From Poseidonibacter lekithochrous (GTDB lineage Bacteria; Campylobacterota; Campylobacteria; Campylobacterales; Arcobacteraceae), in the NCBI RefSeq assembly GCF_013283835.1, contig NZ_CP054052.1, positions 1,054,001 through 1,118,000 on the forward strand: a stretch of DNA of 64,000 nt, in the 5' to 3' direction. Under the pieces are notes generated by a model. It was not told where the DNA came from. It worked only from the letters and a program-made list of their open reading frames with translations, and did no database searches. Below, in pieces: positions 1 to 64,000 of this stretch; position 1 is the stretch's first letter, and every line of letters begins with the position of its first letter. A program made the position numbers and the translations under genes.

Positions 1-2658
1 GTAGATGAAAATGCTACTGTTAAGTCAGCATATAAGCAAATACAAACATATAAAAACACAATTCCTAGTCTATTCACTTATAATGCCTTTTGCATTATAA
101 GTGATGGTCTTGAATCAAAAGCTGGAACTATAAGTGCAGGACTTACTAGATATATGTCTTGGAAAAGTAGTGATGGTAAAAATGAAGCTTCAAATCTAAT
201 TTCTCAAGTTGAGACTATGATAACTGGCATGTTAAATCCTATTACTCTTTTAGATTTAATCAGAAACTTTATAGTGTATGAAAAAAGTAAAAAAGAAGAT
301 AAAGATGGTATTGTTACTATAGAAACTGTTAAGAAGTTAGCTGCATATCATCAGTACTATGCGGTAAATAAAGCAGTTAATAGAACTATTAAAGCTAGTA
401 GTATTGATGGAGATAAAAAAGGTGGTGTAGTTTGGCATACACAAGGAAGTGGGAAATCTCTTTCTATGGTATTTTATACTGGTAAAATAGTTCTATCACT
501 TGATAATCCCACAATATTAGTCATAACAGATAGAAATGACCTTGATGACCAACTATTTGATACTTTTGCTTCTTCACAAGGATTACTAAGACAGGAGCCT
601 ATACAAGCAGATGATAGAGACCATTTAAAAAAGCTTTTAAAAGTTGCAAGTGGTGGAGTTATCTTTGCTACTATTCAAAAGTTTCAACCTGAAGATGGAA
701 ACATCTATGACGAACTATCAGACAGAAGAAATATAGTAGTAATTGCTGATGAAGCACATAGAACACAATACGGATTCAAACCAAAAACTGTTGATGATAA
801 AGATAAAGATGGAAATGTAATAGGTAAAAGAATCGTTTATGGTTTTGCAAAGTATTTAAGAGATGCCTTACCAAATGCAACTTATCTTGGATTTACTGGA
901 ACACCAATAGAAAGTAGTGATGTAAACACTCCTGCTGTATTTGGTGACTATGTAGATATCTATGATATCGCACAAGCTGTTGAAGATGGTGCAACTGTTA
1001 AAATCTACTATGAAAGCAGACTTGCAAAGATACAACTTAGTGATGAAGGTAAAGAACTAGTAAAAGAGCTTGATAGTGAAATAAAACAAGATGATTTATC
1101 AGAGACTCAAAAAGCAAAAGCTAAATGGACTCAACTTGAAGCACTAATTGGAAGTAAGAACCGTATAAAAGAGGTTGCAAAGGACATTGTAAGCCATTTT
1201 GAGACACGGCAAGGTGTTTTTGATGGTAAAGGTATGATTGTATCTATGAGTAGAAGAATTGCAGTTGAATTTTATAAAGAGATCATAGCACTTAAACCAG
1301 AATGGCATGATGATGATTTAGACAAAGGTGTAATCAAAGTTATCATGACAGCTAGTAGTTCAGATGGTCCAGCTATGGAAAAACATCATACTTCTAAACA
1401 ACAGCGTCGTGATTTAGCAAACCGTATGAAAGATACTAATGATAAACTAAAACTTGTAATAGTAAGAGATATGTGGCTTACAGGATTTGATGCTCCATCT
1501 ATGCATACTCTGTACATAGATAAACCAATGAAAGGTCATAACCTTATGCAAGCCATTGCAAGGGTAAATAGAGTCTATAAAGATAAACCAGGTGGTCTTG
1601 TAGTTGATTATCTTGGAATTGCAAGTGATTTAAAGAAAGCTCTTTCATTTTATAGTGATAGTGGAGGGAAAGGTGACCCAGCACTTGTACAAGAACAAGC
1701 CGTAGCACTGATGTTAGAAAAACTTGAAGTAGTATCTCAAATGTATCATGGCTTTGCTTATGAAGACTACTTTGCAGCAGACACAAGAACAAAACTATCT
1801 TTGATATTAGAAGCAGAAGATCATATACTTGGACTTGAAGATGGTAAAAAAAGATATGTCGATGAAGTAACAGCTTTATCACAAGCTTTTGCTATTGCAG
1901 TACCACATGAACAAGCCATGGATGTAAAAGATGAAATCTCATTCTTTCAAGCAGTAAAAGCAAGACTAGTTAAATTTGATAGTACAAATAGTGGTAAATC
2001 TGATGAAGAGATGGAAACTACAATTAGACAAGTAATAGATAAAGCACTTGTAACAGATCAAGTAATAGATATTTTTGATGCAAGTGGAATTAAAAAACCA
2101 GATATTTCAGTTTTATCAGAAGAGTTCCTTCTTGAAGTTCAAGGAATGAAACATAAAAATATTGCTCTTGAAGTATTAAAGAAACTACTAAATGATGAAA
2201 TAAAAACTAGAACTAAAACAAACCTAGTTCAGAGTAAATCTTTAATGGAGATGCTAGAGAATTCTATCAAAAAGTATCATAACAAAATTATAACAGCAGT
2301 TGAAGTAATAGAAGAACTTATGAACTTGGCAAAAGATATTCATAAAATGGATGATGAACCAAAAGAGATGGGTTTAACTGAGTTTGAATATGCATTTTAT
2401 ACAGCAGTTGCAAATAATGAAAGTGCCAATGAACTTATGAGTAAAGATAAACTTCGAGAACTTGCCGTAGTTCTAACTGAAAGAGTTAAATCAAATGCTT
2501 CTATTGATTGGACTATAAAAGATAGTGTTAGGTCAAAATTAAAAGTAATAGTAAAAAGAACACTAAGACAGTTTGGTTATCCCCCTGATATGCAGTTATT
2601 AGCAACAGAGACTGTACTAAAACAAGCTGAGATGATAGCTGATGAGTTAACTAATTAA
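1..2658 (+). CDS. hsdR: Type I restriction enzyme R subunit, 5' end cut by the window
   Basis: The reading frame is open from base 1, so this is the C-terminal 885 residues of a larger HsdR; the N-terminal PD-(D/E)XK nuclease motif lies mostly upstream. HsdR is the ATP-dependent motor and nuclease of a type I restriction complex with HsdM and HsdS, which are not in the window. Numbered from base 1, a Walker A motif (GSGKS) is at residues 149-153, the DEAH box at about 250-253, GFTGTP near 297, and the SF2 motif VI QAIARVNR at 517-524. The C-terminal third is the helical region that contacts the methylase. Identification rests on this motif order and overall similarity and is secure. The next gene, another defence-type protein, follows 72 bases later on the same strand, which suggests a defence island. 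Confidence 0.95.
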   Translation, partial: VDENATVKSAYKQIQTYKNTIPSLFTYNAFCIISDGLESKAGTISAGLTRYMSWKSSDGKNEASNLISQVETMITGMLNPITLLDLIRNFIVYEKSKKEDKDGIVTIETVKKLAAYHQYYAVNKAVNRTIKASSIDGDKKGGVVWHTQGSGKSLSMVFYTGKIVLSLDNPTILVITDRNDLDDQLFDTFASSQGLLRQEPIQADDRDHLKKLLKVASGGVIFATIQKFQPEDGNIYDELSDRRNIVVIADEAHRTQYGFKPKTVDDKDKDGNVIGKRIVYGFAKYLRDALPNATYLGFTGTPIESSDVNTPAVFGDYVDIYDIAQAVEDGATVKIYYESRLAKIQLSDEGKELVKELDSEIKQDDLSETQKAKAKWTQLEALIGSKNRIKEVAKDIVSHFETRQGVFDGKGMIVSMSRRIAVEFYKEIIALKPEWHDDDLDKGVIKVIMTASSSDGPAMEKHHTSKQQRRDLANRMKDTNDKLKLVIVRDMWLTGFDAPSMHTLYIDKPMKGHNLMQAIARVNRVYKDKPGGLVVDYLGIASDLKKALSFYSDSGGKGDPALVQEQAVALMLEKLEVVSQMYHGFAYEDYFAADTRTKLSLILEAEDHILGLEDGKKRYVDEVTALSQAFAIAVPHEQAMDVKDEISFFQAVKARLVKFDSTNSGKSDEEMETTIRQVIDKALVTDQVIDIFDASGIKKPDISVLSEEFLLEVQGMKHKNIALEVLKKLLNDEIKTRTKTNLVQSKSLMEMLENSIKKYHNKIITAVEVIEELMNLAKDIHKMDDEPKEMGLTEFEYAFYTAVANNESANELMSKDKLRELAVVLTERVKSNASIDWTIKDSVRSKLKVIVKRTLRQFGYPPDMQLLATETVLKQAEMIADELTN

Positions 2659-2730
2659 AAATAAGATATCAAGATAGATTGAAACTACTTAAAATATTAA
2701 GAATTTTGATAAATAGAAATAGGAATATAA

Positions 2731-5700
2731 ATGTCAGAAGTACAAAAACTGTTAACCGAATCAAGAAAAAAATTACTTGATTTAACATTGAGAAATTCAT
2801 TATTAAACTATAATTTAAAAAGAAAAAATAGAATTATTATTGTTGATGAATTACCTAATATTCTTTACAAACATCTACTAAATGGTAAGAAATTAAAAAT
2901 TGATTCAGTTCCTTATCCTGAGATTGAAGAGGAAGCAGAATCTAGTGATATTGATGAAACAAGTGGGTTTATAAATGCAAAAACTCATGCAAAAAATTTA
3001 GGTATATCTATTGATATTGAAGCACCAGAAATTGAAGAATCTAGTAGTAATATTGAAAATAGACATATTGATAATGCCATTCAAACCTTACATTATCCAG
3101 ATACTTTAGAAGGTATGTTGAGAAAAAGAAGAACTGATGCAAATACTGCTATTCAAGAAACTGGTTCAAACCTTTTGTATTTAGCAATAGGATTTCTAAA
3201 ATGGAAACAAAGTGTCAATTCTGAAAAAGAATTATATTCTCCTTTACTTTTAATACCTATTCAAATAGAAAGAGGGTCTCCTAATAGAGAAACAGGAGTT
3301 TATTCTTATAAAATTGAATATACTGGAGAAGATTTATTTTCAAATATATCCTTACAATATAAAATTAAAAATGAATTTGGTATAGAAATACCTGCTTTTG
3401 ATGAAGATTATACACCAGAAGACTACTTTAATAAGATTAATTCAATTTGTGAAAACAGACCTGAATTAATTGGAGTAAGCAGAATATTTGCCTTGGATTT
3501 CTTCCACTTTAGTAAGCTTTTGATGTATTTAGATTTAGATGCCTCTAATTGGCCTGAAAATAGAAGAATAGAAGATAATAAAATATTAGGAGAACTATCT
3601 GGTAATATTGTAAATGATTCGAGTGAGTTGTCTTTAGAAGAGGTTCCCTCACAAGAAACTGAAAAAATGGGTCTAGTAATGGATGCAGATGGTTCTCAAA
3701 GAGATGCAATTGCTCAAGTTTTAAAAGGACATAATCTTATAATTGAAGGACCTCCAGGAACTGGAAAAAGTCAAACAATTGCAAACCTTATTGCTGTTGC
3801 TCTATCAGAGGGGAAAAGTGTTCTTTTTGTTGCTGAAAAGCTTGTGGCCTTGGAAGTTGTAAAGAAAAGACTTGATTCTGTAGGATTGGGACATTTTATT
3901 CTTGAATTACACTCTCATAAATCTAATAAATCTAATTTTTATACATCTCTAAAAGATAGAGTAGAACTAGAAGTTTCTATTCCTCCAGAAAGATTAAAGC
4001 AAAATATAAATGAATTAGAAATAATAAAGTCTAATGTAAGTAATTATTTAGAGGTTCTACATACTCCACAAAAAGTTATTGAAAAATCAGCCTATGTAAT
4101 TTTTGGTGAAGTTCAAAATAGAGTAAAAGAAAAGTTTTTAGAATTATCTCCTTCTGAAGAACTTTTAAAATTAGATAATGAAACTTTTGAAAAAGTATCT
4201 ATTGAATTAAGTGCTCTAGAAAATTATATAAAAGAAGACTCGAATATTTTACAATCACCTTGGAATGGATTAATAACAAATAATGCTGTATCTTTGGATA
4301 GTGGTAAAATAATAGAACTTTTTAAGGAATATCAAAAATGTTTAAAGGACTTAGCTAACGCCTTTACTGATGAACAAATAAGAATATTACCTAAGAATAA
4401 AGATATACTAGAAACTTTAAATAAATTAGAAGACAAACGATTATTAACAGACTTTCCTAGTCATGGTGAACTGAATGTAATATCATCTTTAACTTTAGAC
4501 CAATTAGAAAAACTTTTTGAAGATATTGAAACATGCATTAAAGAATATAAATCTTTCAAGGGGCTTGATTTTGAAACAATTGATAATATCAATGAAATAA
4601 AGGAATTATCTAAAGAATTAAGAGGGTTTAAAGATATTGGTTTTTTTGGTAAGATATTTAATGGTGAATATAAGAGTTTAAGACGTAAGTTTAATCAAAT
4701 TTATATTCAAACCCATAAAAATGATCCTCAAATAATGATTGAAATACTTGATGAAAATAAAAGTTCTTTAGAAGACTATATTCAGAATATAAAAAATTTA
4801 ATGAACGATGGTGTAAATTCACTATTAAACAATCTAAAAGTTGAAGCTTTAAATGCAGATCTATTAAAAAATTTACCTAAAATATATGATGACCTAGAAG
4901 AACTTCTTAAATTTAAAGAAACATATATATGGAGAAAAGAATTACTTGATGTAGGTTTTGAGAATGAAATGATTGAACCTTTTTTAAGTGAGAAAGCTAG
5001 TGAATATTCAGTAAGTTTGAGAAGGCTAATAACAAATACAAAACCGTTTATTAATAAATTAAATAATATAAAAAATGAAATTAATCACTTTGGATTTATA
5101 AAAGAAAATATTTTTTTCTTAAATCAAAAAGAATTTGATAAGCAAGATAAAATATTAGAAAATAAATTAAAACACTCTGCCGAACTTGAAATGTGGATTG
5201 ATGTATCTAGACTCTTGAATACTTTAGAAAAATATCATTTTTCATCAATTATTGAATATGCAAGAAAAATGAAAATTGAAAATGATATTAAAAACCTTTC
5301 ACTATATGCATATTATAGAGAATGGGCTTATTATGTATTGAGATCAAATGATTTACTTTCTAAATTTAATAGTAAAATATATGAAACATATTTAAAAAGA
5401 TTTAGAGATATTGATTCCAAAATTGGTAGTTTATATGCAAAAGAACATGCATTACATCTTTCAAAAAATAAAGCAGCAGAAGGTAAAGGTGGAAGAGTAA
5501 AAGATAAAACAGAGATGCAGTTAATTAGAAATGAAATTAATAAGCAAATGAGACATATTCCTATTAGACAAACTATTAAAAAAGCACCAAATGCTATCAG
5601 ATCGTTAAAACCATGTTTTATGATGTCTCCATTGAGTGTGTCACAATTTATTGATCCTTCTCAAGAACCATTTGATTTAATGATTATGGATGAAGCAAGT

Positions 5701-7239
5701 CAAATTTTTCCAGAAGATTCATTAGGAGCAATTGCAAGAGCAAAACAAGTTGTAATTGTAGGCGATCCTAACCAGCTACCTCCTTCAAGCTTTTTTTCTA
5801 CTTCTAAAACTGATGAGGATGAAGAAGAAACAATAGCAACTACGGCAGAATCAATTTTAGACTTAACCTTAAGAGTTTATCCAAATGTTAAAAGACTTAA
5901 ATGGCACTATAGATCTCAACATGAAAGTCTTATTTCTTTTTCAAATCATCATTTTTACGATAGAGAGTTAATGATTTTTCCATCACCTAGTAAAGATGCT
6001 ACAGAAGTAGGTATTAATCGAAAGTATATTTCTAATGGCTTCTTTAAAAATCAGCAGAATATAAATGAGGCAGTTAGTATTTCAAATAGTATTGTAGAGT
6101 TTTTACAAACAAACTCAAAAGAGAGTTTAGGTGTAGTAACTATGAGTAAAAAGCAAGCAGAGTTAGTTGATAGACTTCTTGAAGAAAAAACAAAAGAAGA
6201 TTTAAATATTAGAAGATTAGTGGATTCAGGAATAAAAGAAGGAAAATTATTCATTAAAAACCTAGAAAATGTTCAAGGTGATGAAGCTGATGTTTTATTT
6301 ATTGGAACTACATATGGTCCTGATCCAGAGAGTAAAAAAGTTTATCAGAGATTTGGACCAATTAATGGAGACCATGGATGGCGAAGGATTAATGTTCTTA
6401 TTACAAGAGCAAAGAAGAGAATTGTAGTATTTACGTCTATGGTAAGTAATGATATTGGACATTCTGAAGGTAATAGAGGACGAATGGCTTTAAAGAACTA
6501 TTTACAATATATAGAGAGTGGACACGTTGAATCTGTACAGGGTACGACAACGGGAAAAGAACCTGATAGTCCTTTTGAAGAATCAGTTATTAGATATATT
6601 CAGTCTTTAGGGTTTATTGCACAACCACAAGTTGGAGTTGCAGGTTTTTATATTGATATTGGAATAATGGTAGAAGGTTCTTATAATTATATTCTAGGAA
6701 TAGAATGTGATGGAGCGGGGTATCATTCAAGTAAATCTGCAAGAGATAGAGATAGGATTAGACAAGAAATTTTAGAAGGAATGGGTTGGGAAATATATAG
6801 AATTTGGAGTACTGATTGGTTCAAACATAGAAAAAATGAAGAAGAGAGATTAAAGAAGAAGCTTATTGCGATAAAGCATAGAGCAATTTTAATTGATAAC
6901 GAAGAAACTATAGAAGTTCAAGTTAACGAAAGCATAGATATTCAGGTTGAAAAAATTATTGAAATAGAAGATACAAAAATAAAGGAATCTTCTACTAGTT
7001 CTTGTGAAAAGGTAAAAGAAGTTTTATATGCTTTTAGAAAAGAGAATATTGAGAAAAAATATAAAATTGATTCATCTTCAATTTTAAGTGATAGGATGAT
7101 TGACCTTCTATCAAGAACTCAACCAATAACTATAGATGAATTTAGATTAGAAATTCCTCTATATTTAAGAGAAAAAATTGATAGAAATCAAATGGAATTT
7201 GTTGATAAAATATTTGAGACTATAGAAGTGAATTCTTAA
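2731..7239 (+). CDS. DUF4011-helicase-Vsr-like nuclease defence protein
   Basis: A very large protein (1502 residues). The N-terminus (KLLDLTLRNSLLNY near residue 15) is typical of the DUF4011 domain. An SF1 helicase follows: Walker A GPPGTGKS at 340-347, then a long helical insertion of about 600 residues, Walker B DEAS at 987-990 followed by GDPNQLPPSS, and motifs V/VI near 1175-1235 (VQGDEAD, ITRAKKR). A Vsr/MTES_1575-like nuclease fold comes at about 1280-1375, with candidate catalytic residues in the IECDG strand (E1325, D1327). A C-terminal tail of about 100 residues is unassigned. This layout matches single-gene anti-phage proteins described as DUF4011-helicase-Vsr. The family assignment is from recognised motifs, and the defence role is inferred from the family and from hsdR next door. 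The ATG has an AGGA ribosome site 6-7 bases upstream. Confidence 0.85.
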   Translation: MSEVQKLLTESRKKLLDLTLRNSLLNYNLKRKNRIIIVDELPNILYKHLLNGKKLKIDSVPYPEIEEEAESSDIDETSGFINAKTHAKNLGISIDIEAPEIEESSSNIENRHIDNAIQTLHYPDTLEGMLRKRRTDANTAIQETGSNLLYLAIGFLKWKQSVNSEKELYSPLLLIPIQIERGSPNRETGVYSYKIEYTGEDLFSNISLQYKIKNEFGIEIPAFDEDYTPEDYFNKINSICENRPELIGVSRIFALDFFHFSKLLMYLDLDASNWPENRRIEDNKILGELSGNIVNDSSELSLEEVPSQETEKMGLVMDADGSQRDAIAQVLKGHNLIIEGPPGTGKSQTIANLIAVALSEGKSVLFVAEKLVALEVVKKRLDSVGLGHFILELHSHKSNKSNFYTSLKDRVELEVSIPPERLKQNINELEIIKSNVSNYLEVLHTPQKVIEKSAYVIFGEVQNRVKEKFLELSPSEELLKLDNETFEKVSIELSALENYIKEDSNILQSPWNGLITNNAVSLDSGKIIELFKEYQKCLKDLANAFTDEQIRILPKNKDILETLNKLEDKRLLTDFPSHGELNVISSLTLDQLEKLFEDIETCIKEYKSFKGLDFETIDNINEIKELSKELRGFKDIGFFGKIFNGEYKSLRRKFNQIYIQTHKNDPQIMIEILDENKSSLEDYIQNIKNLMNDGVNSLLNNLKVEALNADLLKNLPKIYDDLEELLKFKETYIWRKELLDVGFENEMIEPFLSEKASEYSVSLRRLITNTKPFINKLNNIKNEINHFGFIKENIFFLNQKEFDKQDKILENKLKHSAELEMWIDVSRLLNTLEKYHFSSIIEYARKMKIENDIKNLSLYAYYREWAYYVLRSNDLLSKFNSKIYETYLKRFRDIDSKIGSLYAKEHALHLSKNKAAEGKGGRVKDKTEMQLIRNEINKQMRHIPIRQTIKKAPNAIRSLKPCFMMSPLSVSQFIDPSQEPFDLMIMDEASQIFPEDSLGAIARAKQVVIVGDPNQLPPSSFFSTSKTDEDEEETIATTAESILDLTLRVYPNVKRLKWHYRSQHESLISFSNHHFYDRELMIFPSPSKDATEVGINRKYISNGFFKNQQNINEAVSISNSIVEFLQTNSKESLGVVTMSKKQAELVDRLLEEKTKEDLNIRRLVDSGIKEGKLFIKNLENVQGDEADVLFIGTTYGPDPESKKVYQRFGPINGDHGWRRINVLITRAKKRIVVFTSMVSNDIGHSEGNRGRMALKNYLQYIESGHVESVQGTTTGKEPDSPFEESVIRYIQSLGFIAQPQVGVAGFYIDIGIMVEGSYNYILGIECDGAGYHSSKSARDRDRIRQEILEGMGWEIYRIWSTDWFKHRKNEEERLKKKLIAIKHRAILIDNEETIEVQVNESIDIQVEKIIEIEDTKIKESSTSSCEKVKEVLYAFRKENIEKKYKIDSSSILSDRMIDLLSRTQPITIDEFRLEIPLYLREKIDRNQMEFVDKIFETIEVNS

Positions 7240-7324
7240 ATATATTAAAACTTATAAAATAGTCTTTTTACTTGAAGGAATACCTTTTATTAAAAAATAT
7301 TAAAGTTGTAACGTAAAACATCTG

Positions 7325-7441
7325 TTTTCCGACACCTTGAATTAAATAAATAAAAAAATATATATAAACCTTTATAAATATACGAAAAACTATGTCGGAA
7401 AATGATATAATACGAAAACATTAATTTAAAGGTTTTTCGTA
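7325..7441. promoter_or_regulatory. Resolvase promoter and candidate res/operator region
   Basis: Between the helicase and resolvase genes there are two nested inverted repeats. One is TTTTCCGACA (7325-7334) against TGTCGGAAAA (7393-7402). The other is an 11-bp pair, ATACGAAAAAC (7380-7390) against its complement at 7432-7442, overlapping the start codon. A further TACGAAAA copy is at 7411-7418. A -10-like TATAAT at 7406-7411 sits between them. Serine resolvases commonly bind paired inverted sites next to their own gene, both for recombination and for self-repression. Assignment to that role is inference. Confidence 0.55.
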
Positions 7442-8013
7442 TGTTAATTGGATATGTAAGAGTCTCAACTGAAGATCAGAGTTTAAATTTACAAAAAGAT
7501 GCACTTATTAAGTATGGAATTGATTCAAGAAATATATTTGAAGATAAAGTTTCTGGTTTAAAAGAAAAAAAAGTTGGTTTAGAAAAAGCTTTAATGTATT
7601 TAAATGAAGGTGACACTTTAGTTGTATGGAAATTAGATAGGTTAGGTAGGAGTTTAGCTCATCTAATAAATACGATAAATTTATTAAAAGAAAGAAATAT
7701 ATCTTTTATATCAATTACAGAAGGTATGGATACAACTACTGCCTCTGGAGAATTATTTTTTCATATTTTTGGTGCATTAGCTCAATTTGAACGAAGTTTG
7801 ATACAAGAAAGGGTTAATTCTGGTCTTGATGCAGCAAGGAAAAGAGGTAATATTGGAGGAAGACCAAGAGCAATAAGTGATGAAAAACTTCAAGTGATTA
7901 AAGAAGCATTAGATAATGGTATGAGTAAAGCTGCCGCTTGTAGAACTTTTGACGTAAAGAGAAGTACACTTATAGATAGCCTCAGTAGATTAGATAATAA
8001 AAGCTCTACTTAA
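7441..8013 (+). CDS. Serine recombinase (resolvase/invertase family)
   Basis: A 190-residue small serine recombinase, close to the usual 180-200 residues of the Tn3 resolvase/Hin invertase group. The catalytic set is present: R7 and S9 in YVRVSTEDQ, and D66, R67, R70 in KLDRLGR. A long E helix follows (QFERSLIQERVNSGL), then GGRPR and a C-terminal resolvase-type helix-turn-helix (about 150-185). It should cut and rejoin DNA at short inverted sites through a phosphoserine intermediate. No transposase or terminal repeats were seen beside it, so it may serve as an island resolvase, an invertase, or a remnant of a mobile element. Inverted repeats just upstream are candidate sites. Confidence 0.93.
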   Translation: MLIGYVRVSTEDQSLNLQKDALIKYGIDSRNIFEDKVSGLKEKKVGLEKALMYLNEGDTLVVWKLDRLGRSLAHLINTINLLKERNISFISITEGMDTTTASGELFFHIFGALAQFERSLIQERVNSGLDAARKRGNIGGRPRAISDEKLQVIKEALDNGMSKAAACRTFDVKRSTLIDSLSRLDNKSST

Positions 8014-8338
8014 AAAGGTAAATAGTTATTTATGAAAGCATTAATCATTCTCAAAGATAATTGTTAAAATATAAATATAAGGCAGAGTGATCTATTAACA
8101 GTAATTAGGACACAAAATTATAACTTATCATTAATCACATAAAATATGGTAGTTAATTTTCTCTATATATTTTAAAGCACATAATTCCACGTATATTATA
8201 TACTTTAATAACTAACGGCTATAGTTTAATTGTAAGTGTAATTAAAGAAAAGTTTCATAAGACAGCAGTGTTAGAATAAAAACTCAATTTGCACTGTTCT
8301 CTTATAAAGTAATCAGATTAATTCTAGCAAAATAAAAT
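8014..8338. other. Intergenic stretch without recognisable genes
   Basis: About 325 very AT-rich bases between the resolvase and the minus-strand HTH gene. I see no convincing ORF, tRNA, strong hairpin or terminal repeat. Confidence 0.6.
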
Positions 8339-8578
8339 TTATTTTTCAATCTCTTTCATAACATCAAAAATCTCTTTTTTTAAATAATCATACTTCTTAG
8401 CTTTTTCATAATTATCTAAAAAAGGTTCTACCCATACAGGTATTGCAATCTTTTTTCCATCATCTTTTTCAAATCCCCAGTTGTTTATTGTTGAATAAGA
8501 AACATTTGAAATATCTGAAAAATCTCTTAGTGTTAATCCTAACTCTTTTAATCTGTAATTGAAATCAAATTTTGTCAT
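8339..8578 (-). CDS. Small Cro/XRE-like HTH regulator
   Basis: A 79-residue protein whose residues about 10-35 (LTLRDFSDISNVSYSTINNW) read as a helix-turn-helix. A charged helical C-terminus probably dimerises it. The start has AAAGG about 7 bases upstream. It is divergent from the membrane/lipoprotein operon starting at 8718. Two near-identical 14-bp boxes in opposite orientation lie just downstream of each gene's -10, so it probably represses both itself and that operon. The DNA-binding call is from sequence pattern; the targets are inferred from the boxes. Confidence 0.75.
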   Translation of the reverse strand: MTKFDFNYRLKELGLTLRDFSDISNVSYSTINNWGFEKDDGKKIAIPVWVEPFLDNYEKAKKYDYLKKEIFDVMKEIEK

Positions 8579-8591
8579 AAGCGACCTTTGT

Positions 8592-8701
8592 TATCTATAT
8601 TGGATGAATTATAACATATTTTTACCTTTAGTGGATAATTGTAACTTGACATTATTTTCCTTTTTAGGCTATAATTTAAAATATAGTATCCAATATGGAT
8701 A
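8592..8701. promoter_or_regulatory. Divergent promoters with paired operator boxes
   Basis: The box ATCCAATATGGATA (8688-8701), part of a palindrome TATCCA-N3-TGGATA, recurs inverted with one mismatch at 8592-8605. On the plus strand TTGACA (8646-8651) and TATAAT (8670-8675) are 18 bases apart, and the box lies just after the -10. On the minus strand a TATAAT (8613-8608) precedes the other box in the same way. This symmetric layout is typical of a repressor blocking both divergent transcripts. Confidence 0.72.
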
Positions 8702-8717
8702 GACAAGGAGGTTTTTT

Positions 8718-9146
8718 ATGGCAGTTTTATTGTTTGTATGTGCGTTTGTATTTCTTTTCTTTTTATTGTTTTTTATGTTTAGAATAAATATTTATACATT
8801 TAAAAAATTAGATTATGAATATTTTACATTTGGATATTTTGGAGCTTTTGCAACAATCAATTTACTTCTATACTTTGGTAAGGATTGGTATGAAGAAGCT
8901 TTAAAAATGAATGGAGATATATTAAATGGAATATTACTAATGAGTTTTGCAGTAATGTTATTGATTTATATTCTTTACGTAAATATAAGAACTTCCAGTT
9001 TCCTATTTGGAATATTGATAACTGCTCTTCAAGCAGCTATGTATTTTCCGTTTACAATTGTTCTATTTCCAGGAGCAATTTTTATATTTGGATTCTTTTC
9101 TCAAGTAAGTGAATACTTTGAAGCTAAAAAAAGAGGTAGAAAATGA
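8718..9146 (+). CDS. Multi-pass membrane protein of unknown function
   Basis: 142 residues with about four hydrophobic segments (roughly 2-21, 40-55, 70-90 and 97-130) and a basic C-terminal tail (EAKKRGRK), indicating an inner-membrane protein with a cytoplasmic C-terminus. A strong GGAGG ribosome site precedes the ATG. It is the first gene of a four-gene run and overlaps the next start by four bases (ATGA). I do not recognise the family. Confidence 0.75.
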   Translation: MAVLLFVCAFVFLFFLLFFMFRINIYTFKKLDYEYFTFGYFGAFATINLLLYFGKDWYEEALKMNGDILNGILLMSFAVMLLIYILYVNIRTSSFLFGILITALQAAMYFPFTIVLFPGAIFIFGFFSQVSEYFEAKKRGRK

Positions 9147-9418
9147 AAAATAAATTTATAGAAGAAAAAAGTTTATTTAAAAAGAGAGTAACTTCTCTTC
9201 TTCTTGCCGTTGTTTTATTAGGAATTATCTTTATTTCTTGTCAAAACAATAAAACAAATAAAGAAGAATTATTAAAAGCTTTTAATAATGGTAAAGAGTT
9301 AATTTGTACAAACAAAATTGTCTCAAAAAATAATGGTTGGAAATATCATGACAAGAATAAAAGATTCTATAGAAATGATAATACTTTTTTAGTAAAAATA
9401 TGTAAAGAAAGGAATTAA
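9143..9418 (+). CDS. Small lipoprotein, unknown function
   Basis: 91 residues. A basic N-terminus and a hydrophobic stretch (LLLAVVLLGIIF) end in a lipobox-like IFISC, so the cysteine near residue 31 is probably lipidated. The mature part is about 60 residues, charged, with two further cysteines (LICTN and KICKE). The start overlaps the previous stop, which indicates translational coupling. Its partner genes are also membrane or envelope proteins. No function can be named. Confidence 0.68.
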   Translation: MKNKFIEEKSLFKKRVTSLLLAVVLLGIIFISCQNNKTNKEELLKAFNNGKELICTNKIVSKNNGWKYHDKNKRFYRNDNTFLVKICKERN

Positions 9419-9419
9419 T

Positions 9420-9650
9420 ATGAAAGAGTTAGAATTTTGTAAAAAAGGAAATAATTTTATTAAATTTTTATCAGTCATATCTCTTTTAACTGCTATTTTA
9501 ATGTCTATTTGGGGTTTAGGTTATCCTATAATTTCTGAATTATTCTTTGATAAAGAAGTTGAGTTTGATTGTGTAATTGAATATATCGCTGTGATTGCAA
9601 TTTTAACTGTTTTTTTTGTTAATAATATGAGGTATAAAATTAATAGATAA
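9420..9650 (+). CDS. Small two-helix membrane protein
   Basis: 76 residues with two predicted membrane segments (about 15-38 and 50-68) joined by an acidic loop. It starts two bases after the preceding stop, with GAAAGGA as ribosome site, so it belongs to the same transcript. No family was recognised. Confidence 0.65.
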   Translation: MKELEFCKKGNNFIKFLSVISLLTAILMSIWGLGYPIISELFFDKEVEFDCVIEYIAVIAILTVFFVNNMRYKINR

Positions 9651-9711
9651 TTAATATATTATTTATTAATAATATATTAAAATAATTTTTTAAAAGAAAG
9701 GATAATTTAAT

Positions 9712-10824
9712 ATGAAATTTACAAATAAATTAATAGTAGCTACTTTTGTTTCGTCAACAATATTATTTACTGGATGTTCAAAAACTACGAGTAACGGCAT
9801 ATCAGTTCCTAATAAGGCAATGCAAGTAAAAAGAATGAAGTATAAAGTATATGTTGATAATGAATCTATACTAAAAAGAGAATCTAAACTTTTAGAGACA
9901 GTTCAGAATAAATTAACTAAGGGATTAAATACTTATATTCATTATAAAATGAACAATAATATAAATAAAGATATTACATTAGAATCAAAATATCAAATAG
10001 TACCAATAAAGAATAGAGTTAATTTACATGCAGGAATATTAAATTCTGATTCACACAGTACAGATAAACTTATGAATTCCTTTGAATTAAAAGAATCTAC
10101 TTTAAAAATAAAAGGAAATTTCAATATTGTAGATAGAGAATTGATTTCAAAAAAGAAATATACAAATGCACATGATATTGTTCTAGATTATATGAATATT
10201 TTATTAGGAATAGAAAATTCATTTAACAAAGGTTATTTAGCAAAAAACATGGCAACAGACATATTTCTTCTTGATGGAAATAAATTAAGAGAGAATAAAT
10301 TAGTATTAGTTCCTATTACTAAAGTTTATTCTATTAAAGATAAAACAAAAAATTTACTTAATTACTATGGATATCAAGTTATAAATGACAAAAACAAGGC
10401 TGATAAAGTTATAGATTTAGACCTTTATGCTTTTACACACTTGAATAAATTTGTTTCAAATATTAATTCAAGAAGACATGTAACAGGAGGGAATGGTAAG
10501 ATTGGTGCTGCAGTATTTGCCCTTGATTTATTAGGAACTTCAACTCCAAGAGCTAATAAATTGTCATATATGGCTAATGCAAAAGTTTATGATTCTATAA
10601 AGAAAGAAAAAGAAGAAAAATCTGAAATTATACTTGCTATCAAAGAATCTTATGGGCTAGTTGATTTTAATTGGGAATATTATGAAAAATATTTGAAAGA
10701 CGATAGATATTTCAATTCATCAATCGCTTCTTTAATTTACTTCATGGAAACTGGAAAAACAAAAGATAAAGAAGATATGATTCTTTCTGTATCTGAAAAA
10801 ACAAAAAAAGGTTTTTTAAATTAA
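9712..10824 (+). CDS. Putative outer-membrane lipoprotein
   Basis: 370 residues. The signal peptide ends in a clear lipobox (FTGCSK, lipidated C22). The mature domain is mixed alpha/beta, with paired sections such as LVLVPITKVYSI and KVIDLDLYAF, and a glycine-rich hydrophobic stretch (TGGNGKIGAAVFALDLLG, about 258-275) that might insert into a membrane. The pattern is loosely reminiscent of TraT-type surface-exclusion lipoproteins, but I cannot confirm this. It ends the repressor-controlled operon, and its stop nearly meets the convergent recombinase gene. Confidence 0.7.
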   Translation: MKFTNKLIVATFVSSTILFTGCSKTTSNGISVPNKAMQVKRMKYKVYVDNESILKRESKLLETVQNKLTKGLNTYIHYKMNNNINKDITLESKYQIVPIKNRVNLHAGILNSDSHSTDKLMNSFELKESTLKIKGNFNIVDRELISKKKYTNAHDIVLDYMNILLGIENSFNKGYLAKNMATDIFLLDGNKLRENKLVLVPITKVYSIKDKTKNLLNYYGYQVINDKNKADKVIDLDLYAFTHLNKFVSNINSRRHVTGGNGKIGAAVFALDLLGTSTPRANKLSYMANAKVYDSIKKEKEEKSEIILAIKESYGLVDFNWEYYEKYLKDDRYFNSSIASLIYFMETGKTKDKEDMILSVSEKTKKGFLN

Positions 10825-10832
10825 ATAATTTA

Positions 10833-11756
10833 TTAGAATAGATAATGTTCCGTAATGCTACTTCTATTATGCTTCATTTCATGGCTCACTTTTTGAAGTG
10901 ACTCATGATATGAATATCCTGCTTGAGCATATTCAAACATCCTCCTCTTTGCAAAGTTCCATCTAAGTCCATGACTACCTTCTGGAATTTCATTTGAAAC
11001 TAAACATGCTTGCTTTAAATCATTATAATATTTTTGTCGATTTATTTTAAACTTCCCAGTTTTTTTAATATATTCTTTTAGTAGATCATATGTTTTAATA
11101 TTAACTAGAACTTCACCTTCTTTACCTCCTTTTTCTTTATTCCAAATTATTCCTTTCTCTTTATTTGTGGTTAAATCAGTTTTTATTCCTAATAATTGCT
11201 CTTTAGTAATTAATGCTATCCCTTCTATTCTTGCTCCACCTTCATACTGTATACTTGCAGCAAGTTTATATATATCTACATTTAAGTTTTGAATAATTAG
11301 GTTTGGGTTAGTATAAGCTCTGCTGTGATAATTATCAGCAACTAAATCTAAATCTCTTGCTGAATCTAAAATAACTTGCCTTATTGAAAAATCGTATTTT
11401 CTATCTTCATTATGTATATTTTTTGCGAAACTTGTTAGTGATACTTCCAGTTTGCCTAATGCAGCTGATATTTTTTCTAAATACTGTTTTGAAGGATAGT
11501 ACTCTATTTTATAATCCATATAAGCAGTAATATGTTCATGTGATATTAGTTCACAGTTATTAATTTTCCAATGTTCTTTTAAATAGTTAAAAAAGTTGTT
11601 CCAAATGTTGCGATAACTCTCCATAGTTTTATATGAAGCAACCATTTGATAATGAGGATGATTAGGATTAACTCTATCTACTTTTCTTGTGCCTTCATTA
11701 AAAATTTGTTTCACTAATTGTGAACTTTGATAGTATACGCTTCCTCTAATGGTCAA
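10833..11756 (-). CDS. Tyrosine recombinase (first integrase)
   Basis: 307 residues with a SAM-like N-terminal core-binding domain (about 40-115) and a catalytic domain that keeps the expected residues: R176 (GGARIEG), H262-x-x-R265 (HGLR), H296 (KHNR) and nucleophile Y305 only two residues from the C-terminus. The H296-Y305 spacing matches the second integrase in this island. The very short tail after the tyrosine is unusual but not disabling. It is probably an element-encoded integrase or recombinase. Its sites are not evident. Confidence 0.85.
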   Translation of the reverse strand: MTIRGSVYYQSSQLVKQIFNEGTRKVDRVNPNHPHYQMVASYKTMESYRNIWNNFFNYLKEHWKINNCELISHEHITAYMDYKIEYYPSKQYLEKISAALGKLEVSLTSFAKNIHNEDRKYDFSIRQVILDSARDLDLVADNYHSRAYTNPNLIIQNLNVDIYKLAASIQYEGGARIEGIALITKEQLLGIKTDLTTNKEKGIIWNKEKGGKEGEVLVNIKTYDLLKEYIKKTGKFKINRQKYYNDLKQACLVSNEIPEGSHGLRWNFAKRRMFEYAQAGYSYHESLQKVSHEMKHNRSSITEHYLF

Positions 11757-12281
11757 TCCTTTATAATAATATTTAAGATAGTTTTAGCCTCTATCATTCA
11801 GGCAGTTAATGTTAAGTCAATCTGCATTTGTTTTTACAATTGTTGCATCTCAATTATTTACTTATTCGTATTGGGCTTGTAAATAGCCAAAGTTTTTAAA
11901 TTTTATTCATTAATACTAACAATTTGTAAGATTGCTAAACTTCTTTGATTTTTTTAATCACAATATACCTTTAATCAAAGTAACTAGATAATATTGCATG
12001 CTCTTTTGATTGAGATGGGAAGATACACTCGTAAGTAAATCTGAGCTCCAACTATATTTCTCTTTGTCTTATGTAAATAAAAATATTAAAATAAGTTTAT
12101 CATGAAAATTTGTTTAGTGGTTTTGAAGATAAAAAATAAGATGACTTAACTGTTTTAACCAGTTTCCTTTTTTAACTATAAAGAAGAAAAAGCCCATAAA
12201 ATCTGGGCTTTTTATGAAGTTTTGAAAGTATGAAAAATTTGAAAATAAACAAATTATAAACATATCAATAAACATTTTTGT
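11757..12281. other. Long intergenic region inside the island
   Basis: About 525 bases between the first recombinase and the three-gene minus-strand block. There is no convincing ORF, tRNA or repeat array. The only clear structure is the terminator hairpin at 12187-12213. Confidence 0.6.
12187..12213. terminator. Bidirectional intrinsic terminator
   Basis: A perfect 10-bp stem AAAAAGCCCA/TGGGCTTTTT with a 7-base loop. It lies about 70 bases after the last gene of the 13522-12282 minus-strand operon and has T-runs in both directions. Confidence 0.8.
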
Positions 12282-12758
12282 TTAATAAAGATTAGATCTT
12301 TTTAGCAAGTCTTGCCAATATTCTGATTCTTCACATATCTTGATATCCTCATTTACAGCAAATACTGTCCTTCTAAGAATATTGTTTGATTCCTTTGCTA
12401 TTAATTTGGTCTCAGCTTTTGACAAATAAATATTTGTTCCTTTTACTTTAATACTATTCACAATTCCATCTGGAGTTTTTAATGATTTGTTCTCTATAAA
12501 TTTTGATGTTTTATCATTATAGAAAAGTTCAAGTTCCGATACTAGTAATTTAAAGTCTGCAGTTTTTGTACAAATAAATTTATCTTTTACAAAAAATAAA
12601 ATATTAGTACACAGATGTTTATCATTTAATTCAATATTACAAGTAAAAATTTTAATGTTCTTTTCTGGAATTAATTCATATAATTTTGCATAGTCTTGTA
12701 CTGACTCCATTTCAATTTCCCATTTAACAAATTCTTCGTAGTTAAAATTATTGTTCAT
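12282..12758 (-). CDS. Hypothetical island protein
   Basis: The longest frame begins at 12881, but that would overlap the upstream gene by more than 130 bases. I place the start at the ATG at 12758, preceded by AAGGAAAAAGC, giving 158 residues beginning MNNNFNYEEF and an 11-base overlap with the previous gene. The protein is lysine- and glutamate-rich with no membrane segment and no family I recognise. It is last in a three-gene operon whose first member looks like an excisionase, so a role in element maintenance is possible but unproven. Confidence 0.65.
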   Translation of the reverse strand: MNNNFNYEEFVKWEIEMESVQDYAKLYELIPEKNIKIFTCNIELNDKHLCTNILFFVKDKFICTKTADFKLLVSELELFYNDKTSKFIENKSLKTPDGIVNSIKVKGTNIYLSKAETKLIAKESNNILRRTVFAVNEDIKICEESEYWQDLLKRSNLY

Positions 12759-13218
12759 TGCTTTTTCCTTTTTTATTTTCAATTTCATTCCAAAGTTGAT
12801 ATATTTTTGAGTAAGAGACTTCAAACCTATGATATTTTTCAAAGTATTTTGATATCTCTCTAAAACTATATTTTTCATCATTTTTCAAAGTTTTTACAAT
12901 GGCCCAGTTTTCTAAAAGTTTTTCTCTTTTTAGATTTAACTTTAGATTTTTAGATCTATATTCTATTGCCCTATAATTAACTTTTTCTATTTTTGATAAT
13001 ATTTCATCTATGGCTAGCACAAAAGATGAATAGGTTAAAACACTATTATTTACATCAGTATGATGAGACTTTAATTTATGAAATATCTTTTTTTGTGATT
13101 CAAAAATCTTTAGTTTACTTTCAATATCTAGTTTTGAAAAAACTCTTAGTTTTTGGTTTTGTATTGTAAAACTCATTTTAGTTAACACTTCACAATAGTT
13201 AATTTTCTCTTTTGACAA
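12748..13218 (-). CDS. Hypothetical protein with C-terminal HTH-like segment
   Basis: 156 residues, strongly basic and helical, starting at TTG with AAGG about 9 bases upstream. The C-terminal third (SFREISKYFEKYHRFEVSYSKIYQLW) has the rhythm of a helix-turn-helix, as in small plasmid or island proteins that read DNA. It starts 10 bases after the excisionase-like gene and overlaps the next gene by 11 bases. Function unknown. Confidence 0.65.
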   Translation of the reverse strand: MSKEKINYCEVLTKMSFTIQNQKLRVFSKLDIESKLKIFESQKKIFHKLKSHHTDVNNSVLTYSSFVLAIDEILSKIEKVNYRAIEYRSKNLKLNLKREKLLENWAIVKTLKNDEKYSFREISKYFEKYHRFEVSYSKIYQLWNEIENKKGKSNEQ

Positions 13219-13228
13219 TTGAAATACC

Positions 13229-13522
13229 TTAGTATATTTTTACTGTCTTACTAAGGTATTTACTTACTTCAACAATTGGAAAAATATATGATGCATTTTT
13301 GCCTATTCCTGAGCGTTTGTATGCTGGAATATCAGAACACTCCTTTATTCTTCTGTCTATAGTTTGTTCTGATTTTTTTAATACTTCTGCTAGTTCTTTT
13401 TTTGTCAATGTGATACCATATTTAAAGAAAAGCAATGTTGTGTATTTATCTACATTATTATTTGAACGTGAAAGATATCCTGAGATTTCTAATTCTTCTT
13501 TTGTTAATTTGTTTATGTTCAT
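13229..13522 (-). CDS. Excisionase-like small DNA-binding protein
   Basis: 97 residues. The centre (LTKKELAEVLKKSEQTIDRRI) is a clear helix-turn-helix of the MerR/AlpA type, followed by a short basic wing (AYKRSGIGKNASYIFPIVEVSKYL). Such proteins often act as excisionases or activators of integrase genes on islands. It heads a minus-strand operon and shares its upstream region with the divergent WYL gene. The DNA-binding call is good; the excisionase role is inference from context (two tyrosine recombinases in the island). Confidence 0.7.
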   Translation of the reverse strand: MNINKLTKEELEISGYLSRSNNNVDKYTTLLFFKYGITLTKKELAEVLKKSEQTIDRRIKECSDIPAYKRSGIGKNASYIFPIVEVSKYLSKTVKIY

Positions 13523-13569
13523 ACTATCCCTTGATTAATATTTGTAACTATAAGCGCTTAAGTATTGAA

Positions 13570-13609
13570 ATTGTATGATATTGTATGCGGTTTATTTGAC
13601 GCATACAAT
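13570..13609. promoter_or_regulatory. Palindromic operator upstream of the WYL gene
   Basis: A perfect inverted repeat ATTGTATGCG (13580-13589) / CGCATACAAT (13600-13609) with a 10-base spacer. A partial third copy ATTGTATGAT lies directly before it (13570-13579). It lies 16 bases before the WYL gene's ATG, in the divergent intergenic region. It is probably a binding site for the WYL regulator or the excisionase-like protein. Confidence 0.65.
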
Positions 13610-13625
13610 TAACTGGAGATTTTCT

Positions 13626-14663
13626 ATGAAAAATAAGTATATAAAACTGAAAAAAATATTAAATAGATTTTATTTATATACTATAAAAAGTACAGATTTA
13701 ATTAATAATGAAATCACATATGATAATGTAAGAGATGCTATTAGAAGTTTAAATAAATTTAATTTATTATCAAAAAAAACATCTAAGGGATATAATGTAT
13801 TAAATAAAAAACTTCTTGACAAAAGTGTTTTTTTTAATAAAGAATATAATGTTTCTTTAATATCTTCTTTAGTTTATAGTGAAGATGAAAAAACAGAAAA
13901 AATTTTAGAATATATTTTTAATGAAATACCTCAAAATATATATTCATCAGTTTATAATAAATACAGTAGAACTATAGATGAAAAATTTATACCTTTATTA
14001 GATAGTGAAAAATATAAAGTGTTTTCAACAATTGTTGAAAACAATATTGGTTCTTCTAAACATATATATGAGATATATAATGATGAAAATAGTACTTATG
14101 AAAAAATTGTTCCCTTAAGAGTATATATCCTTGAAAATTCTTGGTTTCTTTGTGCATTTAATTTAGAAAAAAAAGAAATTGTATTAATTGATTCATTATT
14201 TATTGCTACTTTAAAGTTTTTGAATCTAATTTTTGAAGAGTATATATCAGAAAAACAAATTGATGAAGCTTTTAATAATATTATTGAAGGGAATGAAGCT
14301 TTAGAGCTTATACACTATAGAATAACTCCTGAATTAATATCTTATTTTGATCAGTTTAAACTTATTAAAGATTATGAAATATTTGAAGATGTTATAAGTT
14401 TTGAAGAAAGGTTGAACTTTATAGATAGTAGCGATCTTACTGACAAGAATACAAAAGTTAAATTTAATAATATCGTTGATTTATGTTCTATAAATCCTTT
14501 GAATAGTGAAATAGAATTTGAAGATTTTTTACCTAAAAAATATATATTAGTTGTTAAACTCTCAAAATATAAAATTAGTCTTATAAAGAATATTTTCCCA
14601 AATGTAGAAGTTTTACAAAGCGGGGATATTAATAAATTAAGTTATTGTAAGAAGGTAATGTAA
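13626..14663 (+). CDS. WYL-domain regulator-like protein
   Basis: The frame is open from 13575, but the ATG at 13626 has TGGAG upstream and clears the operator palindrome, giving 345 residues. The N-terminus (YIKLKKILNRFYLYTIKSTDL...TYDNVRDAIRSLNKFNLL) resembles a winged HTH. The middle (PLRVYILENSWFLCAFNLE, about residues 155-175) resembles the WYL ligand-sensing core. WYL proteins often regulate phage-defence and element genes in response to nucleotide or nucleic-acid ligands. It is followed three bases later by an HExxH protein, forming a two-gene unit beside the integrase. The family call is from pattern and moderately sure. Confidence 0.65.
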   Translation: MKNKYIKLKKILNRFYLYTIKSTDLINNEITYDNVRDAIRSLNKFNLLSKKTSKGYNVLNKKLLDKSVFFNKEYNVSLISSLVYSEDEKTEKILEYIFNEIPQNIYSSVYNKYSRTIDEKFIPLLDSEKYKVFSTIVENNIGSSKHIYEIYNDENSTYEKIVPLRVYILENSWFLCAFNLEKKEIVLIDSLFIATLKFLNLIFEEYISEKQIDEAFNNIIEGNEALELIHYRITPELISYFDQFKLIKDYEIFEDVISFEERLNFIDSSDLTDKNTKVKFNNIVDLCSINPLNSEIEFEDFLPKKYILVVKLSKYKISLIKNIFPNVEVLQSGDINKLSYCKKVM

Positions 14664-14666
14664 TTA

Positions 14667-15515
14667 ATGAATTTAGATAATATAAAATTTGATAGTGATT
14701 ATTGGAATGGAATATTACCAAGAATAAATAAGAATATAAGACAATTTTTTTTAATTTCAAAAAATATTGATATTGATATCTCATTGAATCGAAAATTAGG
14801 GTCTAAATTAAGTACTTACTGTAAAAAGATAAATTCTCAAAAATATAAAGTTTTTATAGGTAAAGAATTATTAGAAGAAATTAATTTATGTTTAACTAGA
14901 GAATATAATAATGAAAGCTCTTTACTCTTTAAAGATATTCCATTCGATTGTTTTGATGAAACAATTATATTAATTAAAGAATTTATTATTGAGTTTATTG
15001 CGTTACATGAATTTTCACATATTATGGGTAAGCATTTTGAAATTAAATCAGATAAGAATGAACATATAGTGAAAGATATTAACTTACTTGAAGTAGATGC
15101 TGATAGATTTGGAAGTATGCTTTTAGCAGGTAAATATTTATCTATTATAGAAAAATATGGAAAACAAAAATATTCTTATTTAATTAGAACATTAATTTAT
15201 GTGCAGTTTTATATATTTGAAATTAGATTTAAATTAGAACCTAAAAAAAATCAGGCTTATCATATTCAAAGAATTACTTTAGGCTCGAATGGTTTTACAG
15301 AAGCTATATATCGGAATCCTTCTCTCCTTAGTCTTTCATTTAATGAAATTAAAAAAATTAGTATGGATTGTATTATTAACTACTTTTTTGAATATAAACT
15401 TTCTCCAGATGAAATTAAATATATATTAAATAATCAGGATAAAATTCTAAAAGCTTATATATATTTTAGAGAAAAATATGAATTAGATAAAAAGTGGGAA
15501 AACTCATTATCTTGA
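14667..15515 (+). CDS. HExxH zinc-metallopeptidase-like protein
   Basis: 282 residues, no signal peptide, no clear membrane span. The motif HEFSH is at 114-118 and EVDAD at 142-146, matching the HExxH...ExxAD metal site of M48-like and ImmA/IrrE-like peptidases, with a hydrophobic helix before it. It starts three bases after the WYL-like gene and is surely co-transcribed. Its last nine bases overlap the convergent integrase gene. A regulator next to a soluble HExxH protein recalls ImmR/ImmA switches, in which the peptidase inactivates the regulator, but there is no direct evidence here. The substrate is unknown. Confidence 0.72.
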   Translation: MNLDNIKFDSDYWNGILPRINKNIRQFFLISKNIDIDISLNRKLGSKLSTYCKKINSQKYKVFIGKELLEEINLCLTREYNNESSLLFKDIPFDCFDETIILIKEFIIEFIALHEFSHIMGKHFEIKSDKNEHIVKDINLLEVDADRFGSMLLAGKYLSIIEKYGKQKYSYLIRTLIYVQFYIFEIRFKLEPKKNQAYHIQRITLGSNGFTEAIYRNPSLLSLSFNEIKKISMDCIINYFFEYKLSPDEIKYILNNQDKILKAYIYFREKYELDKKWENSLS

Positions 15516-16625
15516 ATATAGATTTAAAACCATATCTTTTCCACTATCCGGAGCAAGTTTAGCATATCTTAGTGTCATTGCAATATCCTTATGATTCATT
15601 AGTTTTTGAATAGTATATATTGGTGTACCCTTAATAGCTAAATGACTAGCAAACGTGTGCCTCAAGGTATGTGTAACTACCCGATTCTTTCTATCATATT
15701 TATCTAGTCCAATATTAAAATATTTGTTATATATTTTAGTAAGTCTGTCTTGAATCACTTGTTTTCCTCTATCTATAACTTTTTCATTAACATTTAATCT
15801 TTCAATTCTTTTAATTAATAAAGATTTTAACTCATCATTAAAAAAACCTAAATAAGTAGTATTATTTTTATGATCTTTTAATTGTATGCTATTTGAGTCT
15901 ATTTTAATATCTTTTTTAGTTATTGATAATATTGTACTTAGTCTGGCACCTGTTTGAAGTGCAATTTGAACAAATGTATATAGGTATTCTTCATGTTTTA
16001 TTTGATTTAATAATATATTTATTTCTTCTAATGTTAAATATCTTTCTCTTTTATTATCAATAGTGATTCTTTTTATATTATTAGAAATAGGATTACTCCC
16101 TTTAAATAATTCTTTTGAAATAGCAATGTTATAAATTGCTCCAATAATTTGAATTAAAGCACTTACTGTTCTTTCTGCAAGGAACTTTCTTTTTTCATTT
16201 TGTAATTTTTTGATTATATCTACATCTATTTCATAAATGCAACGGTTGCCTATGTAATCTTTTATATGAATTTCGTAGCTTCTAATTATTTTTTTTATAT
16301 CCTTTACTTCATTTTCTTTTTCTTTAAAGTATACTTTTGCAATATCATCAAATATTATTTCTTTTTTATTTCTTGTTCTTGCAATTACTGGAGGTTCTTC
16401 TCCTAATCTTATTTTTGTTAAAATTTCATTTCTTATTTGTTTACAGTAGTTTATTCTAATACCTTGAGAATACTTTCCAATAGTTTTTAATTTATCTTTA
16501 TTGTTTTCTCGGTATCTAATGATAAACACTTTATCTACTTCTTTGGCTTTTTCATTTATAATACGTTTGAAAAAAATACCTTCTTCATTAGTAGGAATTC
16601 TTTTTGATAATGTTTTTAAATTCAT
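15507..16625 (-). CDS. Tyrosine integrase at the island edge
   Basis: 372 residues with the full P4/lambda-type layout: an N-terminal arm-binding domain (about 1-90), a core-binding domain (95-185) and a catalytic domain with R228 (TGARLS), H319-x-x-R322 (HTLRH), H345 (MNHKD) and nucleophile Y354. It is transcribed toward the island interior with its 5' end facing ychF, the usual position of an island integrase beside its attachment site. The last bases overlap the HExxH gene. No tRNA lies at this junction, so the site is probably intergenic. Confident as an integrase. Confidence 0.95.
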   Translation of the reverse strand: MNLKTLSKRIPTNEEGIFFKRIINEKAKEVDKVFIIRYRENNKDKLKTIGKYSQGIRINYCKQIRNEILTKIRLGEEPPVIARTRNKKEIIFDDIAKVYFKEKENEVKDIKKIIRSYEIHIKDYIGNRCIYEIDVDIIKKLQNEKRKFLAERTVSALIQIIGAIYNIAISKELFKGSNPISNNIKRITIDNKRERYLTLEEINILLNQIKHEEYLYTFVQIALQTGARLSTILSITKKDIKIDSNSIQLKDHKNNTTYLGFFNDELKSLLIKRIERLNVNEKVIDRGKQVIQDRLTKIYNKYFNIGLDKYDRKNRVVTHTLRHTFASHLAIKGTPIYTIQKLMNHKDIAMTLRYAKLAPDSGKDMVLNLYSR

Positions 16626-16734
16626 AATAAATAAGTCCTTATTTAGTCCTTGTGATTTTAAAAATATTGTTAAATATTGATAATTTATTATAGTAGAAGA
16701 ATTTATAAATAAACCTTTTAAATACCCATTTTAT

Positions 16735-16754
16735 GGTTATTGTAGGTTATTGTA
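16735..16754. repeat. Tandem 10-bp direct repeat between integrase and ychF
   Basis: GGTTATTGTA occurs twice with no gap, directly upstream of ychF. It could be integrase arm sites, part of the attachment core, or promoter structure of ychF. I found no clear second copy elsewhere in the window. Confidence 0.5.
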
Positions 16755-16776
16755 TAGAAAAATATAAAGGAAACAA

Positions 16777-17880
16777 ATGGGATTAGGTGTAGGAATCGTA
16801 GGACTACCAAATATTGGAAAATCAACAACTTTTAATGCTTTAACAAAAGCACAAAATGCAGAGGCACAAAACTACCCGTTTTGTACAATTGAACCAAATA
16901 AGGCAATTGTTCCAGTACCAGACAAAAGACTTGATGCATTAGCAGAGATTGTTATCCCAGATAAAATTCAACATTCAACTATTGATTTTGTTGATATTGC
17001 TGGATTAGTAAAAGGTGCATCTAAAGGTGAAGGTTTAGGAAATCAATTCTTATCTAATATTAGAGAAGTAGAAGTGATTTTACACATGGTTAGATGTTTT
17101 GAAGATGAAAATGTTGTTCATGTTGAAGGTGGAATTGATCCATTAAGAGATATTGAAATTATTGAAACAGAACTTATTTATGCTGATATTTCACAAGTTG
17201 AAAAGAAATGTGATAAGCTTAAAAAAGAATCTAAATTTGATAAATCAGCAGCTGCTAAACATGTTGTTGCAACAGCTTTATTAACTCACTTAGAAGATTT
17301 ACAAGCAGCAAGTACATTTGCAGATAAAGAAGACGAAAACTTTATTGAATTAGATAAAGAATTAAGACTATTATCAAACAAAAGTATTATTTATGGAACA
17401 AATGTTGATGAAGATTCATTAGCAGATGGTGGAAATGAATATGTTGATATGGTTAAAAATCATGCTTCTGAAGTTGGTGCGGATGTTATTGTATTATGTG
17501 CTAAAATTGAAGAAGAATTAGTTGGTTTAGAAGATGATGAAGCACAAGAGTTTTTAACAGACTTAGGTGTTGAAGAATCTGGATTAGAGCAAATTATCCA
17601 TAAAGCATTTGATAAATTAGGTCTTCAATCATACTTTACAGCTGGTAAAGTTGAAGTAAGAGCTTGGACAATCAAAAAAGAAACTAAAGCACCACAAGCT
17701 GCTGCAGTTATTCATAATGACTTTGAAAAAGGTTTTATTAAAGCGGAAGTTATTTCTTATTCTGACTTTGTTGAGTTTGGTGGAGATACTAAATGTAAAG
17801 AAGCTGGAAAATTAAGACTTGAAGGTAAAGATTACGTTGTGCAAGACGGAGATGTTATGCACTTTAGATTTAATACATAA
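16777..17880 (+). CDS. ychF: Redox-regulated ATPase YchF (Obg-like)
   Basis: 367 residues, normal length. The G1 loop GLPNIGKST is at 9-17, switch DIAGLVKGASKGEGLGNQFL follows near 72-91, and the C-terminal TGS domain (AWTIKKETKAPQAAAVIH...DVMHFRFN) is complete. YchF is a universally conserved P-loop protein that binds ATP in preference to GTP and associates with the ribosome. AAAGGA precedes the ATG. It is the first core gene after the integrase. Confidence 0.98.
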   Translation: MGLGVGIVGLPNIGKSTTFNALTKAQNAEAQNYPFCTIEPNKAIVPVPDKRLDALAEIVIPDKIQHSTIDFVDIAGLVKGASKGEGLGNQFLSNIREVEVILHMVRCFEDENVVHVEGGIDPLRDIEIIETELIYADISQVEKKCDKLKKESKFDKSAAAKHVVATALLTHLEDLQAASTFADKEDENFIELDKELRLLSNKSIIYGTNVDEDSLADGGNEYVDMVKNHASEVGADVIVLCAKIEEELVGLEDDEAQEFLTDLGVEESGLEQIIHKAFDKLGLQSYFTAGKVEVRAWTIKKETKAPQAAAVIHNDFEKGFIKAEVISYSDFVEFGGDTKCKEAGKLRLEGKDYVVQDGDVMHFRFNT

Positions 17881-17935
17881 TTGATTATAAATTAGTTATA
17901 ATTTTTTATTATTATCGTTTCTATAGGAGTTTATT

Positions 17936-18757
17936 TTGTCATCAGTTAGTATTTTAGAAAAAATCGAATCTCTTCCACCACTTCCTAAAACAATCGCCGA
18001 GATTGAGGAATTCAGAAGAAAAAGTGAAAAAGAAGCTTTTGAATTATTACAGATTATTGAAAAAGATGCGTTGATTATTTCTACGTTATTAAAAATCTCT
18101 AATTCTGCAATGTTTGGGTTTAGATCAAAAGTTGAAACACCAAGTAGAGCTATTAATTTACTTGGAATTAATTTCACTATTTCAATTGCAATTGGAGGGA
18201 CAGTTCAAAACCTTCTAATGGCAAACTTAGAGCCATATGGTATTAATAGTGATGATTTTATGAAAGCATCAAATCTTTCATCAACATTAACTCACCTTTG
18301 GGTTTCTAAATTTGATTATGATTTAAAAGAAGAGTTGTTATTACCTGCTTTATTACAAGAAGCTGGTAAATTTATCCTTGCTGATATAATCACAAGTGAT
18401 AAAAAAACTGAAGAGTTTAAAACAAAAGTTGCAAGCGGTGAAGAAGCTACTGCTGTTGAGAAAGAATTAGTAGGATTATCAAGTTCTGAAATTACTGCTA
18501 AGATTTTCAGACATTGGAAATTAAGTGACAATTTAATTAATGTTATTGAATTTGTTGATGATATTTCTAAGTGTGACGATTCAGTTAAACAAAAAGCTCA
18601 GATTCTAGATGTTATTAAAACAGCTTGTAATGTAAGTGATCCTTTAAGTGATGAAAATGTAGAAAAAGCTGTAGCTAAAGCTGCATCTTATGGTTTACAT
18701 ACTAAGTCTTTAGAGAAAGCTATAGAAACACTTCAAGATAGACTATTAGACGAGTAA
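17936..18757 (+). CDS. HDOD-domain signalling protein
   Basis: 273 residues that are essentially one HDOD domain (LPPLPKTIAEIEEFRRKSEKEAFELLQIIEKDALI at the start is characteristic). HDOD domains are HD-like helical folds lacking the catalytic metal site and usually act as partners in chemotaxis, c-di-GMP or stress signalling. The start is TTG with TAGGAG 6-7 bases upstream. It converges on the degenerate-GGDEF gene, and the two share a terminator hairpin that covers both stop codons. The exact role is unknown. Confidence 0.9.
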   Translation: MSSVSILEKIESLPPLPKTIAEIEEFRRKSEKEAFELLQIIEKDALIISTLLKISNSAMFGFRSKVETPSRAINLLGINFTISIAIGGTVQNLLMANLEPYGINSDDFMKASNLSSTLTHLWVSKFDYDLKEELLLPALLQEAGKFILADIITSDKKTEEFKTKVASGEEATAVEKELVGLSSSEITAKIFRHWKLSDNLINVIEFVDDISKCDDSVKQKAQILDVIKTACNVSDPLSDENVEKAVAKAASYGLHTKSLEKAIETLQDRLLDE

Positions 18758-18782
18758 TTAAGATTTTTTAATCTTAATTACT
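18753..18782. terminator. Bidirectional terminator spanning two stop codons
   Basis: A 13-bp stem (TAATTAAGATT/AATCTTAATTA plus two closing pairs) with a TTTT loop. It includes the stop of the HDOD gene and the stop of the convergent gene. Confidence 0.75.
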
Positions 18783-21189
18783 TGAATATATTAAACTTCT
18801 CTTTCTTTTTTAATGCTAAAGTCATTGCATGCTCAGACTTTAATATGATATTACTCTTATCTCCATATGAAACTGCAAATGCCAATTTAAGATCAATCAT
18901 TTTATTTTCATATTTAATCTTGATATTTTTTATACTTTTTATAATCTCCTCATAACTATTGTCTTTACTAACAATTAATCCAATTCTTGGACCTTGTAAT
19001 CTATATGTTGGAACTATTGTATTTACACTATTTGAAAAGGCTTTGAATATATCATTTCCTTTTTCATAAGTATATTTTGTATTAAATTCATTTAGATTTT
19101 CTAAACATATTTCTAAAAATACAATTTCACCTTCTTTATATTCTAATAAATCTTTTTTTAGTTTCTCGCTACTTTGTAGTTTTGTCACAGAGTCAAAATA
19201 TAATGGAGTACTTTTTAAATAACACACAAGAAGGTTAATTAGATTTTGTTTTATATAATCTTTGTTGTTTTCATAAAGATCTGTAAAAATATGTTTATAT
19301 ACACTAGAATATGCCATTTTTAAAGTATATCCATCTATTAGTGGAATATGTACTTTTACATAGCCTAAGTCAGTTAATCTGCACTTTCTCTCACATAAAC
19401 CATCAATAGATACAAATACTAAACCATGGAATATATCTTTTGAAATAAAACTTTCAATATGAGAGTTTAGAGTGTCATTATCTAAACCTTCATTTGTGAA
19501 AATATCAGTTACTATATTTGATAGTTTTTGATTGATGTTATATTTAGTAAGTATTTCAAACTCTTCTGCATATTTAGTAATAAGGTTTGAACCAATCTCT
19601 AAAAGTTTGTCTTTCTCCGAAATCTTTAAATCGATATTCATCTCTTCTAATGCATTTTTTGCAATATTTATTAATATGATTTTATTAATATTTTCATATT
19701 CATTTTCTAATAACTCTTTACCATTAATACTTAAATATTTGTAATAATAATATTTAGTTAGCTCAATAGAGTTTTTGTCTTTTAATGATGAATTAAACAT
19801 AGATAATGATAAGTATATTTTTGAATAAATTGACATTAAATGAGATGCAATTTTATTTACTTCTATATATTCAACTAATTTTATATTTAATAATTTTGTA
19901 ACTCTTTCATCTTTTTTTGTAACTAGTTTTTTTATAATATTATCTATTAATTGAAGTTTATGAAATTCATGGTAATCATTCTCAAATTTTGTTAGAGTTA
20001 ATAAAATTGATAAAATTTTAATTAGTTTATCTTCATTTAATTCTTCTGAAAATAGAATAATATATAACAAGATTTGCATGTTTGAGCTATCAAACTCTTT
20101 ATTTTCTAAGAAGTTTGTAACAATTTCCATACAATTACTTATGTTTTCATTTTCTTTATAAACATATACATAATTATCTAAAAGATCTATTTTTAACTCT
20201 TTTATTGATGCAAATTGTTTTGTTTCTTTATGAACTACCATCTCTTTATATACATCTAGAATAGAAATGAAATTACTTATATCAAGATAATCATCTTCAT
20301 CATAAAAGTCTTCAAGTTTATAAATTAGATTGCTTATTGATGTTGTCAGTGAATTTAAATATATTTTATAATACTCATGTTCGCTTTTGCTATCATTTGC
20401 AAAATTTGTATTTTTTGATAATGTAAAACCATCTGATAACTTAGCCACATTAAAAGAAAACTCACTTATTAGGTATTGAGCACTTTTATTCTTAGTATTA
20501 ATATATGGAATATGAGAATAATAAAAAAGAAGTTTTCCTAATATATTATTTAGTATATTTATTTGTTTATCATTTAGAGTAATATTGAATTTTACTATAT
20601 TTATAGTTTCTGTAAGTAATTCAATAATTGGATTAATAGTCTTTTTTCTAAGTACATCTATTGAGTTTATTGCACAAAGCTCGTTTAACACTTCAATTAA
20701 TGTTGTGTAGTGCTTAAATGTAATTAGAAAATTATCTGTATTTGTTTGTTTTAAATCTATTAGTTTTTTTTCATAATCCCTAAATAGTTGTGCCATTTGC
20801 TCTAGATTATAAAAATCATAACTTTCAAATATTTTATAATCTTTTCCAAAAGATAAAATATTAACTATTGTTACAATCTCTTTGAATATTATCGTAGATT
20901 TATCACATAATATTCTATCCATTCTTTTTTCTAAATTACTTATTAGAAAGTTTCTGTAGTGAACATTGTGTTCTATTTGTTTTTGAATATCATTTGGTAT
21001 TTCTTCTTCATTAATATAAAGTTCACCAATGTAGTTCGTAAGAGAATTGTAGTCGTCATTTATATTGTATATAAACGAGTTTTGAGTAGAAATTGATATC
21101 TTGTATTTATTTAATAAATCAGAAACAATCAAATCTTCATTTTCCATATCTAAATAACTAGATGCTTCATCTTCGTCTAATGCAAACAT
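18778..21189 (-). CDS. Large helical protein with degenerate GGDEF domain
   Basis: 803 residues, acidic, no membrane segments. Residues 1-620 are mostly helical with no recognised domain. The final 150 residues have the GGDEF fold pattern (YFDSVTKLQSSEKLKKDL, then LEICLENLNEFNTKYTYEKGNDIFKAF), but the catalytic loop expected as RxGGDEF reads RLQGPRIGLIV, so diguanylate cyclase activity is very unlikely. Such domains can bind GTP or c-di-GMP or act as scaffolds. The ATG has TTGGAG upstream. It follows recO by about 45 bases and probably shares its transcript. Confidence 0.75.
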   Translation of the reverse strand: MFALDEDEASSYLDMENEDLIVSDLLNKYKISISTQNSFIYNINDDYNSLTNYIGELYINEEEIPNDIQKQIEHNVHYRNFLISNLEKRMDRILCDKSTIIFKEIVTIVNILSFGKDYKIFESYDFYNLEQMAQLFRDYEKKLIDLKQTNTDNFLITFKHYTTLIEVLNELCAINSIDVLRKKTINPIIELLTETINIVKFNITLNDKQINILNNILGKLLFYYSHIPYINTKNKSAQYLISEFSFNVAKLSDGFTLSKNTNFANDSKSEHEYYKIYLNSLTTSISNLIYKLEDFYDEDDYLDISNFISILDVYKEMVVHKETKQFASIKELKIDLLDNYVYVYKENENISNCMEIVTNFLENKEFDSSNMQILLYIILFSEELNEDKLIKILSILLTLTKFENDYHEFHKLQLIDNIIKKLVTKKDERVTKLLNIKLVEYIEVNKIASHLMSIYSKIYLSLSMFNSSLKDKNSIELTKYYYYKYLSINGKELLENEYENINKIILINIAKNALEEMNIDLKISEKDKLLEIGSNLITKYAEEFEILTKYNINQKLSNIVTDIFTNEGLDNDTLNSHIESFISKDIFHGLVFVSIDGLCERKCRLTDLGYVKVHIPLIDGYTLKMAYSSVYKHIFTDLYENNKDYIKQNLINLLVCYLKSTPLYFDSVTKLQSSEKLKKDLLEYKEGEIVFLEICLENLNEFNTKYTYEKGNDIFKAFSNSVNTIVPTYRLQGPRIGLIVSKDNSYEEIIKSIKNIKIKYENKMIDLKLAFAVSYGDKSNIILKSEHAMTLALKKKEKFNIFK

Positions 21190-21234
21190 GTAATTTCTCC
21201 AACGTAAAAGTCATTAATTATATAATTATTTAAC

Positions 21235-21849
21235 TTATAAACCTTGAAGAATTATGTTCCATAAATACTCTACTTCTTCTTGTGTAAAATTAATCAAATT
21301 TTTTTCTTCAAATAACTCTTTTATTTTATACAATTCAAATTTTCTAGAGTAAGTACACTTTGCGTGTGCGGGTAAAAAACTACGAACTAAAGATATATCT
21401 TCTTTGATTTCATGTTCACATAATAAACAATGATAATCAGTATGTAATCTACCTTCATGTTCTAATAAATGGATATAAGATTCACAGATTGCTCGAAGGG
21501 CATTTTGTTTTATCATTACGTGTGTCAAGTGATCCAAGCTATAAAAATAGTATGGATCAACTTGTTCTAAGTCTTTTAGGTGAGAATAAAATAGTTTTAC
21601 AAATCTTTGCCAACAATACATTTTTTCATAATCAAGTACCCATTCAAAACCAAGTTGTATTACATCTTTTAGTCTAGGTATACTTGATCTTGTATCTTCA
21701 AGTTCAAAATCTATTTTATATCCAATATTAATATTGGAGTGTCTTGCTCCATAAAATCTATAAGAGTTTATTATTTCATTTTCTGTAAGCAAGCAGACAA
21801 TTAAGTCTTCATCTTTTACAGGTTTTATATCTATTATATAACCTTGCAA
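21235..21849 (-). CDS. recO: DNA repair protein RecO
   Basis: 204 residues, similar to the short RecO of Campylobacterota: an N-terminal OB-fold (MQGYIIDIKPVKDEDLIVCLLTE at the start) and a helical domain with a partial zinc site (CLLC near 141). RecO loads RecA with RecR during gap and break repair. The start is TTG, three bases after the stop of the small acidic gene, so translation is probably coupled. The family call is good although the sequence diverges from well-studied RecO proteins. Confidence 0.85.
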   Translation of the reverse strand: MQGYIIDIKPVKDEDLIVCLLTENEIINSYRFYGARHSNINIGYKIDFELEDTRSSIPRLKDVIQLGFEWVLDYEKMYCWQRFVKLFYSHLKDLEQVDPYYFYSLDHLTHVMIKQNALRAICESYIHLLEHEGRLHTDYHCLLCEHEIKEDISLVRSFLPAHAKCTYSRKFELYKIKELFEEKNLINFTQEEVEYLWNIILQGL

Positions 21850-21852
21850 GTT

Positions 21853-22110
21853 TTATTCTTCTTCTGCTCTCATTTCTTTGATTTCTTCAAGAATTTCTTC
21901 AGCTTCTTCATCATCCATGTCACCACTTTCAATGTCTTTTAACATTGCAATAAAGTCGTCTCTCATCTCTTGAATGTTTGCTAATTCTTCTTTTGTTCTT
22001 TCATCTTCTTTTTTTGCTGCGATAATTTCGAATAATTCGTCAATATAATCTTCAATTTCTAGTAAAACATCATTTTTGATTAGGCTTTCTAGTTCTTTTT
22101 GAATACTCAT
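21853..22110 (-). CDS. Small acidic coiled-coil protein
   Basis: 85 residues, more than a quarter Asp/Glu, predicted almost wholly helical (KEDERTKEELANIQEMRDDF). It is first in the recO operon, with AAGGAAAACT before the ATG. It looks like a conserved Campylobacterota hypothetical protein. No function can be named. Confidence 0.75.
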   Translation of the reverse strand: MSIQKELESLIKNDVLLEIEDYIDELFEIIAAKKEDERTKEELANIQEMRDDFIAMLKDIESGDMDDEEAEEILEEIKEMRAEEE

Positions 22111-22237
22111 AGTTTTCCTTCTTAAAATATTTAGGATTATAACAAAAAAGAACTACTCTTTTGCTTGTATAACTTCAATGAAAATATATATTACTTATGA
22201 TATTATAATTTAAAATAATTATGTAAGGATAATGTAA

Positions 22238-22555
22238 ATGGCTGAGTTTAATAATGTTTCTATTGCAAAAGCTGCAAGTGTACTTTTTGAAGGAAATATT
22301 ACAAGTAGAAGTATAGAGTTCGAAGATGGTTCAAGAAAAACTTTAGGAATTATGTTAAAAGGTGAATATGAGTTAAATACTGTTCATACTGAAATAATGG
22401 ATATCCAAAGAGGTAAACTTGAAGTTTTATTACCAGCTGAAGACTGGGTTGAATATGAAGGTCCTGCAACATTTGAAATTCCTGCGAATTCAAAATTCAA
22501 ACTAAGAGTTCACTCTTTAGTTGACTATTGTTGTTCTTTTATTAAAAACTCATAA
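22238..22555 (+). CDS. ppnP: Pyrimidine/purine nucleoside phosphorylase PpnP
   Basis: 105 residues, the full length of the PpnP (DUF1255) cupin family, with characteristic segments TLGIMLKGEYEL, EIMDIQRGKLEVLLP and FEIPANSKFKLRV. It catalyses phosphorolysis of several nucleosides to base and ribose-1-phosphate. It is monocistronic, with AAGGA upstream and a hairpin 16 bases after the stop. Confidence 0.93.
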   Translation: MAEFNNVSIAKAASVLFEGNITSRSIEFEDGSRKTLGIMLKGEYELNTVHTEIMDIQRGKLEVLLPAEDWVEYEGPATFEIPANSKFKLRVHSLVDYCCSFIKNS

Positions 22556-22570
22556 TATATGTCATTTATA

Positions 22571-22595
22571 AACAATGGGATTCTTCCCCATTGTT
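22571..22595 (+). terminator. Hairpin after ppnP
   Basis: A perfect 9-bp stem AACAATGGG/CCCATTGTT with a 7-base loop, shortly after the ppnP stop. Only a weak, pyrimidine-rich tail follows. Confidence 0.6.
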
Positions 22596-23017
22596 CTGAT
22601 GACTGCTACTCTTCTTTTCCTATAAAAATCAATCTTATATACTGTAATTTAATGTTAAAAGAAATAATGTTCTTTTTTTAATATTGAAATAATATTACCT
22701 ATATTAGTTAGACAGACAATAATATCTTCTTTATTTTCTTTTATATCATCTTCATTTATTATAAGAATGACTATTCTTTAATACTCTAATACATCTGAAG
22801 AAGGCTCTTTCAAGACTATCCCTTGTCTATGGTGGGTTAAAGAAAGTATTTAAACTACATCTAAATTTAGATGTTCTTCTTATTTTCAATTTGTATTAAG
22901 TGAATTCTTTTTTATTAAAAAGTTAACAATAAAAAATTTAAATTCGAATAATGTGAATTTAAAAAGTGATAGATTTTGTAAGCTATTTAAACTTAAACTT
23001 AAAATTAAAATAAAGAG

Positions 23018-23040
23018 AAGGGCATAGTATATATGCCCTT
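23018..23040 (-). terminator. Terminator of the KAP NTPase gene
   Basis: A 9-bp stem AAGGGCATA/TATGCCCTT with a 5-base loop. Read on the minus strand it follows the KAP stop by about 50 bases and is followed by a T-rich run. Confidence 0.7.
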
Positions 23041-23092
23041 TAGTATTTGTAAGTTAGTTAATATTTTTTAACTTTACTAGAATAATTGTAAT

Positions 23093-24343
23093 TTAGAGCT
23101 TTGTTTCTTCTATGATTTGAATCAATGTATTAGTTAATGTGGATAGTTTCGCAACAGTTTTCAATGTTTCATTTTTATCTCTAAGTATAGATAAAATATA
23201 AGTTCTCATGAATATTGCATAGTTTGAGTTACTTTCTTTAAAAACTATAATATTAATTTGTGTAATATTTTGGTTATTGTGATCAATAAAAGTATTATAA
23301 TCTTGTGGACTTTTCTTTCTAAACATTAATAAAAATAATATTACTTCTAGCTCAAAATCTCGAATACTATTAAGTTTATATATCAAATATGCTTCTGAAA
23401 TTATTTTTTCAAAGTCACGTAGCGTTAATTCTAATGCTTCAATAGCTTCTTTACAAAATTTATGATAATCAAAATAATCATAAACACAAGGAATATCTTC
23501 ATTAAAATACTTTATTATCTTTTGTTTAAAATGCTCTTGCATGTTATTCTTTTTTAAGTATAAATTTATATCAAAAAACCTATCAAGATAAGTATCTGAA
23601 TCAAAACCTGAACCATAAACTGCTTTGATTGATTCTGATAATTGTGTTCTATCTACCGCAATAAAGAAAATGACTTCCTCAATGGCGAAAAGGTGCTTGA
23701 TGTTTTCTAATAGTTCTATTGCAAAGGTAGGCTTACATCTATCTAGTTCATCTATTATTATGATAAGTTTATTTTTACTTTTTTCTTCTAATATTTTTTT
23801 TGTTGTATTTTTTAGCTCTTCTGTGAACTGTTCTCTTGTCTTTTTTGTTTGACTCATATTTTTAAATGTACTATCTATTAGAAGTTGAGATGTTTCACTT
23901 ATTGCCCCTTTTGCCAAAGATTCAATACCATCTGATAAATCTTTTGTTGCATCACTTCCAAGAATATTTTTTACTAGACCTTTAGTAATTCCTTTTCCAA
24001 CGGCTTTAGATATTGCTATTGCTTTACTTTTTATATTTTTAAGCTCATCTTTTCCTATATATTTTTTTTCTTCAAAAGAAGAAAAAATCTCACTCATAAG
24101 TGATAGAAAAGGTTCATCTGTATAGTCATTATCCCATGCATTGTACTTAATATAAATATCTTTATTTTTATCTTTATCCATATCTTCACACATAAAATCA
24201 ATAAATTTACTCTTTCCACTTCCCCATGGTGCATCTAGAGCAATAGTGTGATTACCTTGAAGTTTATTAATAAATTGTAAATATTGTTTAGCTGTTTCTT
24301 TGCGTTGTAGATTATCCTCTTTAAAATCGTGCTTTAATCTCAT
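23093..24343 (-). CDS. KAP-family P-loop NTPase
   Basis: 416 residues. Walker A APWGSGKS is at 38-45 and Walker B IIIIDELDRCKP at 194-205, followed by the typical KAP stretch (FAIELLENIKHLF...FFIAVDRTQLSESIKAVYG). The region between the two motifs has the glycine-rich amphipathic stretch of the family, but no convincing long transmembrane helices. KAP NTPases are sporadically distributed and several are tied to phage defence or membrane-associated complexes. This one stands alone with long AT-rich spacers on both sides, suggesting lateral gain. Biological role unknown. Confidence 0.88.
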   Translation of the reverse strand: MRLKHDFKEDNLQRKETAKQYLQFINKLQGNHTIALDAPWGSGKSKFIDFMCEDMDKDKNKDIYIKYNAWDNDYTDEPFLSLMSEIFSSFEEKKYIGKDELKNIKSKAIAISKAVGKGITKGLVKNILGSDATKDLSDGIESLAKGAISETSQLLIDSTFKNMSQTKKTREQFTEELKNTTKKILEEKSKNKLIIIIDELDRCKPTFAIELLENIKHLFAIEEVIFFIAVDRTQLSESIKAVYGSGFDSDTYLDRFFDINLYLKKNNMQEHFKQKIIKYFNEDIPCVYDYFDYHKFCKEAIEALELTLRDFEKIISEAYLIYKLNSIRDFELEVILFLLMFRKKSPQDYNTFIDHNNQNITQINIIVFKESNSNYAIFMRTYILSILRDKNETLKTVAKLSTLTNTLIQIIEETKL

Positions 24344-24550
24344 TAGATTTATCCTATCATGGTTTCATAAATAATTTTTTCATTATATCTATTTCTAATT
24401 GTTATTTAGATGATAGAAGTAATCCATTAAGTGATGATATAAATATTATAAAGATGGATAAGAGAAAAGTATTAAAATTGAAATGAAAAGAGTAAATATA
24501 GTTGTATAAGTATTTAGGAACCTACAAATAAACTACAAAAATAAAAAAAG

Positions 24551-24571
24551 GCAGAAGCTAAAAGCTCCTAC
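24551..24571 (-). terminator. Terminator of the superoxide reductase gene
   Basis: On the minus strand GTAGGAGCT-TTT-AGCTTCTGC forms a 9-bp stem with two G-U pairs, followed directly by C and seven T residues (24549-24543). Confidence 0.8.
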
Positions 24572-24597
24572 CTCTACCGAAAATTGGTGGTTTGTGA

Positions 24598-24984
24598 CTA
24601 TGCTTCTACAGCTACAGCTACAGGTGTACCTTCCCAAATTCCGTGCTTAGTACAGTATCCGTGTGCAACAAGGTTTAATTTCTTACCAGTTGGGATAATT
24701 GTAAAAGTAGTTGTGTTGTGTGCTTTAACATTTCCTAATGTTCCTGGAACATAAGATGCTTTAGCTAATTGAACATCACCGTTATATAATGTTACAGACT
24801 CAATATAGTGATCGAAATCATCTGGATGAGTATATTCGTTACCCATTTTTACAGTTACTTCGAATGGCTCTCCTGCTTTTGCAGTTTCATTACAGTGAAT
24901 GAATGGTGAGTGTCTATCAATTAAATCTTTTTTAGCTTCTCTTTCAACAGTATCGATATCAACGTATTTATTAATTTTTGGCAT
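24598..24984 (-). CDS. Superoxide reductase (neelaredoxin type)
   Basis: The frame extends to 25023, but the ATG at 24984 has AGGAG just upstream and begins MPKINKY, giving 128 residues, the size of a class II (neelaredoxin) enzyme without the desulforedoxin domain. All five iron ligands of the His4Cys centre are visible: H25, H53, H59, C111 and H114 (CTKHG). It reduces superoxide to peroxide without releasing oxygen, which suits a microaerophile. The common Lys before the first histidine (KHxP) is Arg here (RHSP). Monocistronic, with its own terminator. Confidence 0.93.
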   Translation of the reverse strand: MPKINKYVDIDTVEREAKKDLIDRHSPFIHCNETAKAGEPFEVTVKMGNEYTHPDDFDHYIESVTLYNGDVQLAKASYVPGTLGNVKAHNTTTFTIIPTGKKLNLVAHGYCTKHGIWEGTPVAVAVEA

Positions 24985-25150
24985 TTTTGCTCCTGTATTT
25001 TTAAATTGAGAAATATTATACAATAATTTTACTAAAAATAATTAGGATATAAATTGTCTTATTTGAAAAGTTGTCATTTGGTAACTATTTTCCTTTACCT
25101 TATGATTCCTATCTACCCTTATTTTTTGCTCTTCTTTGATATAATTGCGC

Positions 25151-25972
25151 ATGAATAAAGAAGAGTATTTTATAAAACAATTTTCAAATAATAAAATCAT
25201 TGGTGATGATGCTGCTGTATTGGGCAAATGGTCATACTCAATGGATGCTTTTTTTGAAAATGTACATTTCAAAAAAGAATGGATGAGCCTAAAAGAAATA
25301 GCTTATAAATCAATGATTGTAAATATTTCAGATGCCATTGTTATGAATTCCAAACCAAAGTATGCTTTACTAACTGTAGCAATACCAAAAACTTATTCTA
25401 ATGATGATTTAAAAAACTTATCAAAGGGTTTTAAAAAAGCAGCAAAAGAGTTTGGTATTGAGATAATTGGTGGAGATACAATAGCAAATGAGAAGCTTGA
25501 TATCTCAGTTACTATTATCTCAAAAGTAAAAAATCCTATTTACCGAAAAGGTGTAAAAAAAGATAATTTACTTTGTTTTACTGGTGATCTTGGTACTTGT
25601 AAATCAGATTTACAAAAGTTATTTGATGGGGAGAAAATCTCGAAAAAATCAAAGTTTATCAAACCTACTTTAAATCCAAAGTTTTTCTATGAAGCTTCAA
25701 AATATATAACAGCTTCTATGGATATTTCAGATGGATTATTCTTTGAGTTAGAACGACTATCAAAACAAAGTAAAGTAGGTTTCAAATTTTTTGAGAGTAT
25801 CTCTGATGATATTGGAACATCAGGGGAAGAGTATGAAATACTTTTTTCTTTTGAAAAGAATAACAGAAACAAAATAGAAAAAATTGCAAAAAAACATAAT
25901 GTAAAATTAAATATATTTGCCAAAGCAACAAAAGGCAAATATAGAACAAATGCAAATAACCACCATTTTTAA
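25151..25972 (+). CDS. thiL: Thiamine-monophosphate kinase
   Basis: 273 residues from the ATG at 25151; an in-frame TTG six bases earlier is less likely. Family motifs include IGDDAAVL near residue 18, SMDAFFENVHF, VNISDAIVMNSKP and EIIGGDT. ThiL phosphorylates thiamine monophosphate to the active pyrophosphate cofactor. It is slightly short at the C-terminus compared with the roughly 320-residue E. coli form but retains the ATP-grasp core. truD follows after 18 bases, so the two are probably co-transcribed. Confidence 0.9.
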   Translation: MNKEEYFIKQFSNNKIIGDDAAVLGKWSYSMDAFFENVHFKKEWMSLKEIAYKSMIVNISDAIVMNSKPKYALLTVAIPKTYSNDDLKNLSKGFKKAAKEFGIEIIGGDTIANEKLDISVTIISKVKNPIYRKGVKKDNLLCFTGDLGTCKSDLQKLFDGEKISKKSKFIKPTLNPKFFYEASKYITASMDISDGLFFELERLSKQSKVGFKFFESISDDIGTSGEEYEILFSFEKNNRNKIEKIAKKHNVKLNIFAKATKGKYRTNANNHHF

Positions 25973-25990
25973 AATAATTAAGGAAATATA

Positions 25991-27055
25991 TTGAATCAAT
26001 TACAAAGATATTTAAGTCACTCTAAAATAGATGTTGTTTTTAAACAAAATAAAGATGACTTCGTTGTTACAGAAGTACCATTATACGAATTTACAGGTGA
26101 GGGTGAACATCTAATTTTAAAAATTAGAAAAAAAGATTTATCTACTTGGGATGCTGTTGAAATTATTGCAAACTTTGTAGGTTGTAAAACTAGAGATATT
26201 GGATATGCAGGTTTAAAAGATAAAAATGCATTAACAGTACAATCTATTTCAATTCACAAACAATATGAATTAAAATTAAAATCTTTCCAACATGCTAATA
26301 TTAAAATATTAGATACTACTTACCATAATAATAAAATCAAAGTAGGGCACTTAAAAGGTAATAAATTCTTTATTAGACTAAAAAGAGTTAACTTAATTGA
26401 TTGTAGAAAAATTGAAGAAGCCTTAGGTAAGATTGTTACTTTAGGTATGCCTAATTATTTTGGATTCCAAAGATTTGGAATTGAAGGAAATAATTACTTA
26501 AAAGGTAAAGATATTATTGATGGTAAATTAAAAGAGAAAAGAAAAAACTTAAAACAGATGTATATCAACTCTTACCAAAGTTACCTTTTTAACTCTTGGC
26601 TTTCTAAAAGAATTGAAATCTCTAAATTAGTAGATGCTTTTGAACCAAAAGAAGTTTACCAAAAACTAAACTTACCTCTTGAAGTTGTTCAGAGAATGAA
26701 AAAACAAAAACATCCTTTAAAAATCATGACTGGGGATTTATTATCTCACTACCCTTATGGTAAGATTTTTACTATTGATGATTTAGAAACAGAATCAGCT
26801 AAATTCTTTGATAGAGATAGAGTTCCAACAGGACTATTATCAGGAAAAAGAGTTATGAACTCAGAAGGTTTAGCCTACGAAATAGAAAAAGAGTATGAAG
26901 AAGCTACAGGTGAAGATGGTGCAAGAAGATTTGCATGGGTATTCCCTGAAGATATTGAAAGTAATTACAAAGAAGAAAAGAACTGGATGGAATTAAAATT
27001 CTATCTACCAAAAGGTTGTTATGCAACTGAATTAATTGCTGAAATAATTCATTAA
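25991..27055 (+). CDS. truD: tRNA pseudouridine(13) synthase TruD
   Basis: 354 residues, starting at TTG with AAGGAA upstream. The catalytic aspartate is D77 in GYAGLKDKNALTVQ, and the TruD insertion domain and the NYFGFQRFG motif near 155 are intact. The enzyme converts uridine 13 of tRNA-Glu to pseudouridine. It lies in an apparent operon with thiL. Confidence 0.96.
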   Translation: MNQLQRYLSHSKIDVVFKQNKDDFVVTEVPLYEFTGEGEHLILKIRKKDLSTWDAVEIIANFVGCKTRDIGYAGLKDKNALTVQSISIHKQYELKLKSFQHANIKILDTTYHNNKIKVGHLKGNKFFIRLKRVNLIDCRKIEEALGKIVTLGMPNYFGFQRFGIEGNNYLKGKDIIDGKLKEKRKNLKQMYINSYQSYLFNSWLSKRIEISKLVDAFEPKEVYQKLNLPLEVVQRMKKQKHPLKIMTGDLLSHYPYGKIFTIDDLETESAKFFDRDRVPTGLLSGKRVMNSEGLAYEIEKEYEEATGEDGARRFAWVFPEDIESNYKEEKNWMELKFYLPKGCYATELIAEIIH

Positions 27056-27121
27056 TAATTTATATATTGATTAAGTTAAAATAGGTTAAACTTTATAACA
27101 AATCTTATAAAGGATACTTAG

Positions 27122-27472
27122 ATGAAGTATGAAGAACTTATTCGTGAATTATGTGACGTTATTAAAGAGTCTGAAAATAACGCAGCATTAATATACGAAA
27201 ACTTAGAAAATATAAATGATTCAATTGATAGTTTTGATTTAATTGATCACGATAAAAGTAAAGTAAAAAATGAAGTATCCAATGCATTAGGTTTACTACA
27301 ACATCAAGATTTACATAGACAAAAGATTGAGAGAGTAGTTAACTTTGTGTGTGATAAGAATAATATCGATAAAAGCCAATATAACATAGCTTCTAGCGCA
27401 AAAAGTATTGATTCAGATGATAATATGAGTGAAGACGAATTAGAAGCGTTAATCAAACAAATGCAAGCTTAA
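27122..27472 (+). CDS. CheZ-like CheY-P phosphatase candidate
   Basis: 116 residues, all helical. The segment QHQDLHRQKIERVV (61-74) matches the CheZ active-site helix, with D63 and Q67 in the spacing of the catalytic Asp/Gln pair of E. coli CheZ. The C-terminus is an acidic linker and a short amphipathic helix (EDELEALIKQMQA), like the CheY-binding tail of CheZ. It is about half the length of classical CheZ, as for the divergent CheZ of Campylobacterota. It converges on a chemoreceptor gene, sharing a terminator. Function inferred. Confidence 0.6.
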   Translation: MKYEELIRELCDVIKESENNAALIYENLENINDSIDSFDLIDHDKSKVKNEVSNALGLLQHQDLHRQKIERVVNFVCDKNNIDKSQYNIASSAKSIDSDDNMSEDELEALIKQMQA

Positions 27473-27500
27473 TAAAAGAAGAATTTCTCCTTCTTTTATT
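27471..27500. terminator. Terminator between CheZ-like and chemoreceptor genes
   Basis: An 11-bp perfect stem AATAAAAGAAG/CTTCTTTTATT with an 8-base loop, followed by TTTCT on the plus strand. It serves the convergent genes on either side. Confidence 0.75.
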
Positions 27501-27513
27501 TTTCTAAAGATGC

Positions 27514-29700
27514 TTATTTACTACAAGCATCTTCTTTTAAATTATTTAAATTCCCAAATATTCTTAGTGTTGTTATTTCTACATCTTTTGCTTTATTGTT
27601 TAATGTAGCATTAGATTCTTTATTTGCATTAGCATCTACTAATGATTGAAGATTAGTTTGGAATTCTTTTTGTAATTCACTAATATTATTCATAGTTTCC
27701 ATATTCACTTTTTTACCAGAGTTAATATGATTTTGACACCATGTATTTAAATCACTAGTTTCTTTAACTCTCCAATTTGAATATGTTCCTAGTTTTGAGT
27801 AAGTATCATCTTTCATTGTTAATAAATCAACTTTTAATTGTGCTGTATCATAAACTAAATCAACATCACATACTTTGTTTAGTGACTCTTTTAAGAATGA
27901 TGCTCTAGATGCTGCTGTTACTAATGAATTAGACATTTCAGCAATATTATTTGCCATACTTGAAATCTCATTTGCAACTTGTGCATTTTTCTGTGTAGCT
28001 TGATCTAGAGTATTAACAGCATCATTAATTTGAATAATACCTTTTTCTTGTTCTCTAGATGCATTTGCAACTTCATCAATAGTGATTGTAGTATCAGAGA
28101 TATTATTATTTAACTCTTTATATCCCTCAATCATATTATCAGAAATCTTTTTACCTTCATTTGCTTTCATACTTGCTGCTTCAACAATATCTTTAATCTC
28201 TTTGGCTGCTTCTGCAGATCTAGATGCTAGGTTTCGAACTTCTGCTGCAACTACTGCGAATCCTTTACCTGCTTCTCCTGCTGTTGCTGCTTCAACTGCT
28301 GCATTAAGTGAAAGAATATTAGTTTGGAATGCAATTTGGTCAATAACTTCAATGGCTTCATTAATAGAAGATACTTGAGTATTAATCTCATCCATAGAGT
28401 TTGCAGTTTTATTAGCTAAGTCTTGACCACTTTGTGCTGACTTAGTTACATTTTGAGCTAACTGTGCCATTCTCTCTGATGCTTGTGTGTTAGATCTAAT
28501 ATTTGCAGTAATCTCTTCAAGAGCTGCTGCTGTTTCTTCTAAAGACGCAGCTTGTTGGTTTGATGATGCTGATAAGTTATTAGACGCACTTGATAATACA
28601 TTTGTATTTTGATTTAATGAATCACCTGTATTCATAATCATTGCTAAAATTTCAGATGTATTATTTCCTACTAGTTTAATTCCAGAAGCTAGAGAACCTA
28701 AGTTTCCAAATATTCCTTTATCATCAATTTTATGATCAAATTTAGATTCAGAGTATTGTCTTAGAGTTTCATTGATTCTATCTAATGTATCTTTTGTATG
28801 TTCAATCATTTCATTTAGTTGATTTTTTAAGTTTTCAACATGAGGATTAGAAGCTGTACTAGCTACTTTATATACAAAGAATCCACTAGCAGTTTTTTCT
28901 AAAACATCATTAGCTTCTTCAATTACAATGGCATCTTGTTTTAATCCATCTCTTACTTTATCCATATATGAATTGAATAGTTTTGCTACTTCTCCAACTT
29001 CATCTTTAGATTGAACATCTAATGAAATATTTGGATCATTTGAATCAAGTAGATTTTGGAATCCATCTTTTAATACACCAATTGTATTAGTTGCTCTTTT
29101 TACTATTAAGAATACAAAAGCAATAGTTACCCATCCAGAAATACTAGCTACTACTAATATATGGATTAATAAGTCCCATATCTCTTCGTCAGCTTCATCA
29201 AGTGAGAAAGTTAAGTCCATAACACCAATTACATCACCTTCTGCTTGATTAGCATGACATAATAAACAGTCTTGTGTTGCAATCATTGGTTTAATCATTC
29301 TTAAACTGTGACCATTTTCATCATCAGTTTCAAGAAGTTGAGGTTGCTTATCATTAAATGTTTTAATAATATTTGGGTCAGTTGAAAATGTTGAATCTGA
29401 AGGATACATTTCCATTAAAGGTTTACTTTTTGCAACAATTAATTGTTTAACACCTTTAATTTCACTAGCATCTTTTTCTGCTTTTTTTATCTGAGCAGGG
29501 TCACCAGTGTTCATTGCATTCCGCAGACTTTGAAACATTGCAGAATTTAACATTTCTAAGTTATCTTTTGTTTTTGCCAAGGTATTCTTACTTACTTCCG
29601 AAGTACTAAAATATACGATAGTTAGCGTACTTATAGTTAGTAATATAAGCAATGCAAAAATGATTTTATTACTTATCTTTTTAGTTATTAAATCCATCAT
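27514..29700 (-). CDS. Methyl-accepting chemotaxis protein with CxxCH haem motif
   Basis: 728 residues. TM1 is about 11-31 and TM2 about 178-200. Between them the periplasmic sensor resembles the Tll0287-like (DUF3365) domain and contains C145-L-L-C148-H149, a c-type haem attachment motif. A HAMP region (about 200-255), a second linker repeat, and the signalling domain with the conserved hairpin ([27 protein letters not shown]) follow. The C-terminal 90 residues resemble a degenerate zinc-binding CZB domain. It is probably a redox, oxygen or NO sensor feeding CheA; the haem is inferred from the motif. Confidence 0.9.
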
Positions 29701-29795
29701 GTTACTGACCTTTTAGTTTAAGTGTAATTATTATATAATGAAATATATATATTAAATATTAAATAAACTAATTTTTTTAATAAAGAGTAATAATA

Positions 29796-30362
29796 ATGAT
29801 CGTAGGCCTTATAGGTAAAATAGTAAAAAAAGACCCAACGTTATTGAACATTAATGTTAATGGATTAATATACGAGGTTTTTGTATCTTTGAATTGTAGT
29901 TCAAAGATTATTAATGATGATGTCCAACTAGAAATAACTCAAATAATCAGAGAAGATTCTCAAACACTTTATGGTTTCTTAGATCCAAACGAAAAAAAGC
30001 TTTTTGATACAGTTATTAAAATAAATGGAGTAGGGCCAAAAGTTGCTTTAGCAATATGTTCTACTTTTACTCCTGCTTCTTTTTCTCAAATAGTAAATGA
30101 CAATGATATCTCAATGTTAAAAAGAGTTCCCGGTATTGGACCAAAAGGTGCAAGTAGAATACTTGTGGAATTATCAGGCTTTATAATCGATGCAGATTCA
30201 GAAGATGGTGGAGATACTTCAATGGCAGCTTCATTTGAAGCAGCACTTGCTTTAGAGTCATTAGGCTTCAAAAAAGACATGGTATCAAAAATACTTAAAA
30301 CATGTGTTTCTACTAATACTAGTGATTTAGTAAAAGAAGCACTTAAAAAATTACAAAAATAA
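29796..30362 (+). CDS. ruvA: Holliday junction helicase subunit RuvA
   Basis: 188 residues with the three RuvA parts: an OB-fold ([13 protein letters not shown]...), two helix-hairpin-helix motifs ([23 protein letters not shown]) and a C-terminal RuvB-contacting domain ([16 protein letters not shown]). With RuvB it moves Holliday junctions. It is first in a run with ddl, a hydrolase and murF, all tightly spaced. Confidence 0.98.
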
Positions 30363-30374
30363 AGAAGGTAATAA

Positions 30375-31415
30375 ATGAAAATAGCAATAGTTTTTGGTGG
30401 AGTTAGTTTTGAACACGAAATTTCAATTGTAAGTTCAATTGCAATGAAAGATGTTCTAAGCGATGAATTAGTATATATCTTTTTAGATGCTAATAGAGAT
30501 TTTTATCATATCCCGACTAATGTAATTACATCTAAACTTTTTAGTACTGGTGATTATAAAAAATTTGATAAAGTAAGTATTTCAAAAAATGGTTTCTATA
30601 AAAAAGGTGGATTACTTTCAAAAGAAAAACCACTTGATTTTGATGTAGTACTAAACCTTTCTCATGGTGGAGATGGTGAAGATGGTATTTTATCATCTGT
30701 ATTAGAATTCTTTAATATTCCATTTATTGCTCCACGAACAGAAGCTTGTGTTGTTAGTTCAAACAAATTCCTTACAAAAGGATATGCTTCTTCTGTAGAT
30801 GTAAAAACTGTTGATTATAAGTATTACACAAAAGGCGATGAGGTTAAAGTAGATCAATTCCCTGTAATTTTAAAACCAGTTAAATTAGGTTCTTCTATTG
30901 GAGTATCTATTGTTAAATCCGTAGCAGAATTAGAATATGCACTTGATGTGGCTTACGAGTTTGATAATGCAATTATTATTGAGCCATTTATATCAGGTGT
31001 AAAAGAGTACAACTTAGCAGGAACTAAAATCAATGGTGAATTTAAATTCTCTATTATTGAAGAACCTCAAAAAGCTGAGTTCTTAGACTTTGACAAAAAA
31101 TACTTAGATTTCTCTAGAACTTCAAAAGCTATGGAAGTTGATTTAGGTGAAGAATTAAATACTAAAGTAAAAGAAGCATTTGAGAGAATCTACAATAATT
31201 TATTTGAAGGTTCATTAATTAGATGTGATTTCTTCATTATTGATAATGAAGTATATTTAAATGAAATTAATTCAATTCCAGGATCAATGGCAAACTATTT
31301 ATTCTCTGATTTTGATAATTTATTCAAAGGTTTAGCTTCAAACTTACCCCAAAGAAAACATATTCCAGTAACTTATGAATATGTAAATAAAATTCAAGCT
31401 ACTAAGGGTAAATAG
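30375..31415 (+). CDS. ddl: D-alanine--D-alanine ligase
   Basis: 346 residues. The N-terminal signature is KIAIVFGGVSFEHEISIVS; the ATP-grasp part has VILKPVKLGSSIGVSIV, and the C-terminus has YLNEINSIPGS. The enzyme joins two D-alanines for peptidoglycan precursors. Its product is the substrate of MurF, encoded two genes downstream, which explains the clustering. The stop codon shares one base with the next start. Confidence 0.97.
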   Translation: MKIAIVFGGVSFEHEISIVSSIAMKDVLSDELVYIFLDANRDFYHIPTNVITSKLFSTGDYKKFDKVSISKNGFYKKGGLLSKEKPLDFDVVLNLSHGGDGEDGILSSVLEFFNIPFIAPRTEACVVSSNKFLTKGYASSVDVKTVDYKYYTKGDEVKVDQFPVILKPVKLGSSIGVSIVKSVAELEYALDVAYEFDNAIIIEPFISGVKEYNLAGTKINGEFKFSIIEEPQKAEFLDFDKKYLDFSRTSKAMEVDLGEELNTKVKEAFERIYNNLFEGSLIRCDFFIIDNEVYLNEINSIPGSMANYLFSDFDNLFKGLASNLPQRKHIPVTYEYVNKIQATKGK

Positions 31416-32134
31416 TGGCTTCTAAATCACTAAAAGTTGATAATAGAAACTTCGATATCTCTTATGAAATTGTAAACCCATCAGGTAAAAAAGATATTAT
31501 CTTTTTACATGGATGGGGCTCAAACAAAGACATTATGAAAAATGTATTTGCTCCTTTCCTAAAAGATTTTAGACATATTTATATTGATTTACCAGGATTT
31601 GGTAAAAGCCCAAACTCTATTGAATTAACTACAAATGATTATGTGAAAATCACAGATGAGTTTTTAAAACTTCTAAACTCAACAAAAGATGTAATCGCAG
31701 GTCACTCTTATGGTGGAAAAGTATCTACACTTTTAAATCCTAAAAACTTAGTACTTTTAAGTTCTGCTGGAATTTTAGAAGAAAAAGAACTATCAGTAAA
31801 ACTAAAAATTAAATCAGCTAAATTTTTTAATGCCTTAGGTTTAGGAAAAATCACTAAAAAATTTAGAAGTGAAGATGTTAATAAAATGAATGAAGGAATG
31901 TATGCTACTTTTAAAAATGTAGTAAACGAAGACTTTACTTCAAACTTTGCAAACTACAAAAATAATGCTTTGATTTTTTGGGGTGAGAAAGATACTGCAA
32001 CTTCTTTAGAATCAGGTAAAAAAATATCATCTTTAATTGATAACTCAACATTTATATCTTATGATGGTGACCATTACTTCTTTGCAAAAAATGCAAAAGA
32101 CATCTGTGAGAGAATTGAGAATGGAATACTTTAA
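31415..32134 (+). CDS. Alpha/beta hydrolase
   Basis: 239 residues, GTG start overlapping the ddl stop by one base. The alpha/beta hydrolase fold is clear: oxyanion HGWG at 32-35, nucleophile S98 in GHSYGG, and a C-terminal GDHYFF with the catalytic histidine. It is sandwiched between ddl and murF and overlaps murF by 14 bases, so it may act on a cell-wall or membrane substrate. The substrate is unknown. Confidence 0.88.
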   Translation: MASKSLKVDNRNFDISYEIVNPSGKKDIIFLHGWGSNKDIMKNVFAPFLKDFRHIYIDLPGFGKSPNSIELTTNDYVKITDEFLKLLNSTKDVIAGHSYGGKVSTLLNPKNLVLLSSAGILEEKELSVKLKIKSAKFFNALGLGKITKKFRSEDVNKMNEGMYATFKNVVNEDFTSNFANYKNNALIFWGEKDTATSLESGKKISSLIDNSTFISYDGDHYFFAKNAKDICERIENGIL

Positions 32135-33557
32135 TATATTAACACACATACTACTAATTATGTGTTTAGGTTATTACCTAATTACTAACCTTCAATGGTA
32201 CAACTACAAGTTAGAAAGAGTTGTTTTAAAACATCATAAATGGCAATGGCATATTACTTACTTTTTAGCGCCTATTGTTCTGTTTTATTTAATACCTTCT
32301 ATTTATTATGCTATATACTTTTATGCTTTATATCTAACAAGTTTTGTTTTATGGAACAAAAAATTAGATAGACCTCTGGTATTAACAGGAAGAGTAAAAA
32401 GATTTTTAGCTGTACTTTTATTCGCTACTTTTGCAATGACTGCTTTATGTTTAGCAAGTCCTGATTGTACTAATATTTTTGTATTTATACCACTTATTAT
32501 TGCATACGGTGTTTCTATGATTCTGGAGAAAATATTCTTCATATCTTTTAAACACAAAGCAAAACAAAGACACGAAACTATTAGAGGTTTAAAAACTATT
32601 GCTATTACAGCATCTTATGGAAAAACTTCTATTAAAAACTATTTATATCATGTTTTACAAAATAAGTTTAAAACATATAAAACACCTAGATCTGTAAATA
32701 CAATTGCAGGAATAGTATTAGATGTAAATAGAGATTTACCTGATGATACACAAGTTTATATTGCAGAAGCAGGAGCTAGAGTAAAAGGTGATATTGAAGA
32801 AATTGCAATGTTCTTAGAACCACAGATTTGTGTTATAGGTTCTGTTGGGGAACAACATATTGAATACTTCAAAACTTTAGATAATATCATTCATACTAAA
32901 ATGGAACTTTTAAAATCTCCAAAAATGGATAAGGGATTCGTACATGAATCTGTACCTATTAAAGAGTATGATTCAATTACTAAATTCCCAAATAATTTAC
33001 ATATTACTAATAGTACTTTAGATGGTATTTGGTTTGATGTAGAAGTTGATGGAAATATTGAAAACTTCCATGCTCCAATCTTGGGATCATTTAATGCTAT
33101 TAACTTAACAGCTGTTATTTTAGTAGCTCATCATTTAGGAATGACTATTGATGAAATCAAAAAAGCATTAGAAACTTTACCTCAAGTTGAGCACAGACTT
33201 CAAAAAATTGAAGCAGGTGGAAAAGTGATAGTTGATGACTCTTTTAATGGAAATTTAGAGGGTATGTTAGAAGCTGTAAATATCTGTTCAACTTATGCGG
33301 GAAGAAAAGTAATAGTTACTCCAGGATTAGTAGAATCAACAGATGAAGCTAATATTCTACTTGCAAATGCAATCAATGAAAAATTTGATTATGTAATTAT
33401 TACAGGAGATTTAAACTCTCACTTACTAAGCTCGAATATTGATGAATCAAAAGTATTCATCTTAAAAGATAAATCAATGATGGAAACTACTCTTGCAGAG
33501 CAGACAATATCAGGGGATTTAATTCTTTTTGCAAACGACGCACCAAACTTTATTTAA
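32121..33557 (+). CDS. murF: MurF ligase with N-terminal membrane domain
   Basis: The open frame starts earlier (32037), but the ATG at 32121 gives 478 residues and a 14-base overlap with the hydrolase. Residues 1-140 hold about four membrane helices; a Mur ligase follows, with P-loop ASYGKTS at 164-170, a central domain and a C-terminal domain (VIVDDSFNGNLEGM). MurF adds D-Ala-D-Ala to the UDP-MurNAc-tripeptide. Classical MurF is soluble, so the membrane domain is a lineage-specific fusion that tethers the enzyme near MraY. Confidence 0.9.
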   Translation: MEYFNILTHILLIMCLGYYLITNLQWYNYKLERVVLKHHKWQWHITYFLAPIVLFYLIPSIYYAIYFYALYLTSFVLWNKKLDRPLVLTGRVKRFLAVLLFATFAMTALCLASPDCTNIFVFIPLIIAYGVSMILEKIFFISFKHKAKQRHETIRGLKTIAITASYGKTSIKNYLYHVLQNKFKTYKTPRSVNTIAGIVLDVNRDLPDDTQVYIAEAGARVKGDIEEIAMFLEPQICVIGSVGEQHIEYFKTLDNIIHTKMELLKSPKMDKGFVHESVPIKEYDSITKFPNNLHITNSTLDGIWFDVEVDGNIENFHAPILGSFNAINLTAVILVAHHLGMTIDEIKKALETLPQVEHRLQKIEAGGKVIVDDSFNGNLEGMLEAVNICSTYAGRKVIVTPGLVESTDEANILLANAINEKFDYVIITGDLNSHLLSSNIDESKVFILKDKSMMETTLAEQTISGDLILFANDAPNFI

Positions 33558-33649
33558 TTCAAGAACAACTCGTTTGTTCTCTTTAGGGTTTTGTTACTTT
33601 TAAGGATTTTTTATAAATCCTGCTAAAAAGTATTTGATATGATATAGTC

Positions 33650-33676
33650 CCTTTAAAATTGGGACAATTTTAAAGG
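33650..33676 (+). promoter_or_regulatory. Hairpin that buries the ribosome site of the HIT gene
   Basis: CCTTTAAAATT (33650-33660) and AATTTTAAAGG (33666-33676) form a perfect 11-bp stem with loop GGGAC. The 3' arm contains the AAAGG Shine-Dalgarno bases of the gene starting at 33683. A -10-like TATGAT just upstream would start the transcript near the hairpin. Confidence 0.6.
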
Positions 33677-33682
33677 AAAAAA

Positions 33683-34171
33683 ATGGAACACTTATATGCC
33701 CCTTGGAGATACTCTTACGTTAGTGAAGAAAAGATTGAGGGGTGTGTGTTTTGTCATATCTCTAAAAACTTAGACAACGAAAATCTACAAGTTTTATTCC
33801 ATGATGAACATTGTTATGTAGTTATGAATAAATTTCCTTACTCACCTGGCCATATGATGGTTATTCCACATTTTCATACTGATAAAATCGAAGACTTAGA
33901 CGATGAGGTTTGGGATAGAATGGGTGTACGAGTTCGGCAAGGTGTAAAACTACTAAAAGAAGTTATGCCTTGTGAGGGTGTAAACATTGGAATGAACCTT
34001 GGAAAAGCTGCGGGTGCTGGTATTGAACAACATGTTCATTATCATATGTTACCAAGATGGTTAGGGGATACAAACTTTATCTCTTCTATTGGTGGAACTC
34101 GAGTATATCCAGCAGATTTCGAAGAAATTTTTAATAAGATTAAATCAAACGTTTCAAAGTATTTTGTTTAA
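33683..34171 (+). CDS. HIT-family nucleotide hydrolase
   Basis: 162 residues. An N-terminal zinc-type CVFCHIS precedes the HIT domain, and the active-site triad HVHYHML (HxHxHxx) lies near residue 115-121, followed by PRW. The C-terminus resembles the AP4A phosphorylase/APATase-like branch of HIT proteins. It probably splits dinucleoside polyphosphates or nucleotide conjugates. Stand-alone gene with a structured 5' leader; its stop overlaps the convergent gene by four bases. Confidence 0.92.
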   Translation: MEHLYAPWRYSYVSEEKIEGCVFCHISKNLDNENLQVLFHDEHCYVVMNKFPYSPGHMMVIPHFHTDKIEDLDDEVWDRMGVRVRQGVKLLKEVMPCEGVNIGMNLGKAAGAGIEQHVHYHMLPRWLGDTNFISSIGGTRVYPADFEEIFNKIKSNVSKYFV

Positions 34172-34671
34172 TTTCTAAGATTAGAAGTGTAGGCTGAGAG
34201 TTTTTCATTTATGTCTGTACTTTGAGTCTCTTCATTTACCTTATCCATATAATCAGCATAACTAGATAGACTATTTGTATCATTTTGAATATTGTTTTGA
34301 TTTGTTATTGAAAATAGTGCTGATACTACACTTTCATCATTTATAGCTCTTTCTTGTATATTAATACTATTTAATCCATTATCTTCTAAAAAGCTATTAA
34401 ATTGTTCTGTTGAGATATTTCCATTTTTGAGTTCATCTAAATTATATAAGAAGTTTTGTTGAAGTTCTTGTGTTTTTATATCATCTTGTGCTACTGCTTC
34501 AGCTGTTACTACAGCAGCTGCTCCAATTTCACTTGTAGCTATTTGATCCCCATTAGTATCTGGTACATCAAAATCTTTATTTATAGATTGTACATTTAAA
34601 TCTATGTAGTCTGGTATGTCAATAGAATAATTATTGCCAATTGAAGAAATTTCCATCTTAATGAACTCCAT
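34168..34671 (-). CDS. Hypothetical acidic protein
   Basis: 167 residues from the first ATG (GGAAAAG upstream); an in-frame ATG five codons later is also possible. It is rich in Asn, Asp, Ser and Gln, with an alanine-rich stretch (IGAAAVVTAEAVAQ, about 49-62), and has no membrane span or cysteine. Its composition is like secreted or hook/flagellar-associated proteins, but no family was recognised. Confidence 0.65.
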   Translation of the reverse strand: MEFIKMEISSIGNNYSIDIPDYIDLNVQSINKDFDVPDTNGDQIATSEIGAAAVVTAEAVAQDDIKTQELQQNFLYNLDELKNGNISTEQFNSFLEDNGLNSINIQERAINDESVVSALFSITNQNNIQNDTNSLSSYADYMDKVNEETQSTDINEKLSAYTSNLRN

Positions 34672-34745
34672 TTCTTTTCCGTATGGATTAATTATATAAT
34701 ACTAGGGTGAACTAATAGTAAATGAAAATACAAGAGCTTAAGCTC

Positions 34746-36080
34746 TTATATTTTCATAAATCCTAAATCCTTTTCCTCAAAGTTTTTAAGATTTGGGAAT
34801 ATTTCATTTAGATTATTTTCTTCTAATCCATACCATTTACATATAGTAGCTACATACTGCTCCACACTTGTACTAGGAATCAATCTTTTTGATTTTGTAA
34901 GGTTTTTACTGTCTATTTTTAATGTTGGCATTTGCCCATATACTTTTCCCCCATTAACAGCTCCTCCCATTACAAAATAGTGTCCTCCCCAACCATGATC
35001 AGTTCCACTTGCATTACTAGTAACAGATCTTCCAAAATCAGAACTAATAAAAGTTAGAGTGTTTTCAAACATACCAATCTCTTTTAGACCTATATTAAAA
35101 TCATTTAATCCCTTATCTAAAATATTATATAAGTTATTATGAGAAGCTACTTGATTCGCATGTGTATCAAAACCTCCAAGACCTATATAAAACATCTGTC
35201 TAGGTAGAGAGAATGAATCTCTTAATTCAATAATCTTAGTAACTAACTCTAGTTTTTTTGAAAAATTATCATCTAGTGTTAATTCAAGATTCACTGTAGA
35301 TGTAGCTAATAATTTACTCAAAGTTTCATTTCTATTCATACTATTTCTAAATAAATCTCTATAGGCTTTAGTAAGTAAATTTAATCTATTTTCACTATGA
35401 ATAGAATCTAATGAATCTCTAATTGCATTACCTTCATTTAAATTACTAAAAGCAATTGCTCCTGAGGTATCAAATATATATGCTTTTGTTTGATTTGCTC
35501 TAAGCCACATACCATCAGAACTCATTCCATATATTGGAGGTAAATTATCCAATCCTCTTAAATCAAGGGCATCAGCTATTCTTCCTCCCCATCCAGTTTT
35601 AGCTAATTCATAGGGATTTAGATTCTCCCAATACTTTCTTTGGTCTGAGTGTGAAAATAGATGTTTAGGTAGTTTATCTGTACTTATTGTATCAAGAGAA
35701 GTAGGTTCTATTAGAGTTCCTACATTTGCTATAAATGCAACTTCTTCTTTTTCAAACATAGAAGCTATATTTTCAAACTTTGGATGCAAGGCATATTTAT
35801 TATCTGTTTTTTCAAGGCTTATTAGCTCTTCTTTTTTAATTGCAACACTTGGTCTAATACTTTGATAATCATCATACTTTTCATCTTCATAATCTACAAG
35901 CATATTAACACTATCATTTCCACCAAGTAACATAATATGAACCATAGCTTTATAATCAGAATTATCTATATTAATTGGATTTAAATCAATCTCTATTGCA
36001 TTTAAATCTAACTTTCCTAATAATGCAAGTGAACATCCAGTAACTCCAAGTTTTTTCAAAAAATCTCTTCTTGTATTCAT
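34746..36080 (-). CDS. DUF1501 exported protein (Tat signal)
   Basis: 444 residues. The N-terminus TRRDFLKKLGVTGCSLALL is a twin-arginine signal. The body follows DUF1501 (sulfatase/phosphatase-like alkaline-phosphatase fold): MLLGGNDSVNMLV, FSHSDQRKYWE, GGFDTHANQ, TSNASGTDHGWGGHYFVMGG. It follows the DUF1800 gene by 10 bases, a pairing seen widely in bacteria. A c-di-GMP riboswitch heads the operon, so expression is probably tied to surface or biofilm state. The biochemical role of the pair is unknown. Confidence 0.92.
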   Translation of the reverse strand: MNTRRDFLKKLGVTGCSLALLGKLDLNAIEIDLNPINIDNSDYKAMVHIMLLGGNDSVNMLVDYEDEKYDDYQSIRPSVAIKKEELISLEKTDNKYALHPKFENIASMFEKEEVAFIANVGTLIEPTSLDTISTDKLPKHLFSHSDQRKYWENLNPYELAKTGWGGRIADALDLRGLDNLPPIYGMSSDGMWLRANQTKAYIFDTSGAIAFSNLNEGNAIRDSLDSIHSENRLNLLTKAYRDLFRNSMNRNETLSKLLATSTVNLELTLDDNFSKKLELVTKIIELRDSFSLPRQMFYIGLGGFDTHANQVASHNNLYNILDKGLNDFNIGLKEIGMFENTLTFISSDFGRSVTSNASGTDHGWGGHYFVMGGAVNGGKVYGQMPTLKIDSKNLTKSKRLIPSTSVEQYVATICKWYGLEENNLNEIFPNLKNFEEKDLGFMKI

Positions 36081-36090
36081 CTTTTATCCT

Positions 36091-37695
36091 TTACTGAATG
36101 TAGTTTTGCTCAGGGGCATTCATCATTAAAAATAGTGCTTCACTGGCTCTTTTTTTTGTAGTTCTTTCTATTTTTGTTTCATCATAATTTTCATAATAAA
36201 CAATACTATTTATATGTTCTAATATTACTTCTTTTGTATTCTTTTTCATTTTCCCAGCAAAAAGTAATGTATTAAAATGTTCAATAAAAAGTTCAGGATT
36301 ATTTTTAATCATATTTAGTTCTTTATCTAAAAATAGTGTTATTCTATTTTTCTTTTCTGTATTATATGTTCTAGTTAAAAAAGCATAATAATTAGAAGTG
36401 TTAACCAAATACTTATCCGTAGCTAATTGTAATTCAGGGGCTACTTTATTTGCATTGTTAATATCACCTTTTGGTGCAAAACTTGGGCTAAAATAGTTGA
36501 ATACACTAGGTGCATCTAGATGTGTTTGTCCTATATTTTTATATACAGAATATAAATAAGTAGGGGATTTGTCTTTTAGTGAGTTTGTAGCTCTAAATAA
36601 AGCAGCTAATCTAATTGAGGGTTCTTTTATTTTCCCAAACTTAGCTTTTATTCTATACTCTTTTCTTGCATCATTATGTAATAAAATCTCTTTTATTACT
36701 GCTTTTAAATCACCTCTTACTCCCTCACCATTATCAATAAACTTTTTTGCCACAGCTTTTACATATCTTCCAGATGGATTACTTGTAGTGAATTTTTGAA
36801 TTAGTTGTTTTGATATAAATATTGGAGTATTTTTGTGATTAAATAAAATATCTAATGCACTTTGCATATCATCTTCACAAGATAAATTTGCAGGTATTTT
36901 CTTTCCTAAAAGAATCTTCTCTCCATAGTCATGATATGTAGTATTACAAATCATTGGGTCTTTATAATTTCTTTTTGAACTAAGTGTCCATCCTGTAAAT
37001 ACTCTTGCTAAATTTACTACATCATCTTGAGTATAAGTAGCAATGCTTTCATCATCTCTTTTTTTTACTTTTCCATTTCTTTTAAGTTTTACTAATCCTA
37101 TAGTAAATAATTGCATAATTTCTCTTGCATAATTTTCATCAGGAAAAGTATTTTTTATTTCATTGGCTTTTTTATTATTTAACATACTTAAATATCTTGC
37201 CATGATAGGATTTAGTGTTACATCACTTAATAAATCTCGAAAATTACCAAAAGAGTTTTTTGATAATAAGTCATAATAGTGTTCTCGCTCAATTGCTAAG
37301 TTATTAAAACCACTAGCATAACCAGTTACAAATATTTCAGATAAAGCATAAGCCATTCTTTGTCTTAATTGGTCATTTTTTGTAATAATACTATTCCACC
37401 AGACAGCTTGCATATGACCAGAAGATAAGGTATCAAGATTTAGGTTTTCTAATTGAGTAGATAGTTTTGTTCTTGGTTTGATAAATTGCTCATCTATCCA
37501 AGTTTCATAAGTTTGTAGTTCTTTTAGTTGTTTAATACTATTTGTATTTGGACCAAAAGTTGCTTGAGTTAAAAACCTTGATGCTTCTTCATCGGTTTCA
37601 ACATGAGTTGTACTTGCATTTGCAGTAGATACAAGTGTAAAAATTAAGATAGTTGTATATAAACTGCTCTTAAATACGTTTAAATGTTTTTTCAT
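36091..37695 (-). CDS. DUF1800 secreted protein
   Basis: 534 residues with a Sec signal peptide (hydrophobic core about 12-24, cleavage after ANA near 27). DUF1800 features follow: RFLTQATFGPN, ETWIDEQF, LRQRMAYALSEIFV, DENYAREIMQLFTIGL and VVNLARVFTGWTL. It is first gene of the operon with the DUF1501 gene and has AGGAG about six bases before its ATG. Its leader carries a c-di-GMP-I riboswitch with a terminator-type switch. Function unknown; an exported, surface-related role is inferred. Confidence 0.92.
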   Translation of the reverse strand: MKKHLNVFKSSLYTTILIFTLVSTANASTTHVETDEEASRFLTQATFGPNTNSIKQLKELQTYETWIDEQFIKPRTKLSTQLENLNLDTLSSGHMQAVWWNSIITKNDQLRQRMAYALSEIFVTGYASGFNNLAIEREHYYDLLSKNSFGNFRDLLSDVTLNPIMARYLSMLNNKKANEIKNTFPDENYAREIMQLFTIGLVKLKRNGKVKKRDDESIATYTQDDVVNLARVFTGWTLSSKRNYKDPMICNTTYHDYGEKILLGKKIPANLSCEDDMQSALDILFNHKNTPIFISKQLIQKFTTSNPSGRYVKAVAKKFIDNGEGVRGDLKAVIKEILLHNDARKEYRIKAKFGKIKEPSIRLAALFRATNSLKDKSPTYLYSVYKNIGQTHLDAPSVFNYFSPSFAPKGDINNANKVAPELQLATDKYLVNTSNYYAFLTRTYNTEKKNRITLFLDKELNMIKNNPELFIEHFNTLLFAGKMKKNTKEVILEHINSIVYYENYDETKIERTTKKRASEALFLMMNAPEQNYIQ

Positions 37696-37730
37696 AGTTT
37701 CTCCTACTTTTTTTAAAGTAGGGACTTTGA

Positions 37731-37840
37731 CTAAAAACGCCCAATTGCTGTAGGTTTATCAAAGGTTGCAATCCGGCTATCTTAAATCTAAGACCCGTGA
37801 CTTTCCGTCCCTATCTCACAATAGGTTTGGCTAAATATAT
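37731..37840 (-). promoter_or_regulatory. c-di-GMP-I (GEMM) riboswitch, copy 1
   Basis: On the minus strand, starting near 37833, the aptamer shows the GEMM P1 hairpin: CC-AAA-CCTATT-GTGA-GATAGG-GAC-GG. This has the 2-bp and 6-bp stems, the 3+3 internal loop and a GNRA tetraloop; the 2-bp stem is CC/GG in place of the usual GC/GC. The G used for ligand recognition (AGCC) and the following AAAG are kept. P2 is GGTCTTA-GATT-TAAGATAGCC. Downstream GCCGGATTGC and GCAATTGGGC can pair as a terminator with a T-run, competing with P2, so ligand binding should turn the operon on. Confidence 0.88.
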
Positions 37841-37898
37841 TATTATTTATATTGCCTTAAAGACAACTTACACCTATTTATGAGGGTTTAGGGAATTA

Positions 37899-38153
37899 CT
37901 AAATGTTACTTTCTAGTCTTCTAGATTCAAATCTTACTAGTTTTTTATCAATAATATGAAGAGCTTCTAATAACTCTTCACTATTTATTTCAAAAAGGCT
38001 TTTGTCAAGTTTTTTAATTAATTCAATTTTTGTTTCCATATTATTTGTATGGTTTATTTGATCAACTATTTCACTTATTGTATGAAGATTCTTTGCAAAT
38101 AGATTACTTCCTGCTACTATCATTATGAATATAAAAACTTTTACTAGTTTCAT
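37899..38153 (-). CDS. Small secreted protein
   Basis: 84 residues with a Sec signal (KVFIFIMIVAGSNLFA, probable cleavage after FA near residue 20) and a short helical mature part of about 64 residues. AAGGAAAATAA precedes the ATG. It lies just upstream of the riboswitch-controlled DUF1800 operon on the same strand, but the riboswitch between them indicates a separate promoter. No family recognised. Confidence 0.7.
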   Translation of the reverse strand: MKLVKVFIFIMIVAGSNLFAKNLHTISEIVDQINHTNNMETKIELIKKLDKSLFEINSEELLEALHIIDKKLVRFESRRLESNI

Positions 38154-38300
38154 TTATTTTCCTTGTCTTGTTATATGGCAGAATTATAAGAAAGAAGTAT
38201 TAGTTATGTGTAAGTTACTAAGTGAAATCAATAAATTAACTAAAGCTTAAAATATTTAGTTAATATCCTGCTTTAATATTTAATAAGATAAAATCAAAAC

Positions 38301-39656
38301 ATGAATACTATAAATTATGAAAAAGAAAATATATTTTTTACCGGTAGAACAAATAGAATAGAATTAGAAGAATTAGAAAAATATTTAGTTCAAAGAGGAG
38401 CTATTTTAGTTCCATGTTTAGAAAAGGCAAGTATTGTAATCAAGGGGAAATATACACCTTTGACTATTGAAGATGAATTATACGAATTATCAAAAACTTG
38501 TATAGATATTATTGATATAAATACTCTAGAAGAGGAGCTCTCAAAGAACCTAGATATTGACTCAATACTTCTTGCAATTAAAATATCAAAAGATCAAGAA
38601 AGGTTAATCAAACTTCTTAATAATGAATTCTTTGAAGATGAAATTTTTATCAAATTATTAAAGCTTTATGATTTTAAAAATGAAGATATTTATGATACAG
38701 ATGAGAATAGGGATGTATGTACAAAAATAGCAGAGAGATTTTGCTCACTAATAGAAACAAATCATAATATCCAATACTCTCCAATAGGTGTATACTATAC
38801 TGCTTTAGAAGCCCAAGACTCTAAACTATTAGAAGTTATTTATAATATGCCAAACTATGCTATATCAGATAAGAATGCTCAAGAAGATCAACCTTTAAGC
38901 CTAAAAGAAGTTGTTGCTCTTAATCCAAATTCATCTAAGACTTTACATTTACAGATTTTAAAAAACAATAAAGTAAATGAACTTAAATTTTTAGCTTTAA
39001 ATGATTCAATTTCACCTATGGTTAGAAAGAAACTTTATGAAAAGAAAAATCAGGAAGTTAATATCTCACTTATAAAAGCTGGAAACTTTGATGATGAATT
39101 AATAAATGAGTTTTTAAAAGATGATGTTCTAAAAAAGGAGTTACTAAAAGTACTAAAATTAGATGATGAATTATTTGAAAGAGTATATAAAGACTTAGAT
39201 GATGTAAGTATTATATATTTATCATCAAATGAGAGTATTAATACATCAATGATTGAAACGATTTTTGAGAAGAATATTGATAATGCAAATATCAATCTAC
39301 TTAAAAATTCAAATTGTGATATATCTAAAATTGATGAATATCTAAATCAAAATGATAAGGTTTATAATATCTCAATAGCACATAATGAAGCCATCTCAAA
39401 AGAACATTTTGAAAAGCTTTTTTCATTAGATGATTATGATGTTAATATCTCCCTTGCTCAAAATATATCAACTCCAAAGGATATATTAGTTAGTCTATCC
39501 AAACTAGAGGATAGATATATACATGAAGTTTTATGTGCAAATGAATCTACTCCTATAAATGTATTATTACAGTTTCAATATGATGGGGGATTAAAACCTA
39601 TTATTTCAAACAATGATACTTTTAGAGAATTCACAAGAAAAATGATAGGAATGTAA
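38301..39656 (+). CDS. BRCT-like and LRV-like repeat protein
   Basis: 451 residues. The first about 80 residues (IFFTGRTNRIELEELEKYLVQRGAILVPCLEKASIVI) have the BRCT pattern of a phosphopeptide- or DNA-end-binding domain. From about 210 to the end the sequence is built of repeats such as LSLAQNISTPKDILVSLSK and VLCANESTPINVLLQ, resembling leucine-rich-variant (LRV) solenoids. Its stop abuts the ATG of a MoxR-like ATPase, so it is probably an adaptor of that system. The domain calls are by pattern only. Confidence 0.68.
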   Translation: MNTINYEKENIFFTGRTNRIELEELEKYLVQRGAILVPCLEKASIVIKGKYTPLTIEDELYELSKTCIDIIDINTLEEELSKNLDIDSILLAIKISKDQERLIKLLNNEFFEDEIFIKLLKLYDFKNEDIYDTDENRDVCTKIAERFCSLIETNHNIQYSPIGVYYTALEAQDSKLLEVIYNMPNYAISDKNAQEDQPLSLKEVVALNPNSSKTLHLQILKNNKVNELKFLALNDSISPMVRKKLYEKKNQEVNISLIKAGNFDDELINEFLKDDVLKKELLKVLKLDDELFERVYKDLDDVSIIYLSSNESINTSMIETIFEKNIDNANINLLKNSNCDISKIDEYLNQNDKVYNISIAHNEAISKEHFEKLFSLDDYDVNISLAQNISTPKDILVSLSKLEDRYIHEVLCANESTPINVLLQFQYDGGLKPIISNNDTFREFTRKMIGM

Positions 39657-40661
39657 ATGAAAGCAAGTAAATTAAAACAATCACTTATTTCTTTAATTGA
39701 TAGTAAAATTCCTACTTTTGTATGGGGAAACCCAGGGGTTGGAAAATCTTCACTTATTAGGCAAATTGCTCAATCTAAAGATATGAAGTTTATTGATTTA
39801 AGATTAAGTCTTTTGGATCCTACAGATCTGCGAGGTATTCCTTTTTTTGAAGCTGATACTAAAAAAGCAGTTTGGGCTAAACCTGAGTTTTTACCTAATA
39901 CTTTAAGTGATGATTATGGAATACTATTCTTAGATGAAATCAACTCAGCTCCTCCTACAATTCAAGCAGCAGCATATCAGCTAATCTTAGATAGAAAAAT
40001 AGGGGAATATACTCTTCCTAAAAACTATGCAATTATTGCAGCAGGAAACTATGAATCAGATAGGGGAGTTACATATAGAATGCCAACTCCACTAGCGAAT
40101 AGATTTATTCATCTTGATTTTGATTTAGATTTTGATGAGTGGAAGTCTTGGGCTTATGATACAAATATAGATTCTAGAATTATTTCATTTTTAGCTTATA
40201 AACCACAGAACTTATTTACTTTTGATGCTAAGTCAAAAGAGAAATCTTTTGCAACACCTAGGTCTTGGTCTTTTGTAAATGATGTATTAAAATCATCATT
40301 AGATATAAGTTTACTAGAAGAGGTAATAAGTGGAGCTATTGGTAAAGATAGTGCTATTGAGTTTATTAACTACTGTAAGGTAATGAAAGATTTACCAAAT
40401 ATAGAAGAGATTATAAATGGTACTTTAAAAGTTGTTCCAGAGAACAATTCTGTATTATATGCTTTATGTACTGGTTTAACTTATGCCTTAAAAAAGAGTG
40501 AATCAGTTGAGACTGTAACAAATATATTAGAGTACTCACTTGAACTACCAAATGAATTCTCAGTAATGTTAGTTCGAGATTTACAAAAAGAGGGTATAAA
40601 CGTAGAAGCTTCAACTTCATGGAAAACTTGGAGTGATGCTAATAAGTTTCTAATAGGTTAA
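39657..40661 (+). CDS. MoxR-type AAA+ ATPase
   Basis: 334 residues. Walker A GNPGVGKS at 24-31, Walker B GILFLDEINSAPP near 88-100, sensor 1 AAGNYESD, and arginine-finger MPTPLANRF. MoxR ATPases act as chaperones that load metals or remodel complexes together with a VWA-domain partner, encoded here by the next gene three bases downstream. The first gene of the unit encodes the BRCT/LRV-like protein. The client is unknown. Confidence 0.92.
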   Translation: MKASKLKQSLISLIDSKIPTFVWGNPGVGKSSLIRQIAQSKDMKFIDLRLSLLDPTDLRGIPFFEADTKKAVWAKPEFLPNTLSDDYGILFLDEINSAPPTIQAAAYQLILDRKIGEYTLPKNYAIIAAGNYESDRGVTYRMPTPLANRFIHLDFDLDFDEWKSWAYDTNIDSRIISFLAYKPQNLFTFDAKSKEKSFATPRSWSFVNDVLKSSLDISLLEEVISGAIGKDSAIEFINYCKVMKDLPNIEEIINGTLKVVPENNSVLYALCTGLTYALKKSESVETVTNILEYSLELPNEFSVMLVRDLQKEGINVEASTSWKTWSDANKFLIG

Positions 40662-40664
40662 GAA

Positions 40665-41753
40665 GTGTTAGATAATATTCAATCAAGAATCTCAAAAGTC
40701 AAAGCAAGTCTAGTAATAGAGCAACCTTACTTTGGCTCTATAGCTTCTACTTTAAAACCTGTATTAAATGAAGATATAAAAACTTTTTTATCTACAGCTA
40801 AAAACTTCGAATATAATGATGATTATATTAATAGTCTAAGCAATGAAGAATTAGGTTTTATTCTTACAAATTCTGCAATGCACCAAGTGTTTTTACATGA
40901 AGCACGAATTGATTCAAGAATGCAATGGCTTTGGGTTTTAGCTACTGATTATGCTATTAATTGTTTACTTGTGAATAATGGTTTAGAATTACCTGAACAT
41001 GTGAACTATGATGAACGATTTGATGATATGAGTGCAGAAGCTATATATGCAAGTTTAGAGAATGAAATAGATGATGATAAACATAGCCCTGAGCAAGTAT
41101 CTCAAATAAAGTTTGAAGAACATCAAGAACAAGAAATTGATAATGATGAATCAATACAAGATATGCATGAGCAGTTATTAAATAAAGCTAAACTGCAAGG
41201 GGATTTGCCTTTAGGAATTGAAATACTTGTACCTAATATCTTTGAAGGTAAAATATCTTGGGAAGATGAACTATATAATGTGATTGAACAATCAATTAGA
41301 TTTGATTATAGATTACTTCCTCCAAATAAAAGATATATCTCACAAGGAATAGCACTCCCAGCTCTTAGTGGAAGCAAAGCTAAGATTGTAATAGCAATAG
41401 ATAGTTCAGGTTCTGTTGATGGTTCTTTATTAGCTAAGTTTTTAGCTGAGGTAGAATCTATTATGAATACCTATGAAAATTTTGAAATAGATTTATTAGT
41501 AGCTGATGCTAAAGTACATGAACATCATATTTTATATCCAGGTGATGAACTATCTTACACTCTAAAAGGTGGAGGTGGTACAAACTTTGAAAATACCTTT
41601 GAATATATAAATGAAAATATTGATGAGGTAAATCTATTGTTATACTTTACAGATGGTTTTGGGAAGTTTCCAGAAGATGAAGCTTTTTTTGAAACAGTTT
41701 GGGTTCTAAGTGATGAAATAGAAGTTCCTTTCGGAAGAACTATTTTTCTTTAA
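40665..41753 (+). CDS. VWA-like protein (DUF2201 type)
   Basis: 362 residues, GTG start three bases after the ATPase stop. The C-terminal VWA-like domain has a MIDAS motif DSSGS at 246-250, with further acidic loops (GGGGTNF, FTDGFG). The N-terminal DUF2201-type domain would normally carry HExxH; here the matching stretch reads HQVFLH (73-78), so the metallopeptidase site is probably lost while the DYAIN element survives. With the MoxR ATPase it forms a classic MoxR-VWA pair. Confidence 0.88.
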   Translation: MLDNIQSRISKVKASLVIEQPYFGSIASTLKPVLNEDIKTFLSTAKNFEYNDDYINSLSNEELGFILTNSAMHQVFLHEARIDSRMQWLWVLATDYAINCLLVNNGLELPEHVNYDERFDDMSAEAIYASLENEIDDDKHSPEQVSQIKFEEHQEQEIDNDESIQDMHEQLLNKAKLQGDLPLGIEILVPNIFEGKISWEDELYNVIEQSIRFDYRLLPPNKRYISQGIALPALSGSKAKIVIAIDSSGSVDGSLLAKFLAEVESIMNTYENFEIDLLVADAKVHEHHILYPGDELSYTLKGGGGTNFENTFEYINENIDEVNLLLYFTDGFGKFPEDEAFFETVWVLSDEIEVPFGRTIFL

Positions 41754-41760
41754 ATATTAT

Positions 41761-41792
41761 GTATCCATATAAATAAAAATTTATATGGATAC
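41761..41792. terminator. Strong hairpin between convergent transcripts
   Basis: A perfect 14-bp stem GTATCCATATAAAT/ATTTATATGGATAC with an AAAA loop, just after the VWA gene and before the 3' end of the 33-residue peptide gene. T-tails are weak on both sides. Confidence 0.65.
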
Positions 41793-41826
41793 GGACTTTC
41801 TTATAAGACTTTAGTTCGCGATAAAA

Positions 41827-41928
41827 TCAAACAAGAATTCCTGCATATAAATTCATTGAAACAATTAGCATAATTGAAAAAGCAGTTAATAAAAGGCTTT
41901 TTTTTATTCCTTGTTTAAATGTTCTCAT
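41827..41928 (-). CDS. 33-residue membrane or signal-like peptide under riboswitch control
   Basis: On the minus strand, AGAGGAG followed by ATTAAAA precedes an ATG that opens a 33-codon frame ending in TGA. The peptide begins MRTFKQGIKKSLLL, has a hydrophobic core of about 14 residues (LLLTAFSIMLIVSM) and ends NLYAGILV. It could be a single-span small membrane protein or a signal peptide cleaved after LYA. It is the only coding sequence downstream of the second c-di-GMP riboswitch, which argues that it is real. No homologue is known to me. Confidence 0.6.
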   Translation of the reverse strand: MRTFKQGIKKSLLLTAFSIMLIVSMNLYAGILV

Positions 41929-42000
41929 TTTTAATCTCCTCTAAAATATAAAGAACTATCCATACGAAGAGATTCTCTATAATAAATATTGATTAGATTA

Positions 42001-42118
42001 GATTAAAATGCCCAATTGCAGTGTGTAAGTAAAAATAGTGTGCAATCCGGCTATCTTAAATCTAAGACCCGTGACTTTCCGTCCCTATCTCACAATAGGT
42101 TTGGCTATATTCATTATA
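42001..42118 (-). promoter_or_regulatory. c-di-GMP-I (GEMM) riboswitch, copy 2, with promoter
   Basis: 67 bases (42107-42041 on the minus strand) are identical to copy 1 at 37833-37767 and include the whole aptamer. The expression platform is also kept: GCAATTGGGC (complement at 42010-42019) can pair with GCCGGATTGC, followed by a short T-run, with a different loop between. A minus-strand -10 TATAAT at 42118-42113 would start transcription right at the aptamer's first base. The controlled gene is the 33-residue peptide. Confidence 0.88.
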
Positions 42119-42195
42119 TGTTACTTTTTATTTTAATCTACTTAATAAACCTATTTCTTTGATTATTTTTATCACTTGATAATGTAATACTTTAC

Positions 42196-42837
42196 TTAAT
42201 TAATCTGCCTTAATAACTCTTTTCCTTTTTCTGTAAGGTTTGGATAAATCATAAATTCAAAGAATACTTCTTTTGCTTCGTGGAATGATTCAAGGTTTAC
42301 TTCTTGAGTAGTTGAAGTAAAAGTTTGCCAATAAGCTGTAATAAACCAATGTAGTTTTGCTCTTTTATTTAATGAAGTTCTACTTAGGTTTTTTAGTATT
42401 CCTTCACTGATTAGATAGTTTAATAAACCTTCTATTTGTTTAATTCTTATTTCTTGATTCTTAGCAAAAACTTCTTTTAGTTTTGGATCAAAGGCAATTA
42501 ACACTGCTGCATCTCTAAGTAAAAATCTATATTCATAAAATAGTTTTGCATATTGATTAAACATATCATCCATTGCTTCAAAGAAGTTTTCATTTAATAG
42601 CATTTTCTCGAAGCTATTAAGTCCTACGAAGTTTGAACTAAGTTCCATGTATATATCCAATATTATCTCTTCTTTATTTTTATAGTGATAATACAAGTTT
42701 CCCGGAGAAATTCCCGCTTCTTTTGCTATATGATTAGTGGTAATACTCAATGAATCATTTTCATTAAAAAGTTTAATGGCTGATTTTTTGATTTTTGATT
42801 TTGCATCTAGTTTCTTTTTCATAATGTATTTTAACAT
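42196..42837 (-). CDS. TetR-family transcriptional regulator
   Basis: 213 residues. The N-terminal HTH (SAIKLFNENDSLSITTNHIAKEAGISPGNLYYHYKNKEEII, about 18-58) is a textbook TetR DNA-binding domain, followed by a helical ligand domain. A second ATG five codons in is an alternative start. It is divergent from the DinB-like gene at 42937, its likeliest target. The ligand is unknown. Confidence 0.92.
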   Translation of the reverse strand: MLKYIMKKKLDAKSKIKKSAIKLFNENDSLSITTNHIAKEAGISPGNLYYHYKNKEEIILDIYMELSSNFVGLNSFEKMLLNENFFEAMDDMFNQYAKLFYEYRFLLRDAAVLIAFDPKLKEVFAKNQEIRIKQIEGLLNYLISEGILKNLSRTSLNKRAKLHWFITAYWQTFTSTTQEVNLESFHEAKEVFFEFMIYPNLTEKGKELLRQIN

Positions 42838-42936
42838 TTTAGAGCTTTTACTTTATAAATTAGAGTAATTACTCTAAAGTTAAGTTACTTATAAAACATT
42901 GTTTATTACAATATATAAAATAATAAAAAAGGTTAC

Positions 42937-43512
42937 ATGATGAATGCTAATGCAGGAGATGGTCTACCATCTATAGAGCGAGGAATAATAAGATATTTGT
43001 TAATTCCAGTAATTAGATTACTTATGACTTGGAATCTAGCTTTGTTTCTTTTGAAAAGAGAAAGAAGGATTATTGAAAAATTGCTTTCTGATTTATCAAA
43101 AGAAGAGAAACAAAAAAGAATTAAAATAAATAGAGTATTTGCAATAGAAGAGCATAGTTCAGATTTTTCAGTAAACATGGTATGTGAACATTTATATATA
43201 GCTGGTGGTGCAGTTATGTCTATAATTGATACTTTATCAAAAGAACAAGAGTTTAAAAGAGATATTAAAATAGAAGCAGTTAAACCAAAAGGTGAAGATT
43301 CTAAAGCTTATGAAAATTTCTTATTGTTTATGAATAAATATGAAGCGTATATAAAATCACATAAAAAGAATCAATCAAAACAAACAAAAGCTCATCCTTG
43401 GTTTATAAATTTTAACAACCATGATTGGTCATGTTTTATGTTTATGCATACCTTTATACATAGAAGACAAATAGAAGAGATAATTAGAGTACAAAAGGAA
43501 AGTAATGAATAA
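42937..43512 (+). CDS. DinB-like protein
   Basis: 191 residues. The helical pattern and histidines (VCEHLYIAGGAVM near 82 and HTFIHRRQIEEI near the C-terminus) fit the DinB/YfiT four-helix metal-binding fold. DinB-like proteins include thiol-dependent enzymes and uncharacterised stress proteins. It is divergent from the TetR gene and overlaps the next small membrane protein by eight bases. Family call moderate; activity unknown. Confidence 0.68.
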   Translation: MMNANAGDGLPSIERGIIRYLLIPVIRLLMTWNLALFLLKRERRIIEKLLSDLSKEEKQKRIKINRVFAIEEHSSDFSVNMVCEHLYIAGGAVMSIIDTLSKEQEFKRDIKIEAVKPKGEDSKAYENFLLFMNKYEAYIKSHKKNQSKQTKAHPWFINFNNHDWSCFMFMHTFIHRRQIEEIIRVQKESNE

Positions 43513-43708
43513 TTATAATGGAACATTAATAAGAGTATTTTTTATATTTGTTTTTTTGATCAGCTTTTGGCTTTTTCTTTCAATCCCTCTTTTTTTTGCT
43601 GTAATATATTTATTTAATTTAAATGCTAGTTTGTCTATACTAATTTATATAATAATAGCAGTTCTTTTTATAAGAGTCTTCTATCCCAAATTCATCTTTA
43701 GAAACTAA
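43505..43708 (+). CDS. Small two-span membrane protein
   Basis: 67 residues, nearly all hydrophobic, with segments at about 9-35 and 38-60. It overlaps the DinB-like gene by eight bases and is followed 10 bases later by the zinc-ribbon membrane protein. No function can be named. Confidence 0.65.
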   Translation: MNNYNGTLIRVFFIFVFLISFWLFLSIPLFFAVIYLFNLNASLSILIYIIIAVLFIRVFYPKFIFRN

Positions 43709-43718
43709 AGGATAAGTA

Positions 43719-44903
43719 ATGAAAGAGAGTTTAAAAAGTTTTTATAAAAACAACTTTGTTTTCAAGGGAAAAGAGAAACTCTCCAAATTAACCATTCTTT
43801 TTATCCTAACCCTTGATTTATTTGTTTTTGCAATTTTGGGTTTAGGAATTGACTTTCAAGTACAAATTCTAAATAGCCCAAACTCTTCTTATCCAAATCA
43901 ATGTAGAACAATAGTTAATTCAAAAGATCTACATAATATTAATAAGTACTTCTATTCTAAGAATAACTCCAATCATAAATATCAAAATATAAAAGATGAA
44001 CAATTAGATCAATCTTGTAAAACTCTATTTGATAAACTTAGTGTTGTTAAAAAAGAACACAATATTTTGATTTTGAGAAAAGAGCAGAAAAAACTATTAA
44101 AAGAATTATCCAAAGTTTCAAAAGAATTAGATTTTATTCGAGTTAACTATAATACTTCTTTATTTGAAAGTATTGATAACAAACAAAATACAATCAATAA
44201 TGATATAAAACAAAAATACATTATATATACAAAAAAATTAGAGAACTTAAAAAAAGAAAAAGAAAAGCTCTCAAACACTTTTTCTAATTCAAATAGTGTA
44301 AAAGAATTAACTACATATATAAAGAGTAATAAGAAGTTAATAAATGATAATTACAAATCATTAAGAAAATCATATGAAATAAAAAAAGAGCTAATTACAA
44401 TAGCATTCTTATCTCCTTTATTCTTACTTGCATTTTATTTAATGAGAAACTATCTTCTAAAAGAGAACTATATCTTATATATTATTTCTAAGAATATTTT
44501 AGTAGTTGTATTGATTCCCGCATTTTTATCTTTTGTCTCACTTATTTATACATTATTACCAAAAGTCTTTTTTGAGAAACTTCTAAAATTCTTTATGGAT
44601 TTGGAAATACCTTTTGTTGTTTACTATTTTGCTATTGCTTTACTAATTGTAGTTTTTACATATATAATAATAAAAATTCAAAAGAGATATAAAAAAGAGG
44701 GTGAAGAGCTAAAGAACAATTCTATCTCAAAACTGGAGTCATATAATAGAAGCATATGTAACTCTTGTGGAAATAAAGTAAATTATGAAACTATGAACTA
44801 TTGTCCAACTTGTCAAAACCAATTAAGAGTTGATTGTACTTCTTGTAATCATAAAACTATTAAGTCATTAAAGTATTGTAGTTCTTGTTCAAAAGAAATA
44901 TAG
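43719..44903 (+). CDS. Membrane protein with coiled coil and double zinc ribbon
   Basis: 394 residues. TM1 is about 25-47; a charged coiled-coil region spans about 120-215; about three more membrane helices lie at 225-330. The last 50 residues hold four CxxC pairs (CNSC, CPTC, CTSC, CSSC), a double zinc ribbon that should be cytoplasmic. It follows the small membrane protein closely. Zinc ribbons at the end of membrane proteins often mediate protein contacts. No family recognised. Confidence 0.75.
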   Translation: MKESLKSFYKNNFVFKGKEKLSKLTILFILTLDLFVFAILGLGIDFQVQILNSPNSSYPNQCRTIVNSKDLHNINKYFYSKNNSNHKYQNIKDEQLDQSCKTLFDKLSVVKKEHNILILRKEQKKLLKELSKVSKELDFIRVNYNTSLFESIDNKQNTINNDIKQKYIIYTKKLENLKKEKEKLSNTFSNSNSVKELTTYIKSNKKLINDNYKSLRKSYEIKKELITIAFLSPLFLLAFYLMRNYLLKENYILYIISKNILVVVLIPAFLSFVSLIYTLLPKVFFEKLLKFFMDLEIPFVVYYFAIALLIVVFTYIIIKIQKRYKKEGEELKNNSISKLESYNRSICNSCGNKVNYETMNYCPTCQNQLRVDCTSCNHKTIKSLKYCSSCSKEI

Positions 44904-44961
44904 AGCAAATTTTTACAATAAGTAAATCTTAGAATTTGATACAATTTACTAAAGGTAAAAT

Positions 44962-45762
44962 TTGTCAGCAAAAATAAAAAGAATTAAACTTGATAATATA
45001 GGTTCAATAGAATTGTTAAATGCATCTTTTGAGAAACATAGTTTTAAAAAACACTTTCATGAAGAGTTCTGTTTTGGTGTTGTATCTTCGGGACAATTAG
45101 ATTTTAATTACAGAGGACAAAAGGTTAGTGCAAAGAGGGGTTTAATTAATTTATGTAATCCTGGTGAAATACATGATGGTTTTTCATCAAAAGGATGGGC
45201 ATATAAAATGTTTTATGTTAATCCTAAACTTATGGCACATTTGAGTTCAATAATTAGCGGAAGGATAAATGATATTCCTTTTTTCAAAGAAGGTGTTATT
45301 TATGATGATGATTTAGCATTAAAATTAAACAATCTAAATGATATTATGTTTAATGAAGAAAGTTTTACAATTGAAAAAGAAGAACTCTTTATAGAAGTAG
45401 TAAGTTTATTTATAAAAAAACATGCTGATAGTTTTATTCCCTATGAAAAACTCACAAGCTCAAAAGAGCTCATTATAAAATCAATTGAATATATAAATGA
45501 TAATCTCCAATATGATATTACTGTGTCCAATTTAAGTGAAATGGCAAATTTGAGTTTATACTATTATATAAGAGTCTTTAAAAAAGAAGTAGGGCTTACT
45601 CCTAAAGACTACTTAATCCAGCAACGAATAAAAAAAGCAAAAGAACTAATTCTTGAAAAGTATCCATTAAGTCATATTGCACTAATGAGTGGCTTTTATG
45701 ACCAAAGCCATATGCTTAAATATTTTAAATCATACGTAGGATTGAATCCTTCAAATTTCTAA
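44962..45762 (+). CDS. AraC-family transcriptional regulator
   Basis: 266 residues, apparent TTG start with AAAGGT upstream. The N-terminus is a cupin-type ligand domain (HFHEEFCFGVVSSGQLDF near 30-50, NPGEIHDG); the C-terminus has two HTH motifs (ITVSNLSEMANLSLYYYIRVFKKEVGLTPKDYL and HIALMSGFYDQSHMLKYFKSYVG). It lies 63 bases before a LysE-type exporter, so it probably controls it, perhaps in response to the exported amino acid. Confidence 0.9.
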   Translation: MSAKIKRIKLDNIGSIELLNASFEKHSFKKHFHEEFCFGVVSSGQLDFNYRGQKVSAKRGLINLCNPGEIHDGFSSKGWAYKMFYVNPKLMAHLSSIISGRINDIPFFKEGVIYDDDLALKLNNLNDIMFNEESFTIEKEELFIEVVSLFIKKHADSFIPYEKLTSSKELIIKSIEYINDNLQYDITVSNLSEMANLSLYYYIRVFKKEVGLTPKDYLIQQRIKKAKELILEKYPLSHIALMSGFYDQSHMLKYFKSYVGLNPSNF

Positions 45763-45825
45763 GCACAAATTCTTACAATACTATATCACTTAATAAACCT
45801 ATACTAATACAAAAAAAGGTTTTAA

Positions 45826-46425
45826 ATGTTAAGTATTGAATTTATTATTGCAGCAATTGTAGTTGCATTAATTCCAGGTAGTGGGGTTATCTATACATTA
45901 AGTATTGCTATTAACTCAAATAGAAAAAATATGTACTACGCAGTACTTGGATGTACGCTTGGTATTATTCCACATATTATAACTTCTTTGCTAGTTTTGT
46001 ATTTTTTGATAAATATTAATATGGAGTTATTTACTTTTATAAAATATCTGGGTGTAGCGTATTTATTTTATCTATCATACTTATTATATAAGAGTGATGG
46101 TATTTTTGTTTTTGATGAAATAAAGAAAAGTAAAAACAAAATATTCTTACATGGTATAACTATAAATCTTTTAAATCCAAAGTTAATGATTTTTCTAATT
46201 TCATTTATTCCTCATTATATAAGCAGTAATAATCAAATAAAAGGCTTTATATATTTATGTGGTATCTTTATGTTAGTAAGCTTTGTAGTATTTATACTGT
46301 ATGGTTTATTGGCAACATATATAAAGAAGAGATTATTGGATACAAAAGAGAAGAAAAATAGAGTTCAAAAGATTTTGTCTATTTTGTTTTTCCTTATATG
46401 TATTCAGATATTAATGAATTTCTAG
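45826..46425 (+). CDS. LysE/RhtB-family exporter
   Basis: 199 residues with about six membrane helices, the family's start (FIIAAIVVALIPGSGVIYTLSIAI) and the conserved NLLNPKLMIFLISFIP near 115. LysE/RhtB proteins export amino acids or derivatives. The preceding AraC-type gene is its probable regulator. A strong terminator follows before the ribosomal operon. Confidence 0.9.
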   Translation: MLSIEFIIAAIVVALIPGSGVIYTLSIAINSNRKNMYYAVLGCTLGIIPHIITSLLVLYFLININMELFTFIKYLGVAYLFYLSYLLYKSDGIFVFDEIKKSKNKIFLHGITINLLNPKLMIFLISFIPHYISSNNQIKGFIYLCGIFMLVSFVVFILYGLLATYIKKRLLDTKEKKNRVQKILSILFFLICIQILMNF

Positions 46426-46573
46426 TAATAGTTGTATAAAGTTTCACTTAAGTAATAAGTTAATTTTATTACTAAGAAAAGCCTATATATCACAATAGCT
46501 ATACATATTGTTTCCAAATTGTAATATTTCATTCATTTAAGCTTTAAGCTTTAATAATACTTAATAGATAGTC

Positions 46574-46625
46574 AAAACCTATATAGTTATCCTTTTTGGA
46601 AGGATATAAAATATAGGTTTTTTGC
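46574..46625 (+). terminator. Terminator ahead of the ribosomal operon
   Basis: An 11-bp stem AAAACCTATAT/ATATAGGTTTT encloses a smaller TATCC/GGATA hairpin and runs into TTTTTT. It isolates the S10 operon from the LysE gene. Confidence 0.82.
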
Positions 46626-46643
46626 ATCTAAACCCCATTATAC

Positions 46644-46672
46644 TTGACATCTAATCCCTTTTAAGTTATAAT
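46644..46672 (+). promoter_or_regulatory. Consensus sigma-70 promoter of the S10-spc operon
   Basis: Perfect TTGACA (46644-46649) and TATAAT (46667-46672) with the ideal 17-base spacer. A full -35 match is rare in such AT-rich genomes and fits the need for very high ribosomal-protein expression. Confidence 0.9.
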
Positions 46673-46690
46673 CCGCGTCCACTAAATGTG

Positions 46691-46718
46691 GTTAGAGTGC
46701 TTTTTCGGCACATCTAAC
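46691..46718 (+). promoter_or_regulatory. Leader hairpin of the S10 operon
   Basis: GTTAGAGTGC pairs with GCA-CA-TCTAAC to form a stem with a small bulge and a TTTTTCG loop, about 20 bases before rpsJ. It may be a control or stability element; in E. coli the S10 leader mediates L4 feedback, but this hairpin is not obviously the same. Confidence 0.5.
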
Positions 46719-46738
46719 GAGTTCTTTAAAGGAAAAAA

Positions 46739-47053
46739 ATGGAAAAAATCAGATTAAAGCTTAAAGCTTACGATCATAGAGTTTTAGACAGAAGTGTTGC
46801 TTCAATTGTTGAAGCCGTAAAAAGAACTGGTGCAGAATTAAGAGGTCCAATACCTCTTCCTACTAAAATCAGAAGATATACAGTTCTTAAAGGTCCTCAC
46901 GTAAATAAGGATTCTAGAGAGCAATTTGAAATCAGAGTTCATTCAAGAATGATTGATATCATAGCTGCTACTCCAGATACTGTAGATTCATTAATGAAAC
47001 TTGACTTAGCTCCTGAAGTTGATGTTGAAGTTAGATCTATGGGTCAAGAATAA
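46739..47053 (+). CDS. rpsJ: Ribosomal protein uS10
   Basis: 104 residues, full length, with [14 protein letters not shown] at the start and [19 protein letters not shown] in the middle. Part of the small-subunit head and also the NusE antitermination factor. First gene of the operon, with AAAGGA before the ATG and a consensus promoter 67 bases upstream. Confidence 0.99.
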
Positions 47054-47066
47054 GAAAGGGTAATAA

Positions 47067-47642
47067 ATGGAATTTATCGTAGAAAAAATTGGTATGAGTA
47101 GAACAGTTTCTGTTCCTGCTGTTCCTGTTACACTTTTAAGAGTTCTTGATACTAAGGTATGTGAAGTTACTGACGGTGTAGCAATTGTTTCTTATGCATC
47201 TGGTAAGAAGATGAATAAGACTATTGAAGGTCAACAAAAAAAATATAACCTATCTAAAGAGTTTAATAGATTTGCAACTGCAAATGTAGCAAACGCTGAA
47301 GCTGGTGATTTAGATGTTAACCCATTAGCTGAAGCTGCTGTTCTAAAAACTACTTTTAGAACAAAAGGTAGAGGTTTCTCTGGTGTTGTTAAAAGATGGA
47401 ACTTTGCCGGTGGTAGAGCTTCTCATGGACACAGAATGGGTAGAAGAACTGGATCAATCGGTAATGCTGAATGGCCAGGTAGAGTTCAACCAGGTAAGAA
47501 AATGCCAGGTCAATACGGAAATACAAATGTAAGTGTTAAAAATGATGTAGTTTCATTTGACGCTGAAACTGGAATCTTAGTTGTAAAAGGTTCAGTATCA
47601 GGACCAAATGGTGCATTAGGAAAAGTAAAGGTTGCTAAATGA
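47067..47642 (+). CDS. rplC: Ribosomal protein uL3
   Basis: 191 residues, short but normal for this phylum. The [22 protein letters not shown] segment near 105-125 is the conserved loop that reaches toward the peptidyl-transferase centre. Early 50S assembly protein. It lies 13 bases after rpsJ and its stop overlaps the rplD start. Confidence 0.98.
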
Positions 47643-48250
47643 GTAATGCAGTAGTATTAAACGAAAAATTTGAAAATAATGGTGAAGTAGCATTACCAGC
47701 TAAGTATGATGAGATTAACTCTCACAACTTATACTTATATGCTAAATCATACTTATCTTCATTAAGAGCAAATACAGCTAGAGTTAAAAACAGATCTGAA
47801 GTAAGCGGTGGTGGTAAAAAACCTAAAGCTCAAAAAGGTTCTGGTGGTGCTAGATGGGGTTCTAAAAGATCTCCTTTATTCGTTGGTGGTGGTCAAGTTT
47901 TTGGTCCTACTAAAAGAAACTACGTACAAAAAATTAACAAAAAACAAAAAGCTTTAGCATTATCTTTTGCAATTAACGCACAAGCTAAAAACGGAACATT
48001 ATTTGTTACTGAATCAGTATCAATTGAATCTGGAAAAACTAAAGAAGCAGTTGCAGTTTTAAATAAATTAAACCAAAGAGATACTCTTATCGTTGTTGAT
48101 TCAATTGATGAGAAGACTTACTTAGCGTTTAGAAACCTTAAAAACTGTTATATGGTTGAAAAGCAAGAAGTTAATGCTTATTTAATTTCTGCATACCACT
48201 CAGTACTAATTGAAAAATCAGTATTTGATGCATTAACAAAAGAGGCATAG
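47639..48250 (+). CDS. rplD: Ribosomal protein uL4
   Basis: 203 residues. The extended loop [23 protein letters not shown] (about 62-85) lines the nascent-peptide exit tunnel. In E. coli this protein also represses its own operon. It overlaps the rplC stop by four bases (ATGA). Confidence 0.98.
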
Positions 48251-48252
48251 AG

Positions 48253-48534
48253 ATGGCAGATATTACAGATATTAAAGCAATATTATATACAGAAAAAACT
48301 ATTGAGCTTCAAGAAAACGGTGTAATCGTTGTACAAACTAGTCCAAGAATGACTAAAAACGGTTTAAAAGAAGTATTTAAAGATTATTTTGGTGTTACTC
48401 CATCAAAAATTAATTCTTTAAGACAAAATGGTAAAGTTAAGAAATTCAGAGGAAAAGCTGGTAAAAGACCAGATTTCAAAAAATTCTACGTTACATTACC
48501 AGAGGGCGCTGAAATAGCGAACCTTTCAGCTTAA
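48253..48534 (+). CDS. rplW: Ribosomal protein uL23
   Basis: 93 residues with the typical [17 protein letters not shown] and a basic loop [19 protein letters not shown]. It sits at the tunnel exit and docks trigger factor and SRP. Starts two bases after rplD. Confidence 0.98.
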
Positions 48535-48545
48535 GGAGATTATAG

Positions 48546-49373
48546 ATGGCAATTAGAAAATTTAGACCAATAACTCCTGCAAGAAGATTTATGTCAGTTA
48601 TGGATACTTCTGATATTACTTCTAAACCAACAGTTAGATCTTTACTTGTAAGAGTTAAAGCTAGTGCTGGTAGAAATAATAACGGTAGAATCACTTCTAG
48701 ACACAAAGAAGCAGGTGCTAAAAAATTATATAGAATTATTGATTTCAAAAGAAACAAGTTTGGTGTAGAAGGTACAGTATCAACTATTGAGTACGACCCA
48801 TACAGAAACTGTAGAATTTGTTTAGTTACTTACTTAGATGGTGATAAGAGATATATCTTACAACCTTCTGGATTAACAGTTGGTGACAAAGTTACTGCTG
48901 CTGAATCTGGATTAGATATTTTACCAGGTAATGCTATGAGACTTATCAACATCCCAGTTGGTACTATGGTTCATAACATTGAAATGAAGCCAGGTAAAGG
49001 TGGACAAATCGCTAGATCTGCTGGTGGATATGCTCAAATTATGGGTAGAGAAGACAAGTATGTTATCTTAAGATTACCTTCTGGTGAAATGAGAAAAATT
49101 CTTGGTGTTTGTATCGCTACTATCGGTATTGTTGGAAATGAAGATTTCTCTAACATGGTAATCGGTAAAGCTGGTAGAAGTAGACACTTAGGTAAAAGAC
49201 CTCAAACTAGAGGTTCTGCAATGAACCCTATTGATCACCCACACGGTGGTGGTGAAGGTAAGACTAACTCGGGTAGACATCCTGTAACTCCATGGGGTAT
49301 GCCAACTAAAGGTTATAAAACTAGAAAGAAAAAAGCTAGTGATAAACTAATCATTTCAAGAAAAAAGAAGTAA
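48546..49373 (+). CDS. rplB: Ribosomal protein uL2
   Basis: 275 residues, full length. The most conserved part, [15 protein letters not shown] near 225-240, includes the histidine close to the peptidyl-transferase centre. AAGGAG lies upstream of the ATG. Confidence 0.99.
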
Positions 49374-49382
49374 GGGTTTAAG

Positions 49383-49658
49383 ATGTCAAGATCAATAAAA
49401 AAAGGTCCATTTATAGACGCGCACCTATTAAAGAAAGTTATCAAAGCTAACGAAGCTAATGATAAAAAACCAATCAAAACTTGGTCAAGAAGATCTATGA
49501 TCTTACCAGACATGATCGGATTAACTTTCACTGTGCATAATGGTAGAAACTTCGTGCCTGTAAATGTTACAGAAAACCACGTAGGATACAAATTAGGTGA
49601 ATTTGCACCAACTAGAACATTCAAGGGCCATAAAGGTTCTGTTCAAAGAAAGGCGTAA
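49383..49658 (+). CDS. rpsS: Ribosomal protein uS19
   Basis: 91 residues with [18 protein letters not shown] and the signature [18 protein letters not shown]. Located in the 30S head, contacting uS13. Ten bases after rplB. Confidence 0.99.
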
Positions 49659-49661
49659 TTG

Positions 49662-49994
49662 ATGGCAAGAGCAATATTAAAATTTATTAGACTTTCTCCA
49701 ACAAAAGCAAGATTAATTGCTAGAGAAGTTCAAGGTATGAACGCTGAATATGCAATCGCATCATTAGCATTTACACCTAACAAAGCTGCTGGAATCATTT
49801 CTAAAGTTATCGCATCTGCTGTTGCAAATGCTGGTTTAGAACCTGAAGAAGCAATTATTACATCTGCTAGAGTTGATAAAGGTCCAGTTCTTAAGAGATT
49901 TACTCCAAGAGCTAGAGGTTCTGCTTCACCTAAGCATAAACCAACTGCACATATTATGATTGAAGTAGCTGCTGCTGAAAAAGGAGACAAGTAA
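49662..49994 (+). CDS. rplV: Ribosomal protein uL22
   Basis: 110 residues from ATG 49662 (an in-frame TTG precedes it). The beta-hairpin with [20 protein letters not shown] reaches into the exit tunnel near the macrolide site. Its stop TAA shares a base with the rpsC ATG. Confidence 0.98.
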
Positions 49995-50695
49995 TGGGTC
50001 AAAAAGTTAATCCAATAGGTTTAAGACTTGGTATCAATAGAAACTGGGAATCAAGATGGTTTCCAAAATTTTCTACTATGCCTGCTAATGTTTCTGAAGA
50101 TGATAAAATCAGAAAATTCGTTAAAAAAGAATTATACTACGCTGGTGTAGCTCAAACTATTGTAGAAAGAACTGCAAAGAAAATTAGAGTTACTATCGTT
50201 GCTGCAAGACCTGGTATCATTATTGGTAAAAAAGGTGCAGACGTAGAAAAGTTAAAAGTAAACTTAGCTAAATTAGTTGGTAAAGAAATTGCTGTTAACA
50301 TTAAAGAAGAGAGAAAACCACAATTATCTGGTCAATTATCTGCTGAAAACGTTGCTCAACAATTAGAAAGAAGAGTTGCATTCAGAAGAGCTATGAAAAG
50401 AGTTATGCAAAATGCTCTTAAATCTGGTGCTAAAGGTATCAAGGTTTCTGTTTCTGGTAGACTTGGTGGAGCTGAAATGGCTAGAACTGAGTGGTACTTA
50501 GAAGGTAGAGTTCCTTTACATACTTTAAGAGCTAGAATCGATTACGGTTTTGCTGAAGCTCATACAACTTATGGTTGTATTGGTATTAAAGTTTGGATCT
50601 TCAAAGGTGAGGTACTTGCTAAAGGTATTCCTGCTGAAAAAACAACTGAAGACGCTAAACCAAAAAGAAGACCACAAAAGAGAAGAGGTAAATAA
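49994..50695 (+). CDS. rpsC: Ribosomal protein uS3
   Basis: 233 residues. [14 protein letters not shown] at the start, a type-II KH domain ([18 protein letters not shown]), and the C-terminal half with [26 protein letters not shown]. Forms the mRNA entry site. Overlaps rplV by one base; the basic tail [12 protein letters not shown] is species-specific. Confidence 0.99.
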
Positions 50696-50697
50696 TT

Positions 50698-51123
50698 ATG
50701 TTAATGCCTAAAAGAACTAAATACAGAAAGCAAATGAAAGGTCGAAACAGAGGTAAAGCTTTTAGAGGTAACTCTTTAGCTTACGGTGAGATCGGTCTTA
50801 AAGCTGTTGAGCACGGAAGAATTGATTCTAGACAAATCGAAGCTTCAAGAGTTGCGATGACAAGAAAAGTTAAAAGACAAGCTAAAGTATGGATTATGGT
50901 ATTCCCTGATAAGCCTCTTACTGCTAAACCATTAGAAACAAGAATGGGTAAAGGTAAAGGTGCTGTAGATAAGTGGGTAATGAACATTAAGCCAGGTAGA
51001 ATTTGTTTTGAAATGGCTGGTGTATCTGAAGAATTAGCTAGAGAAGCTTTAACTTTAGCAATGCATAAATTACCATTCAAAACTAAAATTGTAACAAAAG
51101 ATAGCGAAAATGAACTATACTGA
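50698..51123 (+). CDS. rplP: Ribosomal protein uL16
   Basis: 141 residues. [19 protein letters not shown] is typical, and the loop [13 protein letters not shown] near 82-94 approaches the A-site tRNA. It starts two bases after rpsC; its end overlaps rpmC. Confidence 0.99.
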
Positions 51124-51301
51124 TTTAAAAGATAAAAGCTTACAAGAGCTTTCAGAATTATTAAAAGAGAAAAAGGTGCTTCTTTTTGAATTAAAAGCTA
51201 AGCTAAAAACTATGCAGTTAACTAATACGTCTGAATTAAGAGTAGCGAAGAAAGATATCGCAAAAATTCAAACAGCTATGACTGCTGCTAAAGCTAACTA
51301 A
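51110..51301 (+). CDS. rpmC: Ribosomal protein uL29
   Basis: 63 residues, two helices; [20 protein letters not shown] and the signature-like [16 protein letters not shown]. Near the tunnel exit. Overlaps the rplP stop by 14 bases. Confidence 0.97.
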
Positions 51302-51312
51302 GGATCCAAAGA

Positions 51313-51564
51313 ATGACACACAAAAGAGAGATTCAAGGTGTAGTGGTAAAAGTTTCTGGAGATAAAACTGCTTCTGTATTAGTTACTAGATCAGTTTTAC
51401 ACCCAAGATATCACAAGACTGTAAAAAGATTTAAAAAATATTTAATTCATGACGAAAGAAACGAATTAAACGAAGGTGACACGGTAATTGCTATTGAGTG
51501 TAGACCTTTATCAAAAACTAAATCTTTCAGATTAAAGACTATTGTAGCTACAGGAGTTAAATAA
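51313..51564 (+). CDS. rpsQ: Ribosomal protein uS17
   Basis: 83 residues, OB-fold; [21 protein letters not shown] and the end [18 protein letters not shown]. Binds 16S rRNA helix 11 early in assembly. Its stop shares a base with the rplN start. Confidence 0.98.
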
Positions 51565-51932
51565 TGATTCAAAGTTTTACTAGATTAAACGTAGCTGACA
51601 ACACTGGTGCTAAACAAATTATGTGTATCAAAGTTCTTGGTGGTTCTAAGAGAAGATATGCATCTGTAGGTGACGTTATCGTTGCTTCAGTTAAAAAAGC
51701 CTTACCAACTGGAAAAGTTAAAAAAGGTCAAGTAGTTAAAGCAGTAGTTGTTAGAACTCATAAAGAAGTTCAAAGAGAAAACGGTTCATTAATTAGATTC
51801 GACGACAACGCAGCAGTTATTTTAGATGCTAAGAAAGATCCAATCGGAACTAGAATCTTTGGACCAGTTGCTAGAGAAGTTAGATATTCAGGTTTCATGA
51901 AAATCGTTTCACTTGCACCGGAGGTATTATAA
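51564..51932 (+). CDS. rplN: Ribosomal protein uL14
   Basis: 122 residues, exactly the usual length; [20 protein letters not shown] and [11 protein letters not shown]. Sits at the subunit interface and binds RsfS. The 3' end contains the GGAGGT ribosome site for rplX. Confidence 0.99.
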
Positions 51933-51933
51933 T

Positions 51934-52173
51934 ATGGCAATCAAGTTAAAAATCAAAAAAGGTGATACTGTAAAAATTATCGCTGGTGATGACAAAGGTA
52001 AAACTGGTGAAGTTTTAGCTGTTTTACCTTCAAAAGGTAAAGTAATCGTTAAAGATTGTAAAGTTGCTAAAAAAACTGTTAAGCCTGATCAAGAAAAACA
52101 CCCAGAAGGTGGATTCGTGAACAAAGAAATGCCTATTGACATTTCTAATGTAGCTAAAGTAGAAGGTGAGTAA
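51934..52173 (+). CDS. rplX: Ribosomal protein uL24
   Basis: 79 residues, counting from ATG 51934, which has GGAGGT 9 bases upstream; an upstream in-frame start would run into rplN. The KOW motif [21 protein letters not shown] is clear. One of the first proteins to bind 23S rRNA. Confidence 0.97.
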
Positions 52174-52174
52174 G

Positions 52175-52723
52175 ATGGCATCAAGACTATTAGAAAAATA
52201 TAAAGCTGAAATCAAACCAGCTTTAGAAGCGGAATTTGCTAAAAACAAAATGTTAACTGCTAAGTTAGACAAAGTAGTTATCTCTGTTGGTGCTGGTGAA
52301 GCAATGAAAGATTCTAAGTTAATGCAAAACATGCAAGATACTATTTCTTTAATCGCTGGTCAAAAAGCTGTTAAAGTTATTGCTAAGAAATCAGTTGCTG
52401 GTTTTAAAGTAAGAGAAGGTTATCCTGTAGGTGTTAAAGTTACACTTAGAGGTGAGCAAATGTATAACTTCTTAGATAAACTTTGTTCAATTGCATTACC
52501 AAGAGTTAAGGATTTTAGAGGTCTTAACAAAAATGGTTTTGATGGTAGAGGAAACTTCAACTTCGGATTAGATGAGCAATTAATGTTCCCAGAAGTTGTA
52601 TATGATGATATTATTAAAACACACGGTATGAACATCTCGGTTTCTACAACTGCTAATAACGATGCTGAAGCGTTTAGATTATTAGAATTAGTTGGGATTC
52701 CATTTACAAAAGGAAAAGCGTAA
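52175..52723 (+). CDS. rplE: Ribosomal protein uL5
   Basis: 182 residues from ATG 52175, one base after the rplX stop. Conserved [19 protein letters not shown] and the P-site contact loop. With 5S rRNA and bL25/uL18 it forms the central protuberance. The stop overlaps the rpsN start. Confidence 0.98.
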
Positions 52724-52908
52724 TGGCAAAGAAGTCTATGATTGCAAAACAAAAGAGAACTCCTAAGTTCTCTTCAAGAGCATACACAAGATGTAATGTT
52801 TGTGGAAGACCACACTCTGTTTACAGAGATTTCGGTTTATGTAGAGTTTGTTTAAGAAAAATGGCTAACGAAGGTTTATTACCTGGTGTTAGAAAAGCTA
52901 GTTGGTAG
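52723..52908 (+). CDS. rpsN: Ribosomal protein uS14, zinc-binding type Z
   Basis: 61 residues with two CxxC pairs (CNVC at 24-27 and CRVC at 40-43), the short zinc form rather than the 101-residue zinc-free form. The TAATG overlap couples it to rplE. Confidence 0.98.
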
Positions 52909-52921
52909 GAGATATTAAGCT

Positions 52922-53320
52922 ATGATGAATGATATAATCGCAGATGCTTTAACAAGAATTAGAAATGCAGCACTAAGAAAATTAGATGTTACTACTTTAT
53001 TACACTCTGGATCAGTTGTTGGTATTTTAAATGTACTACAACAAAAAGAGTATATTACTGGATTCAAAGTTATTGATGGGCAAAATAATAAAAAGTCGAT
53101 TCAAGTTGAATTAAAATACGATGACAATGAAAAATCAGTAATTAACGAAATTACTAGAGTTTCTAAACCAGGTAGAAGAGTTTACAAAAACGCTTCTGAA
53201 ATTAAAAACTTTAAAAACGGTTACGGTACTATTATTGTTTCTACTAACAAAGGTGTGATTGCTAATGATGAAGCTTTCGCTGCTAATGTTGGTGGTGAAG
53301 TACTTTGTACTGTTTGGTAG
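52922..53320 (+). CDS. rpsH: Ribosomal protein uS8
   Basis: 132 residues; [15 protein letters not shown] at the start and [23 protein letters not shown] at the end. TAGGAG precedes the ATG by 10 bases; a second ATG follows directly. In E. coli it is the feedback repressor of the spc operon. Confidence 0.98.
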
Positions 53321-53329
53321 GAGAGTGTA

Positions 53330-53863
53330 ATGTCTAGAATTGGAAAAAAACCTATCGCTATCCCTTCAGGGATTGAAGTATCAGTTAATGGTACAGTTAT
53401 CGATGTAAAAAAAGGTAACAAAACTTCTTCTGTTGAAACACATGGAAGAGTAGGAATTGAAATTGCTGATAACAGTGTTAATTTAGAAAGAGTTGGAGAT
53501 TCTAAAGAATCTTCTGCTTTCTGGGGAACATACAGAGCATTATTAAACAACGCTATCGAAGGATTAAATAAAGGTTTCCAAAAATCTTTAGAGATCAACG
53601 GTGTTGGTTATAGAGCTGCTGTTAAAGGTAAAGTTTTAGAACTACAACTAGGTTATTCTCACCCAATTAATTTCGAAATCGAAGAAGGTTTAGAAATTTC
53701 TGTTGAGAAAAACATCGTTCACGTTAAAGGTGCTGACAAACAACAAGTTGGTCAAGCTGCTGCAATCATTAGAGGCTTTAGAAAACCAGAACCGTACAAA
53801 GGTAAAGGTGTTAAATATACTGACGAGACTATCGTTAGAAAAGCCGGAAAAACTGCTAAGTAA
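53330..53863 (+). CDS. rplF: Ribosomal protein uL6
   Basis: 177 residues; [17 protein letters not shown] and the C-terminal signature [15 protein letters not shown]. Near the factor-binding stalk base. AGGAG before the ATG. Confidence 0.99.
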
Positions 53864-53873
53864 GGTGTGAAGA

Positions 53874-54233
53874 ATGAGTAGAGCAAAAGATTTAGCAAAA
53901 AAGAATTCATTAAGAATTAAGAGAAAAAAAAGAGTTAGAGGAAATATCTTTGGAACTTCTGAGTTACCAAGAGTTACTGTTTTCAAATCTAACAAATTTT
54001 TAAGTGCGCAAGCAATTAATGATGTTGAAGGTGTTACTTTAGCATCAGTTAGTTCTCAATCAATGAACTTAAACGTGAACAAAGAAAATGCAGTTAAAGT
54101 AGCAGCGCAATTCGCTGAAGCTTTAAAAGCAGCTGGTATTGAAACAGTAGTATTTGATAGAAATGGTTACCTTTATCATGGTGTAGTTGCAGCATTCGCT
54201 GACGCACTTAGAGATAACGGTATCAAATTATAA
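53874..54233 (+). CDS. rplR: Ribosomal protein uL18
   Basis: 119 residues; basic start RAKDLAKKNSLRIKRKKRVR and end VVFDRNGYLYHGVVAAFADALRDNGI. Binds 5S rRNA. Eleven bases after rplF. Confidence 0.98.
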   Translation: MSRAKDLAKKNSLRIKRKKRVRGNIFGTSELPRVTVFKSNKFLSAQAINDVEGVTLASVSSQSMNLNVNKENAVKVAAQFAEALKAAGIETVVFDRNGYLYHGVVAAFADALRDNGIKL

Positions 54234-54242
54234 GGGTTAATG

Positions 54243-54683
54243 ATGGCAGTAAATAGAGAAGACTTTCAAGAAGCAATCGTTAAAATCGGTAGAGTAACAA
54301 AAGTTGTAAAGGGTGGTAGAAGATTTAGATTTACTGCTCTTGTAGTTGTTGGTGATAAACAAGGTACTGTTGGTTTCGGTACTGGTAAAGCTAAAGAAGT
54401 TCCTGATGCTATTAAAAAAGCATTAGACGACGCATTCAAATCTTTAGTAAAAGTTAATATTCATGGTACAACTATTGCACATGATATTGAACATAAATAT
54501 AACGCAAGTAAAATCTTACTTAAGCCTGCATCTGAGGGTACAGGACTTATCGCTGGTGGAGCTGCAAGACCTGTTCTTGAGCTTTCTGGTGTTAAAGATA
54601 TTATTGCTAAATCTTTAGGTTCAAACAATCCAAATAACTTAGTACAAGCTACTGTTGAAGCTTTAGCTAGAATTAAAGGATAG
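54243..54683 (+). CDS. rpsE: Ribosomal protein uS5
   Basis: 146 residues from the second of two adjacent ATGs (54240, 54243), chosen for its better distance to AAGGG. Signature [17 protein letters not shown] and the loop [13 protein letters not shown], important in decoding fidelity. The next gene is rplO three bases on, so rpmD is absent. Confidence 0.98.
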
Positions 54684-54686
54684 TAG

Positions 54687-55085
54687 ATGGTATTAGAAAA
54701 TTTACAACCAGCAGCTGGTAGTACAAAAAACAGAAAAAGAGTTGGTAGAGGTCAAGGTTCAGGAATGGGTAAGACTTCTACAAGAGGTCAAAAAGGTCAA
54801 AAATCTAGATCTGGTTACAAAATCAAGAGAGGATTCGAAGGTGGTCAAATGCCAATGCAAAAAAGACTTCCTAAAATCGGTTTCTTCTCAAGAGTTGTTA
54901 AGCCTTACTCTATCAATGTTGATAAAGTAAAACAAGTTGCTGCACTTGAAGAAATTACACTTGAGTCAATCAAGTCTGTATATAAATTATCTAAATCTAT
55001 TGTTAAAGTTAAATTAGTAGGTTCTACTGCTAAAGATTTAGCATCTAAGATTAAAGACGAAAACGTTACTACAACTGGTAAATAG
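54687..55085 (+). CDS. rplO: Ribosomal protein uL15
   Basis: 132 residues; [21 protein letters not shown] and the glycine-rich [18 protein letters not shown]-like segment. It directly follows rpsE, where most bacteria have rpmD in between. Confidence 0.98.
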
Positions 55086-55087
55086 CC

Positions 55088-56350
55088 ATGAGTAAAGATC
55101 TAATAAATAAGATACTTATTACATTAGGTTTTATATTTCTTTACAGGTTACTGGCATACGTGCCAGTTCCTGGGGTTAATATAGACGTAGTAAAAGAATT
55201 CTTTGATTCAAATGCAAACAATGCATTAGGTCTTGTTAATATGTTCAGTGGTAATGCAGTTGAAAGACTGTCTATTATATCACTTGGAATTATGCCTTAC
55301 ATTACAGCTTCTATTATTATGGAATTATTAGCTGCTACTTTCCCTGCACTTGGTAAAATGAAAAAAGAGAGAGATGGGATGCAAAAATACATGCAAATCA
55401 TCAGATATACTACTATTGTTATTACATTAATTCAATCAATTGGTGTGTCAATGGGTCTTAATTCATTAACTGGTCAAAGTGGTCAAAGCGCTATATCTAT
55501 TGATATGGATACTTTCGTTGCTGTATCTTCAATCTCTATGTTAACTGGTACGATGCTTCTTATGTGGATTGGTGAACAAATCACACAAAAAGGTATTGGA
55601 AACGGTATTTCATTAATTATCTTCGCTGGTATTGTATCTGCAATTCCTAGTGCTATTGGTGGAACTATTGATTTAGTTAATAATGGTCAAATGAACTTCT
55701 TAACAGTAATTGCAATTGTAGTTATTATTTTAGCAACAGTTGGTGCTATTATTTATGTTGAGCTAGCAGAAAGAAGAGTTCCTGTTTCATATTCAAGAAA
55801 AGTAATGATGCAAAATCAAAAGAAAAGAGTTATGAACTATATTCCTATTAAGTTAAACTTAGCAGGTGTTATTCCAGCGATTTTCGCGTCAGCAATTTTA
55901 ATGTTCCCTGCTACTGTACTACAAGGTTCTCAAAATCCGATCCTTGTTGCAATCGCAGATTACTTAAGTCCTAGTTCGTATACATTTAATGTATTTATGT
56001 TCCTATTCGTAGTTTTCTTTGCCTTCTTCTATGCGTCGATCACATTCAACGCAAAAGATATCTCAGAAAATTTAAAGAAGCAAGGTGGATTTATCCCTGG
56101 TGTTAGACCTGGTGGTAGTACAGCTGAATTCTTAAATGAAACTGCAAGTAGATTAACATTCTGGGGTGCGTTATATTTAGGTGCTATTTCAACTGTACCT
56201 TGGCTTGTAGTAAAAGCTATGGGAGTTCCATTCTATTTTGGTGGAGTTGCTGTACTTATCGTTGTTCAAGTAGCAATCGATACTATGAGAAAAATTGAAG
56301 CACAACAGTATCAGAGTAAATACGAAACTCTTAGTGCAGTAGGTCTATAA
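55088..56350 (+). CDS. secY: Preprotein translocase subunit SecY
   Basis: 420 residues, ten membrane helices. Conserved features: plug-region FSGNAVERLSIISLGIMPYI, AERRVPVSYSRK (C4 loop) and IPGVRPGGSTAEFL (C5 loop contacting SecA and the ribosome). Forms the protein-conducting channel with SecE and SecG. Two bases after rplO. Confidence 0.99.
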   Translation: MSKDLINKILITLGFIFLYRLLAYVPVPGVNIDVVKEFFDSNANNALGLVNMFSGNAVERLSIISLGIMPYITASIIMELLAATFPALGKMKKERDGMQKYMQIIRYTTIVITLIQSIGVSMGLNSLTGQSGQSAISIDMDTFVAVSSISMLTGTMLLMWIGEQITQKGIGNGISLIIFAGIVSAIPSAIGGTIDLVNNGQMNFLTVIAIVVIILATVGAIIYVELAERRVPVSYSRKVMMQNQKKRVMNYIPIKLNLAGVIPAIFASAILMFPATVLQGSQNPILVAIADYLSPSSYTFNVFMFLFVVFFAFFYASITFNAKDISENLKKQGGFIPGVRPGGSTAEFLNETASRLTFWGALYLGAISTVPWLVVKAMGVPFYFGGVAVLIVVQVAIDTMRKIEAQQYQSKYETLSAVGL

Positions 56351-56355
56351 AACTT

Positions 56356-57120
56356 ATGGCTATTCCATTAAGAAAACCAAACGAAATTGCAAAGCTTCGT
56401 ACAGCAGGTCTTGCTGTTGCGAAGACTTTAAAATACTTAGAAGAAAATGTTAAAGCTGGCATGACTTTGAAAGAAGTTGACGCCATTGGTGAGAAGTTCC
56501 TAAGAAATTTAGGAGCTAGACCATCTTTTAAAGGCTTATACGGCTTTCCTGCCGCAGTATGTACTTCTTTAAATGAAGTAATTATTCACGGTATACCATC
56601 TGACACTGTTCTTAAAGAAGGTGATATTTTAGGTCTAGATATTGGATCTGAAATTGATGGATGGTATGGTGATGCTGCAATTACTATGCCTATTGGAAAA
56701 ATATCAAAAGAAGATGGAGAGTTAATTGCTTGTGCAAAAGACTCTTTATATCATGCTATTGATATTATTCATGAAGGTATGAGATTTAAAGAATTATCAC
56801 AAGCAATTGAAAAATTTATTGTTGATAGGGGTTACCAACCACTAATTAGATTTTGTGGTCATGGTATTGGTAAAAAACCTCATGGTGAACCAGAAATTCC
56901 AAATTACTTGGAATCTTCTAATGCAAAATCTGGACCGAAGATTAAAAACGGAATGGTATTTTGTTTAGAACCTATGATCACTCAAAAGATGCGAGAACCA
57001 GTTATTTTAGATAATGATTGGGACGTTGTTTCTTCTGATAGATTAAGAGGAAGTCATTATGAGCATACAGTCGCTGTAGTAGATGGAAAAGCAGTAATTT
57101 TATCTAAAGTAGAAGAGTAA
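56356..57120 (+). CDS. map: Methionine aminopeptidase type I
   Basis: 254 residues. The metal ligands are in place: aspartates in GLDIGSEIDGWYGDAAITM, the histidine in FCGHGIGKKPHGEP, and glutamates in CLEPMIT and HYEHTVAV. Removes the initiator methionine. Five bases after secY, the usual spc-operon position. Confidence 0.98.
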   Translation: MAIPLRKPNEIAKLRTAGLAVAKTLKYLEENVKAGMTLKEVDAIGEKFLRNLGARPSFKGLYGFPAAVCTSLNEVIIHGIPSDTVLKEGDILGLDIGSEIDGWYGDAAITMPIGKISKEDGELIACAKDSLYHAIDIIHEGMRFKELSQAIEKFIVDRGYQPLIRFCGHGIGKKPHGEPEIPNYLESSNAKSGPKIKNGMVFCLEPMITQKMREPVILDNDWDVVSSDRLRGSHYEHTVAVVDGKAVILSKVEE

Positions 57121-57138
57121 TTTTAATTAGGAGAACAA

Positions 57139-57357
57139 GTGGCAAAAGATGATGTAATTGTAATAGATGGGAAAGTAATTGAAGCTTTACCTAATGCAAT
57201 GTTTAGAGTTGAGTTAGATAACGGACATGTAGTATTATGTCATATCTCAGGAAAAATGAGAATGCACTATATTAAGATTTTACCAAATGATAAGGTTAAA
57301 GTAGAAATTACTCCTTATTCATTAGACAAAGGTAGAATCACACACAGATATAAGTAA
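57139..57357 (+). CDS. infA: Translation initiation factor IF-1
   Basis: 72 residues, GTG start with AGGAGA upstream. An S1/OB-fold; [20 protein letters not shown] and the end [11 protein letters not shown] are diagnostic. Last gene of the operon here. rpmJ, rpsM, rpsK, rpsD, rpoA and rplQ, which often follow, are not in the window. Confidence 0.99.
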
Positions 57358-57368
57358 TTATATCAAAC

Positions 57369-57397
57369 TTAAATAAGGAATTTTATTCCTTATTTAA
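57369..57397 (+). terminator. Terminator of the ribosomal operon
   Basis: A 12-bp stem TTAAATAAGGAA/TTCCTTATTTAA with a 5-base loop begins 12 bases after infA. Downstream Ts are few, but the position and stem strength fit a transcript end. Confidence 0.75.
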
Positions 57398-57442
57398 ACT
57401 TCCATATTAAAAAATCACAAAAAAACTTTCTAATATACAAAC

Positions 57443-57509
57443 TTATGAAGCCGTAACGCTTAATACTTCGCGCAACTTAAGAGTTATACCAAATGCTATT
57501 GCTTCATAA
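57443..57509. repeat. Nested inverted repeat, possible structured RNA
   Basis: An outer 9-bp pair TTATGAAGC/GCTTCATAA (57443-57451 with 57501-57509) encloses an inner near-perfect pair TAACGCTTAA/TTAAGAGTTA. It lies between the infA terminator and the 3' end of the small HTH gene. It could be a small RNA, a terminator of the HTH gene or a mobile-repeat remnant. Confidence 0.5.
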
Positions 57510-57518
57510 CTTTATATA

Positions 57519-57734
57519 TTAATCTTCTATTCTATTTTTTGTTAGATTTATTTCTTTTTCAATCATTTCTTTTTGTTTAAGCATTAATTCTAAATGCTGT
57601 TTTAAAACTTCTCTGTCTTTGTAAGATTCAATTATAAACTCATAAAGTTTAGGTCTATTTTTCTTCCAATTATGCAAGGTTGTTTTATTCACATCTAAAT
57701 CTGCTTCTAATTTTCTCAAACTAGGCGCTGTCAT
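57519..57734 (-). CDS. Small HTH protein
   Basis: 71 residues. LRKLEADLDVNKTTLHNWKKNRPKLYEFI (about 6-34) is a helix-turn-helix, followed by a charged coiled-coil tail for dimerisation. It resembles the HTH gene at 8339-8578 in style. It is divergent from the uracil-DNA glycosylase gene, and the 39-base repeats between them are its probable operator. Confidence 0.72.
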   Translation of the reverse strand: MTAPSLRKLEADLDVNKTTLHNWKKNRPKLYEFIIESYKDREVLKQHLELMLKQKEMIEKEINLTKNRIED

Positions 57735-57774
57735 TTTCTAGATTCCTAATAAAAATTTAATACATTTTATAAGA

Positions 57775-57855
57775 TATTGGAACAAATGTCAAGTATTGTT
57801 ATTATTTTGTACATATTATTGGAACAAATAATGCTAAAAGAAACAATTTTGTACA
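57775..57855. repeat. Two 39-base imperfect direct repeats, 42-base period
   Basis: Units 57775-57813 and 57817-57855 share the 13-base start TATTGGAACAAAT and the 10-base end ATTTTGTACA (or close) while the middles differ. Start and end are themselves roughly inverted. A 42-base period is four helical turns, which suits two dimers binding the same DNA face. Confidence 0.6.
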
Positions 57856-57863
57856 ATACTCTC

Positions 57864-58538
57864 ATGACAAAATTAGTTAAATATAAAATATTACGTTATT
57901 TGAACTTCCTAGATTCAATTGGATATAAGTATCACAAATCATTTGATTTTATTTCAAATGACATTAATAGCACTAGTTTACCAAACGATTTGCATAACTT
58001 GAAATCAACAGTTGATAACTGTTATTTATGTGAATTTTCTAAAACAAGAAAAAAAGCAGTTTTTGGTGAAGGTAATCCTAATGCTAAAATTATGTTCATA
58101 GGTGAAACTCCTACTTCTATTGAAGATGAAACAGGAAAAATATTTGTTGGACGTTCAGGTGAACTTCTTACAAAAATGATAGAAAATGTATTAAAAATAA
58201 AAAGAGAGTCTGTTTATATATCAAATATTATAAAATGTAAACCTTCTAATAATAAAAGTACTTTTAAATCTGAGGCTAACTTATGTAAGAGTTATCTTTT
58301 TAAAGAGATTGAACTAGTTAAGCCTGATATTATTGTTACTTTAGGACAAGAAGCTTATACATATTTAACAGATGAAGAACAAAATCTTTCAATGGTTAGA
58401 GGTCAAACAATAAATTATAGAAATATGATTTTAGTGCCTACTTTCCATCCTTCTTTTTTATTAAGAAATCCTTCTTCAAAAAAAGAGGCTTATGTAGATA
58501 TGTTAAAAATAAAGAATTTATTGGAGAGTGGAAATTGA
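57864..58538 (+). CDS. Type-4 (Fe-S) uracil-DNA glycosylase
   Basis: The frame opens at 57777, but earlier ATGs (57777, 57831) fall in the repeat region. I use ATG 57864, giving 224 residues; 57831 remains possible. A four-cysteine iron-sulfur set (CYLC, IIKCKP, NLCKS) and the motifs GEGNPNAKIMFIGETP..ED..GKIFVGRSGELL and TFHPSFLL define the family. The usual GEAPG reads GETPT. Removes uracil from DNA. Four-base overlap with the next gene. Confidence 0.85.
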   Translation: MTKLVKYKILRYLNFLDSIGYKYHKSFDFISNDINSTSLPNDLHNLKSTVDNCYLCEFSKTRKKAVFGEGNPNAKIMFIGETPTSIEDETGKIFVGRSGELLTKMIENVLKIKRESVYISNIIKCKPSNNKSTFKSEANLCKSYLFKEIELVKPDIIVTLGQEAYTYLTDEEQNLSMVRGQTINYRNMILVPTFHPSFLLRNPSSKKEAYVDMLKIKNLLESGN

Positions 58539-59659
58539 AACAATTATTGAGTATTTTTTTAGTTACATTTATTTTTATAGGATGTGCACCTAAAAAAACT
58601 GTTGAGATTAGTATACCTAGTGGTAATAATGTTGATATTGGTAAACCAGTAGATAAGATAGAAGACTTACCTGTATTAGGTGAAAAAATAGAAGCTTTGG
58701 ATGAAGCTGCAATTGAAGAAGATGAAACTGCTATCTTAGAAAATAAAGAAGTTTTTAAAATAGCTTTTATTTATCCTTCTAAAGTTGTAGGTAAATACGC
58801 TAAAACTGCAATGAATACTATGCTTGGTTATTTTGAATATAAAAAAATCAATTATGATATTAAAGTTTTTGATTCATTAAACGAAGATCCTATAAATGTA
58901 AATAATGCATTCTCTGAAATAAGAGATTCTGGATTTACAAAAGTAATTGCTTTGTTTTCTCCAAAAGCTGTTGATACAGTTCATTTAGCTGATACTTATG
59001 ATTTAGATGTTTATTTACCTTTAACTAATAAAAATGATGTTTTTAGTGTAAATGATAATTTCATTTATGGCGGTATCTCTTATGATGATCAAATATCAAG
59101 ATTACTTGCATATTCAAATGTTAAAAATAGTATGTTTTACCAAAACTCTTTTTTAAGTAAAAAACTAAAATTTAAATATGAAAATATAGTTGATGATATT
59201 AAAATTATTAAAGAAGTTAAAAAGAAAAGAAATAATTTTAAAAATTTAGTAGATGATGAAAGATTAAATGGAAATACAATTTTCTTAAATACAGGAATTG
59301 TAAAAACATCTATTTTATTATCACAGTTAAGAGCCTATGAAATTGAACCTAGAGTTGTTTTATCAACACAAGTTAACTACAACTCTAAACTTATTGCATT
59401 AACACAAAAAAAAGATAGATTAAACTTTATTGTTGCTAATTCTATTGATCACGTGGATTCTGCATTATTGGATACATTAGCATCTTATGGTTCAGATGTT
59501 GTTTATAATTGGGTAGATTACTCTACATTGGTTGGGATTAATTACCTTTATGATTCAAATGAAACATTACTTATTTCTACAGTAGTTAATGATAATGAGG
59601 TAGTTTATGTACCAAAATTATTTAAAAGTACTGCTTTTGGCTTTTTAGAAATTAAGTAA
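58535..59659 (+). CDS. LppC-like outer-membrane lipoprotein
   Basis: 374 residues, TTG start overlapping the previous stop. Signal peptide with lipobox FIGCAP (C17). After an acidic linker (about 30-75), the rest resembles a type-1 periplasmic-binding fold (FKIAFIYPSKVVGKYAKTAMNTMLGYF, VIALFSPKAV, NTIFLNTGIV), as in the LpoA/LppC family of penicillin-binding-protein activators. It may support peptidoglycan synthesis. Family call moderate. Confidence 0.7.
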   Translation: MKQLLSIFLVTFIFIGCAPKKTVEISIPSGNNVDIGKPVDKIEDLPVLGEKIEALDEAAIEEDETAILENKEVFKIAFIYPSKVVGKYAKTAMNTMLGYFEYKKINYDIKVFDSLNEDPINVNNAFSEIRDSGFTKVIALFSPKAVDTVHLADTYDLDVYLPLTNKNDVFSVNDNFIYGGISYDDQISRLLAYSNVKNSMFYQNSFLSKKLKFKYENIVDDIKIIKEVKKKRNNFKNLVDDERLNGNTIFLNTGIVKTSILLSQLRAYEIEPRVVLSTQVNYNSKLIALTQKKDRLNFIVANSIDHVDSALLDTLASYGSDVVYNWVDYSTLVGINYLYDSNETLLISTVVNDNEVVYVPKLFKSTAFGFLEIK

Positions 59660-59690
59660 TATTTAGATAGAATCGCGAATATTTATATTT

Positions 59691-61442
59691 ATGGAGTTTG
59701 AATTGAGAACACATTATTGTACAGAAGTTACAGAAAAAAACATCGGTGATAAAGTTACTGTTGCTGGTTGGGTAAACAGTAGAAGAGATCACGGTGGAAT
59801 TATATTTATTGATTTAAGAGATAAGGGCGGACTAGTTCAATTAGTTGCTGACCCATCTGTTTTACCAATTGCAGAAACAGTTAGAGATGAATTTGTTTTA
59901 ATTGCAACTGGAACAGTTAGAGAAAGAGGTGAAGGATTAGAAAATCCTAACTTAGTAACTGGAAAAATTGAAATTGTTTTAGATGAATTAGTTATTGAAA
60001 ATAAATCTAAGCCAATGCCATTTGATTTAAATGATGAAAAAGTAAATGATGAAATTAAATTAAGAAATAGATTCTTAGAATTAAGATCGAAAAAAGCATT
60101 TGAAACTTTCCAATTAAGATCTAAAGCTGCTATTCAAGTAAGAAACACTTTAGATGAATTAGGTTTCTTAGATGTTGAAACTCCAATCTTAACAAAATCT
60201 ACTCCAGAAGGTGCAAGAGATTATTTAGTACCATCAAGAGTTCATGGTGGTGAGTTTTATGCATTACCACAATCACCTCAATTATTTAAACAATTATTAA
60301 TGGTATCTGGATTTGATAAATATTTCCAAATTGCTAAATGTTTTAGAGATGAAGATTTAAGAGCTGATAGACAACCTGAATTTACTCAAATAGATGTTGA
60401 GATGTCTTTTTGTGATCAAGAAGATGTAATTAAAGTTGCTGAAAAAGTTATCACTGATGTATTTACAAAATGTGATAAACCAGTTCCTGCTACTTTCCCA
60501 AGAATGAGATACTGGGATGCAATGGAAACTTATGGTTCAGATAAACCAGATACAAGATTTGCAATGCCTTTAGTAGATGTTATTGATATTTTTGCAAACT
60601 CTACAAATGAAATTTTTGCTGATATTGCAAAAGATAAAAAGAACAACAGAATCAAAGCACTTAAATGTCCAAATGGAGATAATATCTTCTCTAAGAGACA
60701 AATGAAAGGTTTTGAAGACTACGTTAGAAAATTTGGAGCTAAAGGTCTTGGTTACTTCCAAATGAAAGAAGATGGTCTTAAAGGTCCTTTAACTAAATTC
60801 TTCTCTGAAGCTGATTTAGAAGAGATTGTTAAAACTACTGAACTTGAAGTTGGTGATGTTGTATTCTTTGGTGCAGGTGATAAAAAGACTGTATGGGATT
60901 ACATGGGTAGATTTAGACTTTACCTTGCTGAGCAAATGGATGCTATTCCTGAAGATGCTTACGAGTTCTTATGGGTTGTTGATTTCCCAATGTTTGAAAC
61001 TGAAGACGGTAAAACTAAAGCTCTTCACCATCCGTTTACAATGCCAAAATCTTTAGAAGATACTTCAGATTTAGAAGCTATTGAATCAATTGCTTATGAT
61101 ATCGTATTAAACGGTATGGAATTAGGTGGTGGATCTATTAGAATTCATAAAGAAGAAATTCAATCAAAAGTATTTGAATTAATGGGAATTTCGGAAGAAG
61201 AGCAAAGAGAGAAATTTGGTTTCTTACTTGACGCACTTCAATATGGAGCACCATCTCATGGTGGATTCGCAATGGGTCTAGATAGACTTGTAATGCTTCT
61301 TGTTGGAACTGATTCAATTAGAGATGTTATTGCATTCCCTAAAACACAAAAAGCTCAATGTTTATTAACAGGAGCTCCATCACCAGTTGATGCTGAGCAG
61401 TTAAAAGACTTAAGTTTAAGAATTAGAAAAACTGAAGCCTAA
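59691..61442 (+). CDS. aspS: Aspartyl-tRNA synthetase
   Basis: 583 residues, bacterial type: anticodon OB domain ([21 protein letters not shown]), class II core with motif 2 [20 protein letters not shown], a GAD insert and motif 3 GLDRLVMLL. Charges tRNA-Asp and, in organisms of this group that use GatCAB, usually tRNA-Asn as well, so it is probably non-discriminating. Confidence 0.98.
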
Positions 61443-61464
61443 GGCTTAATTAAAAGAGGTTAGT

Positions 61465-62256
61465 ATGTTTAAAATTTTATTTTTATTAATACTACCTCTT
61501 TTGGTATTTTCAAAATACCAAATCACTACATATATGCCTCTTGAAGGCTACTTAATCAAAAAAATTGCTCAAAACTATGTAAGATCAAAAGTAATTGTTC
61601 CTACTTATTCTAATAAAAAATTAGATTTATCACACTCTGAAATATCAAGACTTGCTAATACTAAGGCATATTTTCATTTTGGTTTAGACATTGAAAAAGA
61701 GTATATATCTTTATTATCAAAAGCTAATCCACAATTAAAAGTATTTGATTTATCAAATGGTATTGATAAAATATCTTATAACGGGAAAATTAACCATTAT
61801 GTTTGGATGGATCCTATATTACTACGTAAGGTAGCAAAAAATATATTTGATGCAATAGTGTCTTTAGATAAAAGTAATAAAGGTTTTTATTTAAATAGTT
61901 ACAATGCTTTATTAGATGAATTAGATAAAATATATTTAAATACAAAAGTAAAACTAGATAAAAGTGAAATCTATAATATCTTTATTTTTGATGAGTATTG
62001 GACTTATTATGCTAAGCGATTCGGAATTAATTTATATAGAAAAGATAAACAAATTATTAAAGCAGATGAAGTTACACCTTTGTTAAAGTTCGTTGACAAA
62101 AATGAAATCAAAGCTGTATTAGTTGCTAATGATAACACTTTTTCTTATGCTAAATCTATTTCTGGAAATGCTGATATTGTGATTAAAAGTAATGATATTT
62201 TTGATGACTTCTTATTTAACAACTTTATAAATCTTACAAAAGAACTAGAGAAATAA
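61465..62256 (+). CDS. ZnuA-like metal-binding protein
   Basis: 263 residues with a Sec signal (ILFLLILPLLVFS). Fold pattern of cluster A-I metal-binding proteins: LSHSEISRL near 52, NHYVWMDPILLRKVAKNI near 110-127 and a second lobe. The histidines are candidate Zn or Mn ligands. No ABC permease or ATPase gene lies nearby. It follows aspS by 22 bases, perhaps in one transcript. Confidence 0.82.
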   Translation: MFKILFLLILPLLVFSKYQITTYMPLEGYLIKKIAQNYVRSKVIVPTYSNKKLDLSHSEISRLANTKAYFHFGLDIEKEYISLLSKANPQLKVFDLSNGIDKISYNGKINHYVWMDPILLRKVAKNIFDAIVSLDKSNKGFYLNSYNALLDELDKIYLNTKVKLDKSEIYNIFIFDEYWTYYAKRFGINLYRKDKQIIKADEVTPLLKFVDKNEIKAVLVANDNTFSYAKSISGNADIVIKSNDIFDDFLFNNFINLTKELEK

Positions 62257-62276
62257 AAAAATTATTTTTATTTTTT
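62251..62276 (+). terminator. Terminator after the ZnuA-like gene
   Basis: AAATAAAAA/TTTTTATTT stem with a 5-base loop and a run of six Ts, overlapping the stop codon region. Confidence 0.7.
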
Positions 62277-62354
62277 GAATAAATTTTATACACCTGTATA
62301 TCCCCCTGAACTATCTTTATTGTATATAATCTATATATTATTTAGGAGTTTATT

Positions 62355-64000
62355 ATGTCACAAAAACTAATTGATTATAAAGGTATTAGTGTAAAAAAAG
62401 AGTTATATCCAATCATTAAACATATTGAAGATGTGGATAAATATAGAGAAGAATTGGGAAGACTAAGTTCTTCCTGGGATATTTTTGCATTACTTGGACA
62501 ATTAGGTGATATTAATATTGATATTGGTAAAACAAAAGAAAATTTCCTTAATCTTACATCTACGTTATTAAACCATTTGAGCGAACAAACAATAAAGAAA
62601 GTAACAACTGAAATGAAGTTCAAGTCTCAAGTTGCAATCGATATTGTTATTAGAAACTTGTTTGAAAGAACTGCTGATATTGGATTTTTATCTACGGATG
62701 ATGATATTAGAAAGTTTATCAAATTTTATGTATCAGATTATGATGAAGAAAGCTTAGAGTATAAAAAAGAAATTCAAAAAAGATTTAAAGAGTATGTTGC
62801 TAAATATTCTGTTTATTTTGATATTGTTTTAGCTAATACAAATGGAAAAGTTTTAGCACGACTTAATGATGATATTAAGTCTGATAAAATTGAAAAGTCC
62901 TTCATTCAGGAAGTTTTAAATACGAGTAATGAATATGTTGAAACATATAAATATCATGATTTTATTCCTCAATATAAAAAAACTTTAGTTTATTCATACA
63001 AAGTTAGAAAAACAAATAATCCAAATTCTGAAAACTTAGGTGTCTTAAGTCTTTGTTTTAGATTTACTGATGAAATGAAAGGTATTTTTAAAAACTTAAT
63101 TGATACGAAAAATAAAGAAGCTTTAATGATTTTAGATGAAGATGGAAAAGTAATTGCTTCAAGTAATAAAGCTCATATTCCACTTGGTTCTAAATTAGCA
63201 ATTATTTTGGATGATGATTATAAGATTGTATCTTTTGCAGGTAGAGATTATATTGCTAAAACTTGTAAAACAAATGGTTATCAAGGTTTTAATGGATTAA
63301 AATGGTATGGACATATTATGATTCCTCTTGAACATGCTTTTTTAAGTGATGAATTGAATTCGTTAGATATTGAACAAAACATCATTGAATCTATGATGAA
63401 TAATGAACAACATTTTTCTTCAGATTTAAAAGATGTTTTTCTAAAAAGTAAAATAATACAAGATAATTTAAGTAGAGTTATCTGGAATGGTAATATCGCT
63501 CAAAGTAAATTAAATTCAAGTAATAGAGGTTTTTCAAAATCCTTATTAAATGAAATAGGATTAACAGGAACAAAAGCTAATTCTTCCTTGGAAAATTTAA
63601 ATGAAACTATAATAACCTCTATTTTAAAAGATAGTGAATTTTTATCCTCTTTAGCTATTGATATTATGGATAGGAATCTATATGAAAGGGCAAATGATTG
63701 TAGGTGGTGGGCTTTAACTTCATATTTTAGAGAAGCCTTAGATGATATGAATTCTTTAGCTCATAAACAAGAAGAGATATCTGCTGTTTTAAAATATATA
63801 AATGATTTATATACAGTGTATAGTAATATTTTAATTTATGATAGAGATGGAAAAGTTATTGCTGTATCAAATAAAAAAGATGATTATTTAATTGGTAAAA
63901 TTTTAAGTCAAGAATGGGTTCATAAAAGTTTATCTTTAAAAGATACTTCAAAATATTGTGTATCAAAATTTGAAAAAACTAATCTTTATTCAAATGAATC
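62355..64000 (+). CDS. Double-Cache signalling protein, 3' end outside the window
   Basis: Open from ATG 62355 (TAGGAG upstream) to the last base with no stop, at least 548 residues. No membrane segment is visible. The pattern (VDKYREELGRLSSSWDIF near 28, VAIDIVIRNLFERTADIGFLSTDDDIR near 96, and a second MDRNLYERANDCRWWALTSYFREAL near 435) is that of soluble Cache-type proteins linked to CheW or chemotaxis. Two repeat segments (LMILDEDGKVIASSNK and ILIYDRDGKVIAVSNK) mark the two Cache folds. The missing C-terminus probably carries the output domain. Confidence 0.75.
   Translation, partial: MSQKLIDYKGISVKKELYPIIKHIEDVDKYREELGRLSSSWDIFALLGQLGDINIDIGKTKENFLNLTSTLLNHLSEQTIKKVTTEMKFKSQVAIDIVIRNLFERTADIGFLSTDDDIRKFIKFYVSDYDEESLEYKKEIQKRFKEYVAKYSVYFDIVLANTNGKVLARLNDDIKSDKIEKSFIQEVLNTSNEYVETYKYHDFIPQYKKTLVYSYKVRKTNNPNSENLGVLSLCFRFTDEMKGIFKNLIDTKNKEALMILDEDGKVIASSNKAHIPLGSKLAIILDDDYKIVSFAGRDYIAKTCKTNGYQGFNGLKWYGHIMIPLEHAFLSDELNSLDIEQNIIESMMNNEQHFSSDLKDVFLKSKIIQDNLSRVIWNGNIAQSKLNSSNRGFSKSLLNEIGLTGTKANSSLENLNETIITSILKDSEFLSSLAIDIMDRNLYERANDCRWWALTSYFREALDDMNSLAHKQEEISAVLKYINDLYTVYSNILIYDRDGKVIAVSNKKDDYLIGKILSQEWVHKSLSLKDTSKYCVSKFEKTNLYSNE

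Follow-up and report, generated by a model that had tools for sequence, protein, structure and literature searches.

A c-di-GMP-I riboswitch leading to a single 33-codon open reading frame in Poseidonibacter lekithochrous

Known c-di-GMP riboswitch systems and the layout of the locus

Known riboswitches of the c-di-GMP-I class (GEMM-I) mostly control motility, pilus, matrix or enzyme genes. A diverse set of controlled genes, motility and biofilm genes among them, is described in a review of c-di-GMP riboswitches (PMC7266159). In Clostridioides difficile, the riboswitches Cdi1_4 and Cdi1_5 adjoin type I toxin-antitoxin pairs; in those loci the riboswitch precedes the antitoxin RNA, which is switched off by c-di-GMP (PMC7699646). 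The locus presented here lies in a stretch of 64,000 nucleotides from P. lekithochrous (the window; its genome is named G000 below). It resembles the c-di-GMP-I riboswitches (RF01051) in aptamer sequence and structure and in its 5′ leader position, and it shares with Cdi1_4 and Cdi1_5 the location of such a riboswitch beside a gene for a small, putative membrane peptide. However, its entire output is one open reading frame (ORF) of 33 codons, in contrast to the known GEMM-I outputs, and the riboswitch leads to the mRNA of the peptide, whereas an antisense RNA as in C. difficile is not evident. Other riboswitch-led small membrane proteins of Arcobacteraceae have in common with it the aptamer class and a short hydrophobic product, often encoded alone, but they are longer (55-80 aa) and have no sequence similarity to the 33-aa peptide. 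Literature searches for c-di-GMP riboswitches of Arcobacter together with this peptide returned no paper.

A preliminary description of this DNA, made from its letters alone, had proposed an aptamer followed by one micro-ORF and a hairpin, and this arrangement was confirmed as a whole, with a convergent gene beyond the terminator. The unit lies on the minus strand, where the ORF runs from an ATG at 41928 to a stop at 41827. No co-directional gene follows: the next element is a hairpin of 14 bp (41792-41761, minus strand), and then comes the end of a convergent VWA-like/DUF2201 gene (40665-41753, plus strand; Pfam and synteny). The 33-codon ORF is therefore the sole candidate gene of the riboswitch. 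The hairpin is terminator-like, as had been described, and has a folding energy of -16.9 kcal/mol (z -6.7); as a bidirectional terminator it separates the peptide gene from the convergent gene, and its U-tail on the minus strand is poor. Upstream lies a gene for a TetR-family regulator (42837-42196, minus strand; Pfam), which has orthologs in 15 of 104 genomes and, like the DUF2201 gene, is regarded as context only.

G000 contains three c-di-GMP-I aptamers, including the one upstream of the 33-codon ORF. One of the other two precedes a Tad-type pilin; the second, near-identical to that of the 33-aa unit, lies 4.3 kb away in the window (37841-37764, minus strand) and is followed by a DUF1800-DUF1501 gene pair (37695-34746, minus strand). 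The leader of this pair is a paralog of the leader of the 33-aa unit, 87% alike over 113 nt, and has a second hairpin (CCUACUUU/AAAGUAGG) which covers part of the ribosome site.

Among 104 Arcobacteraceae genomes, 19 have c-di-GMP-I aptamers and three have the aptamer together with the 33-aa-type ORF as an orthologous unit: G000, its sister species Arcobacter sp. UBA7394 of the same genus (G009) and a member of another genus (G011). The convergent DUF2201 gene and the tetR gene are common to all three. A scan of genome contigs with the aptamer pattern found only Arcobacter sp. UBA7394. A plasmid or phage origin was considered and rejected, with a single plasmid match of 51 nt, located inside the aptamer, and no phage match.

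Aptamer, promoter and expression platform

The aptamer (42114-42037, minus strand), which had been described as complete, is matched as such by Rfam cmscan, scoring 61.3 bits against RF01051 at a cut-off of 35. Its orthologs reach 62.6 and 61.3 bits, so that membership in the c-di-GMP-I class is given by the score for sequence and structure. The 68-nt core of the aptamer is identical in the three genomes, and hence across two genera. The neighbouring aptamer has the same core as that of the 33-aa unit, and its cmscan alignment shows a G retained at model position 11. We take this position to be the ligand-contacting G20, where a G marks sensing of c-di-GMP rather than cGAMP. For the c-di-GMP-I-GGC subclass (RF03167), with a threshold of 59 bits, the scores were 59.3 in the window and 57.8 and 55.6 in the orthologs.

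The promoter region (42135-42113, minus strand), conserved in the three orthologs, offers two candidate -10 elements. The -10 of its own with which the riboswitch had been credited is present as TATAAT (42118-42113), but this sequence reaches the aptamer's 5′ edge. The second candidate, TAAAAT at 42135-42130, aligns with a TATAAT of G011. No full sigma-70 promoter was found in a consensus scan. In G009, an unrelated divergent gene sits between the tetR gene and the riboswitch, and since this gene parts the two, the riboswitch likely has its own promoter; in G009 this is very probably the case.

Behind the aptamer, folds place a hairpin (42063-42000, minus strand) in which the 3′ half of the aptamer pairs with UGCAAUUGGGCAUUUUAAUCU. 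The strand that closes the aptamer is the same strand that is used by this anti-aptamer hairpin. In the preliminary description the element was called a terminator. The hairpin is indeed there and conserved, and its 3′ arm is unchanged between G000 and G009, but it is an anti-aptamer hairpin with a loop of 20 nt and the weak tail AUUUUAAU, and as expression platform a putative weak intrinsic terminator. Similar anti-aptamer hairpins follow other aptamers of Arcobacteraceae, some of them with clear U-runs (L002, L017, L029). Holding the aptamer apart costs 3.6-8.7 kcal/mol in the folds.

Further downstream, a spacer hairpin (41980-41948, minus strand) precedes the ribosome site, and according to alignment and folds its pairing is retained in relatives while the sequence changes. 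The Shine-Dalgarno sequence AGGAG (41940-41936, minus strand) is located 7 nt before the ATG. It is predicted to be partly sequestered by the upstream AUUUUAAUCUAAUCUA, and a long stem, AUUUUAAUC/GAUUAAAAU, appears to mask the ribosome site in both states of the aptamer. Switching at the level of translation was rejected, as the ribosome site is predicted to be about equally accessible in either state; since this access does not depend on the state of the aptamer, control of transcription is favoured. The simplest reading of these folds would be a control at transcription level which is ON with c-di-GMP. As the tail is weak and a stem appears to lie over the ribosome site whichever state the aptamer is in, translation may depend on another factor or remain at a low level.

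The 33-residue peptide and competing explanations

The product, MRTFKQGIKKSLLLTAFSIMLIVSMNLYAGILV, has a basic N-terminus and a hydrophobic segment at residues about 11-25, and no match to known small-protein families was obtained with Pfam profiles. The preliminary description spoke of a single tiny ORF with a good ribosome site and a hydrophobic core, and this combination is hardly expected by chance. The stretch between the aptamer and the DUF2201 gene was dinucleotide-shuffled 20,000 times. ORFs of 33 codons or more arose in 25% of the shuffles, together with an AGGAG at the right distance in 0.07%, and with a hydrophobic core in addition in 0.01%. On these frequencies a chance ORF was ruled out.

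In the case of G009, 32 of 33 residues are identical to G000. The two ORFs differ by 2 of 102 nucleotides (one synonymous change, one Leu/Ile) without gaps, whereas the non-coding DNA of the spacer and behind the stop codon has 8 substitutions in 74 positions and 6 gap columns (Fisher p = 0.018 against the ORF); the ribosome-site region is the same in both. The search for the peptide behind GEMM aptamers of other Arcobacteraceae, suggested in the preliminary description, thus succeeded for G009 and, with respect to the N-terminal part, for G011. Here the start, the frame (with one insertion of 3 nt) and the hydrophobic segment are kept despite a nucleotide change of about 33%, and the C-terminus has diverged (40 aa, as compared to 33 aa in G000). 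Loss of the frame in relatives had been named, along with missing ribosome occupancy, as what would speak against a peptide; the frame is open in all three genomes, but the pN/pS of 0.58 between G000 and G011 over the first 28 codons is not significant alone. In a neutral simulation at the same divergence, an open frame with such hydrophobicity was kept in about 2% of cases (0.17 x 0.11). The conserved part is the predicted N-terminal helix, charged as well as hydrophobic, and the comparison of the three sequences favours selection on this candidate membrane segment.

Of the two locations proposed before, membrane or periplasm, the membrane fits the sequence of the peptide. For the periplasm the support is weak: the possible signal-peptidase site LYA/G of G000 (IYA/G in G009; cleavage at the slash) has no in-frame counterpart in G011. 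A conserved cleavage site, as expected of a Sec-exported peptide, was accordingly not observed.

Taken together, we consider it only slightly more probable than its opposite that the locus is a self-contained regulon of one gene, in which a transcription riboswitch turned ON by c-di-GMP expresses a small membrane-anchored peptide. The transcript would start directly upstream of the aptamer. In the absence of c-di-GMP, the 3′ half of the aptamer would be taken up by the anti-aptamer hairpin downstream, where most transcripts would end; with c-di-GMP bound, the aptamer would be held together, the hairpin blocked, and RNA polymerase would continue. We infer that the sole product is then translated. 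This peptide of 33 residues, basic at its start and with a single hydrophobic helix, would be inserted into the inner membrane and remain there with its N-terminal start in the cytoplasm. It might act as a small accessory or regulatory factor in the c-di-GMP (attached or biofilm) state. Against this reading we count the weak terminator tail, the predicted pairing of most of the ribosome site in either state, the presence of the unit in just three species, the deviating C-terminus and length in G011, the pN/pS that is not significant alone and the only two substitutions that part G000 from G009.

The main rival, which we regard as unlikely but serious, is a remnant: the riboswitch would formerly have controlled a larger exported protein, of which a signal peptide was left that is expressed and functionless. 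Indeed, the peptide resembles a bare signal peptide, with its basic start, hydrophobic core, LYA/G and stop, and the gene controlled by its paralogous leader, at a distance of 4.3 kb, encodes an exported DUF1800 protein of full length. In G011, moreover, a shifted frame reads STYAYAKK, a typical end of a signal peptide, as after a frameshift. However, a longer gene to which such a signal peptide could belong was found at this locus in none of the relatives, and G113 has the neighbouring genes without the unit. A functionless remnant is also at odds with an ORF that is conserved better than its flanks, a frame and a hydrophobicity that are retained in a second genus, and an aptamer core that is identical in all three species.

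Cleavage by signal peptidase after LYA, by which either a short peptide or the cut-off signal peptide would be released to act as a signal, is improbable. G000 and G009 have the possible site, with an A in position -1 and an L or I in position -3, but the mature part would be merely GILV, and G011 has no in-frame site. Slightly less probable still is that the RNA is the output, an alternative raised in the preliminary description, by which the locus would encode a small RNA controlled by c-di-GMP with an incidental ORF. A transcript of merely about 350 nt, its structured leader and the conserved spacer hairpin would suit such an RNA, yet the ribosome site and ORF are well beyond chance, the substitutions in the ORF spare the frame, and the ORF is more conserved than the non-coding flanks. 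We give little weight to an antisense control, in which read-through past the weak terminator would silence the convergent moxR-DUF2201 operon; the genes are convergent and the terminator tail on the minus strand is weak, but the 14-bp hairpin of -16.9 kcal/mol stands in between and the conservation of the ORF would be left unexplained. A type I toxin with an antisense antitoxin under c-di-GMP control, as the small basic hydrophobic peptide and its largely sequestered ribosome site (predicted) might suggest, is the least probable of all, since a consensus scan (a weak test) found no antisense promoter and the A-run/T-run hairpin within the ORF is a consequence of Lys and Leu codons.

Small proteins behind c-di-GMP-I aptamers in Arcobacteraceae

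Two further families of small proteins, for neither of which Pfam or NCBIfam gave a match above cut-off, occur behind c-di-GMP-I aptamers. A family of 55-60 aa, marked by a WSF.K motif and by a membrane segment at the C-terminus, is present in 4 of 104 genomes from three genera (L008 1638-1805, L009 1639-1812, L029 1644-1823, L050 1643-1825, in riboswitch orientation). All four members directly follow an aptamer, the family was never found elsewhere, and in G010 a strong terminator comes immediately after the gene. As an example of a membrane micro-protein to which a riboswitch is dedicated, this family is more convincing than the 33-aa peptide. A second family of 73-80 aa, apparently a membrane protein with two helices, is confined to seven genomes of one genus and follows an aptamer in six of them (L018, L052-L055, L157); the exception is L158 (336-570), the gene of G050 having no recognisable aptamer. 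In relatives, unrelated small membrane proteins occupy the same place behind c-di-GMP-I aptamers, which also speaks for the reading of the single locus given above. The riboswitch dedicated to a micro-protein is therefore, as judged from these genomes, a recurring design in Arcobacteraceae, with the 33-aa peptide as its shortest case. The interpretation given in the preliminary description, an undescribed effector peptide, stands in so far as the aptamer serves one conserved, membrane-compatible micro-ORF. The word undescribed was too broad: it applies to the 33-aa sequence itself, but in Arcobacteraceae it is common for c-di-GMP riboswitches to be followed by small membrane proteins.

Tad-type pilins of 62-65 aa are also found behind c-di-GMP-I riboswitches in several genera (L003, L011, L025, L026, L051, L057), in G009 with a subsequent gene resembling a prepilin peptidase, and a direct control of Tad pili by c-di-GMP is likely in Arcobacteraceae. 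In genus g11 (L014, L016, L017), the aptamer is followed by small proteins which share an N-terminal membrane segment followed by a similar stretch (such as F.N.TG..), two of them in a row at L017. Three aptamers (L012, L022, L059) lie within 455 nt on contig 18 of G047 (5383-5837), two in tandem before an ORF of 133 aa and one divergent before a flagellin-like ORF.

As a tentative generalization, which we hold with less confidence than the reading of the single locus, c-di-GMP riboswitches of Arcobacteraceae might be dedicated on-switches for several unrelated inner-membrane micro-proteins, the 33-aa peptide being the smallest. Such regulons are easily overlooked, because the gene is shorter than the usual annotation length. 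Riboswitch targets give an indication of c-di-GMP biology, and the outputs of c-di-GMP are little known in such bacteria. If true, this would represent an undescribed output layer, in which the second messenger directly sets the amounts of membrane effector peptides, and both the 33-residue peptide and the proteins of 55-80 residues that correspond to it in other genera would be testable small effectors of the sessile state.
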